Of a stretch of 64,000 bases of DNA, positions 1-64,000 are shown in pieces. The stretch is from positions 1 to 64,000 of the forward strand of contig CANIOW010000005.1 in assembly GCA_947469285.1 (NCBI GenBank). Direction: 5' to 3'. The position numbers were made by a program, and so were the translations under genes. The first letter of the stretch is position 1. Every line of letters begins with the position of its first letter. The DNA comes from Gammaproteobacteria bacterium. GTDB lineage: Bacteria > Pseudomonadota > Gammaproteobacteria > Steroidobacterales > Steroidobacteraceae. Under the pieces are notes generated by a model. It was not told where the DNA came from. It made no database searches and worked only from the letters and a program-made list of their open reading frames with translations.

Positions 1-82
1 GCTTCTCAGGGCGATTTAACGTGAGGGTAGCAATGCCGTCGTCCACGCTATAGAGCAGAGTTTCAAAGCTGGGCTGCGCCAA
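1..82 (-). CDS. Enoyl-CoA hydratase/isomerase (crotonase) family protein, N-terminal fragment
   Basis: The minus strand reads into the left edge with 27 codons ending in GIATLTLNRPEK. This is the hallmark N-terminus of the crotonase superfamily (G-x-A-x-[IL]-T-L-N-R-P-E-K), which binds acyl-CoA thioesters for hydration, isomerisation or hydrolysis. I place the start at a TTG (80-82 on the complement), because GGAG lies six bases upstream; the next residues are AQPSFETLLYSVDD. No ATG is available in frame nearby. The rest of the gene, including the oxyanion-hole glycines, lies outside the window, so the exact reaction cannot be told. It is divergent from the STAS-kinase gene, and bases 83-212 must hold both promoters. 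I see no convincing -35/-10 pair there. Confidence 0.8.
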   Translation of the reverse strand, partial: MAQPSFETLLYSVDDGIATLTLNRPEK

Positions 83-212
83 ACGAATCTCCAAGCAGTC
101 AAGGGGTTAACCAAGAGACCAAACGGAATTTGGCAGGCCAACGATCGGGCCATAATAAACCGTTTAGCATCGCGATGCAGTGTTTGGCAAAACCGCCTAC
201 ACTGCCAACACC

Positions 213-1370
213 ATGCACATCGAATCCACCCAATCCGGTGACACCCTCACCCTCGCCTTATCTGGTAGGTTGGATTCCACGTCCGCGCGAACACTTGCCG
301 AAGCCTTACAGCTGGGCGGCGTCCGCTCTCTTATTCTCGACCTAGAGCAATGCCGCTATGTTTCCAGCGCCGGGCTACGCGAAATTTTACGTGCCCATAA
401 GCTGCTGGCGGCGAACTCACCAGGGCTGGTATTGACCAACGTACACCGTGAGGTATTTGACGTCTTCGCACTCACTGGATTCACGGACCTGATGACCATT
501 CGGCGCAAGGTTCGCGAAATTTCTATAGACGGTCTTGAGTTCATGTCGGCGGGTGTCTGCGGTGAATGTTACCGACTCGACGCAGAAACCATCGTCAAGC
601 TTTATAACGAGGGTATCTCGGCCGAGATTGCCGAGCAGGAAAAAGCCTTCGCCAAAGCCGCCTTTGTTCTCGGCATCCCCACGGCCATCTCTTACGACGT
701 CGTGACATGCGGCACCCGCACCGGGGTGGTCTACGAGATGCTCGATGCGAAATTGTTCAGCGCCGTGATTAACCAAGATCTGTCGCACATGGCGCAGCAT
801 GCCACGGAGCTCGCACAGATCGTCCGGACCATTCATTCCACCGCGGCGGATCCGGCCGTCTTCCCGGATCTAAAGCAAAAATTCATCGGCTATATCAACC
901 AAATGGATTGTTGTTTGCCTGCCGACGATATTGCCTTTCTACAGAGCAAGCTGGCGTCTATGCCGGAAGGGGACAACTGCGTCCACTTCGACATCCACAC
1001 CAGCAACATCATGATCCGTGACGGCGAGCCGGTGATTATCGACATGGGAGACCTGTCCCGAGGCAGCTACCTGTTTGATGTCGGCCTGCTCTGTACTATC
1101 TACGGCATTCCGGAGCTTGGCATCTGCGAGCTGGCCACCAAGATCCCGTCAGACAAAGGATGGGAGCTCTGGCAGCACTTTCTCGAGCAGTACTTCGCCG
1201 ACAAATCAGCCGAGGAATATGCGTTTTTCCACCGCAATCGGCATTTTCTCGCCTCACTGCGCATTATTTATGCGATTACTTTTTTGCCGAAATTGCGCGA
1301 GCATATGGCGCAACTGCTGAAGAATGTCCTGCTACCACTCATGCGCACCGCTGAGCACACGGTGGCGTGA
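213..1370 (+). CDS. STAS domain fused to an aminoglycoside-phosphotransferase-like kinase
   Basis: Two-domain cytoplasmic protein of 385 residues. Residues 1-95 form a STAS (anti-sigma antagonist) domain with YVSSAGLREIL at 49-59, so the serine position phosphorylated in SpoIIAA/RsbV proteins is kept. Residues from about 105 onward look like the APH/choline-kinase fold: a glycine-bearing loop SAGVCGECYRL with a following lysine (IVKLY), the catalytic loop HFDIHTSN at 258-264 and the metal-binding IDMGD at 276-280. It resembles the TIGR02172 group of putative phosphotransferases. I prefer ATG 213; an in-frame GTG at 180 would add 11 unrelated residues. The substrate is unknown. A kinase acting on STAS proteins or a small-molecule kinase controlled by its STAS domain are both possible. 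Another STAS gene and a PP2C phosphatase lie downstream at 2993-6309. Confidence 0.85.
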   Translation: MHIESTQSGDTLTLALSGRLDSTSARTLAEALQLGGVRSLILDLEQCRYVSSAGLREILRAHKLLAANSPGLVLTNVHREVFDVFALTGFTDLMTIRRKVREISIDGLEFMSAGVCGECYRLDAETIVKLYNEGISAEIAEQEKAFAKAAFVLGIPTAISYDVVTCGTRTGVVYEMLDAKLFSAVINQDLSHMAQHATELAQIVRTIHSTAADPAVFPDLKQKFIGYINQMDCCLPADDIAFLQSKLASMPEGDNCVHFDIHTSNIMIRDGEPVIIDMGDLSRGSYLFDVGLLCTIYGIPELGICELATKIPSDKGWELWQHFLEQYFADKSAEEYAFFHRNRHFLASLRIIYAITFLPKLREHMAQLLKNVLLPLMRTAEHTVA

Positions 1371-1401
1371 CCAGGCCGTAAACCGTAGGCGCTGGCCTAG
1401 T

Positions 1402-2301
1402 TCAGCCGAGCCCCGGCCGCCGAGTCTCGATCCATGAACGGATTCGCCGCGCGTCTGCAATGCGGGTCTGCGTGCCCCACGCGCCCAGCAATACGATCAC
1501 CACATCCCGCCCATCAATAATGGTGCGCATCACCATGCATCGCCCAGCTTCAGAGATATAGCCGGTCTTCTGCACCGCAATCTGCCAGGCAGAGCTTTTC
1601 ACCAACGGGTTGGTGGTGTGGAATTCCGTGCGTTGACGTCGCAGGGTCACGGTGTACTTCGATGCCGTCGAAAAATCGGCGATCACCGGGTTCGCCGAAG
1701 CGGCCATGACCAGTCGTGCGAGGTCGCGGGGGCTGGCCACGTTCTGCGGCGACAACCCGGTGGGTTCAATAAAATGCGACCGGCTCATCCCGAGCGCAGC
1801 GGCCTTGGCGTTCATTGCTGCCACGCAGCGCGCCTGCCCGCCGGGATAGTAGTGACAAAGCGCGCTCGCCGCGCGATTCTCCGAAGACATCAGTGCCAGC
1901 CGCAGCAGCTCACCACGCGTCAGCAGCACTCCCGCGGCCAGACGCGAGGCACTACCGCGCGTACCGCGTAGCTCCGCTGGACCAATCGCCAGCGTCTCAG
2001 ACAGCGGCTGTCCGGCTTCCAGCACCACCAAAGCAGTCATTAGCTTGGTAATGGAGGCAATCGGCGCTGCCAGGTTTTCCTTGTGCGCCGCCAGTACCCG
2101 CCCGCCCTCTTCATCCAACACCACATAGGACCCGGCACGCACATCCGGTCGACCCGCAGAACGGATTTTCGCGCTGGTAGCCTCTGCTGGTAACGCGGCA
2201 ACGGCCAGGGCAAAGGCCAAGGCGCCTGCGGCCACCCATACCCCTACACCCAACGACCGACGAGTACGGTGAGCGAGCGACGAACGTAACGAGGGATTCA
2301 T
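1402..2301 (-). CDS. pbpG: D-alanyl-D-alanine endopeptidase (penicillin-binding protein 7 type)
   Basis: Low-molecular-mass PBP of the S11 (D,D-peptidase) family, 299 residues, acting on peptidoglycan cross-links in the periplasm. All three active-site motifs are present: SITK at 83-86 (nucleophilic serine and lysine), SEN at 140-142 and KTG at 245-247. An N-terminal segment with arginines followed by a hydrophobic stretch (VWVAAGALAFALAVAALP) serves as a signal peptide or anchor. The length and the absence of a C-terminal amphipathic domain fit PBP7/8 rather than the DacA carboxypeptidases. The ATG at 2299-2301 abuts the oppositely oriented ubiC region. Loss of such endopeptidases is usually tolerated in relatives. 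Confidence 0.9.
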   Translation of the reverse strand: MNPSLRSSLAHRTRRSLGVGVWVAAGALAFALAVAALPAEATSAKIRSAGRPDVRAGSYVVLDEEGGRVLAAHKENLAAPIASITKLMTALVVLEAGQPLSETLAIGPAELRGTRGSASRLAAGVLLTRGELLRLALMSSENRAASALCHYYPGGQARCVAAMNAKAAALGMSRSHFIEPTGLSPQNVASPRDLARLVMAASANPVIADFSTASKYTVTLRRQRTEFHTTNPLVKSSAWQIAVQKTGYISEAGRCMVMRTIIDGRDVVIVLLGAWGTQTRIADARRIRSWIETRRPGLG

Positions 2302-2360
2302 TGGGCTGGTATCATACGCTGATAAGACATAATACGCCTGATGGCAAGGAGCGCCTCGCG

Positions 2361-2939
2361 GTGTCTGTCGAAGTTTTGCCGGAGAACGCGCCCACCTCTC
2401 CCGAACCCATGCCGCCCAACACGCATTGGTTGAGCGGCATAGAGCTGGGTTCTCATGAAGCTCGAGCGCCGCTACGCAGTTGGTTGCTCACTCCAGGGCT
2501 GCTGACGCAGCGTATTCGTGCGGCAGCCGGCACCGACTTCAGCATGTCGGTGCTCCGGGCGCAGACCACCCCCAGTGGACACGAGCGCGAGATCGACATG
2601 CGTTGCGCCGGGGTAGTGTGGCTGTTCGCCCACACCCGCATACCCGCCCCCACGCTGGCGGCCCAGCCATGGCTGGGACAAATCGGCAGCACCGCACTGG
2701 GTGAGGCCTTGGCGGCCCACGGGGGCTCCACGCGTTCGGCCTTCCAATACGCACACTTGGGTCCCGATCACTGGCTGGTCGATCGTGCCTTGCAGCACGC
2801 TTCGCTGACGCCCCAAAGCCTATGGGTACGTCGTTCTGTCATCACCGTCTCCGGTTTGGCGTTCTTTCTCTATGAAGTGTTTCTGCCGGCTATTGGCGAA
2901 CACCCCGCAACTGCCGGCCGCCATTTGCAATCCCCTTAG
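2361..2939 (+). CDS. ubiC: Chorismate--pyruvate lyase
   Basis: UbiC removes pyruvate from chorismate to give 4-hydroxybenzoate, the first committed step of ubiquinone synthesis, in the cytosol. Family hallmarks are RSWLLTPGLLTQRI, WLFAHTRIP (mid-protein, WLxGRTVIP type), LGEALAAHG and the C-terminal VRRSVITVSGLAFFLYEVFLP. This last block carries the arginine and the Glu (E of YEVFLP) expected in the product-binding pocket. I choose GTG 2361 (192 residues) because AAGGAG stands nine bases upstream. A TTG at 2301 would extend the frame, but its first base is the first codon base of pbpG on the other strand and it has no ribosome-binding site. UbiA is not adjacent, unlike in enterics. Confidence 0.85.
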   Translation: MSVEVLPENAPTSPEPMPPNTHWLSGIELGSHEARAPLRSWLLTPGLLTQRIRAAAGTDFSMSVLRAQTTPSGHEREIDMRCAGVVWLFAHTRIPAPTLAAQPWLGQIGSTALGEALAAHGGSTRSAFQYAHLGPDHWLVDRALQHASLTPQSLWVRRSVITVSGLAFFLYEVFLPAIGEHPATAGRHLQSP

Positions 2940-2992
2940 TACCTGCGTACTGTTGTGTTCCACGCCGCCGGTCTCACCCGTAGACTACGTTT

Positions 2993-3322
2993 ATGCTGCC
3001 AAACACTAGTCCGAGCTTGACCATCACTTGCGTTGAAGACGAACAAACTGTCGTGTTCCACGCCGTCGGTCAAATCAACTTCACCACCAGCGAAGCACTG
3101 CAACTGCCGCTCCTCGCTGCTGCCGAGAGCTCCCTAAAAGCGCTGGCGCTGGACCTTGGCGAAGTGGACTTCATCAGCAGCGCTGGACTTCGGGTCCTGA
3201 TGATGGCTGCGACCCGCTTACGTAAACGGAACGAGCGCCTCACCCTGCGGCGAGTCCAGCCGATGGTGCTGGCGGTGCTAAAAATGGCCAACTTCACGCG
3301 CTTTCTGGACATTGCTCCTTGA
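2993..3322 (+). CDS. STAS-domain anti-sigma factor antagonist
   Basis: A single STAS domain of 109 residues, the usual size for RsbV/SpoIIAA-like antagonists. DFISSAGLRVL at 59-69 contains the conserved serine pair (62/63), one of which is normally phosphorylated by an anti-sigma kinase and dephosphorylated by a PP2C phosphatase. The stop codon overlaps the start of the next gene (ATGA at 3319-3322), indicating translational coupling to the MBL-fold protein. The PP2C phosphatase gene at 5104 is the natural enzyme for dephosphorylating it. No RsbW-like kinase or sigma factor is encoded nearby. The partner could be a sigma factor, an anti-sigma factor or an enzyme such as a diguanylate cyclase elsewhere. 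Confidence 0.9.
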   Translation: MLPNTSPSLTITCVEDEQTVVFHAVGQINFTTSEALQLPLLAAAESSLKALALDLGEVDFISSAGLRVLMMAATRLRKRNERLTLRRVQPMVLAVLKMANFTRFLDIAP

Positions 3323-5049
3323 TGGAGGCAGATATTGTCTCCGGCGTCTGGCAGCCGGTTCCCGGCACCAGCACCGTCCAGCTGTATCCCTTTCTGGTGC
3401 GCACCAGCATCACCTCCTCGAATTGTTATCTCCTCAGTGCACCCGCCGTCATTGTGGTCATCGACCCGGGCGCCAATCCGCAGCAAACGGCGGCCATCAG
3501 CCACGTGGTATCCGCGGCACTGGCAGAGCTCAAACGTCCAGTCGTGGTGCTCCTGACCCATTGCCATCAAGACCACTCACAGGAGGCCGCCAACCTGACA
3601 CTGCCGGAAGGCACCCAGAGCGTGCTCTGCCTGCATACGGTCGGCGTTGCCGCGCTGGAAAGCGCGGACCGAGAACTCACCTTCTGCTGCTATTACCCTT
3701 GGGAAACGCAGATCTGCCAGGTCAGTTCACCCCTGCGGCTCTTTTCCGGCGCCCCGCTACCCACCATCGCAGAAGCCTCTGGCCTGTCGCTGGGGGCAGA
3801 CCCGGTCCCACTGCCCTCGGGAGAACTCTTTGAGCGGGAGTGGCTGGCACTGGGGAACGGCGAGCGACTCGACATTTATTACACCCCCGGGCATTCAGAT
3901 TGCAGTGTCACCCTGACCGTAGGCGATCTGGTGTTCCTGGGCGATCTGCCATTCGCCGTCAACCCGGGCATGTGCGGCATTTATGGCTGGGACCACGCAA
4001 AGCTGTTGCGCTCTATCCGCGACGTCACCTGGTTACTCAACTCACGGAGCCAATCCGTCTGCTTGCTGGGTCATGGGTGGGCGATCACCAGTGCCGCGAT
4101 GCTGGCCAACCTGGACGTCATGGCGGCGACCTCCAGTCAGTTAACCGATGTCAGCACCATGAGTCTGGAGCGCATCGCCGTCCTGAAATTACATCTGGAC
4201 GAGATTCTCGAGGAGGCCAGCTATCTTTGTACGGTCATCTCGGGGCAGTTATACGCCTTGTCATTCATGCTCAGCAGCCTTGAAGAAAACGCTGCCAGCG
4301 AGAGCACACTCGCCGCTCTCGATGCGGAACAAATTGAGCAGAACCTGGCGGATTTGCGGCGCTTTATCCTCGATTTCACCGCCACGCGCCTGCCAGACCT
4401 CACCCTCATCCTCAAAGGCGTACAGGTCATTGGCCGACTATTGTTGCTGATCGACGAGCGCGCTCTGACCGGCCTGATCGAACCCTCCTTGTTGGCGCGC
4501 GCGCGCGGCCAGTTCGAAGATTTTTTATCCATCGCGCGCGGCTTGCATTTCCTGAGCGCTGATGCGATCAGTGACCTCAATGTGGTGGTCAACGCCTACT
4601 ATCGACGGCTGATGCATGACCGCCTCGCGGAACCCAGCGACCAGCAGATGGAAGACGGCGAGGACGCCACCACCTTCACTCAGGCCTTGGTGCGCCAGCT
4701 GGCTGGCAGCGCTATTCTGCATGAAATAGAACTCGAGCTAGATCTGACCTCTGCATCGACCGCAGCGAATCTGGGCGGGGTGCGTGTCGGCCATATTCTC
4801 GAGAGTCTGGTAGAAGCCATGGTGGCCGCAGGGCAGACCCGTCTACAGCTCCGTACCCAGCGCGACCATAACGAGGTGGTCTTGCGCTTGTCTAGCGTGC
4901 ACTCTATTAACCACGCGTACTTGGAAACACCACGCCTCGACTTCTACCGGCGCACCATACACTGGCTCGGTGGCCGCCTGCTTGACCACCCAGGCCATTG
5001 GTTCGAGTTTCGGCTGCCCGCTTGCCAAGATTTGAGAGTCCACGGCTAG
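3319..5049 (+). CDS. Metallo-beta-lactamase fold protein fused to a degenerate histidine-kinase-like region
   Basis: 576 residues in three parts. Residues 1-260 are an MBL-fold hydrolase with a full metal set: HCHQDH at 80-85, H192 (YTPGHSD), D209 (FLGDLPF) and H252 (LLGHGW). Residues about 270-470 are helical and leucine-rich. Residues about 485-570 read like a histidine-kinase ATPase domain: VGHILESLVEAMVAAG resembles an N-box helix and RRTIHWLGGRL...FEFRLPA resembles the domain end. However, the N-box asparagine, the DxG box and the GxGL box are all missing, so ATP binding is doubtful. Translation is coupled to the STAS gene upstream, and the PP2C gene follows after 54 bases. Its substrate is unknown; a sensor or scaffold in the partner switch is my inference. 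Confidence 0.8.
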   Translation: MMEADIVSGVWQPVPGTSTVQLYPFLVRTSITSSNCYLLSAPAVIVVIDPGANPQQTAAISHVVSAALAELKRPVVVLLTHCHQDHSQEAANLTLPEGTQSVLCLHTVGVAALESADRELTFCCYYPWETQICQVSSPLRLFSGAPLPTIAEASGLSLGADPVPLPSGELFEREWLALGNGERLDIYYTPGHSDCSVTLTVGDLVFLGDLPFAVNPGMCGIYGWDHAKLLRSIRDVTWLLNSRSQSVCLLGHGWAITSAAMLANLDVMAATSSQLTDVSTMSLERIAVLKLHLDEILEEASYLCTVISGQLYALSFMLSSLEENAASESTLAALDAEQIEQNLADLRRFILDFTATRLPDLTLILKGVQVIGRLLLLIDERALTGLIEPSLLARARGQFEDFLSIARGLHFLSADAISDLNVVVNAYYRRLMHDRLAEPSDQQMEDGEDATTFTQALVRQLAGSAILHEIELELDLTSASTAANLGGVRVGHILESLVEAMVAAGQTRLQLRTQRDHNEVVLRLSSVHSINHAYLETPRLDFYRRTIHWLGGRLLDHPGHWFEFRLPACQDLRVHG

Positions 5050-5103
5050 GCCACGCGCCGCCCCGCCGAACGCCACTGCCTAGGCATTTCACTGAGCATA
5101 CGC

Positions 5104-6309
5104 ATGAACCTACCCACCCAGACTCCAGCTGAAGCGACGGCCAGGATTGCCGAGCTTGAGCGCCGCTGTGAAATGCTCGAAACAGTGATTAACGAGCTAC
5201 CTGTCACTGTATGGGTCAAGGACGCCGCAGGCCGTTATTTGGTGGTCAATAATTTTCATTGCCAGATCGTCGACCGCCCACGCGAAGATTTCATTGGGAA
5301 AACCTCCTTCGACTTGTTTCCACTGACAGACGCACTGCGGTTCGCGGAACGGGACCGAAAAATGATGGAATCGGGTCTCGCCATGGAGACCGAAGACGAG
5401 CACAACAATGTTGACGCACATGGGCGTGAATTCTGGATGGCCGCCCGCCGCTTCCCGCTCACACTGCCCAGTGGTGAACGCATCATTTTAAATGTTGGCC
5501 GAGAGATCACCGAGCGCCACAACGCGGAAGTCAGGCAAAAAGAACTCCATGAGCAGCTCGAACAGGCCCATGCAAAAATCAATACTGAACTGAGCGTAGC
5601 ACTGGCCATGCAAGTCGCTATCTTGCCTGCGGGTTTCCCCACCATGCTTGGCTGCTTGGGCGCCGCGCGCATGATGGCGGCGACGACGATGGGTGGAGAC
5701 TTCTACGATTTCATTCCCTTGCCCGATGGGAAAATCGGCCTGGTCATTGCCGATGTCTCTGGCAAAGGTGTTCCAGCCGCCTTCTTCATGGCAGTCACCC
5801 GCACCACCCTGCGCCATCTGGCAGCCTCGGCCTCAGGCCCTGGACATTGCTTGCAGCTCACCAACGACGTGTTGTGCGCACAAAATCCATTGGAATTATT
5901 CGTCACGGTGTTCTATGCGGTGTTCTGTCCAGTCACCGGGCAGCTCACCTACGCCAATGCCGGCCACAACCCGCCGTACCTGCGCAGTGCTGAAGGACGG
6001 GTCAAGCCACTCGACGCGGTCAGTGACCTGGTGCTCGGCATGGGTCCGGAGACCTTCCAGCAACACACCGAACAGCTCGGCCCCGGCGACCTGCTCATTT
6101 TGTACACCGACGGAGTGACAGAGTCCTTCGATACTGCTGCCCAGCCGTATGGCGAGGCACGTTTACTCGAACTGCTGACGCAGCAGGAAAAAACCCACCC
6201 TGAGCAGTTCGTCGAGGCGATTTTTTCCAGCGTCAATGGGTTCGCAGTGGGCGCACCTCAGGCGGATGACATCACGGTCGCAGTCATGGCGTGGCAGCTC
6301 ACCCCCTAG
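5104..6309 (+). CDS. PAS-sensing PP2C-type (SpoIIE/RsbU) serine phosphatase
   Basis: 401 residues. A short coiled start is followed by a PAS domain at about 25-140 (ELPVTVWVKDAAGRYLVVNN ... GREITERHNAE), a linker helix, and a SpoIIE-type PP2C domain from about 175. Metal-binding and core motifs are present: GGDFYDF with D199, ADVSGKG with D217, ANAGHNPP, LYTDGVTE and ADDIT with D388/D389. Members of this family dephosphorylate STAS proteins such as RsbV. The natural substrates here are the STAS protein at 2993 and perhaps the STAS domain at 213. There is no GAF domain or transmembrane segment, so the PAS domain presumably senses a cytoplasmic ligand. It is the last gene of the operon and converges on the TonB receptor gene. 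Confidence 0.92.
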   Translation: MNLPTQTPAEATARIAELERRCEMLETVINELPVTVWVKDAAGRYLVVNNFHCQIVDRPREDFIGKTSFDLFPLTDALRFAERDRKMMESGLAMETEDEHNNVDAHGREFWMAARRFPLTLPSGERIILNVGREITERHNAEVRQKELHEQLEQAHAKINTELSVALAMQVAILPAGFPTMLGCLGAARMMAATTMGGDFYDFIPLPDGKIGLVIADVSGKGVPAAFFMAVTRTTLRHLAASASGPGHCLQLTNDVLCAQNPLELFVTVFYAVFCPVTGQLTYANAGHNPPYLRSAEGRVKPLDAVSDLVLGMGPETFQQHTEQLGPGDLLILYTDGVTESFDTAAQPYGEARLLELLTQQEKTHPEQFVEAIFSSVNGFAVGAPQADDITVAVMAWQLTP

Positions 6310-6339
6310 CCGGCACGACTCCCAACCCGCAGGTCCGGC

Positions 6340-9183
6340 CTATTGCCGGTAACTCAGCCGCAGGTACAGCAGACGCCCAGGATTGTCATAGGCATTGGGG
6401 TCAAAGTTATTCAAGGCGCAAGTGACGCACGCCGGCGGTGCTTGCGCCAACAGGTTGTTCACCCCGAGCGCCACGGTGAATCCATCGCCCATCCATGCCG
6501 GCACCCAGCGCAGTTGTGCATCGACATAGGTGCGAGCACCCAGCGGCTGGGGATCCCCCGCTTCCCGGACACCCGAGAGGTACCGCCCTGTTAACGTTGC
6601 ACCCAAGGCACCCCGGCTCCAGTCCAAGACAATATTCGACTTGGTCTTCGGGAATACTTGATCCGGACTACCTCGCTCGGTGCCGACCCGCAAAATAGCC
6701 GCCAAGCCGGCAGAAGTGGGGACAAATTCACTGAACTCCAACAACCGGGTGGTGAGCCAAAACACCTCGAACTGTCCCACAGGCCATTCGGGCGATGCCC
6801 AACGCACATTGATATCCAGCGCGCGAGTACGAATGCCACCGATATTGATCAGCGGATTGGTGATCGCCGTCACTTGTCCAGAAGCCGCTCGCGTAATCGT
6901 GGCGCAAGCCAAAGCATCGCCCGTCTGCGCGCACCGGTCCAGCAGCGCCTGACCGTTCTGCGCCTGAATGGCATGGTCGAGTTTGATGTCGGAATACGCT
7001 ACTTCCAGCGACAGCTCGCGCGACCAGAGGGTGTCAGACAGTGCCAACGGCTCCCAAACGCCACTGAAATTCCAGCTCCTGCTGGTTTCCGGCTGCAGCT
7101 GGCGGTTACCGCTGGTGATCACGCCTAATTGCGAACCCAGCTGGGTGTATCCACCGTTGGCCGGCACGCCATGCGCAATACAATTGGCGCGAACGGTGGC
7201 GCTGGCACCATTGGTCAGAAACTCCGAGCAAGGGTCAGTGATTTCCTGATCAAAGCGCGACGCGCTCCCGAACAACTCGCCGATAGCGGGGCTGCGGAAG
7301 CCCTCGCCGTAGGAGCCGCGAAACAGCAGCTCCTCCAACGGTCGCCACGACAGGCCCGCCTGGTAGGTCTGTCCGGTGCCCGAGGTGGAATAGTCAAAGG
7401 TGCGCGCTGCCACCGAGGCCTCCAGCCGCTGAAAAAACCGCCGCTCCGTCAATAGCGGCAGGCGTAGTTCTGCGTAGGCTTCACTAACCGTGATCTGGCC
7501 TTGAGTCGGCTGGGCCGGAATGTCGGCAGAAAATCCTGCGGCGACAATGGCATCTGGCTGAAAGTAGCCCTCCGTACGGCGGTGCTCCAGCCCCGCGGCA
7601 AAGGCCAACGGGCCTGCGGGCGTATCGAATAAGTCACCGGTCAGATTGGCCGAGACATCGAACAGCTGCTGCTGCGAAGCGTCGCGCTGAGTGAAACCGA
7701 TGTAGGCCAGCATCGCGGGGGTGATGGTACCCGCACCACCGAAGAGGTTCAGTGGAACACATGGCGCCGTGCAGTCGGCGATCGGCCCCAAGGCCTGCTG
7801 CACCCGCTGCGTATTCACATTCCCCGTGAAAGTTTGCCGCGCGTGGTTACGCGAATAGAGCGTGTTGAGATCCCAGTGCCAGTCTTTGTCCGCCACCTGG
7901 AATTCACCGGCGAGGACTGCCGTCAAATTCCAAGTATCGACGGTCTGCGCATAATGCCGGGGGCCATTTTCAATGAGGCGCCGGCCGATGAGCGTGTAAG
8001 TACCTGGCTGCAACGTGAATCCAAAAGCGTTATATGGATTGGTAGCGTCGATATGAATGGCGTCCAGCAGGTTGCCGGCGCCTGCATCCGGCCCGACAAA
8101 CAGCGGTAACGGCGCAGCCTGATTAGCAGACTGACGCTGCACATAGCTGGCGCGCACGCGCAGCTGCAACCTGTCGCTGATCTCGTGCTGTAACGACCCG
8201 AACAAACTAACGCGCTCCATGGGGGTGGAAAGATAGTTGTAGGGCTGGAAATTAAACCGATCCGCGGTAGTGAAGGGCTTAAAGCCCGAGGCTGCACCGG
8301 TGGGATCGCTGGGGACGTAAACCGCATTTTCGCCGGGCTGAAGCGCCTGGTTCAAGGTGAGGTCCAGATCGCGGCCGGTATTCGGATCGCTAACGATAAA
8401 GCGACCGAGTGGCGTGGCCGAACTACAGCCGCCGGGCAGGCAGGTGGTGGCAAACGGTGACGGGAAGCGGCTGATGGCCCTATCCCCGGAAAAAATCGGG
8501 TCCTGCTTAAAGTAACCGCCCCCCACCACGAAGTGCGTTCTCTCGGTAGCACCGCCCCAAGACACGTTGTAATCCTGCGCTAAGCCATCGCCATGATCTG
8601 TCTGACCAACCTGCGCGTTGGCGGTCACCCCCTCCTGTCGATCTTTGGTGATGATATTCACCACACCGGCAATGGCATCCGACCCATAGACGGGCGAAGC
8701 ACCTTCCTGCAACACCTCCACACGGCTAATCATGGCCGTGGGAATGGTGTTGAGATCCACCGACCCCGGGACACCCGACGCGGCCGTCCCCGGCACCCAG
8801 CGCAAGCCGTCCACCAGCACCAGCACGCGGCGAGAGCTCAAGTAGCGTAGATCGATCTCCGCCGACCCCGCACCCACACCGCCGCCGTCAGGGGGGTTGC
8901 CCACGTTACCGGAGTTGTTGAACTTAGAGTTCAGTCCGCCACCCGCCGACGGAATTCGCTGGAGCACGTCGACCGTCGAGGTCAGCCCCTGCCGGGCAAT
9001 GAGGCCCACATCCAGCTCGACCACCGGTTGGCTGCGCAGCAAAGGGCTGGTGCGAATGCGGGAGCCAATGACCACCACCTCCTCGAGATCAGGGGCATTT
9101 TGCTCAGACGCCGCTGCGCGGCCACCGCCCAAAGCGATCAGTAGCGCACCAGTAGCCACGTAGAATGCATGGGGTTTTTTCAT
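6340..9183 (-). CDS. TonB-dependent outer-membrane receptor
   Basis: 947 residues with an N-terminal signal peptide ([20 protein letters not shown]). The TonB box region [10 protein letters not shown] at about 34-43 is followed by a plug domain ([50 protein letters not shown]). A long beta-barrel ends in [10 protein letters not shown]. The plug style, with the glycine-rich segment near residue 95-110, is that of large proteobacterial receptors for siderophores, polysaccharide fragments or other bulky ligands. The substrate cannot be read from sequence. The last residue is glutamine rather than the usual aromatic, although an aromatic lies two residues earlier. It stands alone on the minus strand, divergent from a periplasmic binding-protein gene, which might handle the same nutrient (inference). 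Confidence 0.92.
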
Positions 9184-9190
9184 GTGTCAC

Positions 9191-9206
9191 CCGGCCAAAT
9201 AGCCGG
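9191..9206 (-). other. Hairpin directly upstream of the TonB receptor start codon
   Basis: CCGGC (9191-9195), a six-base loop and GCCGG (9202-9206) form a perfect five-base-pair GC stem. It ends seven bases before the receptor ATG, just where a Shine-Dalgarno sequence should be accessible. No good Shine-Dalgarno is visible; GGGTGA is the nearest. A second short inverted repeat, GGAGT/ACTCC, lies at 9231-9248. This may tune translation, or it may be incidental in GC-rich DNA. Confidence 0.35.
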
Positions 9207-9322
9207 CAATCCTGCGGCCAGAGGTCGTTTGGAGTCAAATTAAACTCCTTGCCCGTCCCTAGGGCAGCCACCGGTGGCGTCGGCCAATAACAGCGACCGC
9301 GACGCTAACGCAAAACACCACG

Positions 9323-9328
9323 TATAAT
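9323..9328 (+). promoter_or_regulatory. -10 element (TATAAT) before the binding-protein gene
   Basis: A consensus TATAAT stands 38 bases before the ATG at 9367, in an AT-richer patch. No good -35 hexamer is found 16-18 bases upstream, so an activator may be needed. A strong ribosome-binding site, AGAGG at 9353-9357, follows. Confidence 0.5.
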
Positions 9329-9366
9329 CTAAGCTTCGCTAGACAATAAGAAAGAGGAAAAAGTCC

Positions 9367-10365
9367 ATGCGCCTTCCTATCCACCAGTCCCGGATTGGCA
9401 CCTGCCTCGTCACGCTTTGCCTGACCATGGCCATGCCCCTGATCACCCACGCGGCTAGCGAGACCCCAGCGCCAACCCCCAACATGGTGTACCTCGCCAG
9501 CAGCCTCGATTTTGCCTATTGGAGATCGATGGGCAAGGGTATCTGCGCCGCGGTCAAGCGCAACGGCTACACGTGTACGGTACTGAGCAGTAACAACAGC
9601 GCCGAGACCCAGTTGAATCACGCCAAAGCCGCCATCGAACGCGGCGTTGCCGGCATCGTCATTTCGCCAACGGACTCGGCGACTGCGCCCGCCGTACTGG
9701 CGCTCGCGCAGGCGGCTCACATTCCAGTGGTCATTGCCGACGTCGGCACCAACAGTGGCGAGTACGTGTCACTCGTTACCTCGGACAACCAGGAAGGCGC
9801 CTACCAAACCGGAAAAGCCCTGCTGCAGGTGATGCAAGCCAAAGGCTGGGGCGGTGGCAGCGTCTCGCAAATCACCTTATCGCTGGCACGCAACAATGGC
9901 CAACTACGCACGGCGGGTTTTCGTCAGGCATTGACCGAAGGTGGCGTGACGGAAGGCAACTCGCGGCAAATGCAAACCTATACGGCCGAGGAGTCACTTG
10001 CCTTCACTCAGGAATTGCTCACCGCCAACCCTGGGATACGTGGACTGTTCATCCAAACTGACACCCCCACCTTAGGGGCCGTGCAGGCCATCAAGGCTGC
10101 CAAACGCAGCGGTGACCTGGCAGTGGCTGCCTTCGACGGCACGCCCGAATTCATCGAGCTGTTCAAAAATGGTGATCTGGTGGTGTCTGGTATGCAGCAA
10201 CCCTACTTGATGGGCCAACAGGCGGGCGAGGCCCTCGCGCAGCATTTGAAGGGCAACACCGTCGCCAAGCAGATCGTTGTACCCATTCTGGTGGTGACGC
10301 GCCAGAATTTAGAGCAGCTGCTGCCGACCATTCAAGTCACGGTTTTTGCCAACGAGGCTAACTGA
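9367..10365 (+). CDS. Periplasmic sugar-type substrate-binding protein (type 1 fold, RbsB-like)
   Basis: 332 residues with a signal peptide ending near THAAS. The mature part shows the LacI/RbsB-type binding fold: MVYLASSLDFAYWRSMGKGI, then GVAGIVISPTDSATAPAVL and IPVVIADVGTN in the first lobe. VAAFDGTPEFIELFKNGDLV, followed by GMQQPYLMGQQAGEALAQHL, closes the second. These are hallmarks of the ribose/galactose/AI-2 ABC-importer binding proteins. No ATPase or permease gene is adjacent, so it either feeds a distant transporter or acts with a sensor. It is divergent from the TonB receptor and starts the plus-strand run of catabolic genes. The ligand is unknown. Confidence 0.85.
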   Translation: MRLPIHQSRIGTCLVTLCLTMAMPLITHAASETPAPTPNMVYLASSLDFAYWRSMGKGICAAVKRNGYTCTVLSSNNSAETQLNHAKAAIERGVAGIVISPTDSATAPAVLALAQAAHIPVVIADVGTNSGEYVSLVTSDNQEGAYQTGKALLQVMQAKGWGGGSVSQITLSLARNNGQLRTAGFRQALTEGGVTEGNSRQMQTYTAEESLAFTQELLTANPGIRGLFIQTDTPTLGAVQAIKAAKRSGDLAVAAFDGTPEFIELFKNGDLVVSGMQQPYLMGQQAGEALAQHLKGNTVAKQIVVPILVVTRQNLEQLLPTIQVTVFANEAN

Positions 10366-10463
10366 CTTTTTTGCCATTGGAGTCACCGCCTGTTGTCGCC
10401 TTAGCGAGCAGGCCGTTCCAAGAATTTAACGCTATTTACCTTGTAACATCAGGAGAACGTTTC

Positions 10464-10838
10464 ATGTTTTCACACGTCATGCTCGGCACCAACCACCTTG
10501 AGCGGTCCAAGACTTTTTATGACGCCCTGCTGGGCACCTTGGGCATTGCGCCTGGCGTGGTCGACGACATCCGTATTTTCTATATCACGCCTACCGGCAT
10601 CTTCTCGGTCTCGCAGCCCATCAACGGACTGCCCGCCACCTGCGCCAACGGCGGTACCATCGGTTTTGCAGCAAGCTCGGCGGAACAGGCAGCTGCGTGG
10701 CACGCCGCCGGCATCGCAGCCGGTGGCACCACCTGCGAAGACCCACCGGGCGTTCGCGACAGCAAGATGGGCGCGTACTATCTGGCGTATCTGCGCGACC
10801 CGGATGGCAACAAACTCTGTGCGCTCTACCGGATGTAA
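10464..10838 (+). CDS. VOC-superfamily (glyoxalase/bleomycin-resistance fold) protein
   Basis: 124-residue single VOC domain: MFSHVMLGTNHLERSKTFYD begins the first beta-alpha-beta-beta-beta module, and AYYLAYLRDPDGNKLCALYR is the classic C-terminal module with the metal-ligand-bearing RDPDGN strand. ATG 10464 is supported by AGGAG at 10451-10455; an upstream in-frame extension has no ribosome-binding site. Such small proteins act as lyases, isomerases, dioxygenases or binding proteins. The first metal position appears to be His in FSHVML. It sits between the binding-protein gene and the SDR gene, all on the same strand, so a role in the same catabolic route is likely but unproven. Confidence 0.85.
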   Translation: MFSHVMLGTNHLERSKTFYDALLGTLGIAPGVVDDIRIFYITPTGIFSVSQPINGLPATCANGGTIGFAASSAEQAAAWHAAGIAAGGTTCEDPPGVRDSKMGAYYLAYLRDPDGNKLCALYRM

Positions 10839-10909
10839 GCTATTACCAAGCTGAGGTTCAGCGGCACCAGTCGCAGTGTCAATAGAACAAAACTATCGCA
10901 GGGGGCCGC

Positions 10910-11680
10910 ATGATTCTCGAAGGTAAAGTAGTCATAGTGACGGGGGCTGGGCCGGGCATGGGACAGGCTTTATGCCGTGGTGCAGCGGCGGAAGGCGCCA
11001 AGGTTGCGGTGTCCGCCCGCTCGGTGGAGGCCATCGAAGCCATCGTCGCAGATATCCGCGCTGCCGGTGGCGAGGCGATCGCTGTACCCACCGATGTCTC
11101 GGACACCGCGCAATGTCACCACTTGGCTGCAGCTACGCTCAAGGCTTTTGGGCGTATCGATGGGCTGGTCAATTCCGCCTACTTCCATGGAGCCTGGGCC
11201 AATCTTGAATCTGCCACTATCGAAGACGTAGCGCAGGCGTTCAACGTCAACGCACTCGGTGGCCTGCGCATGGCGCAGGCCGTTATCCCGCAGATGCGCG
11301 CCCAAGGCGCAGGCTCGATCGTCAATATTTCAACGCTCGCCACCCGCAAGCCCAACCTGGGTGAGGGCGGCTATGCGATGAGCAAGGCGGCGCTCGCCCA
11401 GATGACACGGCAGCTGGCGATTGAATTAGGCGGCACCGGCATTCGGGTCAACACCACGCTCATGGGCTGGATGGATGGCACGCCGGTGCAAAACTATTTC
11501 GCGAACATGGGCGAAGCCGGCGTCGCCTTCAGGAAACAGCGTTCTGCGGAAATCCCCATTGGGCATATTCCGCCGGACAAGGAATGCGCTAAAACCGTGT
11601 ATTTCCTGCTGTCCGACTATGCCAGTGAAGTGACCGGAGCCGCGCTTGAAGTCAACGGTGGAGACTGGGTGTCTATCTGA
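10910..11680 (+). CDS. Short-chain dehydrogenase/reductase (SDR)
   Basis: Classical SDR of 256 residues. The cofactor motif TGAGPGMG is at 11-18, the catalytic tyrosine and lysine are in Y155-A-M-S-K159, and the upstream serine is in IVNISTLA. The usual NNAG is replaced by VNSAYF, a deviation seen in some subfamilies. The C-terminus ends EVNGGDWVS as in many FabG-like oxidoreductases. It probably oxidises or reduces a hydroxyl/carbonyl group with NAD(P)H in the cytosol. The stop codon overlaps the start of the next gene (TGATG at 11678-11682), showing tight coupling to the AhpD-like pair and placing it in one operon with them. Confidence 0.9.
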   Translation: MILEGKVVIVTGAGPGMGQALCRGAAAEGAKVAVSARSVEAIEAIVADIRAAGGEAIAVPTDVSDTAQCHHLAAATLKAFGRIDGLVNSAYFHGAWANLESATIEDVAQAFNVNALGGLRMAQAVIPQMRAQGAGSIVNISTLATRKPNLGEGGYAMSKAALAQMTRQLAIELGGTGIRVNTTLMGWMDGTPVQNYFANMGEAGVAFRKQRSAEIPIGHIPPDKECAKTVYFLLSDYASEVTGAALEVNGGDWVSI

Positions 11681-12141
11681 TGCCCAGCCACCCCTCTTCG
11701 CTCGGATGGTTGGCCAGCGCGGGGCTGGCGCCGCCCGTGCTGGAGCACCTGTTGCTGCTGGAAAAGCAGCTGTGGACCGACACGCTCGAACCGCCATTAC
11801 TCGAACTGGTGCGGTTGCGAGTTGCACAGCTGCTCGAGGCACCGGCCGAAGTGGCGCGTCGCTCCCCCGCCGCGGTCGCCGCCGGCTTCGCTGAATCCAA
11901 GGCGCTAGCGCTGTCGGCATGGCGCCATTCCACGGCGTTTAACGAACGTGAACAGGCGGTGTTGGCGTGGACGGAGCACTGGGTCATCGACCCCGAGCAG
12001 ATCACCGACGCCGATGCGGCACGCCTGCGGCGCTCGCTCACGGACCAAGACTGCGCCTCACTGTCCACCGCGCTGGCGTTGTTTGAAGCGCTCGCGCGCA
12101 CGCGGCTGGCGCTGGGGCTGGCCACCTCGGGAGTGAATTAA
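11680..12141 (+). CDS. AhpD-like (carboxymuconolactone decarboxylase fold) protein lacking the CxxC pair
   Basis: 153 residues, all-helical. The fold is suggested by LVRLRVAQLLEAP, SKALALSAWRHSTAFNEREQAVLAWTEHW and TDADAARLRRSLTDQ, in the order seen in the carboxymuconolactone decarboxylase/AhpD family. At the point where AhpD-type proteins have a C-x-x-C after the helix carrying LRV, this protein has LEAPAEVARR; its only cysteine lies near the C-terminus. It is therefore probably not a thiol peroxidase or reductase and may be a regulatory partner of the next gene, which does keep the pair. The assignment to this family is by pattern and by its position beside a clearer relative. Confidence 0.65.
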   Translation: MPSHPSSLGWLASAGLAPPVLEHLLLLEKQLWTDTLEPPLLELVRLRVAQLLEAPAEVARRSPAAVAAGFAESKALALSAWRHSTAFNEREQAVLAWTEHWVIDPEQITDADAARLRRSLTDQDCASLSTALALFEALARTRLALGLATSGVN

Positions 12142-12180
12142 CATGCCACAACATCCCGCAACCTGTCCGAGGAGCGCCGC

Positions 12181-12699
12181 ATGACCGAGTCCAGAATAGC
12201 GCCGCCGGCAGGCGGGTTCTCCGTGTTCGATCATCACCCCCCGTTGTGGCGCACTTTTAACCAATTCTATGGCCACCTGTGGACGAATGGCGCGTTGGAC
12301 CAGCCCACCAAGGAGGCCGCGCGCCTGCGCAATGCTCGCGTCACCGGCTGCCCGATTTGCCGCAATCTGCGCTTTGACGGAGCACGCGACCAAGGCCTGA
12401 CCGAATCTTATGTTGCACAGATTACCGACGACTACGACAGTTCCGCCCTGCCGCGCCGCTGGAAGGACGCTGTGCGCTGGACCGACGTGGTCATCGGTCA
12501 CCCCGCCTCCGTTCGCGCTGAGGACCGTACGGAACTCCAGTCCCGGTTCACGCCGGCGGAATTGGTCGAGCTGACACTCATGGCGGCGATCGCCCAAGGC
12601 TTCTCCAAAGCAGTGGTCGCTTGGGGAGGCGCCAGCGATATGCCGACCACCATTGTGCCGACACCGACCCCGGACCGCATGGTCACCAGCGGCACCTGA
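12181..12699 (+). CDS. Carboxymuconolactone decarboxylase/AhpD-family protein
   Basis: 172 residues. KEAARLRNARVTGCPICRNLR carries the redox-type C57-P-I-C60 motif at the end of the helix, typical of AhpD-like alkylhydroperoxidases. LPRRWKDAVRWTDVVIGHP and FTPAELVELTLMAAIAQGFSKA fit the helical bundle that follows. Members either catalyse thiol-disulphide chemistry or ring decarboxylation; the CxxC favours the former. It lies 39 bases after its cysteine-less relative and 37 before the SRPBCC gene on the same strand, so the three are probably co-transcribed. Confidence 0.82.
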   Translation: MTESRIAPPAGGFSVFDHHPPLWRTFNQFYGHLWTNGALDQPTKEAARLRNARVTGCPICRNLRFDGARDQGLTESYVAQITDDYDSSALPRRWKDAVRWTDVVIGHPASVRAEDRTELQSRFTPAELVELTLMAAIAQGFSKAVVAWGGASDMPTTIVPTPTPDRMVTSGT

Positions 12700-12736
12700 T
12701 TTTCGTCCCTTCGCCCAACCCAACGGAAGTAACACC

Positions 12737-13243
12737 ATGCACTGGACCCAGAGCGCGAAGACCGTAGCGCAAGACCCCCTTAATGGCTATGACGCGAACA
12801 CAGTCGTGGTCAGCGACCGCGTGGACATCAATGCCCCGGCGTCCGTGGTCTGGGCCATCCTGACCGACCTGCCGCGTTATAACGAGTGGAACCCGTTTTG
12901 TATCCGCGCCGCCTCCACCCTGGAAATGGGCGCCGCCGTCGACATGACGCTGATGAACTACCCCATGCCAGGACAACTGGTGCCGAATTGCGAATACATT
13001 TGTGCGTTCGAACCTGAACGCCTGCTCTCATGGGAACTGCAACACAGCGCATTTTGGCCGTATGCGGCACGCCGGGACCAGATGATCGAGTCCACGGGAC
13101 CAGGCACCTGCCGGTATTACTCCACCGACGCCTTCTTAGGTGAATCCGGCATCCATGTCATGCGTTTTTGTGGCGCGTGGGTGAAGCGGGCGTTTGACGA
13201 CACGGCCCGCGCCTTGAAGGCCCGCGCAGAAGCCATGGCCTAG
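12737..13243 (+). CDS. SRPBCC (START/Bet v 1-like) family protein
   Basis: 168 residues. RVDINAPASVVWAILTDLPRYNEW is the canonical opening of the SRPBCC helix-grip fold (strand, then two helices), and the closing helix VMRFCGAWVKRAFDDTARAL lines the cavity. These proteins bind hydrophobic ligands or act as polyketide-cyclase-like enzymes. ATG 12737 is preceded by GGAAG; the longer in-frame reading overlaps the previous gene and lacks a ribosome-binding site. It is embedded in the catabolic run with SDR, AhpD-like and GST genes. The ligand is unknown. Confidence 0.82.
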   Translation: MHWTQSAKTVAQDPLNGYDANTVVVSDRVDINAPASVVWAILTDLPRYNEWNPFCIRAASTLEMGAAVDMTLMNYPMPGQLVPNCEYICAFEPERLLSWELQHSAFWPYAARRDQMIESTGPGTCRYYSTDAFLGESGIHVMRFCGAWVKRAFDDTARALKARAEAMA

Positions 13244-13299
13244 GCGGCGCGCTGATTTTTCAGCCCCGCCCTGTTCAATCTTGAAGGAATAATCTCACC

Positions 13300-13974
13300 A
13301 TGAAGCTCTATTTCCACGCTGTGTCCACCACCAGCCGGCCCATCCTCTTATTTGCCGCCGATGAAAATATCGTCTTTGGCAGCAACGTCGTGGATCTGTT
13401 CGCAGACGCCCACAAGCAAGCCAGCTACAGCAGCGTTAACCCCAGCCAGCAGGTACCCACGCTGGAGGATGATGGCTTTTTACTGACCGAAAGCTCGGCC
13501 ATCTTGAAGTATCTGGCGGACAAGCAAGGCAGTGCTGCCTACCCCCAGAACCTGCAGCAGCGAGCACGCATCAATGAATGCATGGACTGGTTGAATACGG
13601 GGTTTTACCGCGACTTGGGCTATAACTTCATCTATCCGCAGGCCTTACCCAAATTCCAGTGTAAAGATCCCGCAGCCCAAGCAGAAACGCTGGCTTTTGG
13701 TCGCGAGCAGGCCCATCGCTGGTTAAATGTGCTCGATACGAATCTCATCGGCACAAATGAGTTCCTGTGCGGCCAGCAGATTAGCCTCGCCGACTATCTG
13801 GGCATCGCCATGCTGACGCTCGGCGAGGTAGTACATCTGGACTATTCGCGTTGGAAAAATGTCACCCGCTGGGCGAATGGCATGAAGGCCCGGCCCAATT
13901 GGGCTCCCGTCAACGAGCCGTTTTATGCCTACTTTGTCGCTCCCTACAAAGACAGCACCTTCGAACAGCTATAA
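13300..13974 (+). CDS. Glutathione S-transferase family protein
   Basis: 224 residues, cytosolic. The N-terminal thioredoxin-like half has LYFHAVSTTSRPILLFA, the cis-proline in QQVPTL and the glutathione gamma-glutamyl contact ESSAILKYLA. The C-terminal helical half contains the N-capping box ISLADYLGIAML. The serine pair near residues 9-12 suggests a theta-type or bacterial beta-like class. Such enzymes conjugate or reduce electrophiles; position between the SRPBCC gene and eutB suggests detoxification of a pathway intermediate. GAAGGAAT precedes the ATG. Confidence 0.88.
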   Translation: MKLYFHAVSTTSRPILLFAADENIVFGSNVVDLFADAHKQASYSSVNPSQQVPTLEDDGFLLTESSAILKYLADKQGSAAYPQNLQQRARINECMDWLNTGFYRDLGYNFIYPQALPKFQCKDPAAQAETLAFGREQAHRWLNVLDTNLIGTNEFLCGQQISLADYLGIAMLTLGEVVHLDYSRWKNVTRWANGMKARPNWAPVNEPFYAYFVAPYKDSTFEQL

Positions 13975-14051
13975 GCCTACGGCGACGGCCTGCGCGAGCG
14001 CCGCCTGGCACGCTATAGTGTTGCCAGTTCTCGCGGCGAGGAGCCGGCAGC

Positions 14052-15443
14052 ATGAGCTTTACGCACACGGTCGACGGCACGCAGTGGCGGTTCAACAGCC
14101 TGCGTGAGCTGCTGGCAACAGCCTCCCCAGAACGCTCTGGCGATGCCCTAGCCGGCCTGATGGCCGCCAGCGCGGTGCAACGCATGGCGGCCCGTCTGGC
14201 GCTGGCCGATCTGCCACTGCGGCACTTCCTGCTGGAGGCGGTGGTGCCCTATGAACAAGATGATGTGACACGCCTGATCATCGACACGCATGACGCCGCC
14301 GCGTTCGCCGCGGTGGCCCACCTGACCGTCGGTGAGTTTCGGAACTGGCTGCTGTCGCCGGCGGCCGATACGCAGGCGCTCACGCGCTTGGCGCCTGGCC
14401 TGACGCCGGAGATGGTAGCCGGCGTGAGCAAACTGATGCGCCATCAGGACCTCATTGCCGTGGCGCGAAAATGCAGTGTGGTGACCCGTTTTCGCAATAC
14501 TCAGGGGCTTCCCGGGCGGATGGGCGTGCGGCTGCAGCCGAACCATCCCACGGATGATCTGCAGGGCGTGGCCGCCGCCGTGCTTGATGGCCTGCTCTAT
14601 GGCGCCGGCGATGCCGTTATCGGCATCAATCCTGCCTCCGACGACTTGCCGACCTTTATCGGTTTATGGCAGATGCTGGACGAGGTGATCACGCGTTTTG
14701 AAATCCCCACGCAGTCCTGCGTCCTCACCCATGTGACACAACAGTTGCGTGGCATGGCCGCCGGTGCGCCGGTGGACCTGGTGTTCCAGTCGGTGGGCGG
14801 CACACAGCAAACCAACACCAGCTTTGGCATCACGCTTGCCCTGCTCGCTGAAGCACAGGCAGCCGCACGCTCGCTCCAACGCGGGACCGTGGGCACCCAG
14901 GTGATGTACTTCGAAACCGGCCAGGGCAGTGCGCTGTCCGCCAATGCACACCATGGCGTAGACCAGCAGACGCTCGAAGCGCGGGCTTATGGCGTGGCGC
15001 GCCATTTTGATCCGTTCCTGACCAACAGCGTAGTCGGGTTTATCGGACCGGAGTATCTCTATGACGGTAAGCAGATTATCCGCGCCGGTCTGGAGGACCA
15101 CTTCTGTGGCAAGTTACTGGGCGTGCCCTTGGGCGTGGACGTGTGCCATACCACGCACGCCGAGGCAGATTTCGACGACATGGATACCCTCCTAACCCTG
15201 CTGGGTACCGCCGGCGTGAATTTCATCATGGGCGTACCTGGCGCGGACGATGTGATGCTGAACTACCAGAGCACATCCTTCCATGACGCGCTGTATCTAC
15301 GCGACCTGTTGGGTTTACGCCGCGCACCCGAATTTGAGCGCTGGCTGGAGCGCATGCAACTGACCGACGGCGCGGGCCGACTGCTCCCGGCCAAGGCAGG
15401 CCATGCTTTGCTCGCGGCTGCCAGCGCACTGAGCGCCGCATGA
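14052..15443 (+). CDS. eutB: Ethanolamine ammonia-lyase, large subunit
   Basis: 463 residues, near the family's usual length. EutB is the catalytic subunit that, with adenosylcobalamin, splits ethanolamine to acetaldehyde and ammonia. Recognisable segments are SPERSGDALAGLMAAS, LSPAADTQALTRLAPGLTPEMVAGVSKLM split by the family spacing, NTQGLPGRMGVRLQPNHPTDD, FVGPEYLYDGKQIIRAGLEDHFCGK-like text here written FIGPEYLYDGKQ, and GVDVCHTTHAEADFDDM. It starts after GAGGAG at 14038-14043 and overlaps eutC by four bases. No microcompartment shell genes, eutA reactivase or cobalamin genes are present, so this is the simple cytosolic form. Confidence 0.95.
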   Translation: MSFTHTVDGTQWRFNSLRELLATASPERSGDALAGLMAASAVQRMAARLALADLPLRHFLLEAVVPYEQDDVTRLIIDTHDAAAFAAVAHLTVGEFRNWLLSPAADTQALTRLAPGLTPEMVAGVSKLMRHQDLIAVARKCSVVTRFRNTQGLPGRMGVRLQPNHPTDDLQGVAAAVLDGLLYGAGDAVIGINPASDDLPTFIGLWQMLDEVITRFEIPTQSCVLTHVTQQLRGMAAGAPVDLVFQSVGGTQQTNTSFGITLALLAEAQAAARSLQRGTVGTQVMYFETGQGSALSANAHHGVDQQTLEARAYGVARHFDPFLTNSVVGFIGPEYLYDGKQIIRAGLEDHFCGKLLGVPLGVDVCHTTHAEADFDDMDTLLTLLGTAGVNFIMGVPGADDVMLNYQSTSFHDALYLRDLLGLRRAPEFERWLERMQLTDGAGRLLPAKAGHALLAAASALSAA

Positions 15444-16207
15444 CCTCGCTACAACCCTTGCCGAGCGACCCTTGGGCACCGCTGCGTGCGTTCACGCCCG
15501 CGCGGATCGCCCTGGGCCGTACCGGTTGCGCTTTACCCACTCAAGAGGTGCTCGCCTTGGGGCTGGCCCACGCGCAGGCACGCGACGCCGTCCAGCGTCC
15601 ACTGGCGGTGGACCGCCTAGTGGCCGAACTGGAGCACCTTGGCTACCCGCCATGGACCGTGCACAGTCAGGCGCCTGACCGCGCCACGTATTTACGCCGC
15701 CCCGATCTCGGGCGACGGCTGACGGTAGAGAGTGCCGCTTTGCTCGACACCCAGCGCAGCGCCGCACCCGTGGTTATTGTCATGGCAGACGGCCTGTCAT
15801 CGCTCGCCGTTCAGGAGCATGCCGTCCCGTTGTTAACGGCGCTCAGGCAGCACTCCCCCGCACGCTGGTCCAGCCTGCCGGTGGTGGTAGCGCGACAAGC
15901 GCGCGTTGCGCTCGGCGACGCCATTGGCGAGCATCTAGGGGCGGCGTTCGTGGTGGTAATGATCGGCGAGCGGCCGGGGTTGTCAGCCCCTGACAGTCTC
16001 GGTGTCTATCTGACGTATGCGCCGCAGATTGGGTGCAGCGATGCCCAGCGTAATTGTGTGTCCAACGTACGGTCCGCAGGACTGAGCTACGCGGCCGCCG
16101 CCGCTCGCATTGACTGGCTGGTCGCGGCGGGGCTGTCCCGCCGCCTCACCGGGGTGGAACTGAAGGACGAGAGCGCAGCCGCACACCCACCGCTGCTGCG
16201 CGACTGA
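15440..16207 (+). CDS. eutC: Ethanolamine ammonia-lyase, small subunit
   Basis: 255 residues. EutC forms the B12-binding base of the lyase with EutB. The opening DPWAPLRAFTPARIALGRTG is diagnostic, as are VIVMADGLSSLAVQEHA, the block ARVALGDAIGEHLGAAFVVVMIGERPGLS and the late NCVSNVRSAGLSYAAAAARI. It begins within the eutB stop (ATGA), so the subunits are translationally coupled for equal amounts. It converges on the GST gene at 16219 with only eleven bases between, and no obvious terminator. Confidence 0.95.
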   Translation: MTSLQPLPSDPWAPLRAFTPARIALGRTGCALPTQEVLALGLAHAQARDAVQRPLAVDRLVAELEHLGYPPWTVHSQAPDRATYLRRPDLGRRLTVESAALLDTQRSAAPVVIVMADGLSSLAVQEHAVPLLTALRQHSPARWSSLPVVVARQARVALGDAIGEHLGAAFVVVMIGERPGLSAPDSLGVYLTYAPQIGCSDAQRNCVSNVRSAGLSYAAAAARIDWLVAAGLSRRLTGVELKDESAAAHPPLLRD

Positions 16208-16218
16208 CTGCTGCGTCC

Positions 16219-16908
16219 TCAGACGGACGGCGTACCAAACAGCAGCTGCTTTTCCGCGTCGGTATAAGCCCGTGCCACGCGCAGCGGTTCGCCACGCGCA
16301 TAAGCGCGTTGGGTGGCGGGTCTGGCAGCCACAGCCTCGAACCAGCGTTTCACGTTGGGCGTGTCTTCCAAGCGCTGCTGCTGGCGCTCCCACTGCACCA
16401 CCCACGGGTAGATCGCCATGTCGGCAATGGAATACTGGTCGCCGGCAACGAACTCACGGTCCGCCAGACGACGCTCCAGCACGCCATAAAGCCGCGTGGT
16501 TTCGCGGGTATAGCGTTCCATGGCGTAGGGCACTTTCACGGGGGCATAGAAGTTGAAGTGGTGGTTCTGGCCCAACATGGGTCCGAAGCCACCCACCTGC
16601 CAGAACAACCACTCGAGCACGGTTTTGCGTTCGCGCAGCGCCGTGGGCAGAAACTGCCCGGTCTTGTCCGCCAGGTAAACCAAGATGGCGCCGGACTCGA
16701 ACACTGGCAAGGGTTCGCCGCCATCGGCCGGGGCGTGGTCGACGATCGCCGGAATACGGTTGTTCGGACTCTTGGCCAGAAACTCTGGCTTGAACTGAGC
16801 CCCCGCCCCGATATCGACCGCCGTCAATGCGTAGGGCACGCCAGCCTCTTCAAGAAACAGCGTGATCTTGTGTCCATTAGGCGTCGGCCAGAAATACACT
16901 TCGATCAT
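16219..16908 (-). CDS. Glutathione S-transferase, YfcG/Ure2p-like
   Basis: 229 residues. IEVYFWPTPNGHKITLFLEE with the T-P-N-G-H/K active-site region, then FLAKSPNNRIPAIVDH (SPNxKIPAI) and FESGAILVYLADKTG, are typical of the Nu/YfcG class, in which two glutathiones or a disulphide sit in the site. The C-terminal half contains WVVQWERQQQ and NVKRWFEAVAARPA. Members have disulphide-bond reductase activity towards small substrates. It is encoded opposite the catabolic run but next to eutC; a functional link is possible only by position. Confidence 0.9.
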   Translation of the reverse strand: MIEVYFWPTPNGHKITLFLEEAGVPYALTAVDIGAGAQFKPEFLAKSPNNRIPAIVDHAPADGGEPLPVFESGAILVYLADKTGQFLPTALRERKTVLEWLFWQVGGFGPMLGQNHHFNFYAPVKVPYAMERYTRETTRLYGVLERRLADREFVAGDQYSIADMAIYPWVVQWERQQQRLEDTPNVKRWFEAVAARPATQRAYARGEPLRVARAYTDAEKQLLFGTPSV

Positions 16909-16966
16909 CGCCGTGTCCTCACTTTGGAGAAGAAGAGTTCGCCAGGTAGCGACTGCCTACTAGGGA

Positions 16967-18571
16967 TTAAGCAGCATCACCCTGAATCTTCAGGTATTCA
17001 TCATAGTTACCGCGGAAATCAACAATGCCGCCGCCCGGCTTGATCTCAATGATGCGCGTTGCCAGCCCGCCGACAAACTCGCGGTCATGCGAAACGAACA
17101 ACAGCGTACCGGGGTATTTTTCCAGGCCAATTTGCAGGGACTCGATGGTTTCCATGTCCATGTGGTTGGTGGGTTCGTCCATCAACATGACATTGGGTCG
17201 CGTCAACATCAGCTTGCCGTAGATCATGCGCCCCTTCTCGCCACCCGAAAGCACCTTGGCCGACTTCTTCATCTCGTCGCCCGAAAACAGCAAGCGACCC
17301 AGCGTGGCACGCACGATGGGCATGTCATCGGCTTTGCCAGACCAGCGTGACATCCACTCGAACAGGTCGTACTTGTCGACGAACTCTGCCTGCGGGTCTT
17401 GCGGCATGTAGCCCACTTGGGCGTTTTCCACCCAGGTCATGGTGCCCTTGGTAGGCTTCAATTCACCCGCCAGCAGCTGCATCAGCGTGGTTTTTCCAAT
17501 ACCGTTCGGCCCAATGATCGCCACGCGCTCGCCGGCTTCAATGTTGAAGGTTACGTCCTTCAATACCGGCGTCGCGGCGCCCGGGTAGGTGAACCCCAGC
17601 TTTTCCACCCCGAACGCATTGCGGTACAGCTTCTTGGCCTGCTCAAAACGAATAAACGGGTTCTGGCGAGACGAAGGCTTGATCTCTTCCAGCTTAATCT
17701 TCTCCAGCTGCTTGCGACGCGAGGTCGCTTGGCGGGCCTTGGAGGCATTGGCCGAAAAGCGGCGCACGAATTCCTGCAGGTCGGAGATACGGTCTGCCGC
17801 CTTGGCATTGGACGATTCGACCCGCTCGCGCGCCTGCATGGAAGCCAACATGAAGTCGTCGTAGTTACCGGGGTAAATCTTGAGCTGCTGGAAGTCCAGA
17901 TCGGCCATGTGCGTGCACACTTGGTTCAGAAAGTGCCGGTCATGGCTGATGATGATCATGGTGGCGTTGGAATTGTTCAGCACTGCTTCCAGCCAGCCAA
18001 TCGAATGAATGTCGAGGTTGTTGGTTGGTTCGTCCAGCAGCAGCACGTCGGGGTTGGAAAACAGCGCCTGCGCCAGCAGTACGCGCAGTTTCAGACCAGG
18101 TGGCACTTCGCGCATCGGTCCGGGATGCAATTCAGGACCAATGCCCGCGTCGACCAAAATGCTGGCCGCGCGCGACTCCGCGTCATAGCCACCATATTCG
18201 GCGAATTGTCCCTCCAGTTCGGCGGCACGCATGTAGTCCGCGTCCGTGGCATCCGCATTGGCATAAATGCGGTCGCGCTCGCTCATGGCGGCCCACATCT
18301 CCATGTGGCCCTGCATCACCACATCGATCACTCGCTCGTCTTCATAGCCGAATTGGTTCTGGTTCAACTTGCCGAGCCGCAGCCCTGCCTGCAGCATCAC
18401 CTCACCGGAACTCTGCTCGAGGTCACCCCCGAGGATCTTCATGAGGGTGGATTTACCACTGCCGTTGGCCCCAATCAGACCATAGCGGTTGCCGTCGGTG
18501 AACTTGACCGACACCTGTTCAAACAAAGGCTTGGCGCCGAACTGGATCGAGAGATTAGAAGTCGAAAGCAT
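16967..18571 (-). CDS. ybiT: ABC-F family ATPase (ribosome-associated)
   Basis: 534 residues with two ATPase domains joined by a basic linker ([19 protein letters not shown]-type segment), no membrane domain. Domain 1: GANGSGKST Walker A and [12 protein letters not shown] Walker B, with [11 protein letters not shown] instead of the usual LSGG signature, as in YbiT proteins. Domain 2: [18 protein letters not shown] and [15 protein letters not shown] proteins bind the ribosomal E site and rescue stalled complexes; YbiT is the least studied of the E. coli four. ATG 18571 matches the family start [12 protein letters not shown]; an upstream in-frame extension is not conserved in character. Divergent from the APC permease. 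Confidence 0.93.
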
Positions 18572-18652
18572 GCTGGAACCCTTAACAGAGGCGCGGCAGT
18601 GTAGCGGATTCCTTGTATATTCGGCGGCTACACCGACCAAAGGAACTTGCCC

Positions 18653-20131
18653 ATGCCGACTAACAGGCATCCGCCGACCGAGAACGACGCCGACGCCGCG
18701 CTACTGGCCCGTTTTGGCTACGCGCAGGACCTGCACCGGCGGATGGGGCGATTTTCGAATTTTGCCGTCTCGTTTTCGATTATCTGCATCCTGGCGGGGG
18801 GTATTACGGCCTTTCCGACCGCGCTGGGCGCTGGCGGGGGGCTGTCCATTGGCCTGGGCTGGCTGGTAGGCGCTGCGTTTGCACTGGTAGTGGCCGTTTC
18901 CATGGCCCAGATCGCCTCGGCCTTTCCGACCGCGGGGGGGCTCTACCACTGGAGCTCCACGCTGGGTAACAAGGGCTACGGCTGGGTCACCGCATGGTTT
19001 AATTTGCTCGGTCTGGTGCTGGTCTGCGCCTCCGTCAACTTCGGTCTGTACGACCCATTCTTTAAGACGCTGTTGGCGCCGATGCTGGGGTTTGACACCC
19101 GCCAGTGGGGGCCGCGCGAGCAGTTCGCGTTTCTCAGCATCGTGACCGCCTCTCAAGCTTGGTTGAACCACCATGCTATCGGCCTCACCACGCGCCTGCT
19201 GGATTTTTCCGGGTACCTGATCCTGGTGCTAGCGGTCGTCTTGGCCGGCTCGTTGTGGGTCTATGCCAGCGGGCCAGTCGACCTGTTGCGTCTGGTCACC
19301 TTCACCAATTTCACCGGTACCCCCGGCAGCATGTGGCCCGCCTCTACCAGCGAGCCCTTGGTGTTTCTCTCAGGTCTGCTGCTGACCATCTACACCATCA
19401 CCGGTTTTGACGCTTCAGCACACACCGCCGAAGAAACCCACAACGCCGCGGTCAACGTCCCCAAGGGCATCGTGTCGTCGGTGCTCTGGTCGGCGCTGTT
19501 TGGTTTTGTCTTAGTCGCCACATTCGCTCTGGTTATTCCAGATCTGGCCACTGCGGTCGGCCAGGGCAGCGGGTTTTTTGCCGCCTTGCTCATGCCCCTC
19601 CCCGGAGGATGGCGGCTCGCTCTAGGCGTGGCCCTGTTTGTCGCCAATTATCTCTGCGCGCTGGCCTGCCTGCTATCGACCTCACGCATGCTGTTTGCGC
19701 TGGCCCGTGACGGCGGACTGCCCTTCTCCGCCGCGGTGTGCCGGGTCAACCCACGGCTCAAGACGCCGCCCGTGGCCATCTGGACGGCGGCCGTCAGCGC
19801 TGTGCTCACGACCCTGTATGCGGACGCCTTCGCCGTGCTGTCCACCGCCTGTGCGGTGTTCTTGTACATCTCTTACGTGCTGCCGATCGCGGCAGGGCTG
19901 CTGGCGGAAGGACACTCGTGGACTCGCAAAGGGCCTTTTGACCTGGGCTTGTTCTCCAAACCGGTGGCAGTGCTGGCGATCCTTGGCGGTCTGGTGCTGA
20001 TCTTCGTCGGTATCCAGCCACCCAACGAACGGGTATGGCATTTCATTGTCGGTCTGACGGGGTTTCTGGCCGTGTTTTGGTGGGTGGGCGGAGAACGACA
20101 GCGTTTCAAAGGCCCCCCCACAGTGCAGTGA
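18653..20131 (+). CDS. APC-superfamily permease (amino acid/choline transporter family)
   Basis: 492 residues with about twelve hydrophobic segments. The start of the first helices, [20 protein letters not shown], and the stretch [20 protein letters not shown] are typical of the ACT family (GABA, choline and related amine/amino-acid permeases). [17 protein letters not shown] is the helix 6-8 hallmark of that family. It sits in the inner membrane and imports substrate by proton or sodium coupling. ATG 18653 follows AGGA at 18641-18644. Next to a choline-dehydrogenase-like gene and near eutBC, an amino alcohol is a plausible substrate, but this is inference. Confidence 0.88.
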
Positions 20132-20174
20132 CCCGCCACCACTTGCTTGGTCAGCGCAGAGGAGTGTCCGAGCG

Positions 20175-21809
20175 ATGAATTTGACCTTCGACTACGTGAT
20201 CGTAGGAGCCGGCACCGCTGGCGCTCTGCTGGCCAACCGCCTGAGCGCTTCGGGGCAGCACAGCGTGTTGCTGCTGGAAGCGGGGGGTGGCAACGCTTAT
20301 CCCTGGCTGCACATCCCCGTGGGCTATCTGTACTGCATCGGCAATCCACGCACCGACTGGTGTCTGCGTACCGCTCCTGAACCCGGGCTTAACGGTCGCT
20401 CCCTGCTCTACCCACGGGGTAAGACGCTGGGAGGCTGTTCGAGCATCAACGGCATGATCTACATGCGTGGTCAGGCACGCGACTATGACCACTGGGCCCA
20501 GCTCACCGGCGAAGACGACTGGCGCTGGGACAAGGCGCTGCCCGATTTCATCCGGCACGAACACCACCATTCCCTAGATGGCGAGGCGAGCGCCTTCCAC
20601 GGTGCCCATGGCGAGTGGCGAGTGGAAAAACAACGCTTGCACTGGGACTTGCTCGACGCCTTCGAGAGCGCGGCAACACAAGCCGGCATCCCGCAAACCC
20701 CGGACTTCAACTGCGGCAGCAACGAGGGCGTAGGCTACTTTGAGGTGAACCAGCGTCGTGGCTGGCGTTGGAGCACGACCAAGGCCTTCCTCGCGCCGGC
20801 ACGTAACCGTCACAACCTGACACTGTGGACCCAGGCCACCGCGCTGCAATTACCGCTGCAACAGCGTCCGGATGGTCAGTGGACCTGCACCGGCGTAGCC
20901 CTGCGCCGCGGCCGCGAACCGCTGGTGGTGCAGGCGCGCCGTGAAGTGGTGCTATGTGCCGGCGCCATCGGCACGCCGCATCTGCTACAGCTGTCGGGTA
21001 TCGGTGCGCCCGCCGGGCTGGCCGCCGCCGGCATCCCGCTGCGTCACGCCCTGAGCGGCGTAGGCGCCAATCTGCAGGACCACCTGCAACTGCGGACCGC
21101 ATGGCGGGTGCAGGGCGTGAAGACACTGAATACGCTCTACGGGTCGTGGCGCGGACGCGCCGCCATGGCACTGGAATACGCCTTACACCGTACTGGGCCG
21201 CTGAGCATGGCCCCCTCGCAGCTCGGACTGTTCACCCGCAGCAGCCCGGAGCAGCCGCATCCAGATCTGGAATTCCATGTCCAGCCGCTCAGCCTGCCGG
21301 CGTTTGGTCAACCGCTGGACCCCTTCCCCGCCTTTACCGCCAGCGTGTGCCATCTGAACCCAAGCAGTCGTGGGACCGTGCGCACCCTCTCGCCAGATCC
21401 AGACCAGGCACCACAGATTGCACCGGGATATCTGGCCACGGCGGCAGACCGCGCAGCAGCCGTGGCCGCCTTACAACTCGCCCGCCGTATCGTTGGACAA
21501 CCAGCACTCGCCCGCTATTTGCCTGAGGAATTCAAACCCGGTCCCGCCTACCAAACAGCAGCCGAACTGCTGCAAGCAGCAGCGGCCGTGGGCACGACGA
21601 TCTTTCATCCGGTGGGTACCGCCCGCATGGGTAAAGCCGCGGACCCCGATGCGGTCGTCGACCCGCAGCTACGCGTGCGCGGGGTGGCCGGCTTGCGGGT
21701 GGTCGATGCCAGTGTGATGCCCACCATCACCAGCGGCAACACCTGCAGCCCCACCCTGATGATCGCTGAGAAAGCCGCGCGTTGGATTCAGCGCGACGCG
21801 GTGAACTAA
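20175..21809 (+). CDS. GMC-family FAD oxidoreductase (choline dehydrogenase-like)
   Basis: 544 residues. FAD-binding VIVGAGTAGALLANRLSASG and E of LLLEAGG at the N-terminus, the GMC signature PRGKTLGGCSSINGMIYMRG around residue 80-95, and the second signature CAGAIGTPHLLQLSGIG. The C-terminal active-site pair is a histidine in FHPVGTARMG and an asparagine in TSGNTCSPT. These enzymes oxidise primary or secondary alcohols to aldehydes or ketones. The closest-looking relatives are BetA/AlkJ alcohol dehydrogenases. It follows the permease by 43 bases on the same strand, suggesting that the permease substrate is an alcohol or amino alcohol. Confidence 0.92.
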   Translation: MNLTFDYVIVGAGTAGALLANRLSASGQHSVLLLEAGGGNAYPWLHIPVGYLYCIGNPRTDWCLRTAPEPGLNGRSLLYPRGKTLGGCSSINGMIYMRGQARDYDHWAQLTGEDDWRWDKALPDFIRHEHHHSLDGEASAFHGAHGEWRVEKQRLHWDLLDAFESAATQAGIPQTPDFNCGSNEGVGYFEVNQRRGWRWSTTKAFLAPARNRHNLTLWTQATALQLPLQQRPDGQWTCTGVALRRGREPLVVQARREVVLCAGAIGTPHLLQLSGIGAPAGLAAAGIPLRHALSGVGANLQDHLQLRTAWRVQGVKTLNTLYGSWRGRAAMALEYALHRTGPLSMAPSQLGLFTRSSPEQPHPDLEFHVQPLSLPAFGQPLDPFPAFTASVCHLNPSSRGTVRTLSPDPDQAPQIAPGYLATAADRAAAVAALQLARRIVGQPALARYLPEEFKPGPAYQTAAELLQAAAAVGTTIFHPVGTARMGKAADPDAVVDPQLRVRGVAGLRVVDASVMPTITSGNTCSPTLMIAEKAARWIQRDAVN

Positions 21810-21826
21810 CCACGCCCGCACACCCT

Positions 21827-23326
21827 TCAGCGGAACTCCAGCGTCCCATCGCGCAGCCGTCGCCAGCGCAGCGCCCACCCATCCAACAGAAAGTTCTGCC
21901 GAAAGCGCCACGGCAAACGGGGTCCCTGTTTCGGAAATTCATCGACGGAGCGCTGCACGTAACCTGCGGCAAAATCCAACAACGGCGAAGGTAGCAGCGT
22001 TTCGGGTAAACACCGTGGACGCACTTCACGATGACCTTTGCGTGCCATATAGCGCAGCACACGGCACACGAAACGGGACGCGAGATCAGCCCGCAGCGTC
22101 CACGAAGCGTTAATGTAGCCGACACAGAACGCCAGATTAGGCACGTTACCCAGCATGACGCCCTGATAGGCGTAAGTAGCGCCCAGATCCACCGGCTGAC
22201 CATCCACGGACAGCCGCATCCCGCCACCCGGCAGTAACTTCAATCCGGTAGCGGTCACAATCACGTCTGCCGGCAATTCCACACCAGAGCGCAAGCGAAT
22301 CCCGTGTTCGGTAAAGCGTTCAATGTGCTCAGTGACGATGGAGGCCCGCCCGTCCCGGAGGGCGTAAAACAGATCGCCATCGGGCACCAGACACAGCCGT
22401 TGATCCCAAGGCTGATAGGTGGGCGTGAGGTGCCGGTCGATGTCGTAGCCACGGCCGAGAATCGAGCGCTGCACTTTACGCAGCGCCCGGCGCACCAGAT
22501 CCGGCCGTCGGCGGGCTAACTGAAAGGTAAACAGACTGAAAGCAATCTGCTTGGTACGCACCAACTGATGCGCCAGCCGCGCCGGGAGCCAGCGCCGCAA
22601 ACGATCGGCCAAGGCATCGCACGAGGGCAGCGAGGCAATATAGCTGGGCGAGCGCTGCAGCATAGTCACATGGGCTGCTTCCTTCGCCATTGCCGGAACC
22701 AAGGTGATGGCCGTGGCGCCACTGCCAATAATGACCACCTGCTTGCCACGGTAATCGAAGCCTTCCGGCCAGAACTGCGGGTGAACCCGTTCACCGCGAA
22801 ACGCCGTCTCGCCGGGGAAAGCGGGTGCATGCCCGTTGGCATAATCGTAATAGCCGGTACACAGATACAAAAAGCGACACGCGATTTCCTGCGGCTCACC
22901 CGCCTCGCCGACCGCCACCTGCACCCGCCATAGGGCTTCACGGCTGTCCCAGGCCGCGCTGCGGGCCAGGTGCCGAAAACGTACGTGACGGTCGATGCCA
23001 AATTGGCGGGCGGCATCGGTGATGTAGGCGCGAATGCTGGCGCCATCGGCGATGGATTTCGCGCCGCGCCACGGGTAGAACGGAAAGCCGAGCGTAAACA
23101 TGTCGGAGTCCGAGCGAATACCCGGATAGCGGAACAGGCTCCAAGTACCCCCAAGCTCGGTGCGGGATTCAAGCACCGCATACGCCTTGCCAGGAAAGCA
23201 GCGCTGCACGTGGTAGGCCGCGTCGATCCCCGACAGGCCAGCACCCACAATTAATACCTCAAGCGGTGCACTGGGGGGCTGCGTGACGGCGACCGCCGCC
23301 GGCGGTTCTGCTAAAGACGGATTCAT
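21827..23326 (-). CDS. Flavin monooxygenase, Baeyer-Villiger type
   Basis: 499 residues. Two dinucleotide-binding motifs, VLIVGAGLSGIDAAYH (FAD) and VVIIGSGATAITLVPA (NADPH), flank the Baeyer-Villiger fingerprint FRGERVHPQFWP (F-x-G-x-x-x-H-x-x-x-W-P). The segment GGTWSLFRYPGIRSDSDMFTLGF is typical of the EthA/hydroxyacetone-like subgroup. These enzymes insert oxygen beside a ketone or oxidise N/S atoms. It is convergent with the GMC gene with 17 bases between, so there is no shared transcript, but the two together could turn an alcohol into an ester (inference). Confidence 0.92.
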   Translation of the reverse strand: MNPSLAEPPAAVAVTQPPSAPLEVLIVGAGLSGIDAAYHVQRCFPGKAYAVLESRTELGGTWSLFRYPGIRSDSDMFTLGFPFYPWRGAKSIADGASIRAYITDAARQFGIDRHVRFRHLARSAAWDSREALWRVQVAVGEAGEPQEIACRFLYLCTGYYDYANGHAPAFPGETAFRGERVHPQFWPEGFDYRGKQVVIIGSGATAITLVPAMAKEAAHVTMLQRSPSYIASLPSCDALADRLRRWLPARLAHQLVRTKQIAFSLFTFQLARRRPDLVRRALRKVQRSILGRGYDIDRHLTPTYQPWDQRLCLVPDGDLFYALRDGRASIVTEHIERFTEHGIRLRSGVELPADVIVTATGLKLLPGGGMRLSVDGQPVDLGATYAYQGVMLGNVPNLAFCVGYINASWTLRADLASRFVCRVLRYMARKGHREVRPRCLPETLLPSPLLDFAAGYVQRSVDEFPKQGPRLPWRFRQNFLLDGWALRWRRLRDGTLEFR

Positions 23327-23407
23327 CAGCCGATGTTAACAGCCAAAACCCCCACGGCTGTCTGCCGCACACCCCCGCCCACGACGTTTTATGCAATATT
23401 AGCGGCC

Positions 23408-24592
23408 ATGAAAAATTTGTCAGCGCTCGTTTTCGGCAACTTACCCGCCACATCCGGCAGGCCGCTGACGCCACGGCATCTGCTCGGTTTTCTGGCGGCT
23501 TCAACGCTGGCTGTTGCGCTGCTGGCCAGCCTCTGGAAATTCGGCTTTGAGGAGTCGATGGATCCCTACCTGCCCGGATCGCATGCGGTGGATTCCGCGG
23601 CTGAACGCTGGGAGTTTGTGATCAGCTGCAGCCTGTTTGCCCTCGCATCGCTAGTCATTCCAGCCATGGTGGGGTACCGCCTGCTCACCGAACATCTCGC
23701 GGCCATCCGTCTCAGCGCGGAAGTATTCAAGTCGGCCCCACAACCCATGGCCGTGGCAGATGCGAAGGGGCGCATTGTTGCCGTGAACCACGCCTTTGAA
23801 CAGATCACTGGTCGCACCCGCGAAACGCTGCTCGGCCAAGCCACGGAACACCTGTGGGGCTCGGATACGACGCAAGAACTGCCGCTGCCGCTGGCGCTCC
23901 GCGAAGCACTCGCTACCCACGGCGAATGGTCGGGTGAAGTGCGCGGCCAGCGCCCCGATGACAGCACTTATGTGGTGTGGCTGTCGGTTAAGGCCACGCG
24001 GGACCCGCAAGGCGTCACCCAGGAATATATCGCGGCGCTGACCGATATTACCTGGCGCAAGCAACGCGAGGAAAACACCCTGCATCTGGCCATGCACGAC
24101 CCCCTGACCGATCTGGCAAACCGACGCATGTTTATGGAGCACCTCCAGCAGGTGACCGCAGCTGCGCGGGTCAGCGGGGAGATACTCGCAGTGTTGTTCA
24201 TCGACCTCGACGATTTCAAACAGGTCAACGACCGCTTCGGGCATGCCATTGGCGATGAGATCCTGAAATCCGTGGCTCACCGCTTACGCACCCGGGCCCG
24301 GTCTGCGGACCTGGTGGCACGACTGGGCGGCGATGAATTCGTCATGTTGTTACGCAATATCGAATCTCCGGACAGCGCCATCCTCGTCGCCGAACGCTGC
24401 CGGGAGGCCGTGGAACAACCCTTATGGGTTGATGGCGTGGCGATCAACATCCGTGCGAGCATCGGTCGCGCACTGAGCGGACATCAGCTCCTGTCTGCCG
24501 CCGCGTTGCTAGAACGGGCAGACGGCGCGATGTATGAGGTGAAAAAGCAGCGCCGCATGAACCACCACAGCGGCACGAGTACCACCGCGTGA
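23408..24592 (+). CDS. Membrane PAS-GGDEF diguanylate cyclase
   Basis: 394 residues from ATG 23408. Two transmembrane segments at about 22-40 (LLGFLAASTLAVALLASLW) and 75-95 (LFALASLVIPAMVGY) bracket a short periplasmic loop. A PAS domain follows (FKSAPQPMAVADAKGRIVAV) and then a GGDEF domain with GGDEF intact at 307-311. R298-S-A-D301, five residues before, is a proper RxxD inhibitory site, so product inhibition by c-di-GMP is expected. It should make c-di-GMP in response to a PAS signal. Its stop overlaps the start of gph (GTGA). An upstream ATG at 23333 would add 25 residues without predicted function. Confidence 0.9.
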   Translation: MKNLSALVFGNLPATSGRPLTPRHLLGFLAASTLAVALLASLWKFGFEESMDPYLPGSHAVDSAAERWEFVISCSLFALASLVIPAMVGYRLLTEHLAAIRLSAEVFKSAPQPMAVADAKGRIVAVNHAFEQITGRTRETLLGQATEHLWGSDTTQELPLPLALREALATHGEWSGEVRGQRPDDSTYVVWLSVKATRDPQGVTQEYIAALTDITWRKQREENTLHLAMHDPLTDLANRRMFMEHLQQVTAAARVSGEILAVLFIDLDDFKQVNDRFGHAIGDEILKSVAHRLRTRARSADLVARLGGDEFVMLLRNIESPDSAILVAERCREAVEQPLWVDGVAINIRASIGRALSGHQLLSAAALLERADGAMYEVKKQRRMNHHSGTSTTA

Positions 24593-25305
24593 GTCCAGCC
24601 GCTTTGCCCCGCCCGCTCGAGGTTGATGCGATTGCCTTTGACCTTGACGGCACCTTGGTTGACAGCGCCCCCGACATCCAACAGGCGCTGAATAGCGCTT
24701 TGGCCAGCGAACATCTGGCTCCCTACGATTTGCAGCAAGTGGTGAGTTGGATCGGTGACGGTCCAGATGCGCTCATTGACCAAGCACTGACACAGGCAGG
24801 CATCGTGAACAGCAGCATGGCTTTGCCGCGACGCCTCCGTGCCGCCTACGATCGGGCGGCGTTGCAGCAGCCGTTCACTCACGGCACCGTCTTTCATGGC
24901 ATACCACAGGCCCTACGGCAGCTGCAGGCAGACTGGCCGCTGGTGGTGGTGACCAACAAGCCCACTGCCCTGGCCCATGCGGTGCTGCAGGCTGCAGGGC
25001 TGCAGGGATTTTTCCGCTCCGTCCATGGCGCCGACAGCCGCGAGCAGCGCAAACCGGCGCCCTACCTGTTGCAAGCGGCAGGACAGGTGCTGGGTGTTGT
25101 TCCAGCGCGGTTGCTCATGGTCGGCGACAGCGCTGCCGACTTGGGCGCCGCCGCCGCGGCGGACTGCCCCGTTGCCTTCGCCCGCTGGGGCTACGGCAAG
25201 CCAGGAGCCATCACCGCCCATCCACGCGCCCATCCGTTGGACTGCCCGTCTGCGCTGCCTGCCCTCTTGGCAAGCCGTCCACGGCGGACCGGATCCGTGA
25301 CGTGA
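24589..25305 (+). CDS. gph: Phosphoglycolate phosphatase (HAD family)
   Basis: 238 residues. HAD motif I FDLDGTLVDSAPD at the N-terminus, motif II VVVTNKP, motif III lysine in REQRKPAPYLL and motif IV MVGDSAADLGAAAAA. The cap-domain text (WIGDGPDALIDQAL) is characteristic of Gph proteins, which hydrolyse 2-phosphoglycolate arising from DNA repair or oxygenase reactions. Start is GTG overlapping the TGA of the cyclase gene, so translation is coupled. Other HAD phosphatases of subfamily IA, such as the MurNAc-phosphate phosphatase, have similar caps, so the substrate is likely but not certain. Confidence 0.85.
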   Translation: MSPAALPRPLEVDAIAFDLDGTLVDSAPDIQQALNSALASEHLAPYDLQQVVSWIGDGPDALIDQALTQAGIVNSSMALPRRLRAAYDRAALQQPFTHGTVFHGIPQALRQLQADWPLVVVTNKPTALAHAVLQAAGLQGFFRSVHGADSREQRKPAPYLLQAAGQVLGVVPARLLMVGDSAADLGAAAAADCPVAFARWGYGKPGAITAHPRAHPLDCPSALPALLASRPRRTGSVT

Positions 25306-25409
25306 TCCATGGGACATTCAGTACCCTATCGAACAGACTTCCCTTACCCGCAGCTCATGCTGCATGATTCATGGCTATTACGCGCCACCTGACTGTTTAG
25401 GAGTTTTTC

Positions 25410-26447
25410 ATGGCCCTTGTCTCTTTACGCCAAATGCTGGACCACGCTGCCGAAAACGGCTACGGGGTCCCGGCATTCAACGTCAACAATCTCGAGCAGG
25501 TTCAGGCCATCATGCAGGCTGCCGAGAAAACGCAAAGCCCAGTGATCCTGCAGGCCTCCGCCGGCGCGCGAAAATATGCTGGCGAGCCCTTTTTGCGCAA
25601 GCTGATTGAGGCAGCACTCGAGCAATACCCGGACATCCCCTTGTGCATGCACCAGGACCATGGCGCTAGCCCGGCGGTGTGCGTGCAGTCGATCCGTTCA
25701 GGCTTCAGCAGCGTCATGATGGACGGCTCGCTCATGGAAGACGCCAAGACCCCCGCCTCCTACGAATACAACGTCAATGTCACCCGCCATGTGTGCGAGA
25801 TTGCGCATTCGGTAGGCGTGTCGGTCGAAGGCGAATTGGGCTGCCTCGGCTCGCTGGAGTCAGGCCAAGCCGGCGAAGAAGACGGCTCGGGCGCCGAGGG
25901 CATTCTGTCCCATGACCAGCTGCTCACCGACCCCGATCAAGCCGCCGATTTTGTCGCCAAGACGGGCGTAGACGCGCTGGCTATTGCCATCGGCACCTCT
26001 CATGGCGCTTACAAGTTCAGCCGCAAGCCGACCGGCGACATCTTGGCCATGCAGCGTGTCCAAGAAATTAACGCCCGCATCCCCAACACGCACTTGGTCA
26101 TGCACGGTTCTTCCAGTGTCCCGCAGGAGTGGCTGGAGATTATCCGCGAGTACGGTGGCCAGCTCAAAGAGACCTACGGCGTACCGGTAGAAGAAATCCA
26201 GCAAGGCATTAAGCACGGCGTGCGCAAGATCAATATCGACACCGATATCCGTCTGGCCATGACCGGCGCCATCCGTCGCGCCATGGGTAAGAACCCGGCC
26301 GAATTCGACCCGCGTAAATACCTCAAGGATGCCACCTTGGCTGCGCGTGACATCTGCATCGCCCGCTATGAGGCTTTCGGCTGCGCCGGCATGGCGCAGA
26401 AGTACAAGCCAGTGCCGCTCGAAGCCATGGCCAAACGCTATAAATAA
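25410..26447 (+). CDS. fba: Fructose-bisphosphate aldolase, class II
   Basis: 345 residues. Class II (zinc-dependent) aldolase of the longer B-type found in proteobacteria. [27 protein letters not shown] (catalytic Asp and zinc His), [14 protein letters not shown], the zinc histidine in [22 protein letters not shown] and [17 protein letters not shown] are all present. It cleaves fructose 1,6-bisphosphate to triose phosphates in glycolysis, and runs in reverse in gluconeogenesis. This subtype is also named the Calvin-cycle form, but no other carbon-fixation genes are here. TAGGAG at 25397-25402 precedes the ATG. The next gene starts directly at its stop. Confidence 0.95.
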
Positions 26448-27479
26448 ATGACCATGCAGCGCTGGCCAAAATGGCTAGGGGCAGCGCTAGCTGGCTTGGC
26501 GCTAGCGCTGGCAGTCCCCGCAGCGGCCTGCTGGGCACCGGAGGCACCCGTGTCGGCACTGGCGGCCCGCTGGGCGCCAGTGCCTTCACAATTCATCCCC
26601 ATCGATGGGATGCAACTCCATGTGCGGGACGAAGGTCCCCGTGAAGACCCCATGCCCGTGGTGCTGCTCCATGGCACCTCGGCCTCCTTACACACCTGGG
26701 AAGGCTGGGTAGCGGGGCTGCGCGGGCGGCATCGCGTTATCACTTTTGACCTGCCCGCCTTCGGCCTGACCGGCCCCGCACCCGATGGCGACTACCGCAT
26801 CGAAGCCTATGTCCGACATGTCATAGCGGTACTGGACCACTTGGGAATACAGCACTGCGTGCTGGGCGGAAATTCACTCGGCGGCGCCATCGCTTGGTCC
26901 ACCGCTTTGGCCTACCCAAAGCGCATTGATCGACTGATTCTCGTCGATGCCGCCGGCTATGCGGTGAAAGCCGACTCTGTTCCACTCGGCTTTCGTCTGG
27001 CGCGAATGCCGCTGTTGGGCCGCCTCATGAGCCATTTTCTGCCGCGCAGCTTGATAGCAAGCAGCCTGCGCAACGTTTATGGGCATCCGGAGCGCATCAC
27101 ACCGGCTCTGGTGGACCGCTACTACGCCATGACCACGCGCGCCGGTAACCGACAAGCCCTGCTACTACGTGTGCAAGGCGCAGCCTCCGGCCCTCCAGCT
27201 GCACGCATTCGCGAACTGACCCTGCCCACCTTGATCCTCTGGGGAGGACAGGACCGCCTGATACCGCTGGCGGCTGGCCACCGCTTTGCGGCTGATATTG
27301 CCGGTAGCCAGTGGGTGGAGTTCGCGGATCTGGGCCATGTCCCCCACGAAGAAGACCCCGCAAGAACGCTGGCCCCGGTGCTGGCGTTTCTGGCCGATGC
27401 CGGGGCCGATGCCGGGGCCGATGCCGGGGCCGACGCCGGGGCCAACCCCGGGGTCACTCCCGGGGGCAGTCTGCAGTGA
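26448..27479 (+). CDS. Exported alpha/beta hydrolase with a repetitive C-terminal tail
   Basis: 343 residues. A hydrophobic N-terminal segment (LGAALAGLALALAVPAAAC) is a signal peptide or anchor. The hydrolase core shows the oxyanion turn LLHGTSASLHTW, the nucleophile elbow GGNSLGGA, the acid in LWGGQDRLIP and the catalytic histidine in GHVPHEEDP. The final part is D-A-G-A repeated about four times followed by NPG, encoded by 12-base repeats; it looks unstructured and is not part of the fold. The gene begins immediately after the fba stop (TAAATG). Substrate unknown: esterase, lipase or haloalkane-type are all possible. Confidence 0.88.
   Translation: MTMQRWPKWLGAALAGLALALAVPAAACWAPEAPVSALAARWAPVPSQFIPIDGMQLHVRDEGPREDPMPVVLLHGTSASLHTWEGWVAGLRGRHRVITFDLPAFGLTGPAPDGDYRIEAYVRHVIAVLDHLGIQHCVLGGNSLGGAIAWSTALAYPKRIDRLILVDAAGYAVKADSVPLGFRLARMPLLGRLMSHFLPRSLIASSLRNVYGHPERITPALVDRYYAMTTRAGNRQALLLRVQGAASGPPAARIRELTLPTLILWGGQDRLIPLAAGHRFAADIAGSQWVEFADLGHVPHEEDPARTLAPVLAFLADAGADAGADAGADAGANPGVTPGGSLQ
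27395..27450 (+). repeat. 12-base tandem repeat encoding (DAGA)n
   Basis: The unit gatgccggggcc occurs three times perfectly and once with gac for gat, followed by a decayed copy. It stays in frame with the hydrolase gene, so changes in copy number would lengthen or shorten the tail without breaking the protein. Such repeats are prone to replication slippage. Confidence 0.9.
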
Positions 27480-27492
27480 GACAGCCGCCGGC

Positions 27493-28179
27493 TCAGTGCG
27501 TGGCTGGCGCAAGCTCGAACACCAGTTCATGCCGGCGCATGAATGGCAATGTCCAGGGAGGGTCATAGCGCCATAACTGCGGCGAGCCTGTGACCCGCCG
27601 TGACCGACCTGCCGCCCATGCACGCAGCGCATCGGCTTTCGCTTGCACCTTCGCTTCCGTAATAAACCCGGAGAAGGTCAACACCGCGCATTCATACCCG
27701 GGTAACTCACGCAGGGTCACCGCCGGATTCGTCGGGTGCGGCAAACTGGCCAAGGTGTACCGTGACGGCATCGTGAACTGCACGCGCCAGCGCTGCGCGC
27801 CCGCCAGCCGGTCGGTGGCGCCAGCCTGACCCGGCAGCCGCGGTTCCACGGTCACCGGCGCAGTCATCGCTATGCGTTCTGACCGAGGCGCCGCGCTGAC
27901 CGCTGACACCGCCTGGTTGCCCCCAAAAATATAGCCCGCCAGCAGACGAAAGCCGCGACTTGAAGCGCTGTCCAGATCGCCATCGACCAGCACTTCGGCC
28001 ACGATGGTGGGGCCATACCGCCGCCATTCGAAGTCCCCCTCCTGCAGCAGACGGACAAACTTCGGCTCCTCCGTCGCTGTCACCGGAGCTCCAAACCCCA
28101 ATCCTGCCATGGCCACCACTCCCGCCAAGACGCTGGCCCACCGTCGAGGTCGGGCGCGCCGCCGTAATCCAGACATCAA
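27493..28179 (-). CDS. SOUL/HBP-family haem-binding-like protein, exported
   Basis: 228 residues. A basic N-terminus and the hydrophobic stretch WASVLAGVVAMAGLGFGAP make a signal peptide. The SOUL fold is indicated by FEWRRYGPTIVAEVLV, FRLLAGYIFGGNQ, the loop IAMTAPVTVEP, VQFTMPSRYTLASLPHP, and the late VLTFSGF with WRYDPPWTLPFMRRHELVFEL. Animal homologues bind haem or tetrapyrroles; bacterial ones are mostly uncharacterised and may act on envelope stress or tetrapyrrole binding. It lies seven bases downstream of the symporter gene on the same strand, so the two may share a transcript. Confidence 0.9.
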   Translation of the reverse strand: MMSGLRRRARPRRWASVLAGVVAMAGLGFGAPVTATEEPKFVRLLQEGDFEWRRYGPTIVAEVLVDGDLDSASSRGFRLLAGYIFGGNQAVSAVSAAPRSERIAMTAPVTVEPRLPGQAGATDRLAGAQRWRVQFTMPSRYTLASLPHPTNPAVTLRELPGYECAVLTFSGFITEAKVQAKADALRAWAAGRSRRVTGSPQLWRYDPPWTLPFMRRHELVFELAPATH

Positions 28180-28185
28180 CCCCCC

Positions 28186-29544
28186 TTATTTTACAGCCAC
28201 CGCTTCCGTGGCGAAATACTCGCGCGTCAGCTGCACGATCACTGGCGTGAGCAGCAACAAGGACAACAGGTTGGGAATGGCCATCAGCGCATTGAGGGTG
28301 TCTGCCACCAGCCAGGGGAAATCCAGACTGGCCACGGCGCCCGGGAACACGGCCAGGGTCCACAGGATGCGATACGGCTTTTCGGTTTTAGTACCCAACA
28401 GGTACTGCCAGCATTTCTCGCCGTAGTACGCCCACCCAAGAATGGTCGTGAAAGCAAACAAGGTCAGCGACAGCGTCAGCGCATAGCCACCAATCCCCGG
28501 CATGCCCGCTTCGAAGGCCCGCGTGCTCAACACCACGCCAGAGTCACCCGAATTCCACACGCCGGTGACCACAATGGCCAGGCCCGTCATGCTGCAGACG
28601 ACAATGGTGTCAATGAATGTCCCCATCATGCCGATCAGGCCAGAGAACACGGCATTCTTAGTGGTCCCCGCCGCCTGCGCGATACCGGCAGTCCCCAGAC
28701 CTGCCTCATTGGAAAAGATGCCCCGCGACACGCCTTTCTGCAAGGCCATCATGACCGTAGCGCCCAGAAAGCCACCACCGGCCGCCACTGGCGTAAAGGC
28801 ATGCGTGAAAATCAGCGACAGGGCCGCGGGAATTCGCTCCCAAAACACCACCAAGATAAACAGCACGCAGGCGATGTACAGGATGCACATGAAAGGCACG
28901 AGCTTTTCGGCCACGCTACCGATACGCCGGATGCCCCCCAAGATGACCGCACCGGTGAGTACCGTGAGCACCACCCCCGTGATCCAGGGCGCCACGCCGA
29001 AGGTGGTTTGGATGGCAGCGGCAATGCTGTTCGACTGCACCATATTGCCGATGCCAAAACCGGCCAGTCCGCCGAAAATAGCAAAAGCCGTACCGAGCCA
29101 ACGCCAGTGTTTCCCCAGCCCGTTCTTGATGGCAAACATCGGGCCACCGGCGTGCTCGCCCTTATCGTCGACTTCGCGGTATTGAACCGCCAGCAGCACT
29201 TCGGCGTACTTGGTCGCCATGCCCACAAAAGCCGTCATCCACATCCAAAACAGCGCGCCGGGGCCACCAACCGCAATGGCAGTGGCCACACCGGCAATGT
29301 TTCCGGTGCCCACCGTCGCAGACAGTGCCGTCATCAATGCTGCGTAAGGCGTGATCTCACCGTCTTTGGCCGCCCCTGGCGCCCGACTGGCCCAGATCAT
29401 GCGAAAACCGCGACCAATATTGCGCAGCGGCATAAAACCAAGACGAATCTGCAAGTACAGCCCAGTGCCCAGAATAAGCACGATCATGGGCACGCCCCAG
29501 ACGATGCCATTGAGCGTAGTGAAAAACGCGTGGAGTGCTTGCAT
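28186..29544 (-). CDS. Sodium:alanine symporter family transporter (AGCS)
   Basis: 452 residues, about ten to eleven transmembrane helices. PMIVLILGTGLYLQIRLGF and the family signature around ALMTALSATVGTGNIAGVATAI and GGPGALFWMWMTAFVGMATKYAE are diagnostic of the alanine/glycine:cation symporters. GIFSNEAGLGTAGIAQAA, in the middle, is another conserved block. It imports alanine or glycine with sodium across the inner membrane. The ATG follows an AGGGG-like site. SOUL gene follows downstream. Confidence 0.93.
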   Translation of the reverse strand: MQALHAFFTTLNGIVWGVPMIVLILGTGLYLQIRLGFMPLRNIGRGFRMIWASRAPGAAKDGEITPYAALMTALSATVGTGNIAGVATAIAVGGPGALFWMWMTAFVGMATKYAEVLLAVQYREVDDKGEHAGGPMFAIKNGLGKHWRWLGTAFAIFGGLAGFGIGNMVQSNSIAAAIQTTFGVAPWITGVVLTVLTGAVILGGIRRIGSVAEKLVPFMCILYIACVLFILVVFWERIPAALSLIFTHAFTPVAAGGGFLGATVMMALQKGVSRGIFSNEAGLGTAGIAQAAGTTKNAVFSGLIGMMGTFIDTIVVCSMTGLAIVVTGVWNSGDSGVVLSTRAFEAGMPGIGGYALTLSLTLFAFTTILGWAYYGEKCWQYLLGTKTEKPYRILWTLAVFPGAVASLDFPWLVADTLNALMAIPNLLSLLLLTPVIVQLTREYFATEAVAVK

Positions 29545-29650
29545 GGCCCCTGCCTTTATTTAAGATTTTCCAAAGTGTAGCGCATGGCGCCCTCGGTGAG
29601 GGAATGACGCCCCTGCCGTCAACAACGGAGATGGCTTATGCTCCCCGCTC

Positions 29651-31027
29651 ATGAACCTGTCGTTAGCCTTCACCGAACTGGCCGACCGCTACGGCGCCCG
29701 TTTTACCACCCATGACAGTGTGCGTGCCCAGCATGGCTGCGGCGAAAGCAACGTCACCCTGATGCCGCCTGATGCCGTGCTGTGGCCCCTCTCCACGGCA
29801 GAAGTCGCGGATATCGTCCGTACCTGCGTGCGCCACCGCGTCCCGATGATCCCCTATGGCGCTGGCACCTCGTTGGAAGGCCATGTGGCTGCCGTCCATG
29901 GCGGGGTATGTATCGATCTGTCACGCATGGATGCCGTGCTGTCCTGCGCGCCCGAAGACCTGGACTGCACGGTACAACCGGGTCTTACCCGGGAAGGTCT
30001 TAACCACTATCTGCGTGACACCGGGCTGTTCTTCCCGGTCGACCCGGGAGCGAACGCCACCCTCGGCGGCATGGTCAGCACCCGCGCCTCGGGCACCACG
30101 ACCATCCGCTATGGGGGCATGTCCGCCAATGTCTTGGCATTGGAAGTGGTCACGCCGCAAGGGGAGATAGTGCGCTGCGGCACGCGCGCCCGAAAATCTT
30201 CGGCCGGCTACGACCTGGTGCACCTGTTCACCGGCGCAGAAGGCACGCTAGGGATCATCACCGCTATCACGGTCCGTCTGTCTCCGCGTCCGGAGTCTAT
30301 CGGCACGCTCACCTGCGCTTACCCGTCGTTGCGCAATGCCGTCAACACGGTCATTGAGCTGGTGCAAAGCGGCGCGCCGCTGGCGCGAATGGAATTCCTC
30401 GATGCAGTCCAAGTCCGGGCCTGTAACCAGTATTCACAGCTCAATTTAGAGGAGTTACCCACGCTCTTCATCGAATTTCACGGCACGCTGGCAGCGGTGC
30501 AGGAACAACTGGTACGGGCCACCGCTATCGTCGCCAGCCATGGTGCGAGCAGCGTGGCCTCGACCACCGACGAGGCCGAACTGACACGCCTGTGGCGCGC
30601 ACGGCATCAGGCTTACCATGCAGGCCGGGCGTTACGGCCCGGCGCAGACTGCGTGACAGCGGATGTCTGTGTGCCCGTGTCTCACCTGGCGGACCAAGTG
30701 ACCGCGGCGCGGCAGGATCTCGATGCCGCTGGCTTGCTGGCAACGATCGTCGGACACGTGGGGGATGGTAACTTCCATGTGCTCTTCCTCATCGACCCGA
30801 CGGCGGCGACAGAATTTGCGCGCATGCATCAGGTCTACGACCGCATGATCGAACGCGCCCAGGCAGCGGGTGGCACCTGCACGGGCGAGCATGGCATCGG
30901 CCTCGGCAAGCGGCACCAGCTATTGGCAGAATATGGGAGCGGCACACTGGCGCTGATGCGCGCAGTGAAACAGGCCTGGGACCCGCTCGGACTGATGAAC
31001 CCAGGGAAAATATTCATAGATCCCTAA
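29651..31027 (+). CDS. FAD-linked oxidase, D-lactate dehydrogenase (cytochrome) type
   Basis: 458 residues. The FAD-binding type 4 domain begins with VLWPLSTAEVADIVRTCVRH, MIPYGAGTSLEGH and FPVDPGANATLGGMVSTRASGT, and the C-terminal oxidase domain contains IVGHVGDGNFHVLFLID and GGTCTGEHGIGLGKR, with the histidines seen in D-lactate and glycolate dehydrogenases. It likely oxidises a D-2-hydroxy acid to the keto acid and passes electrons to the quinone pool or a cytochrome. Because no GlcE/GlcF subunits are adjacent, the single-protein D-lactate dehydrogenase is favoured over glycolate oxidase. A strong ribosome-binding site is not seen before the ATG. Confidence 0.88.
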   Translation: MNLSLAFTELADRYGARFTTHDSVRAQHGCGESNVTLMPPDAVLWPLSTAEVADIVRTCVRHRVPMIPYGAGTSLEGHVAAVHGGVCIDLSRMDAVLSCAPEDLDCTVQPGLTREGLNHYLRDTGLFFPVDPGANATLGGMVSTRASGTTTIRYGGMSANVLALEVVTPQGEIVRCGTRARKSSAGYDLVHLFTGAEGTLGIITAITVRLSPRPESIGTLTCAYPSLRNAVNTVIELVQSGAPLARMEFLDAVQVRACNQYSQLNLEELPTLFIEFHGTLAAVQEQLVRATAIVASHGASSVASTTDEAELTRLWRARHQAYHAGRALRPGADCVTADVCVPVSHLADQVTAARQDLDAAGLLATIVGHVGDGNFHVLFLIDPTAATEFARMHQVYDRMIERAQAAGGTCTGEHGIGLGKRHQLLAEYGSGTLALMRAVKQAWDPLGLMNPGKIFIDP

Positions 31028-31114
31028 GGGTAGCGGCAGGGTAGCGGCAGGGTAGGCGGCAGCGCCACCGCCAATAGCCTGCAGCGTCAGCTTCCAGCCT
31101 GCAGCGTCAGCTTC
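31028..31114. repeat. Two short tandem direct duplications at the end of the MATE gene
   Basis: An 11-base unit (gggtagcggca) occurs twice and a third time with an added G at 31028-31062. A 19-base unit starting agcctgcagcg occurs at 31076-31094 and 31096-31114, period 20. The second duplication includes the MATE stop codon region, so its copies have set where that protein ends. Confidence 0.85.
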
Positions 31115-32481
31115 GCCTGACGCCAATGACCCCAAAGATAATAGACACTGGTGAGCACCATGCCGAGCGCCGTGGACAAAGCGGCGACCCACCACACACC
31201 AGTCGCACCGTAATGACCGATGGCCCAGAAGGCCAACGTGGCACGAAAACCCAGCATCGTGATGATCAGGATGAGCAGTGGCGCTACCACCGCACCTGCC
31301 GCACGGACCACCCCCGACAGCACCATCGTCACGCCGAACAGAGGAAAGCTCCACAGCACAATCTGGTTGATCGAATGCGCAATCTCGATTGCTGGACTGC
31401 CATGAGGCAGAAACAGGCCGAGAAACGGCCGGTCAAACCAATACAGCAGCAGCACCGGTACGCCTGAGAGCAGCAAATTGAAGCCCAGCGCCGCCCGCGC
31501 TGTAGCAGCCACTCGCTCCCACAGCTGTGCGCCAATGTTCTGCGCTGCCATGGAAGACACCGCCGCTCCCAAAGCAAACGCCGGCATTTGAATGTAGTTC
31601 CACAGCTGCATGCCCGCCGCATAAGCCGCCGAGGTGTCGGAACCAAAGCGGTTAACCACCGACAGATAAAGCACCATGCTCACCGACATGACGATCATCT
31701 GCAGCCCCATCGGGATACCCTTCAGCACCAACGTGCGCAAAATGGGCCAACGCATGCGTAACAAATGCCATTCATGGCGACGCAGTGCCAACGGGCTGTG
31801 ATGCCGGTAGATGTGCCGCAGCAAGGCCGCCAGACTGACGCCCTGCGCCACCAGCGTTGCCATCGCAGAACCGGCAATCCCCATTCCCTGCAAGGGCCCG
31901 AGGCCAAAGATGAACAGGGGGTTCAACGCAATATCCAGCGCCACCGACAGCAACAAAAACCGAAACGGCGTTTTTGAATCTCCGGCCCCGCGGAGGGCGG
32001 CCATGACAAAGTAGGCACCGTACGCCGGCGGCAACGCCACGAACATCAGCCGCATATACGACACTGCCAGCGGCAGTGCATCGGGTGGCGTGCCCATCCA
32101 GCCCAGAATGTGACGACTGAACACGATACCGAACCCAGCGAGACTGAACGACAACAGCAGGAAGAAGGTTACTGCCGTCCCCATCACCTCTTTGGCCTCG
32201 TCGATTTTCCGCGCGCCCATGGCCTGCGCTACTAGAATGCTCGCCGCCATGGTGATGCCGAACACCGCACCAAGCAGCAGAAACATGACGATATTGGCGT
32301 TATTGGTGGCGGTGAGCGCAGCCGTTCCCAGATAGGTTCCCACCCACACCGCATTCACGCTGCCATTCAGTGACTGCAAAATGTTGCCCGCCAGAATGGG
32401 CAGGACAAAACGGAACAAAGTGCGCGGGATTGTTCCTTGGGTCAGCAGAGGTGTTTCGGTCGAAGCAGGCGTCGGGGACAT
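31087..32481 (-). CDS. MATE-family multidrug/toxin efflux transporter
   Basis: 464 residues with about twelve transmembrane helices in two pseudo-repeats, each opening with a similar segment (FVLPILAGNILQSLNGSVNAVWVG and LKGIPMGLQMIVMSVSMVLY). It belongs to the NorM/DinF-type antiporters, driven by sodium or protons. Its start codon overlaps the stop of the DUF374 gene (ATGA, read on the minus strand), so the two are translationally coupled. The extreme C-terminus (LTLQAGS) lies in a 20-base tandem duplication. The substrate is unknown; coupling to a lipid-enzyme gene suggests that a lipid-linked or hydrophobic substrate is possible. Confidence 0.92.
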   Translation of the reverse strand: MSPTPASTETPLLTQGTIPRTLFRFVLPILAGNILQSLNGSVNAVWVGTYLGTAALTATNNANIVMFLLLGAVFGITMAASILVAQAMGARKIDEAKEVMGTAVTFFLLLSFSLAGFGIVFSRHILGWMGTPPDALPLAVSYMRLMFVALPPAYGAYFVMAALRGAGDSKTPFRFLLLSVALDIALNPLFIFGLGPLQGMGIAGSAMATLVAQGVSLAALLRHIYRHHSPLALRRHEWHLLRMRWPILRTLVLKGIPMGLQMIVMSVSMVLYLSVVNRFGSDTSAAYAAGMQLWNYIQMPAFALGAAVSSMAAQNIGAQLWERVAATARAALGFNLLLSGVPVLLLYWFDRPFLGLFLPHGSPAIEIAHSINQIVLWSFPLFGVTMVLSGVVRAAGAVVAPLLILIITMLGFRATLAFWAIGHYGATGVWWVAALSTALGMVLTSVYYLWGHWRQAKLTLQAGS

Positions 32482-33221
32482 CAGCCAAGCGCGCCCGGAT
32501 CATTGAAGCCCACATCGCTGTCGAGCTGCCGGTGCAGCTCCACCGTGCGCCGCTGCAGCTCTAAACGAACCGTTTCCAAGGCAGCGGCATCCAGTTTCGG
32601 TGGCACTGCTAAGGGTTCGCCCATACGCACCCTCACGGTCGCTCCCCAGCGAGGAAACACCGTCCGGTCCCAGCTCTTTTGCCAAATGCGCCCGTCACGG
32701 CTCGAGCCGGCCACCGGCAGAATGATGCCGCCAGCCTTTTGCGCCAGCGTGATAATGCCCAATTGCGCCACCTCACGCGGGCCCCGTGAACCATCGATGG
32801 CCAGACAAGAGTTCAAGTGGCGGTCCTCGCGCTGCGCCTTGATCATTTCCACCAAAGCACGCGCCCCGCCCTTCCCCGAAGACCCACGCGCCACGCGAAA
32901 CCCCAGGCCTTCTTCCACTCGCGTCATGGCGTCACCATCACGACTTTGCGAGCACATCAAAATCCAGCGGCCACGCTGCGGCAAACTGAAGTAATGCAGC
33001 AACTGAAAGGTACGTGAATGCAAAAATGCACCGACCACCGGCTGGTCGCCGCGCAACAAGGCTTCCAGCACCTCGGGGTTGTCGGACTGGTAGTGCCAAG
33101 ACCCAGCCAGCGAGCGGTAATACGCCAGCGCCAGCGGCGGCACGACGTGCTGCATGAGGAAGGCGCGCACCGGTTTGCGTCGCCGTGGCCGGGCATTAGG
33201 CACCGGCGGGGTGGTATTCAT
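32481..33221 (-). CDS. DUF374 / lysophospholipid-acyltransferase-like protein
   Basis: 246 residues from ATG 33221. GAFLHSRTFQLLHYFSLPQRGRW, followed by SQSRDGDAMTRVEEGLGFRVARGSS and LAIDGSRGPREVAQLGIITLAQKAGG, are the block order of DUF374, related to the PlsC/LPLAT acyltransferases. The H-x-D or H-x4-D catalytic motif is not obvious; FLHSR takes that place, with FLHSRTFQ lacking the Asp. The basic N-terminus RPRRRKP and a hydrophobic segment suggest membrane association. Five bases from the HMG-CoA reductase stop and overlapping MATE, it is the middle gene of a three-gene operon. Activity is unproven. Confidence 0.82.
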   Translation of the reverse strand: MNTTPPVPNARPRRRKPVRAFLMQHVVPPLALAYYRSLAGSWHYQSDNPEVLEALLRGDQPVVGAFLHSRTFQLLHYFSLPQRGRWILMCSQSRDGDAMTRVEEGLGFRVARGSSGKGGARALVEMIKAQREDRHLNSCLAIDGSRGPREVAQLGIITLAQKAGGIILPVAGSSRDGRIWQKSWDRTVFPRWGATVRVRMGEPLAVPPKLDAAALETVRLELQRRTVELHRQLDSDVGFNDPGALG

Positions 33222-33225
33222 CGCC

Positions 33226-34449
33226 TCAGACAGCCGCCGTGCCGAGCGCCTTGCGCCCGCCACTGGCATGGGCTCCGGCAAAGGCACCGCCAGCCATTGC
33301 GCCGATCACCGACAGTTCGCCAGCTAACACCACGGCCGCGATAATTTCCGCAAATTTAGCGGCATACCCGGCGCCACGGCACCCCAGCAGTGCCAGACAT
33401 TCTTGCGCCGTGGGGAGATAAGTGCCACCACCCACCGTGCCGACAATGAGATTTGGCAAGGTGACCGAGACGTAAACATCGCCCTCCCGGGTCAACTCGA
33501 ACCGCGTCAATGCCGTACTGGCTTCACAGACGCAAGCCACGTCCTGCCCGCAGGCAATGAACAACGCAGCCACCGCATTCGCGGCATTACCTTGCAGCCC
33601 AGTGGCACCACTTTGTGCCATGCCACCCACTGCCTGCTGCCAGCAACGAACCATTGCCGCCGGATCGGCGCGCCAGTAACCACGCAACAATTTGGCGTTG
33701 ATCACCACCTCGGCGCTGGCATTGCGTCCACGTGCGCCACGGAAAGCCATCGCGGTAGCGCGTTTGTCACCCGACAAACCGGACTCCACCAACCACGTCA
33801 GCGGCCGTTGAACGGCATTCGCGAGCAAACATTCGCAGACAGCTTGTGCGCCAGCCGTCACCATGTTTTGTCCCGCCGCATCGCCCGTGGCGAATTCGAG
33901 CATTACATAGACCGTGTTGCCGATAACGGCGGGGTGCACTTCACGCAAGCGACAAAACCGCGACGTCCCGCGCACCGCCTCTTCCAGCTGTGCCCGCAGC
34001 CGCGTCACGTCACCCACAAAGGCCGCCGCTGTCGGTAAATCGGTGAATTCAAAGCAGGGTGCCCGCCCAACCCGTTCGTCGGTGACCGCCGCCCGTGCAC
34101 CACCAGCGCGATTGATAGCGTTGAACGCATGCTGGAACGAGGCCACGAGGGTGCCCTCGCTGGTGGCAAACGGCACGAAGAAGTCGCCGTCCGCCAAACG
34201 CCCCCGAATGCGCAGCGGACCGGCCACGCCTAACGGCACCCGCGCATAACCAATCTGGCCTTCAATGCTCCCGGCCAATTGCGCAGGATCGAGGTCAGCC
34301 GCCTCTCCAGCCAGATGGTCGAGGGTATAGCCGTCGGCGCGCAAGCGGGCCAGACGCGCGGCCGTGGCTTCCGCCGAGCACTCGGCCGTGGCAGGTAGAC
34401 GACGTGGTGCTGGCGACGGAGCGTCGCCGGAAGGGTTGTCGGTGGTCAT
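33226..34449 (-). CDS. Hydroxymethylglutaryl-CoA reductase
   Basis: 407 residues. IEGQIGYARVPLGVAGPLRI, FATSEGTLVASFQH (catalytic Glu), VESGLSGDKRATAMAF (catalytic Lys), the block LQGNAANAVAALFIACGQD (catalytic Asp), LIVGTVGGGTYLPTAQ and a C-terminal GAHASGGRK with the histidine. The arrangement matches the class I enzyme of eukaryotes, archaea and some bacteria, rather than the Pseudomonas mevalonii class II degradative type. It converts HMG-CoA to mevalonate with NAD(P)H. No other mevalonate-pathway gene is present in the window. It begins an operon with DUF374 and MATE genes. The N-terminal 20 residues are low-complexity and probably disordered. Confidence 0.92.
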   Translation of the reverse strand: MTTDNPSGDAPSPAPRRLPATAECSAEATAARLARLRADGYTLDHLAGEAADLDPAQLAGSIEGQIGYARVPLGVAGPLRIRGRLADGDFFVPFATSEGTLVASFQHAFNAINRAGGARAAVTDERVGRAPCFEFTDLPTAAAFVGDVTRLRAQLEEAVRGTSRFCRLREVHPAVIGNTVYVMLEFATGDAAGQNMVTAGAQAVCECLLANAVQRPLTWLVESGLSGDKRATAMAFRGARGRNASAEVVINAKLLRGYWRADPAAMVRCWQQAVGGMAQSGATGLQGNAANAVAALFIACGQDVACVCEASTALTRFELTREGDVYVSVTLPNLIVGTVGGGTYLPTAQECLALLGCRGAGYAAKFAEIIAAVVLAGELSVIGAMAGGAFAGAHASGGRKALGTAAV

Positions 34450-34554
34450 GGCCCATTTTGCGGGTGAACCTCCCGGGGTTTCAACCTCCTTGAATTCACC
34501 GCGGTCGATTCACATTGCTGTCAGGGGGGGGCTCCGTTATCCTCCCGGCGCATC

Positions 34555-35130
34555 ATGGAAGCCTTTCTCGTCTCTACTGGTGTCGTCGCGCTTGCTGAAA
34601 TCGGCGACAAGACCCAGCTGCTCGCCTTCCTTTTGGCCGCCAAATTCCGCAAACCCGGCCCGATTATCCTCGGTATCTTGATCGCCACCATTGCCAATCA
34701 CGGCTTTGCCGGTGCCGTGGGGACGCTCGTCACCGTCTGGCTCGGCCCCGAAATACTGCGCTGGGTGCTGGGTTTGTCGTTCATTGCCATGGCCGGCTGG
34801 ATCTTGGTGCCGGATAAAATCGACGACGGCGCCGCCCAATTGGCCCGCTACGGGGTCTTCGGAACCACCCTGATCGCCTTTTTTCTCGCCGAAATGGGCG
34901 ATAAGACGCAAATTGCCACCGTCGCCCTAGCAGCGCAGTTTCACGCCTTTTTCCAGGTGGTGGCAGGCACGACCCTCGGCATGATGCTGGCCAATGTACC
35001 GGCGGTGCTGCTAGGCGATCGGATTGCCGGGCGCGTGCCGGTCAAACTGGTACACAGCGTGGCTGCCGCGATTTTCGCTGCGCTCGGTGTGGCCACGTTG
35101 CTGGGCGCCGGCCGGCAGTTCGGTTTCTAA
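34555..35130 (+). CDS. UPF0016 (GDT1/TMEM165) family manganese/calcium exporter
   Basis: 191 residues, six transmembrane helices arranged as two repeats. Each repeat carries the family signature E-x-G-D-K-T: ALAEIGDKTQLLAFLLAAKF and FLAEMGDKTQIATVALAAQF. Bacterial members such as MneA in Vibrio export manganese. The tandem with a CDF exporter only three bases downstream supports a metal-efflux role. I looked for a manganese riboswitch in the 105-base upstream region and did not find one. Its start is ATG 34555. Confidence 0.92.
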   Translation: MEAFLVSTGVVALAEIGDKTQLLAFLLAAKFRKPGPIILGILIATIANHGFAGAVGTLVTVWLGPEILRWVLGLSFIAMAGWILVPDKIDDGAAQLARYGVFGTTLIAFFLAEMGDKTQIATVALAAQFHAFFQVVAGTTLGMMLANVPAVLLGDRIAGRVPVKLVHSVAAAIFAALGVATLLGAGRQFGF

Positions 35131-35133
35131 CCC

Positions 35134-36171
<1,038 letters not shown>

Positions 36172-36221
36172 GCAACACGCCGCCGGATAACACGCCTCCG
36201 TTGCTTGAGAAAGGACCGTCA

Positions 36222-37478
36222 ATGAACTGGATGCTGTACCTGCAAGCCACGCTCGGCATCGTCGTATTCATCGCGATCCCCCTGCCCTTCAGCACCGCAC
36301 GCCGCAATATCCGCTGGTCCATGGTGGTCGGCGCCGTAGCGCTCCAGTTCGCTATCTGCATTTTGCTGCTCAAAGTCCCGTTCATCAGCCAGGCTTTTGC
36401 CTATGTCAATGACGCCGTAGGAGCCGTTGGTCACGCGACTCGCCAAGGCACCGCTTTCGTCTATGGCTATCTTGGCGGTGGTGACAAACCCTTTGAAGTG
36501 ACCAACCCGAATGCCGTGGTGACTTTCGCTTTCCAAGTATTGCCGCTGGTGATTGTGATGAGTGCCTTGTCGGCCGTGCTTTGGTACTGGCGCATCCTGC
36601 CGACGGTGGTTCGTGGTATTTCAGTGATGTTCGAGCGAACACTGGGCGTCGGTGGCCCGGCCGGGCTCGGCGCCACCGCGAATATTTTCATGGGGCAAGT
36701 AGAGGCACCACTGCTGGTGCGGCCGTACATCGCCACCATGACGCGCTACGAACTGCTTATCTTAATGACCGCTGGCATGGCCACTATCGCCGGTTCAGTC
36801 ATGGTCATCTACGCCGCCATGCTGGGTGATCAATTCAAAGACGTGCTGAGCCATCTGCTCATCAAATCCATCATGTCGGTGCCTGCCTCGGTGCTGTTTG
36901 CGCATCTGCTGGTACCGGAGATCACTTCTTCGAAACTCGAGCGCAGCAAGGAACCACGCCTGTATACGGGCACCATGGATGCCATCAGTCGCGGCACGAC
37001 CGATGGCCTGAATATTTATCTCAACATCCTCGCCATTCTCATCGTGCTCATCGCCTTCGTCGCTTTAACCAACAGCGCCATCGGCCTGCTACCGGAGGTC
37101 GCCGGAGCACCCTTATCGCTTGAACGCCTCGCCGGCTGGATCTTCGCTCCCGTGGCCTGGCTGATGGGCATCCCCTGGGCAGAGGCCACCTTGTCGGGTA
37201 GCTTGCTAGGGGTCAAGACCGTGCTCAATGAGTTTATCGCTTACCTGCAGTTGGCGAAGATTCCAGTGGGAGAACTGTCCGAGCGCAGCCGCTTGATCAC
37301 CCTCTATGCCCTGTGCGGGTTTGCCAATTTTGCGAGTATCGGCATTCAGATCAGTGGCATCGGTGCCATGGCCCCTGAGCGTCGCGCGGATTTATCCTCA
37401 CTGGCCCTGCCTGCACTGCTGGCAGCAACGTTGGCCTCTTGCATGACCGGCGCCATTGTTGGCATCGTCGCCTACTGA
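36222..37478 (+). CDS. Concentrative nucleoside transporter (NupC/CNT family)
   Basis: 418 residues from ATG 36222 (AAGGA at 36211-36215). Hallmarks are TANIFMGQVEAPLLVRPYIA (the G-Q-x-E/S nucleoside-contact motif), FAPVAWLMGIPWAEATLSGSLLGVKTVLNEFIAY, and FANFASIGIQISGIGAMAPERR. These inner-membrane proteins import nucleosides with H+ or Na+. It starts about 50 bases after the CDF stop on the same strand, but a separate promoter is likely because the jobs differ. Confidence 0.92.
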   Translation: MNWMLYLQATLGIVVFIAIPLPFSTARRNIRWSMVVGAVALQFAICILLLKVPFISQAFAYVNDAVGAVGHATRQGTAFVYGYLGGGDKPFEVTNPNAVVTFAFQVLPLVIVMSALSAVLWYWRILPTVVRGISVMFERTLGVGGPAGLGATANIFMGQVEAPLLVRPYIATMTRYELLILMTAGMATIAGSVMVIYAAMLGDQFKDVLSHLLIKSIMSVPASVLFAHLLVPEITSSKLERSKEPRLYTGTMDAISRGTTDGLNIYLNILAILIVLIAFVALTNSAIGLLPEVAGAPLSLERLAGWIFAPVAWLMGIPWAEATLSGSLLGVKTVLNEFIAYLQLAKIPVGELSERSRLITLYALCGFANFASIGIQISGIGAMAPERRADLSSLALPALLAATLASCMTGAIVGIVAY

Positions 37479-37491
37479 CCAGGAGCCGCTG

Positions 37492-37584
37492 ATGGCGAAA
37501 CTTCCCTGTGACTACTCGACCATGAACGTCGGTAAAAGCACCGTCCGACGGCAGGCCATGGCGACTGGCGCCGTGAGCGACTGA
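37492..37584 (+). CDS. Small ORF (30 codons) with a strong ribosome-binding site
   Basis: An ATG at 37492 follows AGGAG at 37481-37485 with ideal six-base spacing and is read for 30 codons (begins MAKLPCDYSTMNV) to TGA 37582-37584. It lies between the nucleoside-transporter stop, 13 bases before, and the ATG of the unknown gene at 37587, three bases after. I do not recognise the peptide. It could be a genuine small protein, a leader that couples translation of the next gene, or the remnant of a decayed gene. Confidence 0.4.
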   Translation: MAKLPCDYSTMNVGKSTVRRQAMATGAVSD

Positions 37585-37586
37585 AC

Positions 37587-38456
37587 ATGACGCGCGCGAC
37601 CCGGCGCTGGTTTGCACGTAGTGTCCTCGCTGCACTGCTGCTCGTACACTTGGGTGCCTTCTGGGCTTATGGCCTCTACCAGCAACAATTCGCGTTCTTG
37701 GCGGCTTGGCGTGAGGGTCAGGATGCCTTCCGTCATGGGCAGCTGGAGGACGCCGCAGCTCGACTACGCGAGTTCGCCGACGGCTACCGCCGTGCCATCC
37801 AGCCACTGCTGCTGCGCAGCGACTACCCAGAGGAATCCCAGGCCTGGGCCGCTCTAGGCCAGGTGGAGCAACGCCGCGGACAGCTGCGACCGGCCGCCGA
37901 CGCCTATGCCCGCGCTGGCGCCCTTGGCAGCGCCGCTGCCTGGCGCGAGCGGCAAGAACTGTTATGGCAACTGGGCGACGCACGTGCCCTGCAGCAGCAA
38001 GGTGAGCAGCGACTGGCCCGCGGCGGCGGCGAGACGCTACCGGCCTATCAAGATTTGGCGGCGGCAGCCTGGTGTCGCGGGGACGCCGCTTCCGCCGTCC
38101 GCTACTGGGAAACCGCGTTGCAACAGCTACCCGCTTGGCTACGCCAACAAGGCCGTCCGGCACGGGCAGCCGATGGCGGGTTAACGGATGAGGCGATGAA
38201 CCTCCATTTACTGGCGGGCACCGCGGCCTGGTTGGCCGGCGATGTGGCACGCGGGCGGCACCACTGCGCACTATTGGCTGCCGCGCAAGATCCCGAGGCA
38301 CGCGCTGACGGACTGTGCCGCGCTGCCGCGGCGCGGGCGGCCGGTAACACCGCCGCAGTGGCAGGAATTCTGGCGACCACACCGCTGGCCGGCGCCGCAC
38401 AGGCGGCGCTGGCCGCAGCGCTGACGGCCGCTACGATCAGTCCGTCAGGCCGCTAA
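37587..38456 (+). CDS. Unknown protein with an N-terminal membrane anchor and TPR-like helical repeats
   Basis: 289 residues. An N-terminal signal-anchor (FARSVLAALLLVHLGAFW after an Arg-rich start) suggests a periplasmic location for the rest. Residues about 45-260 are alanine- and leucine-rich helices with TPR-like periodicity, for example WAALGQVEQRRGQLRPAADAYARAGALG and the similar WLAGDVARGRHHC. I recognise no named family. Its last 20 bases overlap the convergent oxidoreductase gene. An accessory role in envelope assembly is a guess only. Confidence 0.65.
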   Translation: MTRATRRWFARSVLAALLLVHLGAFWAYGLYQQQFAFLAAWREGQDAFRHGQLEDAAARLREFADGYRRAIQPLLLRSDYPEESQAWAALGQVEQRRGQLRPAADAYARAGALGSAAAWRERQELLWQLGDARALQQQGEQRLARGGGETLPAYQDLAAAAWCRGDAASAVRYWETALQQLPAWLRQQGRPARAADGGLTDEAMNLHLLAGTAAWLAGDVARGRHHCALLAAAQDPEARADGLCRAAAARAAGNTAAVAGILATTPLAGAAQAALAAALTAATISPSGR

Positions 38457-39453
38457 GCTTTTCAGCCACCGCCCGCTGCATGGCCTGGCCACGCACCAAT
38501 TCAGCAATCCGTATTGCCGTCTCGAGGGCCCGTAAGCCGTCTTCGCCACTCACCACCGGTGGCTTTCCGTGACGCACGCTGTCGATAAAAGCCTCAATCT
38601 CGAGCAGCAACGCGTCGCCCTGTTCATAGTTGCGTTCGTCGATGCTGACGGGTGGCAGCCCTTGCCCATCCAGAGCCAGTATCCCCGTCTCCGACGCCGT
38701 TGCTCTTTTGCGGATGACGGTGAGAATCTTCTGCTGCAGATCGAGCGACAGGTAGGCATCATCTTGAAAAATTCGCAGCTTGCGCTCCATTTTCAGGCTC
38801 ACTCGGCTGGCGGTGACATTGGCCACGCAGCCATCAGCAAAAGTCAGGCGCGCATTGGCAATATCGATATCGTCAGAGAACACCTGCGCCCCCACGGCAC
38901 TCACCTCAACCAACGGCTGACCCACCAAATGCTGCACCAGATCGATGTCATGGATCATGAGATCCAGCACGACACTCACGTCGGTGCCCCGTGTCTTGAA
39001 CGGCGCTAACCGGTGGCTTTCCAGAAAACGCGGGCGGGTTAGCAGCCCTTCCAGCGCCAACACGGCAGGATTGAAGCGCTCCAAATGACCGACTTGCAGC
39101 ACCCGCCCATGGGCGTGGGCGACAGCGATCAATTCGCGCGCCTCAGCCACCGTGGTGGTCACCGGTTTTTCCACCAATACGTGAGCCCCCGACTCCAAAA
39201 AGGCGCGTGCTACTGCATGGTGGAACGGGGTGGGCGTGGCGATGGAGACGAGGTCAACGCGACCGAGCAGCGAACGCCAGTCCGCCACTGCTTCACTGCC
39301 TGTCTCCCGTGCCACGGCATGACGCGCAGCCTCGCCGGGGTCGGCCACCGCCACCAGCTCTACACCGTCGATAGCGGCATATTTCTGCGCGTGGAAACGT
39401 CCGAGGTAGCCAACGCCCACGACGGCGGCACGAAGAGGGCGAGAAAGGCTCAT
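38437..39453 (-). CDS. Gfo/Idh/MocA-family oxidoreductase
   Basis: 338 residues from ATG 39453. Rossmann motif AVVGVGYLGRFHAQKY, IATPTPFHHAVARAFLE, the conserved VLVEKPVTTT with catalytic Lys, and the histidine-bearing LDLMIHDIDLVQHL. Family members oxidise or reduce sugar nucleotides or inositols with NAD(P). Similar stand-alone genes occur beside lipid A genes in other Gammaproteobacteria, but none of those lie here, so the substrate is open. It converges with the TPR-like gene, overlapping by 20 bases. Confidence 0.88.
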   Translation of the reverse strand: MSLSRPLRAAVVGVGYLGRFHAQKYAAIDGVELVAVADPGEAARHAVARETGSEAVADWRSLLGRVDLVSIATPTPFHHAVARAFLESGAHVLVEKPVTTTVAEARELIAVAHAHGRVLQVGHLERFNPAVLALEGLLTRPRFLESHRLAPFKTRGTDVSVVLDLMIHDIDLVQHLVGQPLVEVSAVGAQVFSDDIDIANARLTFADGCVANVTASRVSLKMERKLRIFQDDAYLSLDLQQKILTVIRKRATASETGILALDGQGLPPVSIDERNYEQGDALLLEIEAFIDSVRHGKPPVVSGEDGLRALETAIRIAELVRGQAMQRAVAEKLSGLTD

Positions 39454-39549
39454 ACAGAAAACTCCGTCAGACAGTAGCAAGCGGTCACTCACCGCAGAAA
39501 TAGGCCCGCAGGGATTATACGGCGCGCCGCGTTGCGGTACCCTTGACGC

Positions 39550-39858
39550 ATGTCATCACGTTCATGGCTTTCCCGTCTGGCTGCCGGTTCCCCTCGGGAA
39601 CGCGAGTGGCGCTGGTTCCGTCTGCTGGCCGGTTTCGGACTGTTGCTGCTGCCACTTTGCGTATTTCTAGCCGGTCGGGTGACCCTTGGCGCCTATGAAG
39701 GCAGCGGCCTCCTCAGCTTCCTTGGTACCTTCTACGGAGATCTGCTGGTGCTCCGGCCCGCCGCCTGGGGACTGGTACTCGGTCCGTGGCTGCTGTTTCA
39801 GGGGATCCGCCTGACCAGCCGTCCGGCCCGCCGCTTGAGGCGCAGTCGCCGCCGCTGA
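39550..39858 (+). CDS. Small two-helix membrane protein of unknown function
   Basis: 102 residues. Two hydrophobic segments (LLAGFGLLLLPLCVFLAG and LRPAAWGLVLGPWLLFQGIRL) are joined by GAYEGSGLLSFLGTFYGDLL, and both termini are rich in arginine, so both ends should be cytoplasmic. The C-terminus is RRLRRSRRR. I do not recognise a family. Codon use and GC content match the surroundings. It is divergent from the oxidoreductase. Confidence 0.6.
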   Translation: MSSRSWLSRLAAGSPREREWRWFRLLAGFGLLLLPLCVFLAGRVTLGAYEGSGLLSFLGTFYGDLLVLRPAAWGLVLGPWLLFQGIRLTSRPARRLRRSRRR

Positions 39859-39917
39859 AGCCCCCCAGCGGATTGCTCACCGATTCGCGTGCCTGTCGCG
39901 CCGCAATCCACGACAAC

Positions 39918-39933
39918 GTCTGCAAGTGCAGAC
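39918..39933 (+). other. Hairpin in the 211-base spacer 39859-40069
   Basis: GTCTGC (39918-39923), loop AAGT and GCAGAC (39928-39933) form a perfect six-base-pair stem followed by a weak T patch (acttctt), a possible factor-independent terminator for the small membrane gene. Further along, TAGGGAG at about 40010 and CTCCTA about 20 bases on can pair with one bulge. No gene or named RNA family is recognised in the spacer. Confidence 0.35.
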
Positions 39934-40069
39934 ACTTCTTGAGCGACAACCCCTGTCGTCAATGGCCTTTTCACGGCAACGTGAACGCCGTCTCACTTGC
40001 TTCCTGCTAGGGAGTAGAGGCTTGGCTCCTACACAAAAGATTCACGCCACTGCCTTCAGGAGCGAAGCC

Positions 40070-40474
40070 ATGAACCACGCACACTCCACACCACCGGCTA
40101 CTAACGCTCCTGACCGGCACTACGTTGTAGCACTCGGCTTGCTACTGCTTGGCCTTAGCTTGCATGCCAGCGCCGCACCCGGATTAATGCTGGCCAGTGA
40201 ACCGGCCATCGTCGCTGCCAACTCCCTGTCGGCGCTGGATGGCACGCATGATGCCCGTTTGCAGACCTTGCCTTATGCCGACGACGGCGCCCCCAAACAC
40301 TGGATTGGTGGGCTGCGCCACCTGTCGCTCGTCACCCTCTGGCAAAACCGCCGCGCGACCTTGTTCGTGGGCGTCGATCGTCGCGGCGTCGCCGGGCTAC
40401 ACCTGCAACGGCGTGAACAAGGCGAGGCCGAATTACCCGCGCTGCAACTGGCTTCAAGCTTCGCTGCCCGCTAA
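40070..40474 (+). CDS. Small exported protein of unknown function
   Basis: 134 residues from ATG 40070, which follows AGGAG at 40058-40062. An N-terminal polar stretch, then YVVALGLLLLGLSLHASAAPG, makes a likely signal peptide cut after ASA. The mature 95 residues carry no motif I know (LRHLSLVTLWQNRRATLFVGVDRRGVAG). The longer in-frame ORF reaching 39926 lacks a ribosome-binding site and is rejected as the start. Confidence 0.6.
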   Translation: MNHAHSTPPATNAPDRHYVVALGLLLLGLSLHASAAPGLMLASEPAIVAANSLSALDGTHDARLQTLPYADDGAPKHWIGGLRHLSLVTLWQNRRATLFVGVDRRGVAGLHLQRREQGEAELPALQLASSFAAR

Positions 40475-40498
40475 AACGGCGTCGCCTCAATGCCGACG

Positions 40499-42193
<1,695 letters not shown>

Positions 42194-42275
42194 GACGTGT
42201 CCTATTAGAGGGCTGGAAACGACTTGACGATGGAACCTTTGGACAGCGGCGGAGTCCATCTGCACGAGGCAGCAC

Positions 42276-42572
42276 TCACCCTTGGCGTTTTGGCCAATAC
42301 AGCCAGGCGACCACCACCAGCCAGGCATACAAGCCCGCCTGCGCATACCAGCGCCAGGCCCGGTGGCGAATCAGCCCGTAAAACGCCGCCACAGAAACCA
42401 CGGCCAAGGTGGTAAACAGGCCAAGACTGCGCAGCAGGGTGGGATGTTCGCTGGCGAGCCGGGGATACTCGCTCCCGAGAATAACGAACACCGCCAGCAC
42501 CATGGCCAGACCGGTGGCAATGGCAATGGCCGATCCCATCAGGATGGCAGTCAGAGCGGCAAGAGGAGACAT
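42276..42572 (-). CDS. Small membrane protein of unknown function
   Basis: 98 residues with three hydrophobic segments: AALTAILMGSAIAIATGLAMVLAVFVIL, SLGLFTTLAVVSVAAFYGLI, and WYAQAGLYAWLVVVAWLYW. No catalytic motif or known family is apparent. It lies 82 bases upstream of the M28 peptidase on the same strand and is divergent from prc; it may be co-transcribed with the peptidase gene. Confidence 0.65.
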   Translation of the reverse strand: MSPLAALTAILMGSAIAIATGLAMVLAVFVILGSEYPRLASEHPTLLRSLGLFTTLAVVSVAAFYGLIRHRAWRWYAQAGLYAWLVVVAWLYWPKRQG

Positions 42573-42667
42573 GTTGATGACCCAGTTCCGTGATGAAAAT
42601 CTCCGGTCGGAAGCCGGCCTGCAACGGACGCTTGAATGCGTCCGTCTATCCCCGTAGCTTACCCGGT

Positions 42668-44869
42668 ATGCAGACTCAGAAATCCCCCTCAGGTTCCCGC
42701 CGCGCCCATCCGGTGCTGCGCCTCGCTATTGTCGCCCCTGCCGCTGCCGTGGTGGTGCTGTTGTTCGCCGGTTCTACACCGCCGCCTTCAGCCGTCGCCA
42801 GCCCGGCCATCGCGGTCACGCTCCCCGCCGGCGCCCTCACGCCCGCCGACCGCCATCGGCGTGTCGCACGTTTGGCCGCGCAGGTTATCGAACGCAGTCA
42901 CTTCAGTCAGATCAAGCTGGATGACACCCTGTCCGGGGAAACACTAGATACCTACATCGACATGTTGGACGGAAACCGTAGCTACTTCCTCGCCAGCGAC
43001 ATTGCCGAATTTTCCCGCTACCGCACCGAACTCGACGATGCCGTGCGCAGCGGCCGGGTAGAGCCCGCCTTCGTCATTTTCGAACGCTACCGCGAACGTA
43101 ACCGTGCCGCGCTCGCCAGTGCGCTGCGTTTCCTTGCCACCGAACCAGACTTTACCCTTGAAGAGTCCTTTACCTTTGATCGCAGCAAAACACCGTGGCC
43201 GCAAACGCAGGCGGAACTCGACGACCTATGGCGCCGCCGCGTCAAGAATGACGCCCTGTCGCTGCTGCTGACCGGGAAGACCTGGGCAGAGACACACGAC
43301 TTGCTACAAAAACGCTACGAGCGTCTGCAAAAGCGTAGCGAACAAGTCTCCACTGATGACGTCTTCGAGGGCTTCATGAATGCCTTAGCGCACGTCTATG
43401 ATCCTCATTCCAACTATTTTTCGCCGCGTTCAAGCGAGGAATACAACATCGCCATGCGCCTGTCGTATCAGGGAATTGGCGCTTCACTGCAGACCGTGGA
43501 TGAATTTGTCACCATCATGAACATCATTCCAGGTGGCCCGGCAGCCAAGGCTGGAATCCTGAAGGCCAACGACCGCATCACCGCCGTGGGCCAAGGCAAA
43601 GCCGGCGATATGGTGGACGTGGTTGGATGGCGACTGGACGACGTCGTACAGCTGATTCGCGGCCCCCAGGACAGCCTGGTGCGCCTGTCGATCTTGCCTG
43701 CCGGTGCGAACCCCGGCAGCCCGGAAGTCATTCAACTCTACGTCCGCGGTACGGTCACGCTCGAAGCACAGGCCGCGCAGAAAAAGCCGCTACAGACCCG
43801 CGAAGAAAACGGCAAGTTGCTCAAGGTCGGCATCATCGACGTGCCGAGTTTTTATCAGGATTACGACGCCCGTGCCGCCGGCAAGAGCGACTATCGCAGC
43901 ACCACCCGTGACGTCGAGCGGCTCATCAAGGAACTGCAGGCAGAAGGCATGCAGGCACTCGTGCTCGACCTGCGTGGCAATGGTGGCGGCCTGCTGACCG
44001 AAGCTGCTGGGCTGGTGGGACTGTTCGTCCCGGAAGGCCCTGTGGTGCAGCTGAAGGAAACAGGTGGACACACCGAAGTACTGGACGATCCGGAGCCTGG
44101 CGTGCTCTGGGCCGGGCCGGTCAGTGTGCTCGTTGACCGCAGCAGTGCCTCGGCCTCAGAAATTTTCGCTGGCGCCATTCAAGACTACAGCCGCGGGCTC
44201 ATCCTCGGCCAACAGACCTTTGGCAAGGGCACCGTCCAGAATATGTTTGCTCTTGACCGTTGGGCCCTCGGCCCGGACGCTGGCTTTGGGCAACTGACGG
44301 TCACCATCGGCAAGTACTACCGTATCTCCGGCGAGAGCACCCAGAACCGCGGGGTTTCACCGGACATCGCCCTGCCCTCCGCCATCGATCCGACGGACAT
44401 GGGCGAGAGCGTCATGGACCACGCGCTCCCCTGGGACCGTATTCCCGCCGCTGCCGATTACCATGCGCCCGCCTCATCCCTGCAGCCTGCCGCAGTGCCC
44501 TTGGCCCGCGCCTCACAGGCCAGACTGACCAGCGACCCGGATCTACAGGCCTTGCAGGCAGACCTCGCAGCGATCGCGCGCCTGCGCAAAGAAAAGGCCG
44601 TCTCGCTCAATCTGGTGCATCGCCAGGCAGAACGTGATGGCCTAGAGGCTGAACGTCTGACGCGGGAAAATACCCGCCGCGCCGCCCACGGCGAAGCAGC
44701 GCTGAAGGACATAGCCGCCTTGGCGACCCTCGAGCCACCCGACACCTTGCTCAATGAAGCGGTGCGGATCACGGCAGACTGGGCAGCACAACTAGCCACG
44801 CCGGCCACCCCGCCACCGCCACCACCACCGCCACCGATCACCAAAATGCAGGCAAGAGCAACGCGGTAG
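42668..44869 (+). CDS. prc: Carboxy-terminal processing (tail-specific) protease
   Basis: 733 residues from ATG 42668 (E. coli Prc is 682). A signal-anchor (LRLAIVAPAAAVVVLLFAGS) is followed by the Prc N-terminal domain (YIDMLDGNRSYFLASDI). A PDZ domain is at about 260-345 (LQTVDEFVTIMNIIPGGPAAKAGIL). The S41 catalytic domain has the nucleophile region DRSSASASEIFAG at about residue 494 and the general-base lysine in FGKGTVQ near 519. It degrades periplasmic proteins with nonpolar C-termini and can process lipoproteins or cell-wall hydrolases. The C-terminus is a proline run (about ten prolines) absent from E. coli. Divergent from the small membrane gene. Confidence 0.94.
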   Translation: MQTQKSPSGSRRAHPVLRLAIVAPAAAVVVLLFAGSTPPPSAVASPAIAVTLPAGALTPADRHRRVARLAAQVIERSHFSQIKLDDTLSGETLDTYIDMLDGNRSYFLASDIAEFSRYRTELDDAVRSGRVEPAFVIFERYRERNRAALASALRFLATEPDFTLEESFTFDRSKTPWPQTQAELDDLWRRRVKNDALSLLLTGKTWAETHDLLQKRYERLQKRSEQVSTDDVFEGFMNALAHVYDPHSNYFSPRSSEEYNIAMRLSYQGIGASLQTVDEFVTIMNIIPGGPAAKAGILKANDRITAVGQGKAGDMVDVVGWRLDDVVQLIRGPQDSLVRLSILPAGANPGSPEVIQLYVRGTVTLEAQAAQKKPLQTREENGKLLKVGIIDVPSFYQDYDARAAGKSDYRSTTRDVERLIKELQAEGMQALVLDLRGNGGGLLTEAAGLVGLFVPEGPVVQLKETGGHTEVLDDPEPGVLWAGPVSVLVDRSSASASEIFAGAIQDYSRGLILGQQTFGKGTVQNMFALDRWALGPDAGFGQLTVTIGKYYRISGESTQNRGVSPDIALPSAIDPTDMGESVMDHALPWDRIPAAADYHAPASSLQPAAVPLARASQARLTSDPDLQALQADLAAIARLRKEKAVSLNLVHRQAERDGLEAERLTRENTRRAAHGEAALKDIAALATLEPPDTLLNEAVRITADWAAQLATPATPPPPPPPPPITKMQARATR

Positions 44870-44896
44870 GTAGAAATAATGTCAACATTACTGGTG

Positions 44897-44931
44897 TTAT
44901 AGTTGACTACAACACTATAAGTACTTAAGAT
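44897..44931 (+). promoter_or_regulatory. Sigma-70 promoter overlapped by a palindromic operator, for the RND efflux operon
   Basis: TTGACT (44903-44908) and TAAGAT (44926-44931), 17 bases apart, fit a vegetative promoter. An inverted repeat TTATAGT (44897-44903) / ACTATAA (44914-44920), ten bases apart, encloses the -35. A second pair, GTCAAC (44881-44886) and GTTGAC (44902-44907), overlaps it. This AT-rich island in GC-rich DNA is the type of site used by TetR- or MarR-type repressors of efflux operons. No such repressor gene is adjacent. Confidence 0.7.
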
Positions 44932-44968
44932 GCGGCCATCACCTCGTTCTGCTCAGTAGGCCAGCGTC

Positions 44969-46066
44969 ATGCTCCCCGTCCACTCCCGCTGGTTCTTACC
45001 AGCCCTAGCCATCGGTCTCGTCTGCGGGCTCAGCGCCTGCGGTGAGGCTAAGGACCGCCACCCGCCAGCGGACCAAGCCACGCCGGCTATCCCGGTAGAA
45101 GTGCTGCCAGCCACCCGCGGTGAAATGCTGGCCGTCTATTCCGGCACCGCCCCGCTCCAAGCAGAACAAGAAGCCGTGGTCGTCGCCAAGGTAGGGGGTG
45201 AACTGCACCAGTTACTCGTGGAAGAAGGCGCGCAGGTTCGCAAGGGACAGGTGCTGGCGCGGCTGGATGGAGACCGGCTGCGCCTAGAATTGGCCCAAGC
45301 CCGCGCCCAGCGAGCCAAATTGGAACGCGACTACAAGCGCACCATCGAACTACAACAGCGTGGGCTGGTCGCCACCAGCGCCTTCGAGAACTTGCGCTAC
45401 GAACTCGATGGCGCCCAAGCCACCTACGACCTCGCCGCCCTCCAGTTGTCGTACACCGAAATCCGCGCACCCCTCGAAGGCGTCATCGCTGAACGCTTCG
45501 TGAAACTCGGCAATACGCTCCGTCCGAACGACCCACTGTTCCGCATCGCTGATCTGACACCCCTGGTGGCTGAGGTGTTTGTACCGGAGCGGGAAATGCA
45601 CAAGCTACAAGTCGGTCAGACCGCGAGTGCCGTGATCGATGCGGCCGGTGGGGCGTTTGAGGCGGTCATCAGGCGCATCAGCCCAGTCGTGGACAGCACC
45701 ACCGGAACCTTCAAAGTCACGCTTGAGATCCATGACACCACGGCCCAACTCAAACCGGGCATGTTTGCACGCGTTAACATCGTCCACGACCGGCGAGCTG
45801 ACGTATTGCGCGTACCGCGCAGCGCTCTGATCGAAGATGATGGCCACTCGCGGCTGTTCGTGGTGGTGGCCGGCAAGGCCATCGCACGCGAGGTCACGCT
45901 GGGGCTGACCGATGGCGCTGCGGTTGAAATTACCAGCGGTCTGCGAACCGGTGAACAGGTCGTAGTCATCGGTCAAGGCGGCCTGAAAAACGGCAGCCTG
46001 GTCAAGGTCATTGCGTCAGCAACCTCGACCGTGACCACTCCCACTGCAGCGCAGAACAACCCGTAG
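44969..46066 (+). CDS. RND efflux periplasmic adaptor lipoprotein (membrane fusion protein)
   Basis: 365 residues. Signal peptide with lipobox LSAC at about 21-24, so it is lipid-anchored in the inner membrane. Barrel-sandwich text VVAKVGGELHQLLVEEGAQVRKGQVLARLDGDRLRLELAQARAQ, a coiled-coil hairpin (LERDYKRTIELQQRGLVATSAFENLRYELDGAQATYDLAALQ), and the second lipoyl half YTEIRAPLEGVIAERFVKLGNTL follow in order. It links an inner-membrane RND pump to an outer-membrane channel. It is the first gene of the operon, 55 bases before the first pump. Confidence 0.92.
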   Translation: MLPVHSRWFLPALAIGLVCGLSACGEAKDRHPPADQATPAIPVEVLPATRGEMLAVYSGTAPLQAEQEAVVVAKVGGELHQLLVEEGAQVRKGQVLARLDGDRLRLELAQARAQRAKLERDYKRTIELQQRGLVATSAFENLRYELDGAQATYDLAALQLSYTEIRAPLEGVIAERFVKLGNTLRPNDPLFRIADLTPLVAEVFVPEREMHKLQVGQTASAVIDAAGGAFEAVIRRISPVVDSTTGTFKVTLEIHDTTAQLKPGMFARVNIVHDRRADVLRVPRSALIEDDGHSRLFVVVAGKAIAREVTLGLTDGAAVEITSGLRTGEQVVVIGQGGLKNGSLVKVIASATSTVTTPTAAQNNP

Positions 46067-46121
46067 ACGGCTGCGAGCTGCCACTCTCCGCCTTCCGGCG
46101 GTGGATCAAGGAAGGAACCCC

Positions 46122-49100
46122 ATGGGCCTGATCGAATTCGCCACCCGCCGGCGCGTCACCGTGGCCATGTTCACGCTGGCGGTGTTGCTGTTTGGCTTCG
46201 TTTCGCTCTCGCGATTAAAGGTCAACCTGCTACCTGACCTCTCCTACCCGACTTTAACGGTACGCACGGAGCTACCGGGAGGTGCACCGCTTGAGGTAGA
46301 GAATCTGGTTACTCGCCCGGCCGAGGAAGCCGTGGGCATCATCCGCAATGTTCGGCAGGTACGCTCCGTCTCGCGCTCCGGTCAAAGCGATGTCACCTTG
46401 GAATTTGCTTGGGGGACCGACATGGATCTCGCAGGCATAGACGTGCGCGAGAAACTCGACCTGCTGCAACTGCCACTGGAAGCTAAACGGCCTTTGCTAT
46501 TGCGCTTCGACCCCTCTAGCGAACCGGTGATGCGCTATGCCCTGCTTGATGGCCCCAAGGATGCTGCTAAACGTGAAGAACGCCTTAAGGCACTGCGCCG
46601 CTTTGCCGAAGACCGACTGAAGCCGGCGCTGGAGGCGGTAGAAGGCTCTGCGGCCGTGAAGGTCAGCGGTGGGCTGGAAGAAGAGATTCAGATTCAGGTA
46701 GACCAACAAAAACTCGCCCAACTCAATCTCGGTATCGACACTATCACCGCGCGACTGCGTGCTGAAAACGTCAACCTCTCGGGCGGCCGACTGGAGCAGG
46801 GCACGCAGCGATTTTTAGTGCGCACGCTGAACGAATTTCAAAGTGTTGGTGAAATGGCCGATGCCATCATCGCCACCCATGATGGTCAGCCGGTGCGTCT
46901 GAAAGAGATAGCCAAAGTTATCCGGGGCCACAAGGATCGAGAAGCCATTACCCGCGTCAATGGCCTGGAGTCCGTAGAACTGGCGGTCTACAAAGAAGGC
47001 GATGCGAATACCGTCGCACTGGCTGGGGGCGTACGCCAGGCAGTGGCCACGCTCGAGCACACTTTACCGCCGGGCGCTCGCCTCGAATTGGTCTATGACC
47101 AGGCACATTTCATTAACGCGGCTATTGGCGAGGTCAAGCAGTCGGCACTGTTCGGCGGGCTGCTCGCTATCCTCGTGCTGTATTGCTTTTTACGCGACGC
47201 GCGCGCCACGCTGGTGACGGGGATTGCTATACCAGTGTCCATCATCGGTACTTTCATGCTCATGTACTGGGCAGAGGTATCGCTGAATATTATGTCGCTG
47301 GGCGGTATTGCTCTGGCAGTCGGCATGCTCGTTGACAATGCCGTAGTGGTACTTGAAGCGATCGTACGCCGACGAGAGCAAGGTGCCAGTCCGCTGGCGG
47401 CCGCACGCGAAGGGACCGCTGAGGTTGCCATGGCCGTCACTGCTGCGACGCTGACTTCGGTCGCAGTGTTCTTTCCCATGGTGTTCATCAGCGGTATCGC
47501 CGGCCAATTGTTTCGCGATCAGGCGCTGACAGTGACCTTCTCGCTGCTGTTTTCGCTGGTTGTCGCGCTAACACTGGTGCCTATGCTGGCCGCAGGTCGC
47601 CTACCAGAGCCGGCAGAGCCTGCGCGCACCCTCTCTGCGGTCGCTGGTCGTCTGACGCGCGCGCTACAGTCGTTAAGTCTCCTGCTGCGCACTGGTGGCC
47701 AGTGCGTCTCGCGGTGGTCGGCTCGGGCCTTATCGCCTGGGGTCTGGCTCATGCAGGCCCTGTATGGCTGGGCGGAGCGCGTCTACCCGCCCGCCATCAC
47801 CTGGGCCCTGCAGCATCGGGGCCAGGTCCTCGGGGCCGCAACCGCTCTCTTCCTGAGCACGATGGCGCTGGTGCCTTTTCTCGGGACCGAGCTCATCCCA
47901 CAGATGTCGCAGGGCGAATTTGTGGTGGACATCAAATTACCCTCAGGCGCACCGCTGGAACAAACTGACCAGGCGATGGCGGCGGCGACGCGTGTGGCGC
48001 AGACTTTGCCCAATCTCAACACCGCCTATGCCGTTTCCGGCAGCGGTAACCGGCTTGATGCGAATCCCGTAGATGCCGGCGAAAACAGCGGGCGTTTATC
48101 TATCAAGCTCGTGGCGGGATCCAGTCATGCGGATGAGGAACAGGCGATCAATACACTTCGCGCGCAGCTCGATGGCATTCCAGGAGCGCAGTATCAGTTT
48201 TCGCGTCCCAGCCTGTTCACCTTTGCGACACCCTTAGAAGTCGTGCTCACCGGCAATGATCTGACACGACTCAAGACTGCAGCAGACAACTTGCGCCTAC
48301 GTCTACAGGAAAACCCACAGTTTGCTGACGTCAAAAGCACACTGGAGGCTGGCAATCCGGAAATCCAGATCTTGTTTGATCAGGAACGGGCGGCGCAGTT
48401 AGGTTTGGCAGTACGCGATATTGCTGACCATGTGGTCACGGCGGTTCGCGGTGAAGTCGCCACGCGCTACACCCTGTTCGACAAGAAAATCGATGTCCTG
48501 GTACGGAGCATGGACACCCGCGCGGCCAGCCTTGAGGAGGTGCGAAACCTGATTGTGAATCCAGGCAGCGAGCGTCCGGTGCCACTGTCGGCCGTGGCAG
48601 AGATCCGACTGGCAACAGGACCCGCAGAAATTCGCCGCGCCAACCAAGAACGGGTAGCGGTAGTCAGCGCTAATCTTGGAGAAGGCGATCTGGGTGGGGC
48701 ACTGCTCAGCTTGCGGCAGCTGTTGGCGAGGGAACCGCTCCCCCCGGGCATTGGCTACTACGTTTCAGGACAAAGTGAGGAAATGGGTGACTCTTTTTCC
48801 AGCCTGCAATTCACCCTGCTACTGGCGGTCTTTCTGGTCTATCTGGTCATGGCCGCACAGTTTGAAAGCCTGATTCACCCCTTCGTTATCCTGTTCACCA
48901 TCCCGCTCTCGGCCATCGGCGCGGTCTGGGCGCTGCTCCTGACAGGCACCACCGTCAATGTGGTGGCGTATATCGGGCTGATCATGCTGGCTGGAATCGT
49001 GGTCAACCAGTCCATCGTCCTCATCGATGCGGTTAATCAAGCACGCACCCGGGGATTATCGCGGCACGCGGCCATCCTCGAAGCCGGACGCATTCGCTTA

Positions 49101-49307
49101 CGCCCCATTCTGATTACCAAACTCACGACGATTCTTGGGTTGCTCCCCATGGCGCTGGGTCTCGGCGAAGGTGCGGAAGTGCGTGCACCCATGGCCATTA
49201 CTGTAATCGGCGGAGTGCTGCTGACCACCTTCCTGACCTTGCTGGTGATCCCCGTGGTGTACGACGTCATGGACCGGCAACGCGACCTGCCGCCCGTCGG
49301 CACCTGA
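46122..49307 (+). CDS. RND-family efflux pump permease (first of two)
   Basis: 1061 residues from ATG 46122 (GAAGGAA at 46111-46117). Twelve transmembrane helices in two repeats with two large periplasmic loops. Conserved features are VLLFGFVSLSRLKVNLLPDLSYPTL, the helix 4 region GMLVDNAVVVLEAIVRR with a single Asp of the proton-relay site, FFPMVFISGIAGQLFRDQ, and the second-half IMLAGIVVNQSIVLIDAVNQAR. It belongs to the HAE1-like drug exporters. A three-base gap separates it from the second pump, so they are co-translated. Confidence 0.93.
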   Translation: MGLIEFATRRRVTVAMFTLAVLLFGFVSLSRLKVNLLPDLSYPTLTVRTELPGGAPLEVENLVTRPAEEAVGIIRNVRQVRSVSRSGQSDVTLEFAWGTDMDLAGIDVREKLDLLQLPLEAKRPLLLRFDPSSEPVMRYALLDGPKDAAKREERLKALRRFAEDRLKPALEAVEGSAAVKVSGGLEEEIQIQVDQQKLAQLNLGIDTITARLRAENVNLSGGRLEQGTQRFLVRTLNEFQSVGEMADAIIATHDGQPVRLKEIAKVIRGHKDREAITRVNGLESVELAVYKEGDANTVALAGGVRQAVATLEHTLPPGARLELVYDQAHFINAAIGEVKQSALFGGLLAILVLYCFLRDARATLVTGIAIPVSIIGTFMLMYWAEVSLNIMSLGGIALAVGMLVDNAVVVLEAIVRRREQGASPLAAAREGTAEVAMAVTAATLTSVAVFFPMVFISGIAGQLFRDQALTVTFSLLFSLVVALTLVPMLAAGRLPEPAEPARTLSAVAGRLTRALQSLSLLLRTGGQCVSRWSARALSPGVWLMQALYGWAERVYPPAITWALQHRGQVLGAATALFLSTMALVPFLGTELIPQMSQGEFVVDIKLPSGAPLEQTDQAMAAATRVAQTLPNLNTAYAVSGSGNRLDANPVDAGENSGRLSIKLVAGSSHADEEQAINTLRAQLDGIPGAQYQFSRPSLFTFATPLEVVLTGNDLTRLKTAADNLRLRLQENPQFADVKSTLEAGNPEIQILFDQERAAQLGLAVRDIADHVVTAVRGEVATRYTLFDKKIDVLVRSMDTRAASLEEVRNLIVNPGSERPVPLSAVAEIRLATGPAEIRRANQERVAVVSANLGEGDLGGALLSLRQLLAREPLPPGIGYYVSGQSEEMGDSFSSLQFTLLLAVFLVYLVMAAQFESLIHPFVILFTIPLSAIGAVWALLLTGTTVNVVAYIGLIMLAGIVVNQSIVLIDAVNQARTRGLSRHAAILEAGRIRLRPILITKLTTILGLLPMALGLGEGAEVRAPMAITVIGGVLLTTFLTLLVIPVVYDVMDRQRDLPPVGT

Positions 49308-49310
49308 CCC

Positions 49311-52300
49311 ATGTGGCACACCCGCGTCGCTCTGGCCCGCCCAATCACCACCTGGATGGCTTTTGCTGCGCTTGCCATCATCGGTCTCATCAGCGCCCGG
49401 CTACTCCCTCTGGAGGAACTCCCGGACATGACTTTCCCGGGTCTCATGGTCACCGTCCCCTACCCGGGCTCAACGCCCGAGGAAGTAGAACGACTGATTA
49501 CCCGTCCGATTGAAGAAGCCTTGGCGACACTCCCCGGCATTCAGGAGATCCGCTCCACCTCGGCGGCCGATCAAGCTGAGGTGCAGGTGGCCATGACCTG
49601 GGGCGGCGACATCGAAGCACGCGCCTTTGCCGTGCGCACCAAACTTGATGCTATCCGCCCGGACCTGCCGAGTGGCGCCGAACGCATGGTGATCAATACC
49701 AACTCCACCGCTGACCAGGCGGCATTTGTCATCCGTCTGTCGGCCGACACGGACTTATCCACCCGCTATCAAGCGCTGGAGCGCTACCTGAAAAAACCCC
49801 TTGAGCGACTGCCCGGCGTGGCACGGGTGGATCTCGCCGGCGTGGAACCCCAGGAAGTACGGATTCTGGTGAACGCAGACCGCGCGGCCGCGCACGGCGT
49901 GTCGCTACCGCAACTGCGGCTACTACTGCAAAAAAGTAACTTCTCGGTCTCCGCTGGCGAGATCACCGAAAGTGGACAACGTTACAGCGTCCGGCCCATG
50001 GGGGAGTTCTCCCATCTGGAGGACATCCGCCAGCTGATCATTCGCGGCAACGTGCGCCTCGCGGATGTCGCCGACGTGGCACTGGTGAGTCCAAAATTAA
50101 CGGTCGGTCGTCGCGTGAACGGCCGCCCGGCAGTGGGCCTTGACATCTACAAGACCACGCAAGCGAATGTCGTTGAGGTGGCTGCGCGCGTCAACGCCGA
50201 GCTGGAGCGCGCCAAAGCCACGCCCCAACTACAAGGCGTGCGCTTCCTGGTAGTGGGAAACCAGGCAGAGGCCATTGTTTCCTCGCTAGGTGAACTACGC
50301 GCGGCTGGGCTGATCGGTGCAGCTTTGGCGCTACTGGTGTTGCTGCTTTTTCTGCGCGACTTACCCACGACCTTATTGGTCAGCCTTGCGGTGCCGGCCT
50401 CATTACTGGTAACGCTTGCCGCTCTGTATTTCAGTGGCCTAACCCTCAATGTACTCACCATGATGGGCATGATGCTGTCGGTGGGAATGCTCGTGGACAA
50501 CGCAGTGGTGGTGACGGAAAGTATTTTCCGGCACCGCCTGCGCCATCCAACTAACCCTAAGCTGGCAACGATGGCCGGGGTGCAGGAAGTGGGTGTCGCT
50601 ACTGTCGCTGGCACCTTTGCCACGGTCGTGGTGTTTCTGCCGCTGCTGTTCGGCGAAACCAATCAAGTGAGTATTTTTCTCAAGCACGTCGCGATCCCCA
50701 TCGTCGTGGCCATGGTGACCTCACTGCTCATCGCACAGACCCTCATTCCGATGGTGGCGGCACATTTGCACGCTCCGCGGGAGAGTGAGGCCACTGGTTG
50801 GATGCGCAATCTACAAGAACGCTATGCACGCAGCTTGATCTGGGTATTAACCCACCCGCGGCAGACCGCGATGGTGGCGCTGTTGCTGGTCTTGTCACCA
50901 CTGCCCTTGTTTAAATTGGCACTGGTCAAGGTCGACCCGTTTCCACAAAGCGTGAGTCGGCAGCTGTTCATACCGTACCATTTAGAGGGGACGTATCCGC
51001 TGGAACAAGTAGATAAATCCGTGCGCCAGGTGGAGGCGTTTCTAGAAGCGAATCGCGAACGCTTTGATATCGACAGTTTCTATACTCGCTGGAGCAGCAG
51101 CGAGGCATTCACTACCCTATATCTCAGACCGAAGCAGGTAGCACGCCGCAAGACGACCGACGTGATGCGTGAGATCACCGCAGGCATGCCGACACTGAGC
51201 ATCGGGCATCCAGATTTTAAGTTTGAGGCGGGTGAGGCACAAGGCTTCAGTTTGCAGCTGTCTGGCGACTCCACTGCACGTCTGGCCGCCCTCAGTGTTG
51301 ACGTGGTACGCCGTTTGCGACAAGTGCCGGGGATCGAAGCTGTGCGCAGCGATGCCGAGGCGGGTGATGATGAAGTCCGTGTGCGTATCGACCGCGATCG
51401 CGCAGCCGCAGCGGGACTTACCACGGGGGCGGCAGCTCAGGCGATTGCCGCTGCCATGCGCGGCGAGCGCTTGCGCGAATTTCGTACCGACGAGCGCGAC
51501 CTTATCTTACGGCTGGCATTCCGCGCCGATGACCAACAAGGGATTGATGATCTGGCGCGCCTGACGCTACCGACACCGAAAGGCACACTGCCCTTATCGG
51601 CGATCGCCGATTTCACTATCGGCAAGGGTGAACGCACTATCTCGCACATCGACCGCATGACCAGCGTCGTGATCACCGCCAACCTCCGTGGCGGCGCCAC
51701 TCTTGAGCAGGTAAGAGCGAATGTAAAGCCTGTCATGGCAGCGTTTCCCTTCCCGCCTGGTTATGACTGGAAGCTAGGTCGCGGCTTCGAAGACAGTGAC
51801 AAGACGCTGACCAGCATGGCGATGAACATTGGGCTGGCGATACTGATGATCTACCTGGTCATGGCAGCGCTATTTGAAAGCGTGCTGCTGCCACTCTCGA
51901 TTGTCACCTCCATTGTGTTTTCCTTCGTCGGGGTTTGCTGGTTTTTCGCCATTAGTGCCACCTCAATCACTTTGATGGCCATGATTGGCATCATGATTCT
52001 AGTGGGCGTGGTGGTGAACATCGGCATTGTGCTGGTGGCGCACGTGCTGCAGCTACGCAGTGAAGGGCTGCCGCGACAAGCGGCCATTGTGCAGGCGGGT
52101 CGTGACCGGCTACGCCCCATCTTGATGACGACCCTGAGCACTTTGCTCGGTTTGTTGCCACTCGCCATCGGCGACGCCCAGGTTGGGGGTTCAAGTGGCC
52201 CGGCCTACTACCCGATGGCACGTGCCATCATGGGGGGACTGGCCTTCGGTGCGGCGGTGAGCCTGTTTCTGGTACCGGCTTTCTACGTCTGGTTCGACGA

Positions 52301-52370
52301 TTTCAACCACTGGCGACGCCGAGTCTTCAGCGCCGCGGCAGTCACCATCAAGTCAGCAGAAACCGTTTGA
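49311..52370 (+). CDS. RND-family efflux pump permease (second of two)
   Basis: 1019 residues. Same architecture as the preceding pump: IGLISARLLPLEELPDMTFPG start, MLSVGMLVDNAVVVTESIFRH at helix 4 (single Asp), FLPLLFGETNQVSIFLKH, and IMILVGVVVNIGIVLVAHVLQ in the second half, where a polar N-N/S pair is replaced by N-I. It is not a duplicate of the first by simple copying; similarity is only at family level. Two different pump genes after one adaptor suggests heterotrimers as in MdtBC. Its last 23 bases overlap the convergent coiled-coil gene. Confidence 0.92.
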   Translation: MWHTRVALARPITTWMAFAALAIIGLISARLLPLEELPDMTFPGLMVTVPYPGSTPEEVERLITRPIEEALATLPGIQEIRSTSAADQAEVQVAMTWGGDIEARAFAVRTKLDAIRPDLPSGAERMVINTNSTADQAAFVIRLSADTDLSTRYQALERYLKKPLERLPGVARVDLAGVEPQEVRILVNADRAAAHGVSLPQLRLLLQKSNFSVSAGEITESGQRYSVRPMGEFSHLEDIRQLIIRGNVRLADVADVALVSPKLTVGRRVNGRPAVGLDIYKTTQANVVEVAARVNAELERAKATPQLQGVRFLVVGNQAEAIVSSLGELRAAGLIGAALALLVLLLFLRDLPTTLLVSLAVPASLLVTLAALYFSGLTLNVLTMMGMMLSVGMLVDNAVVVTESIFRHRLRHPTNPKLATMAGVQEVGVATVAGTFATVVVFLPLLFGETNQVSIFLKHVAIPIVVAMVTSLLIAQTLIPMVAAHLHAPRESEATGWMRNLQERYARSLIWVLTHPRQTAMVALLLVLSPLPLFKLALVKVDPFPQSVSRQLFIPYHLEGTYPLEQVDKSVRQVEAFLEANRERFDIDSFYTRWSSSEAFTTLYLRPKQVARRKTTDVMREITAGMPTLSIGHPDFKFEAGEAQGFSLQLSGDSTARLAALSVDVVRRLRQVPGIEAVRSDAEAGDDEVRVRIDRDRAAAAGLTTGAAAQAIAAAMRGERLREFRTDERDLILRLAFRADDQQGIDDLARLTLPTPKGTLPLSAIADFTIGKGERTISHIDRMTSVVITANLRGGATLEQVRANVKPVMAAFPFPPGYDWKLGRGFEDSDKTLTSMAMNIGLAILMIYLVMAALFESVLLPLSIVTSIVFSFVGVCWFFAISATSITLMAMIGIMILVGVVVNIGIVLVAHVLQLRSEGLPRQAAIVQAGRDRLRPILMTTLSTLLGLLPLAIGDAQVGGSSGPAYYPMARAIMGGLAFGAAVSLFLVPAFYVWFDDFNHWRRRVFSAAAVTIKSAETV

Positions 52371-53388
52371 CCTCGAAGTAGTCCTCGGCGATCAGTTGTG
52401 CTGCTGATAGTAAACTGCCAGGAAAGTTCGCCTCCGCGTTTTCCAGCGCCGAACTCTGTGGCAGGGTGTCAACACTGTTGCGATAGGCCACCACGGCCTG
52501 CAGCCGCGCCAGTTGCTGCCGTAACTGCTCGGCTATTCCACCCGTCGTCCGCAGTAGTGCTACGACAGTATTGACTTGGGCCAGCCGCGCCAGACAATCT
52601 GCACGGCCACCATAGCGGATGTTGGACAAGTCCCGCTGCCAGGCCAGACGCACCTGCGGCGCCAATCCATCCTGCGCCAAGCGTGCCGCCAATACCTGTA
52701 CCAGCGCTATGACTGCCAGATTCACTGCACGGCGACCGTCCACCGACAACCCCGGAAACTCTGGCAGCGGTGACTTGACGAGCAAGACCCGTGAGGCGCG
52801 CAGATTATCCAGCGTGATGTTGGCTTCCTGCTGCCGGCCACGTGCCTCATTCAGCGACCGCAGCGCCTCTTTGCGCCGAAAGTAGTGCCATGGGCTACTG
52901 AGCGCGACAAATTCACGTTCTTCGGTCGCCACTACCGTGCGTTCGATGGTCACACGCTCTACTGCCGCTACAATGCGCAGGTCTACGGATTGCAACTGTT
53001 CCTTGCGTTCCAGCTGCAATTGCACCAGTTGTTGTTTGCGTTCGCGATCTGCTTGCTGGCGCCGCAACTCGATCGTCAGTTGCTGTACTTGCGCGCGACC
53101 GATGCGCCATAAGCCCCGCAGACTAAAATGCAGCAGCGCGCCAAAGCCCAGCTCAGGATTGGCGAGCGTCTGCTCCAGCGTCTCCGCATCATCGGTCGCA
53201 CGCTGTACGGACCCCTGCTGCTGTCGGAGCAGGTCACGCAGCTGACGAATTTCCTCGTCCTGATCGTCCAGCGCGCGCTTCAGGCCCACCCGGTTCCAGT
53301 AAAGTTTGAGCAGCCGCGCTTCCTCGGCCGCTTGCTGGCGGGCTTGGTGTCGTTGACGAAAACCTTTGAGCCACTCAGGCCAGCGCAT
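52348..53388 (-). CDS. Unknown protein rich in coiled coil
   Basis: 346 residues, no signal peptide or transmembrane segment. Arg/Gln/Glu/Leu-rich heptads dominate residues 10-75 and 105-200 (QQQGSVQRATDDAETLEQTL, IELRRQQADRERKQQLVQLQ, QQEANITLDNLRASRVLLV). A globular section with PEFPGLSVDGRRAVNLAVIALVQVL follows, and the end is SLLSAAQLIAEDYFEVKRFLL. Family not recognised. Its start overlaps the DUF1249 gene by 14 bases, so it is translationally coupled to it; its end overlaps the RND gene tail-to-tail. It resembles cytoplasmic scaffold or DNA/RNA-associated coiled-coil proteins only in composition. Confidence 0.7.
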   Translation of the reverse strand: MRWPEWLKGFRQRHQARQQAAEEARLLKLYWNRVGLKRALDDQDEEIRQLRDLLRQQQGSVQRATDDAETLEQTLANPELGFGALLHFSLRGLWRIGRAQVQQLTIELRRQQADRERKQQLVQLQLERKEQLQSVDLRIVAAVERVTIERTVVATEEREFVALSSPWHYFRRKEALRSLNEARGRQQEANITLDNLRASRVLLVKSPLPEFPGLSVDGRRAVNLAVIALVQVLAARLAQDGLAPQVRLAWQRDLSNIRYGGRADCLARLAQVNTVVALLRTTGGIAEQLRQQLARLQAVVAYRNSVDTLPQSSALENAEANFPGSLLSAAQLIAEDYFEVKRFLLT

Positions 53389-53866
53389 GCAGACTGCTCT
53401 GGCCGTGACCCGTGTCCATCAAATACTCCAACCATTTATTGAGCAGCATGTTGCGGTGCCAGCGGCGATCGAGCATGCCGGATAAACCCGCGTCAATCTG
53501 CCGCAGTGCCGCATGCGTCTGCACCGACCCTACCTGACTGGCTTCGGCCAATTCGGCGTCGTGATACACGCGCACCTCTAAGTCAGGCTCACGCAGCAGG
53601 GACCCGGCGTCAGGAAAAAGATAGGTCAGACGTAGCACCGAGGTATAGGCACTGTGTTCGAGCACCGTGACCTCCAGCTCGCAGTCACCGTCTACCCGCG
53701 ACACCGCACGGCCTGAGAGCTGACGCACCTCGCCCAGCAGCGCACGCAAGCGCACCCAATTGCTCTCATACAGCGACATGAGTGCTAGAAAGCCACCAGG
53801 GCGTGCCCGCCACGAGGCGCGCAGCCACACGTCGGAATCGGCTTCAACGGGGAGGTTCGGGCGCAT
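53375..53866 (-). CDS. DUF1249 (YqiB-type) protein
   Basis: 163 residues from ATG 53866. The sequence LMSLYESNWVRLRALLGEV and, later, VLEHSAYTSVLRLTYLF, followed by LEVRVYHDAELAEASQV and QRQIDAGLSGMLDRRWHRNMLLNKWLEYLMD-like text in this protein, match the Gammaproteobacterial DUF1249 family of about 140-150 residues, whose function is unknown. The longer in-frame ORF to 53974 enters the ppsR region without a start signal. It is coupled to the coiled-coil gene downstream. Confidence 0.85.
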   Translation of the reverse strand: MRPNLPVEADSDVWLRASWRARPGGFLALMSLYESNWVRLRALLGEVRQLSGRAVSRVDGDCELEVTVLEHSAYTSVLRLTYLFPDAGSLLREPDLEVRVYHDAELAEASQVGSVQTHAALRQIDAGLSGMLDRRWHRNMLLNKWLEYLMDTGHGQSSLHALA

Positions 53867-53886
53867 GCCGCGCAGTCTACCAAGCG

Positions 53887-54741
53887 TCAGGGGCGTACGC
53901 GCCGGGCAATGCCCGTTCGATGGAGAATTCGACTGGCAATTTCTTCCACCGAGCAGTCCGTGGTGTCGATGCACGGAATGCCAAAGCGCTGGAACAACTG
54001 CTCGGCCGTGCGCAGCTCGAACTGAACCTGGTGCGAACTGGCATATTTGCTCTCTGGGCGGCGCTCGTGACGAATTTGCTGCAGGCGATCCGGACGGATC
54101 GTCAGCGCAAACAGCTTTTTCTGGAACGGTTTAAGAGCGGGTGGCAGGCCACTACCTTCTAGGTCGTCCTCCGTTAATGGGTAATTGGCTGCGTACACGC
54201 CATATTGCAAGGCCAGATAGAGGCAGGTGGGCGTCTTTCCACTGCGCGACACGCCGACCAGGATCACGTCGGCCTGGCCATACTCGCGCTCTTTGCCACC
54301 ATCGTCGTTGGCGAGGGCGAAGTTAGTCGCATTGATGCGCGCGGTGTAGGAAGCCATATCCGCCATGCCATGCGCCCGACCTGGGGCGTGGCTGCTCTTG
54401 ACCTTGAGTTCCGCCTCGAGCGGCCCGAGGAAGGCGTCAAAAAAATCCAAGAATAAGGCAGCGGACTGTTTGACAATATCCCGCTCTGCATCATCCACCA
54501 GCGTGCTGAAAATAATCGGCCGGACACCATCAGCAGCCCCAGTGGCATTGATGCGCTGACGCGCTTCTTCCGCTTTTTCCACCCCGCTGATGAATGGCAA
54601 GGTCACCGCCTGAAAATGGGTGGCGTCGAACTGTGTCAGCAGGCTATGCCCCATGGTCTCGGCGGTCACCCCCGTCTGGTCGGAGACGAAAAACACCGTT
54701 CTGCGCGGCTTGCCGCCGCTGGTGGCGCTCAATTCACCCAT
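53887..54741 (-). CDS. ppsR: PEP synthetase regulatory protein (kinase/pyrophosphorylase)
   Basis: 284 residues. DUF299 family: TVFFVSDQTGVTAETMGHSL at the N-terminus, VDDAERDIVKQSAALFLDFFD, and the P-loop-like DVILVGVSRSGKTPTCLYLA with the catalytic serine/threonine binding region. It inactivates PpsA by ADP-dependent phosphorylation of a threonine and reactivates it by phosphate-dependent removal. It is divergent from ppsA with 122 bases between, as in many Gammaproteobacteria, giving firm support to the assignment. Confidence 0.95.
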   Translation of the reverse strand: MGELSATSGGKPRRTVFFVSDQTGVTAETMGHSLLTQFDATHFQAVTLPFISGVEKAEEARQRINATGAADGVRPIIFSTLVDDAERDIVKQSAALFLDFFDAFLGPLEAELKVKSSHAPGRAHGMADMASYTARINATNFALANDDGGKEREYGQADVILVGVSRSGKTPTCLYLALQYGVYAANYPLTEDDLEGSGLPPALKPFQKKLFALTIRPDRLQQIRHERRPESKYASSHQVQFELRTAEQLFQRFGIPCIDTTDCSVEEIASRILHRTGIARRVRP

Positions 54742-54792
54742 GCCCTGCTTCCTTCTGCCAACCGGGACGCAGGGTTCTGCGCCACGACACCG

Positions 54793-54798
54793 TATAAT
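54793..54798 (+). promoter_or_regulatory. -10 element (TATAAT) for ppsA
   Basis: A consensus TATAAT lies 66 bases before the ppsA ATG in the ppsR-ppsA divergent spacer. No convincing -35 hexamer is found 16-18 bases upstream; an activator may be needed. Confidence 0.45.
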
Positions 54799-54863
54799 CC
54801 ACCGGTGCAGTGTTTCACCCCCGGCCCATGCCCCGCAAGCAGGCCCTGTTCCAGGATTCGCCC

Positions 54864-57236
54864 ATGCCCTCCTATGTCATCCCCTTCGAGTCCCTTGGCA
54901 TGCATGATGTGGAGGTGGTAGGCGGCAAAAATGCCTCTATCGGGGAGATGATCAGCCATTTGGCGCCGCTAGGGGTTCAGGTGCCTGGCGGGTTTGCCAC
55001 CACTGCGCAGGCCTATCGTGACTTCCTCGCCCATGAAGGTCTGGCGGACTGGATCAACCTCCAACTCAACGATTTGGACGTGGATAACGTCACCCGTCTG
55101 GCCGAGGTTGGCGCCGCCATTCGCCAGCGCATTCTGGCCACGCCATTTCCCAGCCGCCTGGAACAGGAAGTCATCACTGCTTGGGAAGCCATGGGCGGGG
55201 CCGACATCGCAGTTGCGGTGCGCTCCAGCGCCACCGCAGAAGACCTGCCCGATGCCTCCTTTGCCGGCCAGCAGGAAACCTTCCTCAATGTACGCGGTCG
55301 GGCGGATGTGCTGAGCACCATGCATGAGGTGTTTGCCTCGCTGTTCAACGACCGAGCCATCGCCTACCGGGTTCACCAAGGCTTCGAGCATGCGTTGGTA
55401 GCGCTCTCGGCCGGCGTGCAGTTCATGGTGCGTAGCGACTTGGGAACCAGTGGCGTCATGTTCACACTGGACACCGAAAGTGGCTTTAGGGACGTGGTTT
55501 TTGTCACCGCAGCGTATGGTCTGGGTGAAACCGTCGTGCAAGGTGCGGTGAATCCGGACGAGTTCTACGTCTACAAGCCCGCCCTACGCGCTGGCAAGCA
55601 GTCCATCGTCCGGCGCAATCTGGGCAGCAAGGCCATCAAGATGATCTATGCCGCGTCTACGGGTGGCCCCACCCGGGGTCGGCGCGTGGAAACCGTGGAC
55701 GTGCCGCAGGAGCAGCGCTTGGCGTTCTCACTAAGCGATGCCGACGTCGAGGCGCTGTCGCGCCAGGCACTGATCATCGAGCAGCATTACGCTCGACCCA
55801 TGGATATCGAGTGGGGCAAGGACGGCACCACTGGCGAACTGTTCATCCTGCAAGCCCGCCCAGAGACGGTCCAGAGCCGCGCCGGGCGGAGTATCCAGCG
55901 CTATACCCTCAAGGGCCACGGCAAGGTGCTCACCACCGGTCGCGCCATTGGCGCGCGCATCGGCGCCGGTCCCGCGCGCGTTATCCGTGACGTGACCGAA
56001 ATGTCCCGCGTCCAGCCCGGCGACGTGCTGGTGGCGGACATGACCGATCCTGACTGGGAGCCCGTCATGAAGCGCGCCAGCGCCATTGTGACCAACCGCG
56101 GGGGACGCACCTGCCACGCCGCCATCATCGCTCGCGAACTGGGGATCCCGGCCGTCGTCGGCTGTGGCGACGCCACCACCCATATTCTGGACGGCGATCC
56201 AGTCACCGTGTCCTGCGCAGAGGGCGACACGGGTCAGGTGTACGCAGGGCAGCTGGAGTTCGAGGAAAAAACCATCGAACTTGACTCCCTGCCACCGGCT
56301 CCCGTGAAGATCATGATGAATGTCGGCAATCCTGACCGAGCCTTTGATTTTGCTGCCATTCCTCATCATGGAGTGGGGCTGGCGCGGCTCGAGTTCATCA
56401 TCAACCGCATGATCGGCGTACACCCACGTGCGCTGCTGGAATTTGACCGGCTGGCGCCGGAGCTACAAGCCACGATCCGCCGACAGATCGCCGGCTATGC
56501 CGACCCAGTGGAATTTTTCATCGCCAAGCTGGCAGAAGGCATCGCCAGCATCGCCTGTGCCTTTGCCCCGGAACCCGTCATCGTGCGGTTGTCCGACTTC
56601 AAGAGCAACGAATACGCCAATCTCATCGGTGGTCGCGGTTACGAGCCGCACGAGGAAAACCCGATGCTTGGATTTCGCGGCGCCTCCCGTTATATCGATG
56701 AAGTGTTTCGTCCCTGCTTCGAGATGGAGTGTCGCGCCTTGCGCCGCGTACGCGAAGACATGGGACTGGAAAACGTGCAGGTGATGGTGCCGTTCGTACG
56801 TACGCTCGGCGAGGCGCGCCAGGTGACCGAACTCTTGGCAGAAAATGGCCTTGGACGCGGCGTGAACGGCCTTAAAGTCATCATGATGTGCGAATTACCC
56901 ACCAACGCCCTGTTGGCCGAGCAATATCTCGAGTACTTCGACGGCATGTCCATCGGCTCAAACGACATGACCCAGCTAACGCTTGGGCTCGACCGCGACA
57001 GCGGTATTGTCGCTCACCTGTTCGACGAGCGGGATCCCGCGGTGAAGGCCCTGCTGGCCATGGCCATCCGTGCCTGCCGCAAAGCCGGGAAATACATCGG
57101 CATCTGTGGGCAGGGTCCTTCCGACCACCCGGACCTGGCCCGCTGGTTGGTGGACCAGGGCATCGACTCCGTATCGCTAAACCCGGATACCGTCGTCGAG
57201 ACTTGGCTGTTCCTGGCCGGCCAACCCGCCCACTGA
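54864..57236 (+). CDS. ppsA: Phosphoenolpyruvate synthase
   Basis: 790 residues from ATG 54864, the usual length. Order: N-terminal ATP-grasp domain ([44 protein letters not shown]), the phosphohistidine swivelling domain with [20 protein letters not shown] (catalytic His in TCHAA), and the C-terminal PEP-binding TIM barrel ([57 protein letters not shown]). It makes PEP, AMP and phosphate from pyruvate and ATP for gluconeogenesis. An upstream in-frame ATG at 54810 is less likely. Convergent with orn. Confidence 0.97.
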
Positions 57237-57245
57237 GCGGCTCCG

Positions 57246-57791
57246 CTACCGTTGGAACAAATGCTCGCGATAATGGCGTAGCTCCGCAATGGAGTCGCGA
57301 ATATCATCAAGGGCCTGATGTTTATCCCCCTTGGTCACGCCCTCCAGCACGGAAGGCGCCCAGCGCCTCGCCAGCTCTTTCAGGGTACTGACATCAAGAT
57401 TGCGGTAATGGAAAAACTGCTCGAGCGTCGGCATCCAGCGCGCTAGAAAGCGACGATCCTGACAAATACTGTTACCACACAACGGACTAGAGCCGGGTTT
57501 GACATGCTCCCTGAGGAAGCCAAGCAACTGTTGCTCGGCCTCCGACTCCGTGACCCCACTCGCCTGAACGCGCTGAATCAGCCCGGAGGCCCCGTGAGTG
57601 CGGAGGTTCCAGGCATCCATCAAGCCCATGATTTCAGGGGGCTGATGAACTGCAATAACAGGGCCCTCATGGATCACGGTCAACTGAGCATCCGTGATAA
57701 TCACCGCCATCTCAATAATGTGGTCCACCTCCGGACGCAGGCCCGTCATTTCGAGGTCTACCCAAACCCAGGCATCGGACAACACCGCCAT
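57246..57791 (-). CDS. orn: Oligoribonuclease
   Basis: 181 residues from ATG 57791. DEDDh exonuclease: [20 protein letters not shown] (D-x-E), [17 protein letters not shown] (D), and [15 protein letters not shown] (His and Asp). It removes nucleotides from RNA of two to five residues and also degrades pGpG, ending c-di-GMP turnover, which links to the cyclase at 23408. The in-frame extension to 57887 is not part of the conserved protein. Divergent from rsgA, with which it is commonly paired. Confidence 0.96.
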
Positions 57792-57875
57792 GTGCACTCC
57801 CAACCATCTGACAGCGGCCAGATGCCGCGTCTTGTCGTTGCCCGTGATGGTAGCAAAGGCTAAGGTGCACCCCAC

Positions 57876-58874
57876 ATGAGTCGCCATTCACCTCCCCCAC
57901 CACCTGCGAAACAGATTGACGCACTCGAGGACGGACGTGTCGTCCGCGCCTTCGGTCGGCAAGTGGTGGTAGAAAGCACTGACGGCGCCACCCACCCCTG
58001 CCGCGGGTTCGGCAAGGATCTACGGCCCCTCTGCGGCGACCAAGTGGCCTTTGTTCGCGGCACCGCCAGCGACCCGGAAGGGCTGGTGTATCGGATCCAC
58101 CCACGGCGCGGCGTCCTCGCGCGCTGGAACGGTGCTGGTCGTCGCGAAGAGCTGGCGGCCCATCTCACCCGTCTGGTGGTGGTGTTCGCCCCCACGCCGG
58201 CGCCCGACCTGTTCATCGTTGACCGTTACCTGGCCGCCGCCGCCTTGGCAGCGCTGGAGGCGGTCGTGGTGTGCACCAAGGCAGACCTGCTGGCCGAGGG
58301 TGGTTCGCATGCCGCCGACGCGCTGGAACTGCAGTCCGCACTGACCGCCTATGCGGCGCTGGGCTACCCGGTTTTTCTGCTGGATACTGCCAGTGACGCT
58401 GGGTTTGCGCCGCTGGCCGCTGCGCTCGCCAGCGGCACCAGCGTGCTGGTCGGTCAAAGCGGCGTGGGCAAGAGCAGCCTGCTGAACCGTCTGGTGCCAG
58501 GTGCAGTGGCTGCCACGCGTACCGTGTCCGGCAGTACCGACGAGGGACGCCACACCACCACCAGCGCCGCCTTGTACCACCTGCCGGGCGGGGGCGACCT
58601 GATCGATTCGCCAGGCGTGCGCGATTTCGCCCCACCGGTCCCCGAACCGCGGCAAGCCCGCCATGGGTTTGTGGAAATTGAACGACTCAGTGCGGGTTGC
58701 AAGTTCATGGACTGTCTGCACCGCGAAGAACCCGGTTGTGCGGTACGCGCCGCTGTTGGTCTGCCGGCACCCGATGGCGGCAGCGCCCTCGAACCACGCC
58801 GCTACAACAGTTACCGACGTTTGCTGACCACCGCCGTGCAGATGGAACAGCGACGCCCGCCCGGGCGTGGCTAA
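57876..58874 (+). CDS. rsgA: Small ribosomal subunit biogenesis GTPase
   Basis: 332 residues. OB-fold at the N-terminus, then a circularly permuted GTPase: G4-like VVCTKADLL occurs before the P-loop [15 protein letters not shown] at about 192-205, with G3 DSPGVRDF after it. The zinc-binding end [14 protein letters not shown] keeps the Cys-His-Cys ligands. RsgA binds the 30S decoding region in late maturation. It starts divergent from orn and its last bases precede dbpA on the same strand. Confidence 0.96.
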
Positions 58875-58926
58875 AGGCGCGTGCGGCCTGAAACTAGCCG
58901 GCAGGCCTTGGCCAGAACAGTGCATC

Positions 58927-60354
58927 ATGCCGGCGCTGCAGCTACTACCGGCTGACTCAACCAGGTGCCCCGTGGAAACTCTGCCTTTTGCTTCCTTACC
59001 GCTGAACCCGTTACTCCTGCAGGCGTTAGCTTCGCTGGAATATCGGGTAATGACGCCTATCCAGGCGAGAAGCCTGCCGCCGATGCTCGCCGGGCACGAT
59101 GTGATCGGCCAGGCGCGTACCGGCAGCGGCAAGACGGCTGCCTATGGGCTCAGCGTGCTATCCAGCATCGACACCACGCTCATGAAGACGCAAGCGCTGG
59201 TGCTGTGCCCGACGCGCGAGCTGGCGGACCAGATCGCGAAGGAGATCCGCAGGCTCGCGCGCTGCCTACCCAATGTGAAAGTGAGCGTGCTCGGTGGTGG
59301 CATCTCCAGACGACCGCAGCTCGCCTCCCTGGAACACGATCCGCACATCATCGTGGGCATGGCCGGTCGCGTGCAGGAACTGCTGCAGGCCGGCAGCCTG
59401 AAACTCGATGCACTACGCGTGCTGGTGCTTGACGAAGCCGACCGCATGCTGGACCCGGACTTCGAAGAGGCCAGTCGCACGATCGTTGATCTGGCACCCA
59501 AGGCACGGCAGACCCTGTTCTTCTCGGCGACCTTTCCAGACAACGTGCGCAGTCTCAGTCGTCGGCTGCAACGCGAACCGGTGGAGATCACGGTCGACAA
59601 CCAGGCGATCACTGCCCAGGTCGAGCAAATTTTCTACGAAGTGGCGCCGGAGCGCCGCATCGATGCCTTGGCTCATCTGCTCAGTACCCAACGCGCGGAA
59701 TCTGCACTGGTATTTGCCCACACCAAGAACGACGCCCGTGACATTGAGGAGCAGCTGCGCCAACGTGGCTTCGCAGTGCTGTCACTCCATGGCGACATCG
59801 ACCAACGTGACCGCGACGAAGTGCTGGTGCGCTTTGCCAATGGCACGATACGCGTTCTGGTGGCCACCGATGTCGCTGCGCGTGGGCTGGATATCAAGGA
59901 CCTAGCGCTGGTGATCAGCTACGAACTGCCACGCGAGCCCGACCAGCACGTGCACCGTGTAGGCCGTACTGGCCGTGCCGGTAAAAGCGGGGTTGCACTG
60001 CATCTGTTTTCATCGCGTGAACGCATCCGTTTGACCGCGATCGAAACCCGCTTCGGCTTTAAAGCCACCCTTGGCAAGTTGCCAATGTCGGCGCTGGCCA
60101 AGGACCAACCAGTCCCGCCGGTGTTCGTCACTGTGTGCGTGGACGCCGGTCGCCGCGACAAACTCCGGCCAGGCGACCTGCTGGGTGCTTTGACCGGCGT
60201 CGCCGGACTGACCAAAGAACTGGTCGGCAAGATCAGTACGTTCGACACCCGCACTTACGTCGCCATTGATCGCCGCTTTGCCAAAACCGCCATGGACGGT
60301 CTGCGCGCCGGCAAAATTAAAGGCAAGAATTTTCGGGTTCGGCTGATCGATTGA
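58927..60354 (+). CDS. dbpA: ATP-dependent RNA helicase, DbpA type
   Basis: 475 residues from ATG 58927; GTG 58972 (VETLPFASLP, matching the family start) is an equally good choice. DEAD-box motifs: Q motif MTPIQARSLP, I ARTGSGKT, Ia PTRELAD, II LDEADRML, III FSATFP, V VATDVAARGLDI, VI HRVGRTGRAG. Motif Ib is GMAGR where TPGR is expected. The C-terminal domain ([28 protein letters not shown]) is the 23S rRNA hairpin-92 binding module typical of DbpA. It helps large-subunit assembly. Its last 38 bases overlap the convergent NCS1 permease. Confidence 0.94.
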   Translation: MPALQLLPADSTRCPVETLPFASLPLNPLLLQALASLEYRVMTPIQARSLPPMLAGHDVIGQARTGSGKTAAYGLSVLSSIDTTLMKTQALVLCPTRELADQIAKEIRRLARCLPNVKVSVLGGGISRRPQLASLEHDPHIIVGMAGRVQELLQAGSLKLDALRVLVLDEADRMLDPDFEEASRTIVDLAPKARQTLFFSATFPDNVRSLSRRLQREPVEITVDNQAITAQVEQIFYEVAPERRIDALAHLLSTQRAESALVFAHTKNDARDIEEQLRQRGFAVLSLHGDIDQRDRDEVLVRFANGTIRVLVATDVAARGLDIKDLALVISYELPREPDQHVHRVGRTGRAGKSGVALHLFSSRERIRLTAIETRFGFKATLGKLPMSALAKDQPVPPVFVTVCVDAGRRDKLRPGDLLGALTGVAGLTKELVGKISTFDTRTYVAIDRRFAKTAMDGLRAGKIKGKNFRVRLID

Positions 60355-61777
60355 GCGGGAGGCGGCGCCATGCCGACGGCCCCAGCGTCGCATAGACCGT
60401 AGCGCTGACAACGCCGCCAGCCAGCCAGGAAAGATCCACGCCACCCATGGCGACCGCCACGGGCCCTTGCGTGGCTGGCAGCAGGCCGTACATGCATAAC
60501 CAGGTGGCGAGCATGCCCACCAGCAGCGCACCAATCCCAGCCCAGTTGACCGCCGGCAGCGGCGAGTCGTTGGCAGGGGCAAATAACCAGTCAATGGGCA
60601 GCGACTGACGACGCTCCAGCCAGTAGTAATGCACGAGCATCACGCCGGCCCACGCCGCCACCCAGCCCACCAAGGCCACCAGCCAGGCATCCAGCACCTT
60701 GGCGAACTCATCTTGCTGGATCAGCACTACCACGGCCGTCAGCGCCAGCGCTCCCACCACCCCGTTCAGCCAGCGGCGGTCGAGCCGTATATCCAGCGCC
60801 TGAGCGGTAACGGAAAAAGTATAGAGGTTAAGAATATTGGTGGCGATTGGCCCGTGTAGCACCAGTAGCAATACTGGGATGGCCAGCATCCCAAAGTTCG
60901 CCACAATCAGTTGCCCGGGGTCGGCTGATCCATGACGAGTAGCGAGCGTCGCCCCAAGGATGCCCAGCCAGACGACGGGGATAAATTGCCCCAGTACCGA
61001 CACCAGATACAACCTGCCCGCTGGCACCGTGCGACTGACAAAGCGCGAATAGTCCGCCGCGAATGTGAACCACGTGATGCCCCAACCGATCCCAATAGCC
61101 GTCATCACCACGCTCAGTGCGGCGAGGCGGTCGTGGCCAACCAGGACGTGGCCCGCGGGACCTGCATACTGCCAATCAATGCCCAAACTGAGCCAGACCA
61201 CACCCGACATCGCCACCAACACCAACAACGTCGGTGGCACGGTCCAGCGTTCAAAGGTGGTCATAGCACGGTAGCCAGCACCAGCGATGCCGACTTGGAT
61301 GGCCATCAATACGCTGGCGACGACCATTCTGGCGAGCAGATTTCGCTGGCTGGCGTCCAGCCAGCCCAGCAGGCCTAACAGCGCCATCACCAGATCAAGA
61401 ATGATCCAGGTGTTGATGGCGCACCAGCCGATAGCGGTCAGTGCCTGCAGCGATGCTGGCAAGTAATTACCTTGCCTGCCAAAGGCAGCTCGCCCCAAGA
61501 CCATGCCGGTGGCGCCGCTACGCTGACCGAGCAACACGAACCCGCCGAACAGCAGCATGCCGATCCCGTTCCCCACCACCAGCACACCTATGGTGTCGGC
61601 GAGTCCAAGCCCGAGCTGGATGCCCAACGCGCCTAATACCCAGTTGATAGGCGCCAGATTGGCACCAGCCCACAGGTAAAACTGCCCTGAGACGGCCACC
61701 GTCCGCGCCGTTTCCGGGACGGGTTTCAACCAGCGCTCAACCTCAGGCTCAGGTCTTGCGGTAGGGCCAGTCGTCAC
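60317..61777 (-). CDS. NCS1-family permease (cytosine/purine/hydantoin type, CodB-like)
   Basis: 486 residues, about twelve transmembrane helices. [41 protein letters not shown] and the block [12 protein letters not shown] (the NCS1 helix 6 signature, xAxDxSRxV) identify the family, which imports nucleobases, hydantoins, thiamine or allantoin. The closest look is CodB-like. Start is ATG 61777, overlapping the recR stop (ATGA), so it is translated from the recR message. Its product has no evident relation to recombination. Its 3' end overlaps dbpA. Confidence 0.9.
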
Positions 61778-62373
61778 TCGAGGCTCAATCGCCCGGCCAG
61801 AGCGTGGGCCAGCGTACCGCCATCCACCGACTCCAGTTCGCCGCCCATCGGTACACCCTGAGCAATGCGCGTGGCACGCAAGCCGTGCTGTCGAGCCAGT
61901 TCGCCCACCACGTGCGCCGTCGCTTGGCCTTCGACGGTAGCGTTCGTCGCCAGGATCACCTCCGTGACCTCACCTTCCGCCAATAAGGCCTCGAAATGCT
62001 GTAACCCAAGCTCCTCGGGTCCAATGCCATCCAACGGCGAGAGCCGTCCATTCAATACGAAATAGCGGCCACGAAAGCCTCCCGACTGTTCGACCGCTAC
62101 CACATCTGCCGGCGACTCCACGACGCACAGAATCGCCGCATCGCGCCGCGGGTCCGCACACACCGGACACAAGTCACCGTCCGTGAGCATGCGACAACGG
62201 CTGCAGTGGCCTACGTCTTCAAGCGCTGCACTCAGCGCCACAGCCAGTTCATGCGCGCCGTCCCGGCGACGTTCCAGCAACTGAAATGCCATGCGCTGCG
62301 CGCTCTTCGGTCCGACACCGGGCAATTGGCGCAGGGCATCGATAAGGCGGGCCAGGGCCGGTGAATAGCGCAC
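61774..62373 (-). CDS. recR: Recombination mediator protein RecR
   Basis: 199 residues. Helix-hairpin-helix [20 protein letters not shown], a four-cysteine zinc finger [16 protein letters not shown], and a Toprim domain ([35 protein letters not shown]) end with [15 protein letters not shown]. It works with RecF and RecO to load RecA on gapped DNA. It lies five bases after ybaB in the usual dnaX-ybaB-recR order. Confidence 0.97.
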
Positions 62374-62377
62374 GGGG

Positions 62378-62707
62378 TCAGAACGGCAGTTTCATGCCCG
62401 GCGGCAATTTCATGCCGGCGGTGACGCCAGCATATTTCGCGCTCACCGCGGCATCGACTTTAGCCACTGCGTCGTTGGCCGCCGCGGCCACGAGATCTTC
62501 GAGCAGCTCGCGGTCATCGCCTATCACGCCTGGGTCAATCTGCACCCGCCGCACGGCATGTTTGCCCGTCATGGTCACCTTGACCATGCCACCGCCCGCC
62601 TCGCCTGTCACTTCGATCGTGCCAAGTTCCGACTGCGCTTTCTGCATCGCTTCTTGCATTTGCTGCGCTTGACGCATCATGTTGCCAATATTGCCCTTAT
62701 TGAACAT
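62378..62707 (-). CDS. ybaB: YbaB/EbfC nucleoid-associated protein
   Basis: 109 residues from ATG 62707. [43 protein letters not shown] and [14 protein letters not shown] are the family's conserved blocks. A dimeric DNA-binding protein that sits with dnaX and recR in most bacteria. An upstream in-frame start (62731) would add eight residues and overlaps the dnaX spacer. Confidence 0.95.
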
Positions 62708-62736
62708 CGCAGACTCCGTAAGTTCTGGCACCGCGC

Positions 62737-64000
62737 TCAGCGCGGCTTCACCGAGGAAGGATCCAGCGTTCCACCGAGGCGGTCGCGCAACGCCCGTATC
62801 ACGGGTTCGGCCTCCAGCAGCTCGCGCGTTCGGGACAGTCGCTCTGCAGTCTCCCGCTCCACTGCGCGTGCCGGAGTATCTTCAGCGGCGGCCACCACTT
62901 CAAACTCCACCTGCATCGACTGCCCATAGAACGCGCTGAGCGCCAAGGCAAGTTTGTCGACCGTGGCCGGCGTCTGCAGCGCTGCGCTGCGTGCCTCCAG
63001 CCGTAACCGCACCACCGCCGCGTTGCGGTCCACCCACTCGCAGTTGGCCGCCAACTGCCGGGCCGCGCCGGTGAGCTCCAAACGAGAGAGCAGCAGTTGC
63101 CAGTCCGCGCCGGTGAAGGCAGTTCCCGGACGGACCACAGGGGGCTCTGTCACCGCCGCAGAGGAGCGCACTGCCGCCGGCGGGCGCACCGCGGCGCTAC
63201 GCGGGGCAGAACGCGGCGAAGGCACCTGGGCGCTGTCCGGCTCGGCAGGCCGGAAAGCCAGCATGCGCAGCAAGGTCATCTCGATGCCAATCCGGGGGTC
63301 CGGTGCCAACGGCAGGTCCCGGCGGCCGTTGAGAGCCATCTGGTAGTACAGCTGCAGGTCTGCAGCCTCAATCTGCCCAGCCAGCTCCTCAATGGTCGCG
63401 GCCTCCCAGAGGTCATCGGCGCCGCTGCCTGGAACGGCCTGTTGCAGGGCCACACGCTGCAGCAGTGCGGCCAGTTCGACCAGCACATCATCGTAGTCCG
63501 GAGCCTGCTCATCGAGCACCGCCACCTGCGCCAGCACACCAGCCGCATCGCCCGTGGCCAGCAACCCGAGGATCCGCACCACATGACCACGATCAATGGT
63601 ACCGAGCATGCTGCGTACGTCCGGTTCCCCGACCCGTCCACCGCCGAACACGAGCACCTGATCGAGCAGACTCAAGCCGTCGCGCATGCTGCCGTCGGCC
63701 GCGCGAGCCAGCAGCGGCAACGCGGCCGGCTCGAACTGGACGCCCTCGGCAGCCAGAATATGCCGCATGCGCTCACCGATGAGCGCCGGGCTTAGTCGCT
63801 TGAGGTGAAACTGCAAGCAGCGCGACAGCACGGTCACCGGCAGCTTCTGCGGGTCCGTGGTGGCCAGCAGGAACTTAACATGCGGGGGCGGCTCTTCGAG
63901 CGTCTTTAGCAGCGCATTGAACGAATGCGCCGAGAGCATGTGCACCTCGTCGATGAGGTAGACCTTGTAGCGCCCGCGAGTTGGCGAATACTGCACATTT
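62737..64000 (-). CDS. dnaX: DNA polymerase III subunit gamma/tau, partial
   Basis: The 5' portion lies beyond the right edge. What remains begins in the AAA+ domain: [26 protein letters not shown] is the Walker B region and [26 protein letters not shown] is the sensor 1 region. Lid and clamp-loader collar follow ([34 protein letters not shown]). The end includes a Pro/Arg/Ala-rich linker ([17 protein letters not shown]) and a short tau C-terminal domain. It loads the beta clamp in replication. A programmed frameshift site, if any, is not apparent in the visible part. It heads the dnaX-ybaB-recR operon. Confidence 0.96.

Follow-up and report, generated by a model that had tools for sequence, protein, structure and literature searches.

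An MBL-fold protein fused to a putative pseudo-histidine kinase and encoded between STAS and PP2C genes

The window, a 64,000-nucleotide stretch of gammaproteobacterial DNA, carries between a STAS gene and a PP2C-type phosphatase gene a single frame that joins an MBL domain to a half resembling a histidine kinase (Table 1). This locus raises the question of what a hydrolase-like domain and a kinase-like domain do in one chain, and whether the flanking genes act on it. An earlier note on this DNA had described the frame as an MBL enzyme with an intact set of metal ligands, tied to a degenerate kinase domain.

Table 1 Features of the locus in the window
Feature	Coordinates	Strand	Remarks
STAS protein, Ser in SSAGL motif	2993..3322	+	PF01740 6.4e-16
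Fusion gene, MBL and putative pseudo-histidine kinase	3322..5049	+	575 aa from ATG 3322 (probable start, picked by comparison with L010)
MBL domain	3415..4023	+	residues 33-235 from TTG 3319; PF00753 E 5.6e-12
Predicted helical segment at the place of the kinase DHp	4165..4617	+	residues about 283-433; helices in two models; no conserved His
Predicted CA-like (GHKL-fold) domain	4669..5025	+	residues about 451-569; without N-box Asn, G boxes and full lid
PAS-SpoIIE (PP2C-type) phosphatase	5104..6309	+	PF07228 6.2e-53, PF08448 3.2e-14

The gene and its MBL half

The reading frame is open throughout positions 3319-5049 of the forward strand and encodes 576 amino acids if counted from the TTG at 3319. 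We consider the ATG at 3322 the probable start of the gene because its overlap with the STAS stop codon, with which it shares one base (TGATG), is the same in the 90%-identical relative L010.

The window protein scored 46.5 bits against PF00753, above the Pfam cut-off of 22.7, and fell below every NCBIfam cut-off. It contains the HxHxDH motif and the later H, D, and H of the MBL-fold metallo-hydrolase superfamily, namely H81, H83, D85, H86, H192, D209, and H252 (numbered from TTG 3319), with the first six inside the MBL domain and H252 just 3' of the PF00753 match. Across 22 aligned members of the family, the first four ligands were kept in 21 of 21 rows with a residue at these positions, and the last three in 22 of 22. 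The ligand set was thus found intact, as the earlier note had claimed, both in the window and in every covering row; its numbers for H192, D209, and H252 were correct, but those it gave as H80, H82, D84, and H85 were one too low. The best PDB profile matches of this half were 7ev5 (9.3e-15) and the GloB structure 7l0b (4.6e-13). GloB-like and LACTB2-like MBL hydrolases have the same HxHxDH...H...D...H ligand set and the same fold, but, unlike the fusion protein, none of the best matches was reported with a kinase-like half. We infer that the MBL half is a metal-dependent hydrolase. An enzyme is the simplest reading, since the ligands persist whether or not a member has STAS and PP2C genes, although an MBL domain with intact ligands may still work through binding alone.

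The C-terminal half

Pfam recognized no kinase family in the whole window protein at E-values up to 1, nor in the C-terminal regions of 20 members at E-values up to 10. When a C-terminal profile was searched against PDB sequences, the best kinases were ZraS (E 0.072) and ThkA (0.35), found alongside two unrelated chains (0.1 and 1.4). Comparing a profile of 20 C-terminal regions with one of 23 HATPase_c proteins from the window's own genome, some of which may be non-kinase GHKL proteins, gave an E-value of 1.5e-5 and a probability of 79.5%, and the alignment spanned the first CA strands through the last strand. The controls of this comparison, six column shuffles and one reversal, failed, with probabilities of 0.06-0.19%.

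Structure prediction pointed in the same direction. Two AlphaFold models were built, both on five sequences and both of low overall confidence, with a mean pLDDT of 61.8 for residues 270-576 and 51.9 for the full-length protein. For the former, the top Foldseek match was DivL (4q20, 6.3e-6), with PDK2 at 7.4e-6 and HK853 at 1.0e-5. The same model aligned in VIA-align to DesK with a Z score of 13.0 (2.6 A over 117 residues), and the 50 matches listed were histidine-kinase-type chains, save for a designed helical bundle and a plant phytochrome. Residues 451-569 of the full-length model aligned to DesK with a Z score of 13.2 (2.6 A over 115 residues). Within the CA-like part, the ten-residue means of pLDDT were 55-75 in the full model (residue 491 onward) and 67-77 in the C-terminal model (onward of about residue 490), but only 38-51 over the first ~40 residues. 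The preceding segment was predicted as long helices, with a pLDDT of 66-85 in much of the C-terminal model but 34-45 in the full model, such that its arrangement is not settled. Mitochondrial PDK/BCKDK kinases also ranked high in Foldseek; given the uncertainty of the helical part, we do not claim a resemblance to them. Because the profile comparison, Foldseek, and the Z scores of two models agree, we regard the C-terminal half as kinase-like, and a CA/GHKL fold of histidine kinases as the supported prediction for its last domain. The fold prediction of residues 270-576 that the earlier note had proposed as a check therefore returned, in two low-confidence models and with profile homology, this fold and not an unrelated one.

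The aligned sequences support the description of this half as a pseudo-histidine kinase whose ATP-site motifs were lost. Position 499 was initially a candidate for the N-box site and was dropped, as the HATPase_c profile alignment places the N-box at 500; there, none of the 21 rows with a residue has Asn, the position being occupied by A, G, Q, W, R, or F. The places of the two glycine motifs were read off alignments. A DxGxG string was missing from the C-terminal region of 21 of the 22 members, the exception being a DQGFG near the expected place in L011, whose nearest relative, L012, does not have it. A GxG followed by L, M, I, or V occurred somewhere in the C-terminal region of six of the 22 and only once at the place of the G2 box (GGGL, again in L011). 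The window protein has none of the three motifs in its C-terminal region. The stretch equivalent to the lid, from strand to last helix, measures 14-16 residues in family members, compared with 24-53 residues separating the two G motifs in HATPase_c proteins of the window's own genome (16 of 23, those with both motifs found), the two measures being similar but not identical. As for a phospho-acceptor His, no column across residues 270-576 had His in more than 8 of 22 members; positions 308-309 hold S/A/G and G/A. For the window protein, the absence of the N-box Asn, the DxG and GxGL boxes, and an obvious phospho-His motif, as stated in the earlier note, was thereby confirmed.

Other features of this half were retained: position 499 is acidic in 20 of 22 members, and G551 is kept in 20 of 21. 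Conservation is lower in the CA-like core than in the MBL half. For the single pair compared, the window and L010, dN/dS was 0.205 (MBL half) and 0.245 (C-terminal half), so the kinase-like half is maintained in this pair. In one member (L056), the last part of the CA-like domain was not recognizable: the match breaks off at a point corresponding to about residue 503-514 in its relatives, with some 300 bases of contig still to follow, and no continuation was found in other frames.

The family and its neighborhoods

Scanning genome contigs revealed five relatives, of 90% (L010), 50% (L011), 48% (L012), and 41% (L013) identity, together with the partial L014. The contig of L010 (CAMAXE010000003.1) is labeled Klebsiella pneumoniae, yet it belongs to a metagenome assembly and encodes a 90% identical protein, and the label looks wrong. 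Close to the window, the family was rare: one of 396 genomes matched in its order and one of 398 in its phylum, in both cases its own genome only, with up to three candidates per genome scored. In a scan of 40 genomes, the eight other matching genomes gave just MBL matches of 57-75 residues. Searches around the Binatia genome G797 yielded more distant members, in 4 of 148, 1 of 21, 7 of 46, and 9 of 155 genomes (query genomes included). The C-terminal profile matched eight of 395 genomes, each time in a frame of 568-601 amino acids, long enough for both halves; one of these was a new member (L098), whose MBL half was confirmed on reading. Full-length members carry both halves, and one lone MBL fragment was seen, an N-terminal match of 79 positions (L035) that lies inside its contig without the rest of the protein. 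The MBL domain therefore does not occur mostly alone in relatives, the observation that the earlier note had said would speak against its reading. No relative was found on plasmids, and 57 pattern matches on viral contigs contained none.

A tree of 19 rows comprised three main clades and one long branch (L025), with uncertain deep joins. The five full-length STAS-linked members were set apart from all other rows by a branch with 100/100 support; we refer to their group as clade A. The partial L014 and the fragments L021 and L035 were left out of all protein alignments, L056 out of the tree and the profile alignment of C-terminal regions, and L057, whose N-terminus is cut by the contig end, out of the tree; L098 entered only the ligand and motif counts over 22 aligned members.

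In clade A, a STAS gene lies directly upstream of the fusion gene at six of six loci (window, L010-L014). Counted in bases, the spacing is -4 from the TTG (-1 from the ATG) in the window and -1, 6, 6, and 42 in L010-L013, in this order. A PP2C gene adjoins the pair at five of the six loci (window, L010, L011, L013, and L014); at the remaining one, L012, the contig is 3.4 kb long, no PP2C gene was seen, and the next downstream frame has no Pfam match. The phospho-acceptor Ser of the SSAGL motif is likewise kept in five of six (window, L010-L013). The STAS gene of L014 (L014:4737-5081) keeps both ends and has no SSAGL stretch, either by true loss or through an assembly fault. The PP2C input domain differs among loci, with PAS in the window, Cache and a weak HAMP in L011, and GAF in L013 and L014. 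The position between STAS and PP2C genes that the earlier note gave is thus confirmed for the window, where all three genes share a strand, but this setting is limited to one clade and does not extend to the whole family.

We recognized no RsbW-type serine kinase beside these genes in the window or in L010-L013; in L014, a PP2C-HATPase gene lies upstream. Elsewhere in the window's own genome, on contig G000:C33 (L089:5743-8949), a STAS gene is followed by an RsbW-type HATPase_c_2 gene. Reading on along that contig, we noted a gene for a substrate-binding protein and then another gene with a STAS domain; the contig appears to hold another partner-switching cassette. The window also has, at 180-1370 on the forward strand, a gene in which STAS (PF01740 9.2e-13) is fused to an APH-type phosphotransferase (PF01636 2.2e-11; 114.8 bits against TIGR02172, under the cut-off of 228.2), possibly a second switch close to the start of the contig. 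We considered this gene as the missing kinase and set it aside, as at other clade-A loci the query matched STAS genes only. Directly downstream of the Binatia fusion gene, L013 encodes a TIR-domain protein (L013:4124-4918, forward strand; PF13676 3.1e-14).

Outside clade A, the STAS query had no match at the fetched loci, and the STAS switch therefore cannot be the general mode of the family. In one clade, a major-facilitator (MFS) transporter gene is directly upstream of the fusion in five of five scanned frames (L026, L045-L048), with an alpha/beta hydrolase as a neighbor in L049 and no match to the L045 transporter in L099. In another, aldehyde ferredoxin oxidoreductase adjoins the fusion in three of three (L027, L050, and L051), joined in L050 by a 3-hydroxyacyl-CoA dehydrogenase, and in L053 an AMP-binding enzyme adjoins the fusion. 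The oxidoreductase and dehydrogenase neighbors may point to acid or CoA metabolism. In L057, genes for SpoIIE and HATPase_c_2 proteins lie near the fusion on the opposite strand; just after the SpoIIE phosphatase gene, L057:812-2341 (forward strand) joins a HATPase_c_2 domain to a weakly acetyltransferase-like stretch (4.1e-16 and 0.003 for the two parts).

Possible roles and related systems

The explanation that we favor, with a probability of roughly 40%, is that the MBL domain is a hydrolase regulated by its pseudo-kinase half and, in the window's clade, through a STAS/PP2C partner switch. The helical segment and the degenerate CA domain would together form a protein-binding regulatory module, with the adjacent STAS protein as its likely regulator. 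A serine kinase encoded elsewhere would phosphorylate the STAS protein in trans, a role for which the RsbW-type gene of G000:C33 is a candidate, and the PP2C phosphatase would sense through its own variable input domain and dephosphorylate it. One phospho-form of the STAS protein would then bind the pseudo-kinase half and turn the hydrolase on or off. This direction of the signal, entering at the PP2C protein with the fusion as target, is suggested by the STAS-fusion pair, which is constant while the PP2C input domain varies. The retention of the MBL ligands alongside the loss of the kinase motifs also favors a regulated hydrolase, whereas the STAS of L014 without its phospho-acceptor stretch, the missing PP2C gene in L012, and the absence of a recognized kinase gene inside the clade-A operon count against it. 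It is more doubtful that the scheme holds in its most specific form, in which the metallo-hydrolase is the output enzyme of the switch, the fused pseudo-kinase reads the phospho-state of the STAS protein, and Ser phosphorylation thereby controls the breakdown of a small molecule.

The main rival, which we find weakened and on balance unlikely, reverses the flow of the signal: the MBL domain would be the sensor, with a metal, a small molecule, or oxygen as its ligand, and its state would be relayed through the pseudo-kinase to STAS and PP2C proteins acting on an unseen target. Ordinary histidine kinases do take their input at an N-terminal domain, and a di-iron MBL-type protein is reported to be a chemotaxis sensor (Muok et al. 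2019, as cited in PMC10653840). Two members also gave weak, non-significant matches to the ODP family PF19583 (E 0.17 and 0.25). However, flavodiiron and ODP-type MBLs have an HxExDH di-iron site, with Glu where the fusion family has His83, and this site was absent from the family, all 21 rows that cover position 83 having His there. Moreover, the PP2C proteins already carry sensory domains, and members without STAS and PP2C genes have the same ligands.

We judge it rather improbable that the hydrolase is constitutive, with the kinase-like half serving only dimerization or substrate access and the link to STAS and PP2C being merely operonic. Such a protein would agree with the two other clades, which lack STAS and PP2C genes and lie beside MFS transporters or aldehyde ferredoxin oxidoreductase, and with the lower conservation of the CA-like core, but not readily with STAS and fusion genes that overlap or nearly overlap in bacteria as distant as Gammaproteobacteria and Binatia. 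That the C-terminal half itself binds ATP in an unusual manner and serves as the STAS kinase of the module, as the lack of a recognized kinase gene in the operon and the conserved acid at 499 and G551 might suggest, is highly improbable given that the N-box Asn, the G boxes, and the full lid are all missing and that DivL, which is less degraded, is according to the available part of its description already a weak binder of an ATP analogue (PMC4211667).

Regulation of the hydrolase by its pseudo-kinase half would have parallels in known systems. In the accessible text on DivL, a histidine-kinase core without kinase activity acts as a phospho-specific reader of a response regulator (PMC4211667). 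The likeness to the fusion lies in a dead kinase core used as reader, and 4q20 was also the top Foldseek match of the C-terminal model; as far as that text goes, DivL differs in having PAS domains, keeping its lid, reading a response regulator, and carrying no MBL domain (PMC4211667). The RsbU/RsbV/RsbW and SpoIIE/SpoIIAA/SpoIIAB systems, as the portions of the sources at hand describe them, share with the locus a STAS protein with a phospho-acceptor Ser and a PP2C/SpoIIE phosphatase (PMC8256260, PMC12143880). Here, by comparison with those portions, no RsbW-type kinase or sigma factor was recognized beside the genes, and the GHKL-fold partner forms one chain with an MBL domain and appears to be without an ATP site. 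Finally, SiaABCD of Pseudomonas aeruginosa encodes together a phosphatase, a phospho-switched small protein, and a gated enzyme, and its SiaC-SiaD pair illustrates, in the part of the paper covered, that a phospho-switched partner can gate an enzyme (PMC7278518). These three elements resemble the window's module in logic at most, and do not imply membership: the gated enzyme is a diguanylate cyclase, the kinase SiaB is within the operon, and the covered part mentions no MBL or pseudo-kinase (PMC7278518).

Each component, whether MBL domain, pseudo-histidine kinase, or STAS/PP2C switch, is of a known kind. Among the literature matches listed, which covered few subscription papers, neither a fusion of an MBL domain with a pseudo-kinase nor an MBL gene in a STAS/PP2C module was described, in line with the earlier note, whose author did not know the combination as a described system. 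Since the C-terminal half matches no Pfam family, annotations of these proteins probably mention nothing beyond the MBL fold. Known pseudo-histidine kinases such as DivL read a partner; the one in this family appears to be joined to a different class of enzyme, and distantly related bacteria have retained it. Should the hydrolase prove to be under STAS control, a metallo-hydrolase would be added to the targets of partner switching, and the fusion proteins would provide a soluble test case, in one chain, for the regulation of an enzyme by a dead kinase fold.
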